The position numbers were made by a program, and so were the translations under genes. From positions 1-32,588 of the forward strand of contig JAITSM010000216.1 of the NCBI GenBank assembly GCA_031287815.1: a stretch of 32,588 nucleotides of DNA, written 5' to 3'. Below the pieces are notes generated by a model that saw nothing but the letters and a program-made list of their open reading frames with translations, did not search any database and was not told the DNA's origin. Positions 1 to 32,588 of the stretch are shown here, piece after piece; within the stretch, counting starts at the first letter, position 1, and each line of letters begins with the position of its first letter. This DNA comes from Prevotellaceae bacterium (GTDB taxonomy: Bacteria > Bacteroidota > Bacteroidia > Bacteroidales > UBA932).

Positions 1-2145
1 GGGCATTCCCGCCGGCGCTTCTTCTTTCTTGGGTTCTTTGTTGATGAGCACCCCGCCGCGCGAGCCGTCGCGGTATACCGTGATGCCTTTGCATCCGCTC
101 TCCCACGCCGTTTTGTAGACCTCCGCTACTATTTCTTCGGTAATGTTTGCCGGCAGGTTGACCGTTACGCTGATAGAATGGTCTACCCATTTCTGTATGC
201 GTCCCTGCATTTTCACCTTCGCCACCCAGTCCACATCGTTGGCGGTGGCTTTATAATAGGGTGATTTCTCGATCAGCTGTTTTTGCTCTTCGTCGTTGTA
301 GTTCATCACTTCGTCGAGGTTATAGCCGTTGGCTTCGCACCATGTGAGGAATTTATGGTGGCACACGTTGTATTCTTCCCATGCGTCGCCCACTTCGTCG
401 GTGTAGGTAATCTTCGCATTCTTGTCGTTTGGGTTCACCTTGCGGCGGCGGCGGTACATGGGCGAGAACACCGGCTCGATGCCCGAGGTCGTTTGCGTCA
501 TCATGCTGGTGGTGCCGGTCGGCGCAATGGTGAGCATGGAAATATTGCGGCGGCCGTAGCGTACCATTTCTTCATACAATCCTTCGTCTTCTTTGCGGAT
601 ACGGTTAATCATCGGGTTGCTTTCTTCCCTTTTGGCGTCGTACATGGAAAACGTGCCGCGTTCTTTCGCCATGTTTACCGAAGCGCGATAGGCCTCTATG
701 GCCAATGTTTTTTGCACGCCTACGGAAAAGTCAATTGCTTCGTCCGTGCCGTAGCGCAGCCCCAGGGCGGCGAGCATGTCGCCTTCGGCGGTAATCCCCA
801 AGCCGGTGCGGCGGCCGTTGACGGCCTTTTCCTTTATCTTTATCCACAGTTCGCGTTCCACGCGGCGTACGTCGGCGTCTTCCGGGTCGCTGTCAATCTT
901 GGCAATGATGGCGTCTATTTTTTCCAGTTCCAAATCGATTAAATCGTCCATCAGGCGCATGGCTTTGGCCACATGCTGTATAAATAACGCTTTATTAAAT
1001 ACCGCCTTTTTCGTAAACGGGCTTTCGACATAGCCGTAAAGGTTGAGCGCAATCAGCCGGCAACTGTCGTAAGGGCACAGGGGTATTTCGCCGCAGGGGT
1101 TGGTGCTTACCGTGCGGTACCCCAAGTCGGCATAGCAGTCGGGCACCGATTCGCGGATAATCGTGTCCCAGAACAGCACGCCGGGCTCGGCGGATTTCCA
1201 TGCGTTGTGAACAATCTTTTTCCACAGGGACGTAGCGTCAATTTCCTTTTTGTATTTCGGATCTTTGGCATCAATCGGGTATTGCGCTACATATTTTTTC
1301 CCGTGCAGGGCGGCGCGCATAAATTCATCGTCGATTTTCACCGACACGTTGGCACCCGTTACTTTTCCCTGTTCCATTTTCGCATCAATGAAATGCTCTG
1401 CGTCGGGGTGCTTAATGGAGATGCTTAACATCAGCGCGCCGCGCCGGCCGTCCTGCGCCACTTCGCGCGTAGAGTTCGAATAGCGCTCCATGAAGGGCAC
1501 TACGCCGGTGGAAGTAAGAGCGCTGTTCAGCACCGGGCTGCCTCCCGGGCGGATATGCGAGAGGTCGTGCCCCACGCCGCCGCGCCGTTTCATCAGCTGC
1601 ACCTGTTCTTCGTCGATGCGCATAATGCCGCCGTAAGAATCGGCAGGGTTTTTATGCCCGATGACAAAACAATTCGACAATGACGCAATCTGGCAATCGT
1701 TACCTATACCGGTCATGGGGCCGCCCTGCGGGATGATATATTTAAAGTCTTTCAGCAGTTCGAAAATATCTCCGGCGCTCATCGGGTTGGCGTATTGTTG
1801 CTCGATACGCGCGAACTCCCCTGCCAGCCGCCGGTGCATGTCGTCGGGCGTGCGTTCGAAAATATTTCCGAACGAGTCTTTCATTGCATACTTGGTTACC
1901 CACACGTTGGCCGCCATTTCATCGCCGTTGAAATAGGCTTTGGTTGCCGCTACCGCTTCTTCGTAACTGTAAATTTTTTGTTTGCCGGCTTTGTTCGCCG
2001 TTTTTTCCGCCTGTTTTTCCACCTGCGGTTCTTTATTTGGAGTCATTTCTTCTTTTAGTTTTATATATTTTTCTTCCGGTATATTAAACGGTATACTCAC
2101 CGGGGCGATTCCCGGTAGCGGTGACGGTTGCATGGCAAGGTTCAT
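1..2145 (-). CDS. nrdJ: Vitamin B12-dependent (class II) ribonucleoside-diphosphate reductase, 3' end truncated by window edge
   Basis: Continuous reverse-strand frame from ATG at 2145 (MNLAMQPSPLPGIAPVSIPFN...) to window start. Motifs: GPMTGIGNDCQIASLSNCFVIG, KRRGGVGHDLSHIRP, STNPCGEIPLCPYDSCRL, IAPTGTTSMMTQTTSGIEPVF. Confidence 0.93.
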   Translation of the reverse strand, partial: MNLAMQPSPLPGIAPVSIPFNIPEEKYIKLKEEMTPNKEPQVEKQAEKTANKAGKQKIYSYEEAVAATKAYFNGDEMAANVWVTKYAMKDSFGNIFERTPDDMHRRLAGEFARIEQQYANPMSAGDIFELLKDFKYIIPQGGPMTGIGNDCQIASLSNCFVIGHKNPADSYGGIMRIDEEQVQLMKRRGGVGHDLSHIRPGGSPVLNSALTSTGVVPFMERYSNSTREVAQDGRRGALMLSISIKHPDAEHFIDAKMEQGKVTGANVSVKIDDEFMRAALHGKKYVAQYPIDAKDPKYKKEIDATSLWKKIVHNAWKSAEPGVLFWDTIIRESVPDCYADLGYRTVSTNPCGEIPLCPYDSCRLIALNLYGYVESPFTKKAVFNKALFIQHVAKAMRLMDDLIDLELEKIDAIIAKIDSDPEDADVRRVERELWIKIKEKAVNGRRTGLGITAEGDMLAALGLRYGTDEAIDFSVGVQKTLAIEAYRASVNMAKERGTFSMYDAKREESNPMINRIRKEDEGLYEEMVRYGRRNISMLTIAPTGTTSMMTQTTSGIEPVFSPMYRRRRKVNPNDKNAKITYTDEVGDAWEEYNVCHHKFLTWCEANGYNLDEVMNYNDEEQKQLIEKSPYYKATANDVDWVAKVKMQGRIQKWVDHSISVTVNLPANITEEIVAEVYKTAWESGCKGITVYRDGSRGGVLINKEPKKEEAPAGMP

Positions 2146-2349
2146 CTTTTTTTAATTTAAATAAATAATAATAAAATATTAAGGTGGTTTTATTTTGTGC
2201 AAAACGGAATGCTAAGTTACGACAACTTCCAATTTTTTTGGTAGGACAAAAACGATACTTATTAACGAAGAAATTAACAAGCGGACGGAACGTAAGGCCT
2301 AATCAGCGTTCCCGGTTTTTCAACAACGCTTTGTGCATAAAAAGTGGTA

Positions 2350-3396
2350 TCAGCAGCAATGCAGCTCGCAATCAGTACACCGGGAGAATTCTCCCTGCAA
2401 ACGCTTTTCTACCAACCCGGCGATACGCTCGCGCAACGGGGCAATGCCTATTTTGTCGAGGACGTCCTGCACAAACCCGATTTGCTGGAGCAGGCGCGCC
2501 TCTTTGAGCGCCACGCCGCGTGAACGAAGGTAAAACAGCGCCTGCTCGTCAAGCTGGCCAATGGTTGCGCCGTGCGAACACTTAACGTCGTCGGCGTAAA
2601 TTTCCAGTTGCGGCTGTGTGTACATTTTGGCCTGCTTGGTGAGCAATAAATTATTGTTTGCTTGGTAAGCTTCCGTTTTTTGCGCATCCTTGGCCACCAG
2701 CACGCGCCCGTGAAAGCGGCCGACCGCTTCGTTGTCCACGATGCCTTTGAACAGCTGGTCGCTCCGGCAGGAACCTACTTCATGGGTGATGCTGATGTCC
2801 GTCACAACCTTTTGCGTTCCGTCAATCAGGAACAGCCCGTTGGCGTGGCAGCCGGCATTTTCGCCCTGCAGCTTTATATCCATCACATTTTCGATGAATG
2901 CGCCGTGGAGCGTCATCACATTGCAGGTAACCCTGCTGCCGGTTGCTTGCCGTATGCGTATTTCCGAGCGGTGCTGGGAGCGGTTGTGTTCGCTTTGCAT
3001 CCACAGCAGTTCCAGTTGCGCGCCGGGTTGCACGACAATCGTTGTGGAACATTCCGTCATAAATGCATCGGGCGAAAGCGTGTGGTCGCAAATAATCAGC
3101 TGCGCCTGCGCCTGCGCCCCTATGAGGAATGTATTCGAAAATACCAGGCTGTCCGTATTCGCCCCGGTACGTATGTTAATAATTTGCAGCGGTTGCGCCA
3201 ATACTGCGCCAGCCGCCACCGTCAAGGCAACGCCCCTGCCGTTTTGATGCGGCGCAATCGTGAATTTTTCCGGCATCGCAGGCGCCTGTTCGCGATAAAC
3301 GCCGTTTATTACCAACGACGGTTGCAGCGTTGTCAGCGGCACATGGCAATGAAAGTCCGGGATATTGTCAGGTGTATAGTGGAAATGTTGCGTCAT
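2350..3396 (-). CDS. sufD: Fe-S cluster assembly protein SufD
   Basis: 348 aa; SufB/D family C-terminal motif DDVKCSHGATIGQLDEQALFYLRSRGVALKEARLLQQIGF. Confidence 0.9.
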   Translation of the reverse strand: MTQHFHYTPDNIPDFHCHVPLTTLQPSLVINGVYREQAPAMPEKFTIAPHQNGRGVALTVAAGAVLAQPLQIINIRTGANTDSLVFSNTFLIGAQAQAQLIICDHTLSPDAFMTECSTTIVVQPGAQLELLWMQSEHNRSQHRSEIRIRQATGSRVTCNVMTLHGAFIENVMDIKLQGENAGCHANGLFLIDGTQKVVTDISITHEVGSCRSDQLFKGIVDNEAVGRFHGRVLVAKDAQKTEAYQANNNLLLTKQAKMYTQPQLEIYADDVKCSHGATIGQLDEQALFYLRSRGVALKEARLLQQIGFVQDVLDKIGIAPLRERIAGLVEKRLQGEFSRCTDCELHCC

Positions 3397-3430
3397 AATA
3401 ATAGTGCAAAATTACACAATATTATTGAAT

Positions 3431-3527
3431 GGAGAGGGGAGAGGGAGTTAGGAGTTAGGAGTTAGGAGTTAGGAGTTAAAAACTAAAAACTAAAAGTGCT
3501 GGCGCCAGCTAACTCTTAACTCTTAGA
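3431..3527. repeat. Period-7 array / GCTGGCGCCAGC / inverted period-7 array
   Basis: (TTAGGAG)n and (ACTAAAA)n left of palindrome 3498-3509, taactcttaactctta on the right. Confidence 0.85.
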
Positions 3528-3608
3528 AACGATGATACAGTAATGGCTTTTTGATATTCGCTTCTTGTGTTTTAACGCAATGAATCGAAAAAAAATCATG
3601 AAATAAAA

Positions 3609-3639
3609 TTTGCAAATAAAAAATAAAGTAATATATTTG
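3609..3639 (+). promoter_or_regulatory. Bacteroidetes primary-sigma promoter upstream of structured RNA copy 1
   Basis: TTTG (3609-3612), 19-nt spacer, TATATTTG (3632-3639), matching the TTTG-N19-TAnnTTTG consensus. Confidence 0.75.
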
Positions 3640-3644
3640 CAGCG

Positions 3645-3915
3645 TTAATTATGCTCTTTACATATTGGCGTTTTATTTTTTAACGGAAATCTTCACAATT
3701 TCTAATTGTCCTATAAATAAAGTAAGTCACTTTTTATTTTATGAACGTGAACTTATTGGTTATAGGACAGGGTAGTGAAGAACCTCCGTTAAAAATCAAT
3801 TTAGTTCGCGTTTCGTATTTATATGGAATAACGTCAAAACAGTGAAAATGGCAGCGAATAAAAAATCGTAGCGAGGGGTTGTTTTTATGAAAAAGTTTGT
3901 GTTTGAAAACAACCC
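3645..3915 (+). ncRNA. Structured RNA copy 1 (leader or independent RNA) upstream of the FISUMP protein
   Basis: Nested helices AACGG(3682-3686)/CCGTT(3786-3790), CTTCAC(3691-3696)/GTGAAG(3775-3780), TGTCCTATAA(3707-3716)/TTATAGGACA(3760-3769), with internal loops AAAT/AACCT and AATTTCTAAT/GGGTA. 3' hairpin GGGTTGTTTT(3876-3885)/AAAACAACCC(3906-3915). Same fold with covarying helices in copy 2 (14571-14888, -). Confidence 0.8.
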
Positions 3916-4000
3916 TGAAGCTGCGAAAAGAACGTGGACTTATAGAACATAGACAATAGACAAAAAAAATTAAATATTAACTTTTTAAAAATATATTTTT

Positions 4001-5272
4001 ATGAAAACAAAACTTTTCTTTCTTCTCGCAATGCTTATAGGCGTTGCAGCAAGCGCCACCGTAACCGTAACGCCGCTTTCTACGGATTATTCCACCAACA
4101 AAGTAACCTTTAAAGTGGAATGGACGAACACCCCCTCTGCGCCCTACAATAATCGTGTGTGGGTGTGGATAGATTTCTGCCCGGTAACAGGCACAACGTC
4201 GGCAAACTCTTTTTCTACCGCCACCATTTCCAACCCTGCCAAAACAGGCGGAAACGGTACGGTTACTAACGCCACTGAGCGCGGCTTTTTTATTGAATAT
4301 GCCGCTGCCAATGCAGGAACAACTGTTACCGCCACATTAAGCAATGCAAGCGGCAAGTTCAATTGGTGCGCCTACGGCAGCGACTACCCGCCGAATGTAA
4401 CGTTGGAAAAGGGGACTTATACCTTTAAAGGTACAACCGATTTTATAGTAAGCAATCCCGCACAGACTGTAACTACTGCGACCATACCGCAAGCAAGTTT
4501 AACCGTTACTGCATCCAGTACATTTACGGATGCTACCGGTTGTCCCGGCATAGGAAGCCTTTATTGCCCCTACACAGGCAGCGATTTATATATGGATGCT
4601 ACGCATCTTTGCCGGCAACGCCCAAGCGGCGCACAGAATTGGGAAGCATGGATAAAAGACACGCGGGATAATGAACTGTATAGAATTGTGAAAATGCCCG
4701 ACAATAAATGGTGGTTGGCACAGAATGTAAAATTGGCGAGCTATAATGGAAAGACCGCCGGTACGACTAGTTCCAACTGTGCAAAGGATGAGTGTGGAAG
4801 AATATATTCGCGCGATGAGACCATCGGTGCTTGGGGTGGCTCAAATGGGTTTGGGGCAAACATTCAGGGTATTTGCCCAAATGGATGGCTTTTGCCGAGT
4901 TATACCGAATTCTTAAACATGCTGGTGTCACTCGTAAATGGTGCGAGTTACACTTATTACACGGGTAACCCCGGGTGCATTGGTTATAGGTTAAGCTCAG
5001 GGGTTTCAAGAATAGTCGCTGCTAAAGAAAACGTTTGCCAAACAAGCAATGATGTGTACGGGTGGGCTTCCGAAAAAACAATCTATGAAAACACCACCCT
5101 CGATGCTGAAGGCTGGATGTTGTCGCAAACCGCCGACCAGCAATACTGGGTCGTGCGGAAGATGACGCATATGTGTGTTGCCGGTGATGCTTGCGATTAT
5201 GTCAGTGTTGCACGAGCGCTTTACCCACAGAACGCCATGAACACTACAGTGCGTTGTATTCGCACTTTATAG
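4001..5272 (+). CDS. Secreted protein: conserved N-terminal domain plus C-terminal FISUMP (Fibrobacter succinogenes major paralogous) type domain
   Basis: Signal peptide MKTKLFFLLAMLIGVAASA. C-terminal GICPNGWLLPSYTEF...GWMLSQTADQQYWVVRKM...TTVRCIRTL is FISUMP-like. N-terminal ~175 aa is paralogous to the 13498-14403 product. Confidence 0.8.
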   Translation: MKTKLFFLLAMLIGVAASATVTVTPLSTDYSTNKVTFKVEWTNTPSAPYNNRVWVWIDFCPVTGTTSANSFSTATISNPAKTGGNGTVTNATERGFFIEYAAANAGTTVTATLSNASGKFNWCAYGSDYPPNVTLEKGTYTFKGTTDFIVSNPAQTVTTATIPQASLTVTASSTFTDATGCPGIGSLYCPYTGSDLYMDATHLCRQRPSGAQNWEAWIKDTRDNELYRIVKMPDNKWWLAQNVKLASYNGKTAGTTSSNCAKDECGRIYSRDETIGAWGGSNGFGANIQGICPNGWLLPSYTEFLNMLVSLVNGASYTYYTGNPGCIGYRLSSGVSRIVAAKENVCQTSNDVYGWASEKTIYENTTLDAEGWMLSQTADQQYWVVRKMTHMCVAGDACDYVSVARALYPQNAMNTTVRCIRTL

Positions 5273-5503
5273 TTTATGCCAAATAATAAACTCACCGGAG
5301 CAACAATATTGCTTTGAGCCGCCGCATAGCTTGTCCCTGCTGTGGTTTTTCCGTTCCACCTTTTAAAAACCATTCACATGAAATAGGAGTTAGTTTGTTA
5401 TTGTGATTTAAAGTTTCTTCCGGCGAAAGCCTATGAGACTTTTGTAGAGCAGCTGCCGCCGCTAACGCCGCCATTAGAAAATTAAATTCCAACAAGGCGA
5501 CCA

Positions 5504-5546
5504 AAACTCTTAACTTTTAATTTTTAACTTTTAGTTCTTAACTCTA
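5504..5546. repeat. Degenerate period-7 array overlapping the stop codon of the CorC-type gene
   Basis: cttaact tttaatt tttaact tttagtt cttaact ctactcg. Confidence 0.8.
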
Positions 5547-6806
5547 CTCGTCGGTCAGTGCGAGGCGCACCAAATCAATTTTAGTGGTAGAGGCTTTGAG
5601 GATGTGGATGCGAAAACGCCCGAATTGCAATACTTCGTTGGGTTGCGGGATACTTTCGTTGCAGTAGGTGATATACCCGGCGAGCGTTTCATACTCGTCG
5701 GATTCGGGGAGGTCGAGTTCGTAGGCTTTGTTGAGGTATTTTATTTCAAGGCGTCCCGAAAATTCAAATTCCGTGTCCGACAATTTTCGTTCCGTGAGTT
5801 CTTCGTTGTCGTGCTCGTCGCGTATTTCGCCGAAAATTTCTTCAATAATATCTTCAATGGTTACCAGCCCGGCTGTGCCGCCGTATTCGTCGGTAACTAC
5901 CGCCAACGCCTTTCCCTGTTTGATGAATGAAGCAAGCAGTTTTTGCGCCGGCATGGTTTCCGGCACAAAATCCATCGGGCGTAACAGTTCCGTCCGGTCT
6001 TTTTTCAAAAACAAATCTTTTGAGTGGACATAGCCTATGATATGGTCGATATTTTCGCGGTATACCAAGATGCGCGAATGCCCGCTCCGGATAAAGGCCT
6101 GGTGGAGGGCGTCGAACAGCTCGTCTTTTTCTATCGCCACCAAATCGGTGCGCGGCACCATGCATTCCCGCACGAGCACTTCGGAAAAATCCAGCGCATT
6201 CTGGAATATCTCCATATCGTGTTCGTATTCGTTCTCGTCGCTGCCCGCGCTGCTGACTTCGTTGGACAGGCTCATCAGGTCGGCTTTGCTGAACAACATT
6301 TTGGAATGTTTGGCGGCCAGTTTTATGCCGAATAGCCGGAGTAACCCTATTGACAGGGCGGTTACAAACTTTACTATCGGATACAGCAGGATGTAGCACA
6401 AAAAGGCAGGCCAGCAAAGGGTTTTCAACAGCCCGTTCGGATTCATCCGCGCGAGTATTTTGGGCAGGTACTCCGCCGTTACCAGCACAATCAATGTGGC
6501 GAAGAGGGTTTCAATAAGCAGTATCCCGCCGCTGGACTGCACAATATATTCCACAATGAACGGCTCGCAGAGGTTGGCCATGGCGATGCCGTATATCACC
6601 AGCGTGATGTTGTTTCCCATGAGCATAGTGGAAATATATTCGCTTGTCCGGCGCAGGAAGAAGCCGACGATTCTGGTGTAAGGCTTGTTTTGCTTGCGGT
6701 CTAACTCTATTCTCAGCTTGTTGGACGACAGCAATGCTACTTCCATACCGGAAAAGAAGGCGGAAAAAAGCAACGCCAGCAGCACGATGATTAACGAAGT
6801 ACTCAT
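5544..6806 (-). CDS. HlyC/CorC (DUF21-CBS-CorC_HlyC) family membrane protein, hemolysin-type
   Basis: 420 aa; N-terminal DUF21 transmembrane region; CBS/CorC motifs VRECMVPRTDLVAIEKDE and ALAVVTDEYGGTAGLVTIEDIIEEIFGEIRDEHD. Confidence 0.92.
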   Translation of the reverse strand: MSTSLIIVLLALLFSAFFSGMEVALLSSNKLRIELDRKQNKPYTRIVGFFLRRTSEYISTMLMGNNITLVIYGIAMANLCEPFIVEYIVQSSGGILLIETLFATLIVLVTAEYLPKILARMNPNGLLKTLCWPAFLCYILLYPIVKFVTALSIGLLRLFGIKLAAKHSKMLFSKADLMSLSNEVSSAGSDENEYEHDMEIFQNALDFSEVLVRECMVPRTDLVAIEKDELFDALHQAFIRSGHSRILVYRENIDHIIGYVHSKDLFLKKDRTELLRPMDFVPETMPAQKLLASFIKQGKALAVVTDEYGGTAGLVTIEDIIEEIFGEIRDEHDNEELTERKLSDTEFEFSGRLEIKYLNKAYELDLPESDEYETLAGYITYCNESIPQPNEVLQFGRFRIHILKASTTKIDLVRLALTDE

Positions 6807-7561
6807 GGGCGGACTATTTCTTCCTGGATTTTTTCCTGCGTAGCGAAGGGGGAAAGTATTTCCGCAGGTTGTTTATCAAGCATCCTGGCTCTTTTCGCCG
6901 GTTGCGGCGGCTCCGCCTCCTGCGGCGCACCGGTTTCCGCCGGGCTGCCAGCGGGCAGCGCAGCGGCTACGCTGTCCTGTGTGGCAGGCTCGTCGGACAC
7001 GTACAGTATGCCGTTATTGGCATTAAAGAATTTGTAGCCTTCAAACCGTTCGTCGGCCACCATGCCGCCCAGCCCGTCGAATGACAAATCGGGCGTAACG
7101 ATGCGTACCGGCGCATGGGTGTAAATATTTTTCTTCGCCCGGTCCCAGTACAGCGTATCGGTGTACAGCGTTTGTTGTTTCAGGTGGTTTTTGACGACTA
7201 CATTTCCTATGGCTTCCCAGTATTCCACCGGCTTTTCCCGGTTGTAGGCATAGTCGGCAATAATTTCGTTTTCCAGTTCGTGCGCAGCGGTATAAAAATA
7301 AACGTGCATGCCTTCCGGAAATACATTGTAGGGTTCTTCCGCCAGCAGGAAGCGTTGCAGCAACGGCGCTTCCAGATGCATGCGCAGCAAGCCGTTTTCG
7401 GTATAGTTAATCTGCAACCGGTCGATTTCCAAAGTAGGCACCTGCTTGTGGTCTTCAATCGCCGAAAGTTTATCCTGCCGGCTGTCGCACGAGCCGGACA
7501 GGAGAGCGCCTGCCATAAGCGCCACCAACAGGTTGGGACACGTGGTGCGGCGGTTATTCAT
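6803..7561 (-). CDS. lptC: LPS export ABC transporter periplasmic protein LptC
   Basis: 252 aa lipoprotein-like N-terminus; YAYNREKPVEYWEAIGNVVVKNHLKQQTLYTDTLYWDRAKKNIYTHAPVRIVTPD is LptC/YrbK-like. Lies between the outer-membrane barrel gene and the hemolysin-type gene as in other Bacteroidetes. Confidence 0.85.
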   Translation of the reverse strand: MNNRRTTCPNLLVALMAGALLSGSCDSRQDKLSAIEDHKQVPTLEIDRLQINYTENGLLRMHLEAPLLQRFLLAEEPYNVFPEGMHVYFYTAAHELENEIIADYAYNREKPVEYWEAIGNVVVKNHLKQQTLYTDTLYWDRAKKNIYTHAPVRIVTPDLSFDGLGGMVADERFEGYKFFNANNGILYVSDEPATQDSVAAALPAGSPAETGAPQEAEPPQPAKRARMLDKQPAEILSPFATQEKIQEEIVRP

Positions 7562-7563
7562 GA

Positions 7564-8850
7564 TTATTCGAATCGTTGTTTTATAAACCAGATATCATAC
7601 AGGCTAACGCTGACCGACACTTTCCAGTAGCGTTCACGTATTAAATTATTGCGGGTAGTACCCCGTTGCCCCAGTTCGGCGGCAATGTTCACCGCATTGT
7701 TCATATTCCCGATAGGGATACCCACGCCGAGCGTCAGCCCGAAGTTTTTGATACGGGTATCGTCGAATTGTAAATAGGTATTTTCAAAAAACAGCCCGCC
7801 GCGATAGCTCCACCGCTTCAGGAAATAGCGGATATCATACCGGTTGGGCGTATATTCAAAGCCGGCGCGAATAATATGTTCGGGCATGGCCTTAAAGCTC
7901 CGCGACGCCGGCACGTCGAAGTCCGCATGCGTCCAGTTCCTGTAGGTATAATCTATTCCGGCCAACCATTTCGCCCCTTCGCTGAGCGTAACGCCCAGCC
8001 CCAGGGACGCCGGCACCAACAGGCGGGCGCTCGTATTGCGGTCATACCGCAAAGTGTCGGTGCCCATGCCGCCGACGCTGTATATAAAATCAAGCTTCTC
8101 TACCGGCATGTTGTTTTGGAACTGGTATACCGCGCCCGCCGTCAGGTTATATTTCCCCAGCGGTTGCGTGTATTGCGCGCCTAAGGCAAAAGCAAAATTA
8201 CTTGCCTTGATAAGTTTCCCGCTGTTCACTGTCGACATTCCTGTGGCGTTGGCGAAGCTCACATTGGCGTAACGGTCGATAGAACCGAAAATGTACTGCG
8301 CCTGCCCGCCTACGGCAAACCGCCCGAACGAATAGCCCAAGCCCATCATCACCTGGTTCAAGCCGCCTTCGCCGTGATGGGAATAAATCGCATCGCCACT
8401 TGCTACAAGCACTTCCGGACGGGTTTCCTTTTGATAAATATCATAGCCCACGCTGCTGTAAGGCAGCACCGATAACGCCATCACCACTTTTCCCCCTACG
8501 GGAAAACTCATGGACAAGTGGTGCATGTTGAAGCTGTTGTTGGCGCTGCTTTGTGCGGAAGTGGACAGGTAGTAATTTTGCATTTCGGCGCCAAAGTCAA
8601 ACATGAACGACAGCGTATCCTGCGCGCTGAGCGCCGCCGGATTGAGGTAGTTAATCGTCCTGTTGCTCCGCATGCCAATGCCGATGCCCCCCATGCCGCG
8701 ATGGTAGGAAAATCCCGGGGAGGCGAGGTCGCCTATACCGTAAAAGGTATAAGGGGTAAAAGTATTAACGGCGTCTTCGTTTTGAGCGCCTGCCATCGTT
8801 GCAAACAGGGAGCAGCAGGCAGCAAGAATGAGTTTTTTATATATATGCAT
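7564..8850 (-). CDS. Outer-membrane beta-barrel protein of the coaX-lptC neighbourhood
   Basis: 428 aa with signal peptide; alternating aromatic strands and TPYTFYGIGDLASPGFSYHRGMGGIGIGMRSNRTINYLNPAALSAQD. Confidence 0.75.
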   Translation of the reverse strand: MHIYKKLILAACCSLFATMAGAQNEDAVNTFTPYTFYGIGDLASPGFSYHRGMGGIGIGMRSNRTINYLNPAALSAQDTLSFMFDFGAEMQNYYLSTSAQSSANNSFNMHHLSMSFPVGGKVVMALSVLPYSSVGYDIYQKETRPEVLVASGDAIYSHHGEGGLNQVMMGLGYSFGRFAVGGQAQYIFGSIDRYANVSFANATGMSTVNSGKLIKASNFAFALGAQYTQPLGKYNLTAGAVYQFQNNMPVEKLDFIYSVGGMGTDTLRYDRNTSARLLVPASLGLGVTLSEGAKWLAGIDYTYRNWTHADFDVPASRSFKAMPEHIIRAGFEYTPNRYDIRYFLKRWSYRGGLFFENTYLQFDDTRIKNFGLTLGVGIPIGNMNNAVNIAAELGQRGTTRNNLIRERYWKVSVSVSLYDIWFIKQRFE

Positions 8851-9565
8851 TATAATCGGCTATTTTAGCAAGTCCTATAAAATTCAAATTTCGAACTACA
8901 AATATCGGGTTTTTTATTCTTTTGGCAAAATAAATTGCATCGCCGCCGGTAAAAACGGTCGTAACCGAAGGGTGTGCGTCCATATAGCCTTCCAGTTCAT
9001 GGACGATACCCTGCACCACGCCGGCTTCGATGGCGGCTTGCGTCGTCGTGCCCACCGGCGCAACGTTTTCGGTAGCCGCGCCCATAGGCAGCTGCTCCGT
9101 AAATTGGTGCAATGCCTTAAAACGCATCTGTAAGCCAGGCGAAATATTCCCGCCAGGGAATTCGCCGCGCCTGTTTAAAAAGTCAATGGTGATCGCCGTG
9201 CCGCAATCCACAATCAGGCAGTCGCGTTGCGGAAAAAGATGATGCGCCCCCACCGCCGCCGCCAGCCGGTCAAAGCCCAGCGTGTCGGGCGTGGCATACA
9301 GGTTGCGGATAGGCAAAGGCATGCGGGGCGTACAAAAAATAATCTTTTTAACGTAGGGCTGCCATCGTTTTTTCTCCGCTTCGCCATCCCTGCGCACGGA
9401 GGCAATCACCGCCACCGCCGGCCGGTAGGCTTGTACCAGCGGCGCCAGAATAGCGTCCGTTAACTGTTCGTGCTGCCGCACCGTCAATAACTTCTCGCGA
9501 TGGGCTACCGCTATCTTCACAGCCGTATTGCCGATGTCTACTATTAGTCGTAAGTCGTGAGTCAT
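8837..9565 (-). CDS. coaX: Type III pantothenate kinase
   Basis: LRLIVDIGNTAVKIAV, TPDTLGFDRLAAAVGAHHLFPQRDCLIVDCGTAITIDFLN, GGNISPGLQMRFKALHQFTEQLP, VFTGGDA. The ORF-track start (9637) lies inside a period-7 repeat; ATG at 9565 (MTHDLRLIVDIGN) is preferred. Confidence 0.92.
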   Translation of the reverse strand: MTHDLRLIVDIGNTAVKIAVAHREKLLTVRQHEQLTDAILAPLVQAYRPAVAVIASVRRDGEAEKKRWQPYVKKIIFCTPRMPLPIRNLYATPDTLGFDRLAAAVGAHHLFPQRDCLIVDCGTAITIDFLNRRGEFPGGNISPGLQMRFKALHQFTEQLPMGAATENVAPVGTTTQAAIEAGVVQGIVHELEGYMDAHPSVTTVFTGGDAIYFAKRIKNPIFVVRNLNFIGLAKIADYNAYI

Positions 9566-9656
9566 TAGTCGGGGAAGTGAGGGGTGAGGAGTGAAGGGTG
9601 AGAAGTGAAGGGTGAAGGGCGTCTCATTAGCTTTCATACTTCATACTTCATAATTC
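9540..9656. repeat. Degenerate period-7 arrays between coaX and thyA
   Basis: gtcgtaa gtcgtga gtcatta gtcgg; gtgaagg gtgagaa gtgaagg gtgaagg; tacttca tacttca taattc. Confidence 0.85.
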
Positions 9657-10450
9657 TACACCGCTATTTCCGCTTTGAGTGCGGGATGCGGGTTATAGTT
9701 TTCCAATGTGAAGTCGCTGTATTGGAAATCGAAGATGGAGGCCACCGCCGGATTGATTTTCATTGCCGGCAAGGCGCGCGGCGTGCGCCCCAACTGCGTT
9801 TTCACCTGCTCCAGGTGATTAAGGTAAATGTGCGCATCGCCCAAAGTATGGACAAAATCGCCGTATTGCAAACCGCATACCTGCGCCATCATCATCGTGA
9901 GCAGCGCATAGGACGCAATATTGAACGGCACGCCGAGAAACACATCGGCGCTGCGCTGGTAAAGCTGGCACGATAATTTACCGTTTGCCACATAAAACTG
10001 GAACAGGGCGTGACACGGCGGCAAAGCCATAGCGTCCAGATCGCCCACATTCCATGCGCTCACGACATGGCGGCGCGAGTCGGGATTGGTTTTAATGGCG
10101 TTGACCACTTCCGTTAGCTGGTCGATATGCCGCCCGTCGCCCGCCGTCCACGAGCGCCATTGATAGCCGTAGACCGGCCCCAGCCCGCCGTCGGCGTCCG
10201 CCCATTCATCCCAAATGGTTACATTGTTTTCGTGGAGGTACTTTATATTCGTATCGCCTTTCAGGAACCACAGCAACTCGTGGATAATGGATTTCAGGTG
10301 CACTTTTTTGGTGGTCAACAGCGGGAACCCGTCCTGCAAATTAAACCGCATCTGGTAGCCGAACACGCTGACGGTGCCTGTTCCCGTGCGGTCGGTTTTA
10401 TGCGTCCCCTCCGCTAAAATATGCTGCAATAAATCAAGGTATGCTTTCAT
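9656..10450 (-). CDS. thyA: Thymidylate synthase
   Basis: 264 aa; [81 protein letters not shown]. Confidence 0.98.
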
Positions 10451-10611
10451 GTGAATAAGTAAAATTTTTATACAAAGGTAGGAATTTTAATTATGAAGTG
10501 TCGGTCAACGGGGAACGGTGAGGAGAATGGGGAGAGGAGAGTGGAGAATTGGGGCTTTCGCCTTTTTATATTAAAAATTTTCTTTTTAAATATCACCATT
10601 TTAATAATTTT

Positions 10612-10649
10612 TAAACTAAAAAATTAGTTTAAACTAATTTTTTAGTTTA
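10612..10649. promoter_or_regulatory. 38-bp perfect palindrome, probable BlaI/MecI-type operator, abutting -7 box TATCTTTG (10648-10655)
   Basis: TAAACTAAAAAATTAGTTTAAACTAATTTTTTAGTTTA is its own reverse complement. It lies directly upstream of a BlaI-family gene and overlaps the first base(s) of the TAnnTTTG box. Confidence 0.8.
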
Positions 10650-10672
10650 TCTTTGTGGAAAATTTATAATAT

Positions 10673-11080
10673 ATGAAAAAGAATATCGAATTGACAAAAG
10701 CCGAAGGAGAAGTAATGCACATCCTCTGGAGCAAAGGCGAGGCGCTGGTGCAAGACCTCATCGCCGAAATGCCGGCGCCCAAACCGGCGTACAATACGGT
10801 GTCCACCATTGTGCGTATACTGGAACAGAAAGGCATCGTCGGGCATAAGGCGTACGGCCGCTTCCACCGCTATTATCCTTTGATAGAAAAAGAGAAATAT
10901 ACGCGCGGTTATATGAAAGACGTGGTGCATAAATTTTTTGGGAACTCCGTGCCGGAAATGGTGTCCTTCTTTACCCAACAGGAAAACCTTTCGGTGAAAG
11001 AACTGGAAACGATAAAGCAACTTATCGAAAAAGAATTGCACGAAAAGCAAACAACCCACTTGCAAAAAAGGAGGAAATAA
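10673..11080 (+). CDS. BlaI/MecI/CopY family transcriptional repressor
   Basis: 135 aa; LTKAEGEVMHILWSKGEALVQDLIAEMPAPKPAYNTVSTIVRILEQKGIVGHKAYGRFHRYYPLIEKEKY. Confidence 0.95.
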   Translation: MKKNIELTKAEGEVMHILWSKGEALVQDLIAEMPAPKPAYNTVSTIVRILEQKGIVGHKAYGRFHRYYPLIEKEKYTRGYMKDVVHKFFGNSVPEMVSFFTQQENLSVKELETIKQLIEKELHEKQTTHLQKRRK

Positions 11081-11082
11081 GT

Positions 11083-12795
11083 ATGATTTTCCTGATGTAT
11101 CTTTTGGAATCGGGCGTATGTACGGCCATCCTCTGGGGGAGTTATTATGCGCTGCTGCGCGGGGAAGCGCATTTCGCATTCAACCGGTTTTATTTATTAT
11201 CCATTATTCCCCTGAGCAGCCTTATCCCGTTGCTGCGGTTGCCGCTGCTGGCGCCGGAAGAAAGCCCGGCGATGGTCACGATAGGGGAACTCCCTGTAGG
11301 AACGTTGGCAGGCGCGCCGGTGGAGCAAAGCTTTTCGGTTGCCGCGCTGTTATTGGTTATTTATTTGCTGGGCGCCGGCGTTTTCGCTTTCCGTTTTTGC
11401 AGGCAGCTGTACCGGATGCGCCGCATGATGGCGGCCAGCGGTTTTTCGGAAACCAAAAATTTTTCGGCGTTTACTTTTTTCCGGAAAATATATATCAATA
11501 AAAGTGTATTATCCGCCGGCGACTATGAGAAAATTTTATGGCACGAACAGGTGCACGCCCGCCAGTTGCACAGCATCGACCTGGCCGTGGCGCAGCTGTT
11601 TGTGATGCTGCAATGGTTTAACCCGTTTGCATGGCGGTTGAAAACCTCCATCGTGGCCACGCATGAATACCTTGCGGACGCGCAGGTATTGGCGCGCGGC
11701 GTCGACGTCAATATATACCAAAAACTCTTATTCCGCCAAACCGCCGGCGCCTACCCGGGACACGCCAGCGGTTTCAGTTATTCACTTACTAAAAAACGAC
11801 TAATTATGATGACAAAAAACAAAAGAGGCAAATTTTTTGCCTTGAAATTATTCGGGTTGCTGCCCGCCCTTGCGTTGCCGGTAGCCCTGTTCGGACTCTC
11901 TACGGCGGAATCCGTTCTGCCGGTAAACCCTGAAAACGTAATTGCGGAAACGGTTCTTTCCCATTCGCCCGATACGGTATTTATTACATGGGGTAAAGAC
12001 AGCGCTACGACGATTGCTTCGTTAAAACAGGAAATAGCTAAACAGGATTTGCTAAATCCTGACAATATCGTCAAAATAACCATACAAAAAGATACGGACA
12101 CAAAAAGTTCTAACGGCAAAATAACCGTTATTAAAAATACAGGGGAAACCGTTATTTTCGACGCGAACGATAAACAGCCGCTGGCCTCGTTAAACCCGAG
12201 TGATATAAGCTCGATAACCGTAGAAAAGGATAATGACGTAATTATCCGTACGAAATCGGGGGAAACCGTCATTTTCGACGGGAACGATAAACAGGCATTG
12301 TTAGCCGGCAACATCCGCGTGGTAGCTACACAAAAAGACACGGCGAAAACGAAAAAGGTAATACGTTTTACTACGCCGGTAAAAAGCGAAAAGGACACAG
12401 TAACGGCTACCGCCCCGCCTCCACCTCCGCTGAAAGACAAGGTTGATATAACAATATCTACGGTTTACTTAGCTGGCGAAGTAGAAGAAAATCCCCAATT
12501 TCCCGAAGGGCAGGCCGCCCTGTTGAAGTTTATTTCCGACAACCTGAAATATCCCAAAGAAGCCGCCAGCCGGAAAATAGAAGGCCGGGTAACGGTCGAA
12601 TTTGTTGTTAAAGCCGACGGCAGGGTCAGCGACGTAAAGGTATTAAGAAGCGTCGACCCGCTGCTGGATGAAGAAGCGGTGCGCGTAATAAAAGCCATGC
12701 CGAGATGGACGCCCGGCAAACAGGAAGGGAAACCGGTAGCCGTTCGCTTCATCTTGCCCGTCTCTTTCAAGATTCCGGAAGATAAAGCAAAATGA
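11083..12795 (+). CDS. M56 family (BlaR1-like) metallopeptidase with C-terminal TonB domain
   Basis: 570 aa; HEQVHARQLHSIDLAVAQLFVMLQWFNPFAWRLKTSIVATHEYLAD (M56); C-terminal NPQFPEGQAALLKFISDNLKYPKEAASRKIEGRVTVEFVVKADGRVSDVKVLRSVDPLLDEEAVRVIKAMPRWTPG (TonB_C). Confidence 0.95.
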   Translation: MIFLMYLLESGVCTAILWGSYYALLRGEAHFAFNRFYLLSIIPLSSLIPLLRLPLLAPEESPAMVTIGELPVGTLAGAPVEQSFSVAALLLVIYLLGAGVFAFRFCRQLYRMRRMMAASGFSETKNFSAFTFFRKIYINKSVLSAGDYEKILWHEQVHARQLHSIDLAVAQLFVMLQWFNPFAWRLKTSIVATHEYLADAQVLARGVDVNIYQKLLFRQTAGAYPGHASGFSYSLTKKRLIMMTKNKRGKFFALKLFGLLPALALPVALFGLSTAESVLPVNPENVIAETVLSHSPDTVFITWGKDSATTIASLKQEIAKQDLLNPDNIVKITIQKDTDTKSSNGKITVIKNTGETVIFDANDKQPLASLNPSDISSITVEKDNDVIIRTKSGETVIFDGNDKQALLAGNIRVVATQKDTAKTKKVIRFTTPVKSEKDTVTATAPPPPPLKDKVDITISTVYLAGEVEENPQFPEGQAALLKFISDNLKYPKEAASRKIEGRVTVEFVVKADGRVSDVKVLRSVDPLLDEEAVRVIKAMPRWTPGKQEGKPVAVRFILPVSFKIPEDKAK

Positions 12796-12971
12796 TGGAG
12801 AATGGAAAATGGAGAATGCCTTGTTTAATGGAGAACGACGAGTGCGTCTGTTCGCTGATGTCCACCGGGGCGGTATCGAGAATTGCCCAGCGGATTTCTG
12901 CGCCGTGCTGCCCGGCGGGCTTGGCCGTTGATCCTCCTTTTTTAAGTTAATATATTCAGTTACCATTGATT

Positions 12972-13180
12972 GGGGGGCTCCCCGGCTTCGTTCGGGGGGC
13001 TCCCCGGCTCGTTCGGGGGGCTCCCCCGGCTCGTTCGGGGGGCTTCCCCGGCCCTCCGGGGGGCTCCCCAGACCGTCGGGGGGCTCCCCGGACCTCCGGG
13101 GGACTCCCCAGACCCGCTCGGGGGGCTCCCCCGGACCTCCGGGGGGCTCCCCGGCGCGTCGGGGGGGCTCCCCGGTCCGA
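12972..13180. repeat. GC-rich tandem array, about 10 units of 20-22 bp, core GGGGGGCTCCCC
   Basis: Units such as ggggggctccccggcttcgttc / ggggggctccccggctcgttc / ggggggcttccccggccctcc / ggggggctccccggacctcc. Unit length varies 20-22, so no reading frame is maintained. Confidence 0.9.
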
Positions 13181-13272
13181 TGGGAAACAGCCCCCCTTCC
13201 GCCTCAGGGCGGTATAAACTGTTCAAATTTTAATCCCTTTTTATTATTCATTTTTCTATTAGTCGTTAGTTA

Positions 13273-13384
13273 CCTCCCCCCAGCCCCCTCCGAAGGAGGG
13301 GGAGTTGGCTCCCTCCCCTTCGGGGAGGGTTGGGGAGGGGTTTCCCCCCTCGCCTTTAGGAGAGAGGGCTGGGGGTGAGGTTAA
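13273..13384. repeat. GC-rich intergenic hairpin repeats (CCCCCTCCgaaGGAGGGGG; CCCTCCCCttcGGGGAGGG; CCCCTCGCCTTTAGGAGAGAGGGCTGGGGGTGAGG)
   Basis: Palindromic arms read directly. The last segment is related to 30123-30160 (reverse orientation) and 32445-32470. Confidence 0.75.
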
Positions 13385-13497
13385 AGGGGATGCGCGAGGA
13401 CACCCTAAGGGGAACAGGGCGCAACAATGGGAATATTTTCCGAAAATGATATGGATTCATTGGGTTATTTTAATTCGTTTTTACATGGTTTAGGTAT

Positions 13498-14403
13498 TTA
13501 ATTACAGCAAAAGCAGTAAGCGGCGTTTGTAACATCGAAATCATAGTATATGTAGTTAGCCGCAGTGCAATCGCTTTGGCACAGGTAAGCGCTCCACGCA
13601 GTTATTTGTTTGCAGTCTTTGCTCAACGAGCAGCCCCAGCATTTGCTGTTACGGGCTGCCGGGCAGCCGTACAGGCAGGATGATATCGTGGTCTCGGCTG
13701 CTCGCGGGTCGATCACTTCGCCGCACTGGTTGCGCAATTGTACATATCCGGTGTTGCATGCTCCGGTGCACGCGCCGTCATTTGTAGTATAAGTTGTATC
13801 CTTTTTGCATGTCCCGCTGCAATTGGTGGTTCCGGGCACGCAGCAATCAATTACCCCCGATGATTCGCCGTCGTTGCCGCAGGGGGCGCCGGGGCAGCCG
13901 GTGGCGTCGGTGAGTGCGGTAATTTCTTCGCCGGAATAGGTATCGGCGTTTACCGTTGCCGTGCCATCGGCGGTGGTAATAATAAAGGGTGGCGTGCCTC
14001 TCAGGTCGTAGCCACCGGAGGCGTTGTGTATCGCATTGGGCGGGAAGTTGCTGCCGTAGGCGCACCAGTTGAATTTGCCGGTGGCGTTGCTTAGCGTGGC
14101 GGTAACGGTCGAGGGGTTGGTTGTTACATAAAAGCCGCGCGTATTGCCGGCAACGGTCAGTATGCTGCCGGCGGTAGCGGTAGCCCCGCTGATAACGGCT
14201 TTGGCGAATGTTCCCGGAGCGGTTCCCGGCGCCGGGCACAAATCTACAAACACCCATACGCGGTTGTTGGCGGCCGTTCCCGACCATGCGACGCGGAAAG
14301 TTACTGTTGATTTGTCATAATCTGCGCTGATAGGCGTAACGATAGCTTGCGCGAAGGCTGCACAGCCGCCCAGCAAGGCAAAAAAGAAAAGAAAGATTTT
14401 CAT
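13498..14403 (-). CDS. Secreted protein with the same N-terminal domain as the 4001-5272 product and a divergent Cys-rich C-terminus
   Basis: MKIFLFFFALLGGCAAFAQ signal peptide; VTPISADYDKSTVTFRVAWSGTAANNRVWVFVDLCP...TVTATLSNATGKFNWCAYGSNFPPN...LTDATGCPG parallels the first protein; then many Cys residues to ...AAYCFCCN. Confidence 0.75.
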   Translation of the reverse strand: MKIFLFFFALLGGCAAFAQAIVTPISADYDKSTVTFRVAWSGTAANNRVWVFVDLCPAPGTAPGTFAKAVISGATATAGSILTVAGNTRGFYVTTNPSTVTATLSNATGKFNWCAYGSNFPPNAIHNASGGYDLRGTPPFIITTADGTATVNADTYSGEEITALTDATGCPGAPCGNDGESSGVIDCCVPGTTNCSGTCKKDTTYTTNDGACTGACNTGYVQLRNQCGEVIDPRAAETTISSCLYGCPAARNSKCWGCSLSKDCKQITAWSAYLCQSDCTAANYIYYDFDVTNAAYCFCCN

Positions 14404-14496
14404 TGTTTTTATTGTTTAAAGTTTATAGTTTATAGTTTACGGAGCATTTAAAATCTGTGTAATCTGTTTTAATCTGTGTTCATCTGTGGGGGGTTT

Positions 14497-14568
14497 AGTC
14501 GTGAGTCATTAGTCGGCTGGCGCCGGAATTCACCCTTCACCCATCACCCTTTCACTTCCTTCCGGCTT
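14497..14568. repeat. Period-7 array / GGCTGGCGCC / period-7 array between RNA copy 2 and its CDS
   Basis: gtcgtga gtcatta gtcGGCTGGCGCCgg aattcaccc ttcaccc atcaccc tttcac. Confidence 0.85.
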
Positions 14569-14570
14569 TT

Positions 14571-14888
14571 GGGATTGTTTTGCACTTAATTTTAGTTTCA
14601 AACACAAACACTTTCTCCAAAACAATCCCCCTTTGCCGCAAGCTCTTTTGCATATTGGCAACTTTTATTCGGTTAGTCTGTTTCGGAAATTTCTCTTTTC
14701 AGAGAGGTTTGGGGATAAATGCGAAACGTGAACTTTAATTTACTCTATTGAGGTTCTGGAATACCTTGTTCGTGTAAGTAAAAATTCACGTTTCATCGTG
14801 TATATTTACTTTTATTCACGAACAATTAAAATTTTCCAGATTTCAATAGAGAATAAAAGCGGTCAAAATGAAAAAGAGCATAATGTTG
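14571..14888 (-). ncRNA. Structured RNA copy 2 upstream of the second paralog
   Basis: Minus strand: CTCTATTG(14851-14844)/CAATAGAG(14750-14743), CTGGAA(14839-14834)/TTCCAG(14761-14756), TGTTCGTG(14824-14817)/CACGAACA(14774-14767), internal loops AAAT/AACCT and AATTTTAAT/AGGTA. 3' hairpin GGGATTGTTTT(14629-14619)/AAAACAATCCC(14581-14571). Begins with ATGCTCTTT at the same distance from its promoter as copy 1. Confidence 0.8.
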
Positions 14889-14892
14889 GGTG

Positions 14893-14923
14893 CAAAGGTA
14901 GAAAGAATTTTGGAAATAGCAAA
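14893..14923 (-). promoter_or_regulatory. Bacteroidetes primary-sigma promoter upstream of structured RNA copy 2
   Basis: Minus strand TTTG (14923-14920), 19-nt spacer, TACCTTTG (14900-14893). Spacer and the 11-nt distance to ATGCTCTTT match copy 1. Confidence 0.75.
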
Positions 14924-14929
14924 TTAATG

Positions 14930-14992
14930 GAGAAGGGTGAGGGGTGAAGGGTGGCTGGCGCCAGCGCTCCTACTTCCTACCTCCTACTTTAA
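14930..14992. repeat. Period-7 array / GGCTGGCGCCAGC / period-7 array
   Basis: gagaagg gtgaggg gtgaagg gtGGCTGGCGCCAGCgctcc tacttcc tacctcc tac. Confidence 0.85.
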
Positions 14993-15060
14993 AATTTATC
15001 CCACAGATGGACACAGATTTTTTCAGATTACACAGATTTAAACCTGAAACCTTAAAAAGT

Positions 15061-15080
15061 TTTACGTACCTTTGCGTAAA
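15061..15080 (+). promoter_or_regulatory. Promoter -7 box inside a dyad: TTTACG-TACCTTTG-CGTAAA
   Basis: TAnnTTTG match at 15067-15074 flanked by exact inverted hexamers, upstream of the TlpA-like gene. Confidence 0.5.
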
Positions 15081-15102
15081 CTTTATTTAATAACCAATTA
15101 TT

Positions 15103-16284
15103 ATGGTAAAAAAGCTTTTAATATTACTGTTTGCAACGGCGTTGCTTTTTGCCTGCAGCATGGAAAACCAAAATATCATTAAAGGAACTATTGATGGTTT
15201 GGAAGCAGGCGACAGGATTGTCCTGTCTGTAGAAGACCCCGATGCCTCCTTATGGATAGCCGTCGATTCGGCGGTGGTAACCAAAACGGGAGAATTTACG
15301 CTCAAAACCAGCGTGAGCGACAATTACGTTAGGCTAACCCATTTAAAAGATGGAGAAAAATTTAAAAAAACAGGTACGGAAACGAGACCAACATTTACTA
15401 ATTATTTTTTGGAATCTTATGCCACGCTGAGTGTAACAGGTAACGCAGACGATTGGTTTTACTTAAAAATAACCGGTGGGTTATACGATTTTCTCGATAT
15501 GCAGGAGATTAACCGGATTACAGACAGCGCTTTGGTTATTCACAAAGAAGGATACAAAATGTATGAACAGTCACGGAAAACAGACGACACCGCCTTACAA
15601 AACAAAGGTGTAGCATTGATTAACCAAGCTGGCGATATATTAATAAGTGCAAAGGTTCTCGAAAAAGAGTTTGTAAAAAAATATCCCGATAAGGCGTATT
15701 CGGCAGGATTGATGATATATGATCATGAGTTGAAAGGCGACATCAATAAATACGAAGCGGCGTTTTATTCCCTTTCGCCGGCGGTACAAAATTCGCCGGT
15801 AGGAATATATGTAAAGAATTATATTGCGAATACCCGTGCGTCGGAAGTTGGCGTCACCGCCCCTGATTTTAGCCAGAAAGCGCTGGACGGGCAAGAGGTT
15901 ACCCTGTCGAAATTCAGAGGGAAATATGTATTGCTTGATTTCTGGGGCTCCTGGTGCGGCCCTTGCCGCGAATCAAGCCCCTTGCTGGTAAAACTATATA
16001 AAAGTTTAAAAGAAAAAGGAGTGAATATCGAATTTATAGGCATTGCATGCAACGAACAACAAGATGCAGATTGGATAGCAGCCATTGAAAGAGATAATTT
16101 GTCATGGATACATTTGAACGATAGCCATGCGGAAAAAGGGAAATCCATTCTAAAACAATATGCTGTTTTTAGTTTTCCCACCTGTGTATTGGTATCGCCG
16201 GAAGGAACAATCGCCTATAAAGAACACCCGGTACGCATTATTCCAAAAATAAAAGAATTATTTGAAAAAGACGCCCTGCATTGA
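15103..16284 (+). CDS. TlpA-like thioredoxin-family lipoprotein with N-terminal DUF4369-like domain
   Basis: 393 aa; lipobox LLFACS; KGTIDGLEAGDRIVLSVEDPD; APDFSQKALDGQEVTLSKFRGKYVLLDFWGSWCGPCRESSPLLVKLYKSLKEKGVNIEFIGIACNE (CGPC active site). Confidence 0.93.
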   Translation: MVKKLLILLFATALLFACSMENQNIIKGTIDGLEAGDRIVLSVEDPDASLWIAVDSAVVTKTGEFTLKTSVSDNYVRLTHLKDGEKFKKTGTETRPTFTNYFLESYATLSVTGNADDWFYLKITGGLYDFLDMQEINRITDSALVIHKEGYKMYEQSRKTDDTALQNKGVALINQAGDILISAKVLEKEFVKKYPDKAYSAGLMIYDHELKGDINKYEAAFYSLSPAVQNSPVGIYVKNYIANTRASEVGVTAPDFSQKALDGQEVTLSKFRGKYVLLDFWGSWCGPCRESSPLLVKLYKSLKEKGVNIEFIGIACNEQQDADWIAAIERDNLSWIHLNDSHAEKGKSILKQYAVFSFPTCVLVSPEGTIAYKEHPVRIIPKIKELFEKDALH

Positions 16285-16555
16285 TAGGGGCGGATCTTTA
16301 CTTTGTTCCAGACGGCGCCGAACAATCCAAAGCGTATGAAAAATGTATTATGGACGCACAGGGTTAACTACCTGCGGGCGCATTAAACCTATGCAAAAAA
16401 ATGCAGTCAAAGCAGCTGTATTTCTTAGCTATATTGACGTATGGGGCAGGGATGAAATAATTTTTTTTTTGTAAAAACAGTATTTTTTTTGTACAATTCG
16501 GTTTTATTTAGTTACTTTGCAAAATTACTTTATTTAGAAATTGGGGATAGAGTGC

Positions 16556-17494
16556 ATGATGATGTGGTACAAAATACTTCCGGCAATAGCCTTCATGGGG
16601 CTTGCCGGTGAAGTTTCAGCACAACAAGACGCCCAATTTAATTTATGGTTTATGAACCCGACCTTTATCAATCCGGGACATGCAGGGAATACGCAGGAAG
16701 AAATGTTCTGCGCCTCCGGCTACAACAGGCTGGAGTTACGGGGCTTTGATGAAGCCCCCGTTTCTACGGTGCTAAACGTGCATGGGCCGGTGAATATATT
16801 TGGCGTGCGTAGCGGTATCAGCGTTACGCTACAGAACGAGCTGGCAGGTTTCCTGCGCGCTCCGGGATTAAATTTGGGCTATGCCTACCGCCATTCGCTG
16901 GGCGCGGGGGAGATAGGAATAGGGGCGTCGCTGGGGTTTATCAGCAGCTGGTATGCTTCGAACACCTGGAATCTGCCCGACGGCAGCGCCGACCCGGTGG
17001 CGCCGAGCCAGGAAAATGCAGGGATAGCTTTCGATTTGGGCGCAGGCGCCTATTATTCCGATTCCCGCTGGGTTGGCGGATTGTCGTTCACGCACCTTAC
17101 CAGCCCGAAGTTAGGCGTCGACAACAATGCGCGGTACCGCCCCACGCTGTATGCTATGGGCGGATATACCTTTTTTGCGGACAGCGTGACGTGGCTGATA
17201 ACGCCCATGCTGTGGATTGTGTCCGACTTTGCGCAAGCCAGCTATCACGCAGCTTGCCATGCGATGTATAAAAAAAAATACTGGGGGGGTATCAACTACC
17301 GTTGGGGGCAGGCGATTATCGCGATGGCGGGAATGGAGGTTTTCGACGGGTTGAATATCGCCTATGCTTACGAGTACGCCACTTCCCGGCTAAGCCGCTT
17401 CAGCAGGGGGACGCATGAATTGATGTTAAGCTATTCGTTCGCAGTAAAAGCAGTGCGGGGAACGCAGCGGTATAAAAGTATAAGATATTTGTAA
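16556..17494 (+). CDS. PorP/SprF family type IX secretion system outer-membrane protein
   Basis: AQQDAQFNLWFMNPTFINPGHAGNTQEEMFCASGYNR and beta-barrel C-terminus; followed by gldKLMN. ATG at 16556 preferred over the TTG at 16541. Confidence 0.9.
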   Translation: MMMWYKILPAIAFMGLAGEVSAQQDAQFNLWFMNPTFINPGHAGNTQEEMFCASGYNRLELRGFDEAPVSTVLNVHGPVNIFGVRSGISVTLQNELAGFLRAPGLNLGYAYRHSLGAGEIGIGASLGFISSWYASNTWNLPDGSADPVAPSQENAGIAFDLGAGAYYSDSRWVGGLSFTHLTSPKLGVDNNARYRPTLYAMGGYTFFADSVTWLITPMLWIVSDFAQASYHAACHAMYKKKYWGGINYRWGQAIIAMAGMEVFDGLNIAYAYEYATSRLSRFSRGTHELMLSYSFAVKAVRGTQRYKSIRYL

Positions 17495-17514
17495 AATTAA
17501 AAATACATTAAAAT

Positions 17515-18858
17515 ATGAATAAGTCGCTCTACTTGCTTGTGGTTATTGTATTATCCTTCTGCCTCTATGGGTGTATGAAGACTAATTATGGCTACACAGG
17601 CGAATTGTCGCGTGGAACAAAGGGAAAAACCATCACCTCTTCGGAATTGCCACCCAATGGAATGGTATATGTCCCTTCCGGGCACGTGGTGATCGGAAAT
17701 AACGACCAGGACATTTTGTGGGCAATGAATGCTATTCCCCGTACTATCACGATCAACGCTTTTTGGATGGATCAAACGGAAATTACCAATTTTGAGTACC
17801 GGCAGTTTACAAGCTATGTACGGGATTCTATCATCCGCTCGCTGATAGGCGCAGAAGACGAAAATTTCTTTTTGCCGGAAGACGAAGACGAGGATTATAG
17901 CGAGGACAGTAGACGGCCGCTGGACTGGCGGGCGCGCATCAATCGTAAAGACGCTACGCACCGTACGCTTCTCCGGGAGATAAATTACTCCGGCGACGAA
18001 GCTATTTTCAACCGGGCGGAAATTGACGTCCGGAAATTGATTTATGAATATTCGTGGATAGACTACCAGCAGGCCGCTAATGCGCACTATGACGCGGAAC
18101 AGAAAAAATATCTCGGTTTTATCATCAACGCGCAGGGAGAACGCGAAGAAATACGCGACCGCCGGTCATTTATTATGAAAGAATCGGTTTACGTGTATCC
18201 CGACACGTTGTGCTGGATACGCGATTTTGCTTTCTCCTACAACGAGCCTTTTGTGACCAGTTATTTTTCCCACATATCTTATAATGATTACCCGGTAGTA
18301 GGCGTTTCGTGGAAACAGGCTACGGCGTTTTGCTGGTGGCGGACGAACATGATTTATTCCAGCCTGGAAGGGAATTATCCCAACCCTTACCGGTTGCCGA
18401 ATGAAGCGGAATGGGAATATGCAGCGCGCGGCGGCTTGGAAAGCGAGCTGTATCCCTGGGGCGGCCCGTATACGACCAACAAAGAAGGCTGCTATTTGGC
18501 GAATTTCAAACCGCAACGCGGGAAATATGAGCTGGACGGCGGCGTTTATACCATGCCGGTGGGTTCTTACGAGCCGAACGATTACGGGCTGTACGACATG
18601 GCCGGCAACGTGTCCGAATGGACGTCCAATACATTCGATGAAAACGCCTATAGCCAGTACCACGATTTGGAGCCGAATTATACCACCAATCCCAGGGGCT
18701 CCGACGCAAGCGTGTTTAAACGCAAAGTAGTGCGCGGCGGCTCGTGGAAAGACATTTCGTTTTTCCTGCAATGCGGCACGCGGATGTATGAATACCAGGA
18801 TTCAACCAAGTCCTATATTGGATTCCGTTGCGTACGCTCCTATATGGGAACCCGTTAA
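17515..18858 (+). CDS. gldK: Type IX secretion / gliding motility lipoprotein GldK (PorK), SUMF1 fold
   Basis: LPPNGMVYVPSGHVVIGNNDQD, AFWMDQTEITNFEYRQF, YPVVGVSWKQATAFCWWRTN, YDMAGNVSEWTSN, VVRGGSWKD...YIGFRCVRS; syntenic with gldLMN. Confidence 0.95.
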   Translation: MNKSLYLLVVIVLSFCLYGCMKTNYGYTGELSRGTKGKTITSSELPPNGMVYVPSGHVVIGNNDQDILWAMNAIPRTITINAFWMDQTEITNFEYRQFTSYVRDSIIRSLIGAEDENFFLPEDEDEDYSEDSRRPLDWRARINRKDATHRTLLREINYSGDEAIFNRAEIDVRKLIYEYSWIDYQQAANAHYDAEQKKYLGFIINAQGEREEIRDRRSFIMKESVYVYPDTLCWIRDFAFSYNEPFVTSYFSHISYNDYPVVGVSWKQATAFCWWRTNMIYSSLEGNYPNPYRLPNEAEWEYAARGGLESELYPWGGPYTTNKEGCYLANFKPQRGKYELDGGVYTMPVGSYEPNDYGLYDMAGNVSEWTSNTFDENAYSQYHDLEPNYTTNPRGSDASVFKRKVVRGGSWKDISFFLQCGTRMYEYQDSTKSYIGFRCVRSYMGTR

Positions 18859-18890
18859 AAAATTAAAAACAACAACTAAAAATACTAATT

Positions 18891-19847
18891 ATGGCATTCT
18901 TTCAATTCGTAGAAAAAAAAGGCTGGAAGACATTTATGGCCAAAATGTATGGCTGGGGAGCGTCTTTGGTTATTATCGGCGCATTGTTTAAACTGCAACA
19001 CTGGCCAATGGCAGGATATATGCTTACTATCGGTATGAGCATTGAGTGTATCATTTTCTTTTTCTCGGCATTTGAGCCGCTTCCGCTCGACTATCACTGG
19101 GATGCGGTATTTCCTGAATTGGGAGACAGGCATGGCGTGGCAGATAAAGCGGCGCCAAGCGTGCGGAAAAGACAAGGTTTGGATATAGATTCCGACTCGG
19201 CGGAAAACCTGAAAACGAATGTAGAGCGTTTTAACCAATCGGTAAGCAGCCTCGGCGCATTAGCTACCGTAGCCGACGCTTCCAACCGTTTTGTCGGCGG
19301 GTTGCAGCAGGCGGCGGGCAATATGACAATACTCAACCAGACCGCCCAGACGTTTGCTTCCGCTTACAACGAAACAGCGCAAACCATTATGGCCGGCGGG
19401 CAACAGGCGAATGTCAACTTAGCCACCTTGAACCAGACCACGCAAGCCTTTGCCAATGCATACAACGAAGCGGCGAAAACCATTGCGTCGGGCGGGCAAC
19501 AGGCTTCCGCTAATTTAACGGCATTGAGCCAAACGACACAAGCCTTCGCCTCCGCTTACAACGAAACAGCAAAAACCATTACGGCCGGCGGGCAACAGGC
19601 AAACGCTAATTTGGCGGCACTAAACAAAAATTTGCAAGCCGTGAATACCTCCTACGAATTATACATGCAAGAACATAAAGGATATGTTGAGCATAACCAA
19701 AAACTACTGACGGTAATGGACAACTCGGCAAAACAATCACAGTACTTCGACCGGCAAATGATTGAACTGAATAAACTGATTGCCGAACTTAATACGGTAT
19801 ATACATCGGTAGTCCATACGGTAAATACGACTTTGAAAAAACGATAG
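18891..19847 (+). CDS. gldL: Type IX secretion motor protein GldL (PorL)
   Basis: MAFFQFVEKKGWKTFMAKMYGWGASLVIIGALFKLQHWPMAGYMLTIGMSIECIIFFFSAFEP; between gldK and gldM. Confidence 0.95.
   Translation: MAFFQFVEKKGWKTFMAKMYGWGASLVIIGALFKLQHWPMAGYMLTIGMSIECIIFFFSAFEPLPLDYHWDAVFPELGDRHGVADKAAPSVRKRQGLDIDSDSAENLKTNVERFNQSVSSLGALATVADASNRFVGGLQQAAGNMTILNQTAQTFASAYNETAQTIMAGGQQANVNLATLNQTTQAFANAYNEAAKTIASGGQQASANLTALSQTTQAFASAYNETAKTITAGGQQANANLAALNKNLQAVNTSYELYMQEHKGYVEHNQKLLTVMDNSAKQSQYFDRQMIELNKLIAELNTVYTSVVHTVNTTLKKR
19332..19619 (+). repeat. Three in-frame 96-bp (32-aa) tandem repeats inside gldL
   Basis: LNQTAQTFASAYNETAQTIMAGGQQANVNLAT / LNQTTQAFANAYNEAAKTIASGGQQASANLTA / LSQTTQAFASAYNETAKTITAGGQQANANLAA. 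Confidence 0.9.
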
Positions 19848-19903
19848 CAGGTACCATGATGGAATGTACCAAAATATTCACAAGCTACTTAAATTAAAAA
19901 ATT

Positions 19904-21448
19904 ATGGCAGGCGGCAAACTCACTCCTCGTCAAAAAATGATCAACATGATGTACTTGGTGCTAACGGCTATGTTAGCGCTGAATGTATCTGTTGAAGTAT
20001 TGGACGCATTTGTGCTTATCAACAAAAGCCTCAGGCAAAGTATTGAGACCACCCGCATAAAAAATAAAGCCGAGTTGTCTGACTTTGCGCGAGCAGCGGC
20101 AGAGAATCCCGAAAAAGTAGGCCCGTGGCAAGCCAAAGCCGAAGAAGTGCACGCAATGGCTGAAGCATTATATACCTATATTCAACAGCTGAAAGTACGA
20201 ATCGTAAAAGCCAGCGACGGGGAAGATGCAAAAGCAATAGAAGCGGACGGGCTCACTTTTGATTCGTGGGCTATCGAAGGGAAAGACAATACCGACGTAG
20301 CGTCGCGGATTTTGCTCGGCGACGGCAACGGCGAGGCTTATACCATCCGCAAAAAAATTATCGACTATAAAGAATTCTTGCTAGGAATGGCTACCGACAA
20401 TCCGCTGGTAACCGAATCTATTCACAATTTATTGCAAACCGACAATCCGCCGGAGATGTCCGACGGCATGCGCCACACTTGGGAAACCCAATTTGAAAGC
20501 ATTCCGCTGATTTCGGCAGTTTCGTTGCTGTCGAAATTCCAACTTGACATTCTCAACTGCGAAAGCGAAATGCTGAATCATTTGTCCGGTCAAATTGATG
20601 CGTCCGATTTTAAATTTTCAAATATCGACGTAGCGATTATTCCTACTTCCAATTATGTGTTGAAAGGCACGGAATATTCCGCCGAGATATTTTTGGCCGC
20701 TTATGACCCGACGGCGCGCCCGACTTTGCAAATAGGCGGGAGAACATATCAAGCCAACCCGACGGGAAAAATTACTTACAAATATCCGGCGCAAACAGTA
20801 GGGCCAGTGAATTTGAAAGGCAATATTGAATTTAACGGCCCTAGTGGAAAAACGACGCGCCCGGTAGCTATCCAGTTCCAGGTGGCGGAGCCCAACGTTG
20901 TTGTTTCGCCGACCAAAATGAATGTGGTGTATCGCGGCATAGAAAACCCTATCAGTATTTCATTGTCCGGCGTGCCGCCGGAAAGATTAATGCCTACCGT
21001 AACCAACGGTACCATGACGCGTGGCACAAACGAGTTTATCCTTGTTCCGGGTAACGGCAATATCTGCACGGTTTCCGTAGCATTCGACGGAAAGGATATG
21101 GGCGGCATGTCGTTTCGCGTAAAAAACCTGCCTATTCCCACGCCGCGCCTGGAAGGCATCGCGACAAAAAACGCGACAAAAGGCGACTTGATGGCTTCCC
21201 AGGGAATATTTGCCGAAATGAAAGATTTTGATTTCGATTTAAAATACCGGGTTACCTCATTCACGGTATCCGCCACCATTCAAGGTTATTTGGAAGAAAA
21301 AACATCCAACTCGCAATTGTTTACCGAAGAACAAAAACAATTGTTCAACCGGGTACGTTCCGGACAGCTCGTTGCGTTTACGAATATAATCGCTCGAGGC
21401 CCTAATGGCGATGTAGAGCTGCCGGACCTTACCGTAAAAGTTAGATAA
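19904..21448 (+). CDS. gldM: Type IX secretion protein GldM (PorM)
   Basis: MAGGKLTPRQKMINMMYLVLTAMLALNVSVEVLDAFVLINKSLRQS; 514 aa; synteny. Confidence 0.96.
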   Translation: MAGGKLTPRQKMINMMYLVLTAMLALNVSVEVLDAFVLINKSLRQSIETTRIKNKAELSDFARAAAENPEKVGPWQAKAEEVHAMAEALYTYIQQLKVRIVKASDGEDAKAIEADGLTFDSWAIEGKDNTDVASRILLGDGNGEAYTIRKKIIDYKEFLLGMATDNPLVTESIHNLLQTDNPPEMSDGMRHTWETQFESIPLISAVSLLSKFQLDILNCESEMLNHLSGQIDASDFKFSNIDVAIIPTSNYVLKGTEYSAEIFLAAYDPTARPTLQIGGRTYQANPTGKITYKYPAQTVGPVNLKGNIEFNGPSGKTTRPVAIQFQVAEPNVVVSPTKMNVVYRGIENPISISLSGVPPERLMPTVTNGTMTRGTNEFILVPGNGNICTVSVAFDGKDMGGMSFRVKNLPIPTPRLEGIATKNATKGDLMASQGIFAEMKDFDFDLKYRVTSFTVSATIQGYLEEKTSNSQLFTEEQKQLFNRVRSGQLVAFTNIIARGPNGDVELPDLTVKVR

Positions 21449-21466
21449 AAATTATTTATGTGCAAT

Positions 21467-22357
21467 ATGAAACATTTTATTACATTTTCGTTATTTAGCA
21501 TTTTCCTGCTTGCCGGCAGTGGCGCAGTAGCCCAGCAACAGTTGCAACAAAAGCACAGTTTAGTGATGGACGGCGCATTTCACCGGGATATAATTCAGGA
21601 AAAAGAGCCTTTCCCCTACACTCCCATTCGCGAAGCCGATGTTGTGTGGGCGTCGAAAATATGGCGTATTATCGACCTGCGGGAAAAAATCAATTATCCG
21701 TTATACTATCCGACCGAAGTAATGCAAGGCCGCAAGAGTTTAGTGCAAGCATTGGTACAAGCCATTCAAGCCGGCAAAATAACGGCCTATGATACCGACT
21801 CCGACGAATTTACTACCGTATTGTCGCCTCAATCGCTTGTCTCACGCTTTAATGCCGCCGACCGCAAACAGGTAAGGCAAAAAATGGACGGCACAGGCGA
21901 TACTACCGTGACCATTCGCGGGCAAATCAACTGGAGCGAAGTGCAGGAACTGCTGATAAAGGAAGAATGGTTTTTCGATACCCGCTATTCGCAAATGTTT
22001 GTAAGGATTATTGGCATTTGCCCTATCCGCGTATATCACCGCCAACTGCGCACGGCAGACGGCGAAGATGAAGACGGCGAAAAAGTAAAAGCACGTTTAT
22101 TCTGGGTATATTACCCCGAAATACGTAAAACGCTGGCGAACACTCTTTGCTTTACCGGCGAAAACGAAATTTCCCAAATGTCGTTCGACGACTTGTTCCT
22201 CAAGCGTTATTTCAATTCCTATATCGTAGCGGAATCCAATAATCAAAATAACCGCCTGATAAGTTCTTACACCCGCAACGATTTTGAGATGATGCTGGAA
22301 TCGGAAAACATCAAAACAGAATTATTCAACAAAGAGCAGGATTTTTGGGAATATTAA
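21467..22357 (+). CDS. gldN: Type IX secretion protein GldN (PorN)
   Basis: DIIQEKEPFPYTPIREADVVWASKIWRIIDLREKINYPLYYPTE; follows gldM. Start at 21467 (MKHFITFSLF) or 21458. Confidence 0.93.
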   Translation: MKHFITFSLFSIFLLAGSGAVAQQQLQQKHSLVMDGAFHRDIIQEKEPFPYTPIREADVVWASKIWRIIDLREKINYPLYYPTEVMQGRKSLVQALVQAIQAGKITAYDTDSDEFTTVLSPQSLVSRFNAADRKQVRQKMDGTGDTTVTIRGQINWSEVQELLIKEEWFFDTRYSQMFVRIIGICPIRVYHRQLRTADGEDEDGEKVKARLFWVYYPEIRKTLANTLCFTGENEISQMSFDDLFLKRYFNSYIVAESNNQNNRLISSYTRNDFEMMLESENIKTELFNKEQDFWEY

Positions 22358-22427
22358 AAAAACATCCCATAATAAAAATTAAATTTGCGCATCTGCCGAT
22401 TTTATCTTACTTTTGCATTCCCAAAAT

Positions 22428-22501
<74 letters not shown>

Positions 22502-22577
22502 CAAGAAAGTGAAGCGTAAAGTGTAAAGAGGAATATCTAATGCTTTGCGCTTTCCATTTTGTTTATCGCATCACTTA

Positions 22578-23786
22578 ATGATTGAGAAAAAAACATATTT
22601 CACTGCGAACGCTGCGCCTGAAAAAACAACACTTGTCGGCATTATTACGCCGGAACAGGACGAGCGGAAATCGGCAGAATACTTGGAAGAATTGGCGTTT
22701 CTTGCGGAAACTGCCGGCATTGCCGCCGGCAAGCGTTTTACGCAACGGCTGGAATATGCCCATCCCAAAACCTATGTGGGTAGCGGGAAATTGCAGGAGA
22801 TAAAAGAATATATCCAGGCGCAGGAAATACGCACGGTCATTTTCGATGATGAATTAACGCCGTCGCAATTGCGCAATATTGAGCGGGAACTGGAATGCAG
22901 CATCCTCGACCGCACGGCGCTTATCCTGACAATCTTTGCCCAACGCGCCAAAACGGCTTATGCCAAAACGCAGGTAGAGTTGGCGCAATATCAATACCTG
23001 TTGCCGCGCCTCACACGCATGTGGACGCACTTGGAACGGCAACGCGGGGGAGGAGTTACCATGCGCGGTCCCGGCGAAACGCAAATCGAAACCGACCGCC
23101 GGATTGTGCTTACTAAAATCGCGTTACTGAAAGAACAATTGAAGAAAATCGACCGGCAAATGGCGTCGCAGCGCGGCAATCGCGGGCACATGGTGCGCCT
23201 GTCGCTCGTGGGTTACACGAATGTGGGCAAAAGCACGATCATGAATTTATTGTCGAAAAGCGAAGTGTTTGCCGAAAACAAACTCTTCGCTACGTTGGAT
23301 ACAACGGTGCGGAAAGTGGTTATCGAGAATGTGCCGTTTCTGTTGAGCGACACGGTGGGCTTCATCCGCAAGTTGCCGCACCAGCTGGTGGAATCGTTCA
23401 AAAGCACGCTCGATGAGGTGCGCGAAGCCGACGTCCTGATTCATGTTGTGGATATTTCGCACCCGAACTTTGAGGAACAAATCAACGTAGTGAACCAAAC
23501 CTTGCAGGAGATAGGCGCTAAGGATAAACCTGTGTACATCGTCTTTAATAAAATAGATGCTTATTCGTTTACCGAGCCAGACCCGTTTGCAGTGCTGCCG
23601 GTGGAAAAAGAGCAGGTATCGTTAAGCGAGTTGCAAAAAACGTGGATGGACAAAGCGCACAGCCCTTCTATTTTTATTTCGGCAAAAGAAAAAACCAATA
23701 TCGAAAAACTCCGCACCGACATTTTTCACATTGTATCCGAAATACAGGCCGGGCGTTATCCATTCAATAAAACAGACGGTTTGTAA
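22578..23786 (+). CDS. hflX: GTPase HflX
   Basis: YVGSGKLQEIKEYI, GGGVTMRGPGETQIETDRR, VGYTNVGKSTIMNLL, LFATLDTTVRKV, DTVGFIRKLPHQLVESFKSTLDEVREADVLIHVVDISHP. ATG at 22578 (MIEKKTYF) preferred over the TTG at 22545. Confidence 0.95.
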   Translation: MIEKKTYFTANAAPEKTTLVGIITPEQDERKSAEYLEELAFLAETAGIAAGKRFTQRLEYAHPKTYVGSGKLQEIKEYIQAQEIRTVIFDDELTPSQLRNIERELECSILDRTALILTIFAQRAKTAYAKTQVELAQYQYLLPRLTRMWTHLERQRGGGVTMRGPGETQIETDRRIVLTKIALLKEQLKKIDRQMASQRGNRGHMVRLSLVGYTNVGKSTIMNLLSKSEVFAENKLFATLDTTVRKVVIENVPFLLSDTVGFIRKLPHQLVESFKSTLDEVREADVLIHVVDISHPNFEEQINVVNQTLQEIGAKDKPVYIVFNKIDAYSFTEPDPFAVLPVEKEQVSLSELQKTWMDKAHSPSIFISAKEKTNIEKLRTDIFHIVSEIQAGRYPFNKTDGL

Positions 23787-23824
23787 TGGCGTGATAGCAG
23801 GCGTTAACAGGCGCCTTCCTGTGG

Positions 23825-24211
23825 CTAAAAGATATTTCGCGCAATCCAATATATTATAATAATGAATAACACGGAAAGAATAAACTTCCTTCCCGATAAT
23901 TTCCGGTATAATTGCGGGGCGCGCTTTTTCCCTCCGAAACAGGTAAGGTAAACAAGCAGGAAAACCAGTAATAATGCCGGAATGAGCAGGAGGTTATAAC
24001 AAAATGCCTCGCCGATGCGTAAGTGCAGCAGGCTGTGGATAGCGCGTTGCGAGCCGCAGCCGGGACATTGGAAACCGGTAACCCGATAAAATAAACAGGG
24101 CGGAAAGAATCCTTTCTCCGGATTAAAAATAAAATATACCCCTCCCAATAATATCAGGCAGATGATGATGAGGCTTGCCTTCTTGTAATTCGACAGGCGG
24201 GCGGGCGACAT
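23825..24211 (-). CDS. DUF2752 domain membrane protein
   Basis: CLFYRVTGFQCPGCGSQRAIHSLLHLRIGEAFCYNLLLIPALLL. Confidence 0.88.
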   Translation of the reverse strand: MSPARLSNYKKASLIIICLILLGGVYFIFNPEKGFFPPCLFYRVTGFQCPGCGSQRAIHSLLHLRIGEAFCYNLLLIPALLLVFLLVYLTCFGGKKRAPQLYRKLSGRKFILSVLFIIIIYWIARNIF

Positions 24212-24604
24212 TTATGCAACGGCAAACAGACCAAGCAAGCTGCCGACCGTAGCAAGGTAAATTACATATATTATCGCTATCGCAAGGCCTGAGACCAGCG
24301 ATGCAATGCAAAAATTTTTAGCATTGCGCGATGCTCTGTTGGCAGCGTCGATATTACCTTGCAGATAATATTTTTCTACCTGTGCCGCATATACAATGGC
24401 AGGAATGCCCAGCGGCAAGCAACATAAGATCGTTACCACGATTGACTGCCAAAGGTAAGTCTCCGGCATGTTGGGATTGGGGGAATGTTGTGGCGGCGTA
24501 TAAGCCGGCGAGGGGGTTGTTTCGGATGGGATTTCACGGCCGCATTTTACACAAAAACGCGCATTGTCCGGATTGGGTTCTCCACAGGTTGGGCAATATT
24601 TCAT
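24212..24604 (-). CDS. Zinc-ribbon CD225/dispanin family membrane protein
   Basis: MKYCPTCGEPNPDNARFCVKCG; YLWQSIVVTILCCLPLGIPAIVYAAQVEKYYLQGNIDAANRASRNAKNFCIASLVSGL. Confidence 0.88.
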   Translation of the reverse strand: MKYCPTCGEPNPDNARFCVKCGREIPSETTPSPAYTPPQHSPNPNMPETYLWQSIVVTILCCLPLGIPAIVYAAQVEKYYLQGNIDAANRASRNAKNFCIASLVSGLAIAIIYVIYLATVGSLLGLFAVA

Positions 24605-24741
24605 AATAAAAAATTAAGTTTGTTGGTGCAAATGTAATAAAAAAAAATAAATCAGCTAATTTTACGATTTAGAAAAAATTCGAAAATAAAATCTACCGGA
24701 ACAAAGAATATCTACAAAATTAGGAAAAAAGAACAAAACCC

Positions 24742-24930
24742 AACGCAAGAAGATTTAAGACTGACGCAGGAAGATTCAAGACTGACGCAAGAAGTCTTAA
24801 GACTGACGCAAGAAGTCTTAAGACTGACGCAGGAAGTCTTAAGACTGACGCAAGAAGTCTTAAGACTGACGCAGGAAGATTCAAGACTGACGCAAGAAGT
24901 CTTAAGACTGACGCAGGAAGTCTTAAGACT
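24742..24930. repeat. Tandem array of 9 x 21-bp units, consensus GACGCARGAAGTCTTAAGACT
   Basis: Nine head-to-tail 21-bp units (first and two others with agattcaagact/agatttaagact variants); six carry the palindrome AGTCTTAAGACT. Confidence 0.95.
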
Positions 24931-24942
24931 GATGTCTCCTGA

Positions 24943-25018
24943 GTTAAGAACTAAGAACTAAGAGTGCTGGCGCTAGCTAACTCTCAGTTCTTAACTCTTA
25001 ACTCTTAGTTCTTAACTT
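24943..25018. repeat. Period-7 array / GCTGGCGCTAGC / inverted period-7 array, overlapping the 3' end of the hydrolase CDS
   Basis: gagttaagaactaagaactaagagtGCTGGCGCTAGCtaactctcagttcttaactcttaactcttagttcttaactt. Confidence 0.9.
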
Positions 25019-25823
25019 CCCGTTCACCGTCAATGCTTGAAAGAAACTTCAAAAACCCTTCAGCCGTCCTTTCCGGCTCTTCGAGGAATCCGTTGTGCCC
25101 GGAGTTTTTCAGCCAAAGGGTCTGCGCCTGCGGAAAGCGGGCGGACAGTTCCTGTGCGGTTTCCAGTGAAATGTAGCGGTCTTTTTCGCCGAAGATAAAC
25201 AGCGCCGGCTTCCGGAATGACGCCAGGAATTCATTCCGGTCGGGGCGGCGCTTCATGCCTTCGAGGCAGGCGATGAGGCCTTCCGGATTGTGAATTTCGG
25301 CTATTTCGGAAATTTCCTGTATCTTCTCGGCAAAGCGGGGGACATTATCGTCGGCAAACATGCGCGGGACGCCCTGCCGGATCACTAAGGACAGCTTCCC
25401 CTCGCGCAGGAGCGCTATTTCGCGGTTGCGGCCTTCCTGCTTTTGCGGCGGGTCGGCGTTGGGCGTAGAGTGAAACAGGCACAGCCCGCGCACCGCATCG
25501 GGATAGTTGGCGGCAAATGCCAGCGCCGTATAGCCGCCCATCGAGTGCCCGCCAATGACGCATTCCCTGACCTGCTGTTTTTGCAGCGCTTCGTATATCG
25601 CCTGCGCCGAAAAGTCGACGCTGTTGATTTCCGCCGTGCCGCTCAGGCCGTGGCCGGGCAAGTCGATACGGATGATGCGGTAGTCCTTTTCAAGGCAGGT
25701 CACAAAATCGTCCCAGACGGACAATGTTTCCAGGTAGCCGTGCAATAATACTACGGCGGGTTTCCCGCCGCCTGTGTCGCTTACGTGTAAGGGAATGTGG
25801 TTACAAGTACAAAAGAATTCCAT
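25005..25823 (-). CDS. Alpha/beta hydrolase
   Basis: 272 aa; VVLLHGYLETLSVWDDFV, RIDLPGHGLSG, VIGGHSMGGYTALAFA, LWLKNSGHNGFLEEPE. Confidence 0.94.
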   Translation of the reverse strand: MEFFCTCNHIPLHVSDTGGGKPAVVLLHGYLETLSVWDDFVTCLEKDYRIIRIDLPGHGLSGTAEINSVDFSAQAIYEALQKQQVRECVIGGHSMGGYTALAFAANYPDAVRGLCLFHSTPNADPPQKQEGRNREIALLREGKLSLVIRQGVPRMFADDNVPRFAEKIQEISEIAEIHNPEGLIACLEGMKRRPDRNEFLASFRKPALFIFGEKDRYISLETAQELSARFPQAQTLWLKNSGHNGFLEEPERTAEGFLKFLSSIDGEREVKN

Positions 25824-25912
25824 AAAAAAAATGTTATATTAAGACAAATATACCAAAAAAATACTACCTTTGTACGAAAATAAACATAAAATAACTTAAA
25901 AAATTAGAAAAC

Positions 25913-26371
25913 ATGAAAAGAATCTTCAAAAGTTTTATGGTACTGTCGTTGGGCTTGGCTGTATTGGCAACCGGGTGCAAGAAAGACACAGAAGAAAACT
26001 ATGCAAAAGACATTTCCGGAACATATATTGGAACTTTATCATTGGCCGGGACTGTGGTCGGGCAAGATGTATCCATTAACGTGGCAGAAAAAAATAAAAC
26101 GACCGTTACGCTTGGTTTAAATACTACGCTTCCCGGCCTTCCTGTTGTCGGTAATTTACCGTTAGATGTCAGTTGTGACGCCACCGTAGCTAAATCCGGC
26201 GACAATTATACTATTAACGGAAGCTCGACCGTAAATGTATTGGACGGCGATAAGCCCATCACCATAGCCGGACCGATTACATCTGCGGGACAAGCCGATT
26301 TAACCATTTCCATAACGCTTGTAGAGGGAACCCCAGCCATTAGTGTTGCTTTTTCCGGCACGAAAAAATAA
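25913..26371 (+). CDS. Small lipoprotein of unknown function
   Basis: 152 aa; lipobox LAVLATGCKK; repetitive beta-rich body ending AISVAFSGTKK. Confidence 0.7.
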   Translation: MKRIFKSFMVLSLGLAVLATGCKKDTEENYAKDISGTYIGTLSLAGTVVGQDVSINVAEKNKTTVTLGLNTTLPGLPVVGNLPLDVSCDATVAKSGDNYTINGSSTVNVLDGDKPITIAGPITSAGQADLTISITLVEGTPAISVAFSGTKK

Positions 26372-26388
26372 GACGCCTTAGTATGTAT

Positions 26389-26426
26389 AAAAAAAACCGC
26401 AGCGAAATTTCGCTGCGGTTTTTTTA
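26389..26426. terminator. Bidirectional rho-independent terminator between convergent genes
   Basis: AAAAAAAACCGCAGCGAAATTTCGCTGCGGTTTTTTT: strong stem with an A tract on the left and a T tract on the right, between the lipoprotein (+) and mdh (-). Confidence 0.88.
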
Positions 26427-26458
26427 TTTGGTCTCCGTTGACCGTTGACCGTTGGCCG

Positions 26459-27388
26459 TTATCCGTTCAACACACTATTGGTGCTGCGCACGGCGTCGGC
26501 GCTTTTGTTGAAGGCGGCCTGTTCTTCGGCGTTCAGCTGGAGGTCGATGATTTTTTCCCAGCCGTTGCGGCCGATAACTACCGGCACGCCGATGCAAATG
26601 TCCTTCTGCCCGTATTCGCCGTCCAATGCCACACAGCAGGGGAATACTTTCTTCTGGTCGCGTACAATCGCTTCTACCAGCCATGCGCCGGCGGCTCCCG
26701 GAGCGTACCACGACGAAGTGCCCAGCAATTTCGTCAATGTCGCGCCGCCCACCATCGTGTCGGCAACCGTTTTGTCGAGCGTTTCCTTGCTCAATAACCG
26801 GCTTACGGGAATGCCGTTGTAAGTAGCAAAGCGCACCATCGGAATCATCGTGGTGTCGCCATGCCCGCCGATTACGCAGCCCTGCACGTCGCTGGCGGGA
26901 ACGCCCAGCGCCCGGCTTAAATAATATTTGAAACGGCTGCTGTCCAAAATCCCGCCCATCCCGATAATACGGTTTTTCGGCAGCCCGGAGGCTTTCAGCG
27001 TGAGGTAGGTCATCGTATCCATCGGGTTGCTGATGATAACGAACACCGCCCCGGGCGAGTGCTTCAGCGCATTTTCTACCACGCTTTTTACAATGCCGGC
27101 GTTCGTGCCGATAAGTTCTTCGCGCGTCATGCCGGGCTTGCGCGGGATGCCGGAGGTAACGACCACCACCTCGGAGTGGGCGGTAGCGGCATAATCGTTG
27201 GTCACTCCCGTAATGCGCGTATCAAATTCGCACAGTGTGGCGGTTTGCATCATATCCATCGCCTTTCCTTCGGCGACGCCTTCTTTCACGTCCAGCAGCA
27301 CCAGCTCGGCGGCCAGTTCTTTTTGTGCAATGACATTGGCACAGGTTGCGCCTACGTTTCCGGCGCCCACAATAGTAATTTTTGACAT
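26459..27388 (-). CDS. mdh: Malate dehydrogenase
   Basis: MSKITIVGAGNVGATCANVIAQKELAAELVLLDVKEGVAEGKAMDMMQTA; VTSGIPRKPGMTREELIGTNAGIV; VIGGHGDTTMIPMVR. Confidence 0.96.
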   Translation of the reverse strand: MSKITIVGAGNVGATCANVIAQKELAAELVLLDVKEGVAEGKAMDMMQTATLCEFDTRITGVTNDYAATAHSEVVVVTSGIPRKPGMTREELIGTNAGIVKSVVENALKHSPGAVFVIISNPMDTMTYLTLKASGLPKNRIIGMGGILDSSRFKYYLSRALGVPASDVQGCVIGGHGDTTMIPMVRFATYNGIPVSRLLSKETLDKTVADTMVGGATLTKLLGTSSWYAPGAAGAWLVEAIVRDQKKVFPCCVALDGEYGQKDICIGVPVVIGRNGWEKIIDLQLNAEEQAAFNKSADAVRSTNSVLNG

Positions 27389-27538
27389 ATTATTAAGTTT
27401 TTTTATTTGAATATCGTTTTATCGCGGGATTTTGTACATTCCGTAACAAAAAACATGCGAAGATACAAAAAATACTTCTAACTTTGCCGTGATTTTATTA
27501 AAAAATGGAGAATGAAAGATAATGGAGAATAATAGCGC

Positions 27539-27973
27539 ATGATTACCTTTCACACCTTATCTATAACTTTCCGGTTGCCCTGCCGGAGGCTTTTAAAAAA
27601 GTGGCTGGCGTCGCTGGCGGAAGCTGAAAATAAACGCATCAGGGCGTTGTCTGTTATTCTTTGTTCCGATGAGGAACTGCTGTCCCTCAACCGGCAATAT
27701 TTGCAGCACGATTATTTTACGGACGTCATTACCTTCGATTACAGCGACGGGGACAACCTTTCCGGCGATATGTTCATCAGCTGCGATACCGTGCGCGCCA
27801 ATGCCAAAACCTACCGCCAGCCGTTCGATAACGAACTGCGCCGCGTGATGGCGCATGGCTTGCTCCACCTCTGCGGCTATCGCGACGCCACCGCCGCCGA
27901 ACAAAAACAAATGCGAAGTATGGAAAACAAATACCTGGCTAAATGGAACCATATTGTTACCGACAGTCTTTAG
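27539..27973 (+). CDS. ybeY: Endoribonuclease YbeY
   Basis: VILCSDEELLSLNRQYLQHDYFTDVITFDY; MAHGLLHLCGYRD metal-binding motif. Confidence 0.95.
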   Translation: MITFHTLSITFRLPCRRLLKKWLASLAEAENKRIRALSVILCSDEELLSLNRQYLQHDYFTDVITFDYSDGDNLSGDMFISCDTVRANAKTYRQPFDNELRRVMAHGLLHLCGYRDATAAEQKQMRSMENKYLAKWNHIVTDSL

Positions 27974-28048
27974 CCGGCAGTTTTCAGTCGGCAGTGAACG
28001 GTTGATAGAACACTGCCGGCTAAAAACTGAAAACTAAAAACCGGGCAC

Positions 28049-28078
28049 ATGCAGCGTTTTTGACCTTTTTTGCATCTT
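28049..28078 (+). promoter_or_regulatory. 30-bp motif copy 1, putative ECF-sigma promoter
   Basis: ATGCAGCGTTTTTGACCTTTTTTGCATCTT, identical to 30298-30327. Confidence 0.65.
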
Positions 28079-28116
28079 CTATGAAAGACCACAGTAAATA
28101 CCAATGTTTACAATGG

Positions 28117-28638
28117 ATGAACGAATGCGATTTGATTACCGCTTGCGTGAAAGGAAATGTCGTTGCGCAGCGGCAGTTATACGACCGGTATGCCGCAAAA
28201 ATGCTGGGCGTATGTTTACGGTATGCCGGAACGCGCGAGGAGGCAAGGGATTTATTGCATGACGGGTTTATCCGGGTGTTTAAAAAAATAAAAACCTACA
28301 AGGGGGAAGGCGCTTTTGAAGGTTGGATGCGGAAATTATTTGTCAATATGGCGTTGGAATATATACGGAAAAAAGATGCGTTGAAAAAGTATGAGGACTA
28401 TCCGGTTTTCATGCCGGCGGCGGATGAGTCCGTTTTTGAAAAAATAGCGGCAGCGGAGTTGATGGAAAAAATAGCGGCGCTTCCTGCCGGATACCGTGCA
28501 GTATTTAACCTCTACGCTATCGAAGGCTATTCGCACCGGGAGATTGCCGGACTGTTGCATATCACCGAAAGCGCCTCCCGCTCGCAGTATACCCGCGCAA
28601 AGAATTATTTGCAAAAAATGATAGAAGAAATAAGGTAA
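28117..28638 (+). CDS. ECF-type RNA polymerase sigma-70 factor
   Basis: MNECDLITACVKGNVVAQRQLYDRYAAKMLGVCLRYAGTREEARDLLHDGFIRVFKKIKTYKGEGAFEGWMRKLFVNMALEYIRKK... GYSHREIAGLLHITESASRSQYTRAKNYLQ. ATG at 28117 preferred over 28060/28081 because the upstream 30-bp motif ends at 28078. Confidence 0.9.
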   Translation: MNECDLITACVKGNVVAQRQLYDRYAAKMLGVCLRYAGTREEARDLLHDGFIRVFKKIKTYKGEGAFEGWMRKLFVNMALEYIRKKDALKKYEDYPVFMPAADESVFEKIAAAELMEKIAALPAGYRAVFNLYAIEGYSHREIAGLLHITESASRSQYTRAKNYLQKMIEEIR

Positions 28639-28644
28639 AAATAT

Positions 28645-29835
28645 ATGGACGAAACAGTATTAAAATATTTGCTCCGCGACAAACTGGGGGGATACGAAAC
28701 GCCGCCAGACGACGGCGACTGGGAGATTATCCGCCGCCGCCTGCAACAACAGAAGCGGCGGAGGGCTACCGTCCTCTGGATGTCTACGGGCGCGGCGGCG
28801 GCAGCGGTGGCGCTGTTTTTCGTGCTCTACCCGCCTTCCGTAGCCGGGCCTTCGCCGGATATTCGGGAAACGTTTGCCGGGCTTCCCGAAGGCGTTCCCC
28901 CAACCGTTGCCGGGCATGCACCGGCCGCGCCAGAAGCTATCCGTAAAACAGTAGCGCCCACGGAACCAGGCAGCCCGGCGCCGGAACAACCGCTTTTGGA
29001 AGCGGCGCAGCATGAAACGCCGGCCGCCGGCAGGGCGGCGGCAGACGCCGCGCAAACCGCAAATCCCTTGCCGCAGGCAGCCGCCAACGTGAAGGAAGAA
29101 ACAACGGAAACGCCCCCGCCTGTCCCCGTGCAGGATTCCTTACTCCCCCTGTTTGAAGACATCACGCTGCCGGAACCGGCGAAAAGAAAAAAATGGGCAA
29201 TAGCCCTGGCAGCCCATTCGTCGGGCGGCAGGAGCGCGGCCAATGCTTTTGATTTCATGGACAAATCGGAGAGGAACGGTATGCTTTCCGACGCCAACTT
29301 TATGTATAATGCCAGCGAGAATGTGATGCGGATTGACAATGTGGTGGAAGCGACCCATCATATCCCGCTTACTTTCGGGCTGTCGTTCCGCTTTTATTTC
29401 ACTTCCCGCTGGGCGGTAGAATCGGGGCTGGCGTATACCTACCTTTCATCGGAATATAAATACGGCAATGACGGTTACCGGACAAAACAGCGGCTACACT
29501 ACCTGGGATGGCCGGTCAATGCCGTTTACCGGATACTCGACCACAAGCGCTTTTCCGTGTATGCATCGGGCGGCGGGATGCTGGAAAAAGGGCTGGGCGC
29601 CCGCTATACCGGGATTACGCCTTCTTCGCATACAGACTATCGGGAAAACATTGCCGGATGGCAATGGTCGCTGAACGGGCAAATAGGCGGCAGCGTCCGT
29701 CTTTCCCGGCATTTCAGCCTTTATGCCGAACCCGGCGTGCGGTATTTTTTCCCCGACCCCCGCCAGCCGGAAAGCATACGCACAGAACGGCCGTTCGGCT
29801 TTACGCTGGGCTTCGGAATACGCACTAGTTTCTAA
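28645..29835 (+). CDS. Anti-sigma-like protein fused to a C-terminal outer-membrane beta-barrel (probable dual-membrane-spanning anti-sigma factor)
   Basis: N-terminal ~48 aa cytosolic segment, single TM (ATVLWMSTGAAAAAVALFFVLY), ~100 aa Pro/Ala-rich linker, C-terminal barrel strands (FGLSFRFYFTSRWAVESGLAYTYLSSEY ... FGFTLGFGIRTSF). Starts 7 nt after the sigma gene. Confidence 0.75.
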   Translation: MDETVLKYLLRDKLGGYETPPDDGDWEIIRRRLQQQKRRRATVLWMSTGAAAAAVALFFVLYPPSVAGPSPDIRETFAGLPEGVPPTVAGHAPAAPEAIRKTVAPTEPGSPAPEQPLLEAAQHETPAAGRAAADAAQTANPLPQAAANVKEETTETPPPVPVQDSLLPLFEDITLPEPAKRKKWAIALAAHSSGGRSAANAFDFMDKSERNGMLSDANFMYNASENVMRIDNVVEATHHIPLTFGLSFRFYFTSRWAVESGLAYTYLSSEYKYGNDGYRTKQRLHYLGWPVNAVYRILDHKRFSVYASGGGMLEKGLGARYTGITPSSHTDYRENIAGWQWSLNGQIGGSVRLSRHFSLYAEPGVRYFFPDPRQPESIRTERPFGFTLGFGIRTSF

Positions 29836-29875
29836 TTGAAAGTTGAAGTGGTTTATTGGTTAAATATCCGATAGT

Positions 29876-30040
29876 ATGGACTGCAAACGGCTTGCTACTC
29901 GTGTAGCAACCTCCCCGCAGGGGTAAAATCGACTTGCCGCATGTTCCAGCCCGAAGGGCCTTATTTTCATAACCGCAGGTCGCGACCTGCGGCTATGAAA
30001 ATCCGGCTTTTCAAGCCGTCTGGAATGAAAGAAATAATCA
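29876..30040. repeat. Multi-hairpin palindromic intergenic element
   Basis: GCTACtcgtGTAGC; CCGCAGGTCGCGACCTGCGG (20-bp perfect palindrome, 29973-29992) extended by TTTTCATA/TATGAAAA; CGGCTTttCAAGCCG; outer TTCCAG/CTGGAA. Confidence 0.7.
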
Positions 30041-30297
30041 TTTGAACTGTTTTCATTGTCCGCCCGGATATGCGACCACGCCGGAGGATGCCGCCGGCTC
30101 GCCGGTGCCGGCATAATAAACCGCACCCCCAGCCCCTCTCCTAAAGGCAAGGGGAGCTGTTTGTGCCTGTTGTAAACTGTCTGCTGCAAAGGACGCACTG
30201 CCGACTGCCGGCTGTCCACTGCCTACTGCGCTTTGCGTCGCGCAACCTGTTGCTAACAGCAACAAGCCCGCAAGAAGAAAGATTTTTTTTCTGCACG

Positions 30298-30327
30298 ATG
30301 CAGCGTTTTTGACCTTTTTTGCATCTT
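30298..30327 (+). promoter_or_regulatory. 30-bp motif copy 2, putative ECF-sigma promoter
   Basis: ATGCAGCGTTTTTGACCTTTTTTGCATCTT, identical to 28049-28078. Confidence 0.65.
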
Positions 30328-30353
30328 ATAAGAAACATTAAAAATCTACACAT

Positions 30354-31667
30354 ATGTACGCAAAAAAACGCATAGTCAGAATTTTTGACTCTATCATTAT
30401 CACGATGGCCGCCGCCCTGCTGCTGACAGCCATCTTTGCCGGCTGCAACGACGCCATTAAAAACACCGTTACTTACCCCGTCAACGAGCCGGTGTATATG
30501 CCTTTTTCCGAGTTCCGCACCCCGCCGCCGGTGAAAACGGCGCAGGAAATAGTGAACCCGGGGAAAATCTGCCTGTATGGCGATTATATTTTCATCAATG
30601 AAATCGCCAAAGGGTTTCACATTATCGACAACTCCAACCCTGCGTCGCCGCATGCGGTAGGGTTTATCGATTTGCCGGGCAATATTGATTTGGCCATAAA
30701 CAATAACCTGCTCTTTGCCGACAGTTACATTGATTTGGTCTGGTTTAATATCGACCTGCCGGCGCAGCCCCAGGCTTCCGGGCGCCTGGAGGACGTTTTC
30801 CCGAATGTGCTTCCGCCTATCGACAACGAATATCCGATGAAAGGAATTGATAACACCAAAGGCGTTGTGGTCGGCTGGGAAGTCAAAACCATTACCGAAG
30901 AAGAAGAGCGCAGCCGCTATATTCCTTACCCGGTATGGTATGCCGAATACGCATATTTAAATTATGCCGATTCCTGGGGGGGCGCGGCGCGTTCGTCGGG
31001 CGCTACCGCCCTGACCGGCTCTACGGCGCGTTTTGCCGCTTATGGCGACTACCTGTATGTGGTGACCAGCTCCCAGCTGAAAGTGTTTGCCGTTTCCGGC
31101 AATACCGTAGCGAAAGGCCTTGAACAATACCTTAGCTGGAACACCGAAACCGTTTTTGCCTATGATCAGAAACTTTTTCTGGGAACGACCACCGGCCTGC
31201 TGATTTATGACATCGCCAACCCCGCCGCGCCGGCGCGCCTGTCGTCGGTAAGCCATGTGCTGGGCTGCGACCCGGTGGTGGTGCAGGGGAACTATGCCTA
31301 TGTGACCATCCGCGGCGGGAATGCCTGCGGGCAAAACCTTAACCTGCTCGACATAGTGGATATTTCCAACCCCGCCCAGCCTTTCCTGAAAACCTCGTTC
31401 AACATGCAAAGCCCCTACGGGCTGGGCATCGACGGGCAGGCGCTCTTTATCTGCGATAACGGATTGAAGGTATTCGACGCTTCCGACCCCCTGAAAATCG
31501 GGGAAAGGCGGCTGGCGCATTTTTCCGGCATCAGCGGGGTGGATGTGATTCCCTACAATAATACCTTAATACTGATCGGCGGCGACGGCCTCTACCAATA
31601 CGATTATTCCGACCTCCGGGATATAAAACCCGTTAGCGTACTCAAAGTATCAACCGACAAAAAATAA
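30354..31667 (+). CDS. LVIVD-repeat (beta-propeller) lipoprotein
   Basis: 437 aa; IFAGCND lipobox; repeats such as GFHIIDNSNPASPHAVGFIDLPG, GLLIYDIANPAAPARLSSVSHV, NLLDIVDISNPAQPFLKTSFNM. Confidence 0.85.
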   Translation: MYAKKRIVRIFDSIIITMAAALLLTAIFAGCNDAIKNTVTYPVNEPVYMPFSEFRTPPPVKTAQEIVNPGKICLYGDYIFINEIAKGFHIIDNSNPASPHAVGFIDLPGNIDLAINNNLLFADSYIDLVWFNIDLPAQPQASGRLEDVFPNVLPPIDNEYPMKGIDNTKGVVVGWEVKTITEEEERSRYIPYPVWYAEYAYLNYADSWGGAARSSGATALTGSTARFAAYGDYLYVVTSSQLKVFAVSGNTVAKGLEQYLSWNTETVFAYDQKLFLGTTTGLLIYDIANPAAPARLSSVSHVLGCDPVVVQGNYAYVTIRGGNACGQNLNLLDIVDISNPAQPFLKTSFNMQSPYGLGIDGQALFICDNGLKVFDASDPLKIGERRLAHFSGISGVDVIPYNNTLILIGGDGLYQYDYSDLRDIKPVSVLKVSTDKK

Positions 31668-31673
31668 TAACCG

Positions 31674-32282
31674 ATGAAACAGTCTATTTTCTTTTTTATA
31701 TTTTCCCTCCTTGCCGCTTCGCTGGCAGCACAGGGCAACGAAGGAACGCCTGAAAAATCGCCGGCGGGCTACTACAATTTAACGCAACTCTCGTTGATTA
31801 TCGGCGAAACCGACGAACTTTCCCCTGCGCCCAACCTTGTTCCGTCCATAACGACGGTGAACGGCTACCGCTTTAACGAACACTTTGCCATGGGTGCGGG
31901 CGTAGGCATGGCGGCCTACAGGTATGTTACCTTCCCGGTTTTCCTCGACCTGCGGGGATATATTCTCAAGGGGGATTTCACGCCCCTGCTTGCCTTTAAG
32001 GGCGGCTACGCTTTTGCCGACAACGACAAAGAGATTTTCCCCGCCGGCACCTACGCGGAAGCCACCTATAAAAACACCGGCGGCTGGATGCTGCATCCCG
32101 AAATCGGGTTCAGGGCCGCCATCAATGCCTCCTGTAATTTTGTGTTCACCATTGGTTATTACTACCAGGATTTAAAAACCGAAGTAACGGAAAAACCAAC
32201 CTCCTACCGGCGCTATCCAATCATCCACACCACCGACACCCACCTCGACCGCCTGTGCTTTACGATAGGATTCCTGTTTTGA
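31674..32282 (+). CDS. Outer-membrane beta-barrel protein
   Basis: 202 aa; signal peptide MKQSIFFFIFSLLAASLAAQ; short amphipathic strands ending LDRLCFTIGFLF; starts 7 nt after the LVIVD gene. Confidence 0.75.
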   Translation: MKQSIFFFIFSLLAASLAAQGNEGTPEKSPAGYYNLTQLSLIIGETDELSPAPNLVPSITTVNGYRFNEHFAMGAGVGMAAYRYVTFPVFLDLRGYILKGDFTPLLAFKGGYAFADNDKEIFPAGTYAEATYKNTGGWMLHPEIGFRAAINASCNFVFTIGYYYQDLKTEVTEKPTSYRRYPIIHTTDTHLDRLCFTIGFLF

Positions 32283-32395
32283 TGAAGTATGAGGTATGAG
32301 GTATGAGGTATGAGGTGGCTGGCGCCTGTTTAATGGAGAATGGAGAGTGGAGAGTGGAGAATGTCTCTTGAGGCGCCAGCCAATTCTCCATTCAC
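32283..32395. repeat. Period-7 arrays bracketed by inverted GGCTGGCGCCT / AGGCGCCAGCC
   Basis: (GTATGAG)n, GGCTGGCGCCT (32317-32327), (ATGGAGA/GTGGAGA)n, AGGCGCCAGCC (32371-32381), aattctccattc. Confidence 0.9.
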
Positions 32396-32470
32396 AAAAA
32401 AAACACCGGCATGTTTCCATGCCGGCGGTTTTCATTACTTCCTCTCAGCAGCCCCCCTCGCCTTTAGGAG

Positions 32471-32573
32471 CTATCGTTTATACACAACTTTAGTCAGTAT
32501 CTTTGACGGATGACTACTTTATATTAAGTGGTGTATAAACGCTAGTTCTATTGCCGTCGGCTTTAGCCGACGG
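32471..32573. repeat. 75-bp inverted-repeat element CTATCGTTTATACAC...GTGTATAAACGCTAG followed by hairpin CCGTCGGC-TTTA-GCCGACGG at window edge
   Basis: 15-bp arms (one mismatch) 32471-32485/32531-32545; 8-bp perfect stem 32554-32561/32566-32573. Confidence 0.7.
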
Positions 32574-32588
32574 TCTAAAGAGGCTTCT

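What the first reader, a model, noticed from the sequence alone, without database searches (positions are those of the whole stretch)
14571..14923. Structured RNA copy 2 on the opposite strand, with its own promoter, upstream of the paralogous secreted protein
Minus strand: CTCTATTG-[AAAT]-CTGGAA-[AATTTTAAT]-TGTTCGTG ... CACGAACA-[AGGTA]-TTCCAG-[AACCT]-CAATAGAG. Promoter geometry is the same as copy 1 (TTTG-N19-TACCTTTG, then 11 nt, then ATGCTCTTT). Between the RNA and its CDS there are ~168 nt of repeat elements, versus 85 nt in copy 1. The RNA unit therefore appears conserved while the RNA-to-CDS spacer does not, which is compatible with an RNA that acts independently of translation of the downstream gene.
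Basis: partly seen in the sequence, partly recalled or inferred. Interest (0 to 1): 0.85.

Follow-up and report, generated by a model that had tools for sequence, protein, structure and literature searches.

The report
Self-addressed leader RNA with hypervariable stems
A folded RNA sits in front of well over a hundred surface-protein genes of one termite-gut bacterium, and of other genes across its phylum; its stems differ in nearly every copy, yet each copy's two halves still match each other, like a private lock and key whose purpose is unknown.

Summary
The window copy (RNA core 14881..14642, minus strand) is one of at least 138 copies in this 2.3 Mb Bacteroidales genome. At least 107 lie on the same strand shortly upstream of one secreted-protein family (controls: 2 and 0). 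Related RNAs occur in 112 of 296 sampled genomes of the order and 37 of 300 of the phylum, and match no Rfam family. Each copy has two halves joined by three helices (P1, P2, P3). Helix sequences are hypervariable, but every copy keeps its own complementarity: among 38 aligned copies each 5' half pairs best with its own 3' half (-29 versus -10 kcal/mol) and all 38 word triples are unique. Two copies identical at 104 scaffold positions differ at 23 of 42 stem positions. In relatives outside this genus the RNA ends in a GC-rich helix plus a U-run (55 of 58), often 13-100 nt before a start codon: the layout of a transcription attenuator. This genus lost the U-run. Best explanation: a bistable cis-acting leader whose halves recognise only each other. 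Transcription, function, signal and the reason for the hypervariability are untested.

The parts
14893..14923 (-). Bacteroidota-type promoter of copy 2: TTTG (14923..14920), 19 nt, TACCTTTG (14900..14893)
   Evidence: same layout in 36 of 40 copies
14642..14881 (-). RNA core of copy 2, from ATGCTCTTT to AAAAGAGC; the two ends pair (GCTCTTT..CATTTTG with CAATATG..AAAGAGC)
14844..14851 (-). P1 5' arm CTCTATTG (hypervariable between copies)
14743..14750 (-). P1 3' arm CAATAGAG
14834..14839 (-). P2 5' strand CTGGAA, loop of hairpin A (stem GAAAT/ATTTC in most copies, ATTTT here)
14756..14761 (-). P2 3' strand TTCCAG, loop of hairpin B (stem AGGT/ACCT)
14817..14824 (-). P3 5' arm TGTTCGTG (hypervariable)
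14767..14774 (-). P3 3' arm CACGAACA
14785..14793 (-). 5' strand AAACGTGAA of the terminator-type helix / pseudoknot (T-helix)
   Evidence: 97.7% of cells paired; 9 copies changed on both sides at one pair
14724..14732 (-). 3' strand TTCACGTTT of the T-helix; followed by a U-run in relatives outside this genus but not here
14571..14629 (-). Second, conserved hairpin module GGGATTGTTTTG...CAAAACAATCCC, present in a subset of copies (type A)
13498..14403 (-). Downstream gene, 301-aa secreted protein with the family's N-terminal domain
3609..3930 (+). Copy 1: promoter (3609-3639) and RNA; P1 3678-3686 with 3786-3794, P3 3707-3716 with 3760-3769
   Evidence: 89.7 bits
4001..5272 (+). Gene downstream of copy 1, 423-aa paralogous secreted protein with a weak Fib_succ_major match

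Best explanation
It is a cis-acting 5' leader RNA, a bistable attenuator-type switch. The 5' half (hairpin A with its variable loop, flanked by the P1 and P3 arms) can pair with the 3' half (hairpin B and the complementary arms) to make one long rod P1-P2-P3-P4 (shown by covariation). Alternatively the two halves fold separately, and then the 3' half makes a GC-rich helix (T-helix) that in relatives outside this genus is followed directly by a U-run, i.e. an intrinsic terminator in front of the gene (layout shown; termination inferred). The rod sequesters one strand of that terminator, so half-to-half recognition favours read-through and whatever blocks it favours termination (inferred). Because one cell can carry more than a hundred such leaders, the recognition sequences have diverged so that a leader pairs only with itself (orthogonality shown by calculation; selection for it inferred). 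In this genus the U-run is lost and extra closing helices are gained, so the output step here may act on mRNA stability or translation (inferred). The signal is unknown.
For: 138 copies at E<=1e-6 in the genome; 107 with the family gene on the same strand at a median 197 nt. Covariation 0.440 vs 0.153 shuffled in this genome and 0.891 vs 0.211 across the family. Alignment-free test: cognate P1 and P3 helices about 8-10 bp, non-cognate 2-4 bp. 5' x 3' half duplex energies -29.3 cognate, -10.2 non-cognate, own partner first in 38 of 38. Hairpins A and B: 99% of cells paired with occasional two-sided changes, other stem types in relatives. U-run in 55 of 58 copies outside the genus-type set, although model R1, which found them, came from copies without it; the T-helix (mean 9.4 bp) ends 0-1 nt from the U-run in 50 of 62. 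Gaps of 13-20 nt between U-run and start codon in several cases.
Against: No transcript, termination or expression data. The rod is much more stable than folds containing the T-helix (-58.7 vs -44.2 kcal/mol) and forms before the last terminator strand is made, so an unknown factor would be needed to get termination. In the window's own genus the U-run is absent. Some copies have no recognisable gene directly downstream. Concerted evolution of the scaffold could produce part of the stem/scaffold contrast without selection for orthogonality.
Confidence: 0.48

Rival explanations
1. Independent trans-acting small RNA: the unit is an sRNA gene with its own promoter and terminator that acts on other transcripts, and its place next to a gene is incidental or a result of co-duplication.
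For: Own promoter in 36 of 40 copies; U-run ends in relatives; extreme stability of the fold.
Against: Same-strand gene downstream in 107 of 138 versus 2 upstream and 0 opposite strand; U-run to start codon as short as 13-20 nt; the variable segments are paired inside the RNA, and no other place in the genome carries the window copy's three words in order; diverse gene types downstream in other genera.
Confidence: 0.15
2. Neutral version: an ordinary cis-regulatory RNA in which gene conversion homogenises the scaffold while stem sequences drift with compensation. Conversion tracts that end inside a stem are removed because they break pairing. There is no selection for orthogonality.
For: Stem words are shared piecemeal among copies (24 pairs share a P1 core, 5 share P3) as expected from nested conversion; tandem units share 81-94% identical flanks; contig ends show shared identical stretches.
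Against: 0 of 104 scaffold versus 23 of 42 stem differences (L006/L018) and 1 of 101 versus 21 of 41 (L011/L017); no pair shares both P1 and P3 and all 38 triples are unique, though identical copies could have been lost in assembly.
Confidence: 0.2
3. Homotypic RNA assembly: the complementary arms and loops act between molecules, so that only identical leaders pair and mRNAs of one gene form dimers or clusters. Covariation cannot tell pairing within a molecule from pairing between identical molecules.
For: Hairpins A and B carry mutually complementary 6-8 nt loops suited to kissing, with conserved stems; pairing is self-specific.
Against: The intramolecular rod is very stable and is expected to form first; the U-run architecture in relatives already suggests a cis role.
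Confidence: 0.12
4. DNA-level element: the arms are sites or guides for recombination (bridge-RNA-like or attC-like), and the RNA or its DNA mediates shuffling of the surface-protein genes.
For: The two-hairpin fold resembles two guide-displaying loops; copies occur in tandem arrays; very high copy number; many contigs break inside or just beyond the element.
Against: No IS110-type recombinase in the genome; contig breaks overlap by exactly the 119-nt assembly k-mer, as expected for plain repeats; helices tolerate G-U pairs and relatives carry a U-run, which are RNA features; no exact motif match in viral contigs.
Confidence: 0.05

Closest known systems
Transcription attenuators and riboswitch expression platforms (intrinsic terminator versus antiterminator leaders)
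   Same: Leader position, mutually exclusive helices, GC-rich helix plus U-run ahead of the start codon in relatives outside this genus; tandem copies occur.
   Different: No conserved ligand-binding core was identified; the helices that decide the fold are hypervariable and locus-specific; up to well over 100 copies per genome; U-run lost in this genus.
Antisense-controlled plasmid leaders (CopA/CopT, RNAI/RNAII, pT181 attenuation), from general knowledge
   Same: Recognition by complementary hairpin loops that can extend to a full duplex; loop sequence sets specificity and diverges so that systems do not cross-talk.
   Different: Here both partners are halves of the same RNA; no trans partner was found; chromosomal gene families rather than replicons.
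IS110 bridge RNAs
   Same: Two stem-loops, each showing a pair of variable segments on either side of a hairpin.
   Different: The variable segments are complementary to each other rather than to separate DNA targets; no IS110 recombinase in the genome.
Rfam Bacteroidota motifs (for example Flavo-1)
   Same: Computationally defined structured RNA in the same phylum.
   Different: No Rfam 15 family reaches its threshold on any copy tested; the best sub-threshold matches are far below their cut-offs.

Membership tests
Transcription attenuator leader | Located in the 5' leader of a co-oriented gene | tested here: met
   107 of 138 copies upstream of the family gene; controls 2 and 0; relatives
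Transcription attenuator leader | Intrinsic terminator (GC-rich helix followed by U-run) before the start codon | tested here: inconclusive
   Met in relatives outside this genus (U-run in 55 of 58; helix abuts it in 50 of 62); not met in the window's genus, where the U-run is absent
Transcription attenuator leader | A competing antiterminator helix | tested here: met
   P4 of the rod uses the same CGUGGGC strand as the T-helix; both folds conserved
Transcription attenuator leader | Measured conditional termination | not testable with these tools
   needs in vitro transcription or RNA-seq
Any known Rfam 15 family | Covariance-model score above the curated threshold | tested here: not met
   (no match to the element); sub-threshold only
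IS110 bridge RNA | DEDD_Tnp_IS110 recombinase in the genome | tested here: not met
   no match in the genome (94.8% complete); 4 of the control genomes matched
Diversity-generating retroelement or retron RNA | Reverse transcriptase adjacent to the RNA | tested here: not met
   only 3 reverse-transcriptase genes against at least 138 RNA copies; from the sequences alone two look phage-associated
Antisense-regulated leader (plasmid-type) | A separate complementary RNA locus | tested here: inconclusive
   no other locus holds the three words of the window copy in order; a cis-encoded antisense transcript is not excluded

The most novel reading that the evidence does not exclude
A bacterial RNA address code: more than a hundred paralogous leaders in one cell each carry a unique three-word self-complementary address, so that RNA halves (or identical mRNAs) recognise only their own kind, and this self/non-self recognition governs which members of a large surface-protein repertoire are expressed. 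It would be an RNA-level system for insulated or selective expression across a whole phylum.
Probability: 0.25. Interest if true: 0.95.

Novelty: new variant of a known kind. Interest (0 to 1): 0.84.

Why it matters
If the leader model is right, this is a large, unrecognised regulatory RNA class of Bacteroidota in front of surface and regulatory genes (SusC-type receptors, ECF sigma factors, BspA-like repeats, FISUMP- and FGE-sulfatase-type proteins). Its locus-specific half-to-half recognition would be a natural library of mutually orthogonal RNA switches, and it makes the question of how one genome controls a hundred paralogous surface genes with near-identical promoters directly testable in cultured relatives.

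Tried and rejected
Rfam in three gathering-threshold searches and two permissive ones: nothing. Viral contigs by motif: none; the first pattern used a wrong gap range and was repeated. Plasmids with one relative copy: none. IS110 recombinase for a bridge-RNA reading: none. Reverse transcriptases for a DGR or retron reading: three, too few and not generally linked. A second genomic carrier of the window copy's words (trans partner): none. Assembly forks as evidence for recombination: rejected, overlaps equal the 119-nt k-mer. Templated hairpin correction as the cause of stem complementarity: unlikely, because the unpaired internal-loop positions next to the stems stay uncorrected. Literature searches on leader RNAs, attenuation and Bacteroidota RNA motifs found no description; most subscription journals and preprints are not held.

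Full report
What was checked. All arms and both promoter spacings are in the sequence as stated. A 371-nt query with this region already finds 40 places in the genome at 71-86% identity.

Anatomy. From 5' to 3' the core contains a 5' closing strand (GCTCTTT..CATTTTG), CTTTTATTC, the P1 arm, hairpin A (GAAA-loop-TTTC), the P3 arm, GAATAAAAG, a loop with AACGTGGA, the 3' P3 arm, hairpin B (GGT-loop-ACC), the 3' P1 arm, the strand TCCACGTT that pairs back to the loop, a second AATAAAAG and the 3' closing strand. P1 (8-9 bp in nearly all), P2 (the two hairpin loops, 6 bp) and P3 (7-10 bp) are complementary in 38 of 38 aligned copies although their sequences differ. Fold A, the rod P1-P2-P3-P4, has a covariation score of 0.440 against 0.153 +/- 0.009 in shuffles. 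Fold B, two separate hairpins plus the T-helix, is formed by 96.5% of cells with a few two-sided changes. The two folds share strands and should be mutually exclusive, which suggests a switch; that step is inference.

Copy number and context. A covariance model of the central part (R1) finds 138 copies at E<=1e-6 in this 2.31 Mb draft genome, a lower bound because only 150 candidates are scored. At least 150 genes match the N-terminal domain of the downstream protein family, also capped. 107 of 138 RNA copies have such a gene on the same strand within 1300 nt downstream, at a median of 197 nt; the controls give 2 (same strand, upstream) and 0 (opposite strand), and several of the remainder sit at contig ends. 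A direct look at copies with enough downstream sequence gave 32 of 34 rows, or 31 of 33 distinct loci. The proteins have signal-peptide-like starts; in those scanned, weak Fib_succ_major or Ig_7 matches are the only Pfam hits. 36 of 40 copies have the promoter layout TTTG-N18/19-TAnnTTTG-N10-12-AYGMTC.

Hypervariable but self-matched stems. Without using an alignment, cognate arms form helices of mean length 8.05 (P1), 7.03 (P2) and 9.58 (P3), against 2.16, 4.39 and 3.72 for arms of different copies; in a set mostly from other genera 8.29, 7.15 and 8.25 against 2.16, 3.58 and 2.96 (a few low cognate values are parsing failures). The predicted duplex energy of 5' half with 3' half is -29.3 kcal/mol for cognate and -10.2 for non-cognate halves; the own partner ranks first for all 38. 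There are 24 P1, 8 P2 and 33 P3 words, and all 38 triples are unique. Closely related copies show the contrast best: L006 and L018 have 0 of 104 scaffold differences and 23 of 42 stem differences; L011 and L017 have 1 of 101 and 21 of 41. Tandem arrays in two sister species have flanks 81-94% identical between units and largely unrelated stems. Ordinary compensatory drift at one rate cannot give this. Either the scaffold is homogenised by gene conversion while stems are spared, or stems are under diversifying selection, or both. Caveat: this is a fragmented metagenome assembly, identical copies may have collapsed, and two loci share an identical 5' part.

Breadth. In the GTDB family 90 of 150 genomes have a match at E<=1e-3. 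A wider model built from 67 copies (R2; covariation 0.891 against 0.211 on an alignment fitted to the structure) finds 112 of 296 sampled genomes of the order and 37 of 300 of the phylum at E<=1e-5, including single-contig genomes. No Rfam 15 family matches. Outside this genus the RNA lies in front of TonB-dependent SusC-like receptors, an ECF sigma factor, BspA-like repeats, FGE-sulfatase-type proteins, lipoprotein-like genes, acyltransferases, a LytTR regulator and small HTH-like proteins.

Why an attenuator. In 55 of 58 copies outside the genus-type set a run of at least five T follows the 3' strand, although R1, which found them, was built from copies without one. The T-helix averages 9.4 bp and ends within one nucleotide of the T-run in 50 of 62. 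The start codon is often 13-100 nt further on. The rod is more stable than a fold with the T-helix (-58.7 versus -44.2 kcal/mol), and prefix folds of one example show the 5' hairpin first and the rod later, so read-through would be the default and termination would need an unknown factor. In the window's genus the U-run is lost, so the output step here is open. All of this is inference from layout; no expression data exist here.

Noticed in passing
L108 59-793 (G001:C63) and L117 1501-1927 (G007:C215): Tandem arrays of promoter-RNA units; between units the sequence after ATGAAAAAA(A)TTATT runs straight into the next promoter, as if a gene start had been fused to the next unit.
   Followed up: partly
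L066, L061, L058, L060 (genes downstream of RNA copies): The signal-peptide region of many family genes contains a GC-rich repeat (CCCCCTTTGGGGG / CCCTTCGGGGGATTTAGGGGGCTT) read as NSPFGGFRGLL...FPLWGLGG.
   Followed up: no
window 12960-13230: Array of GC-rich GGGGGGCTCCCCGG-type repeats between genes.
   Followed up: no
window 16541-22357: Looks like a type IX secretion cluster (PorP/GldK/L/M/N-like, judged from the sequence only); the secreted family could be its cargo.
   Followed up: no
L134 1318-1461 (G086:C179): A genome of another genus carries an RNA and secreted protein of this genus' type: horizontal transfer or a binning error.
   Followed up: no
L141, L143, L144, L147, L161, L164, L167: In several genera the RNA lies 13-35 nt upstream of small HTH-like proteins (76-111 aa, HIG.LI..KL.E...); the one tested has no Pfam match.
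   Followed up: partly
L041, L042 (G000:C71, G000:C98): Reverse-transcriptase genes in phage-like surroundings, possibly diversity-generating retroelements.
   Followed up: no
L188, L193, L197, L198, L199, L207: About 15-35 nt after the U-run many relatives have a GGGACTG-like motif before the start codon.
   Followed up: no
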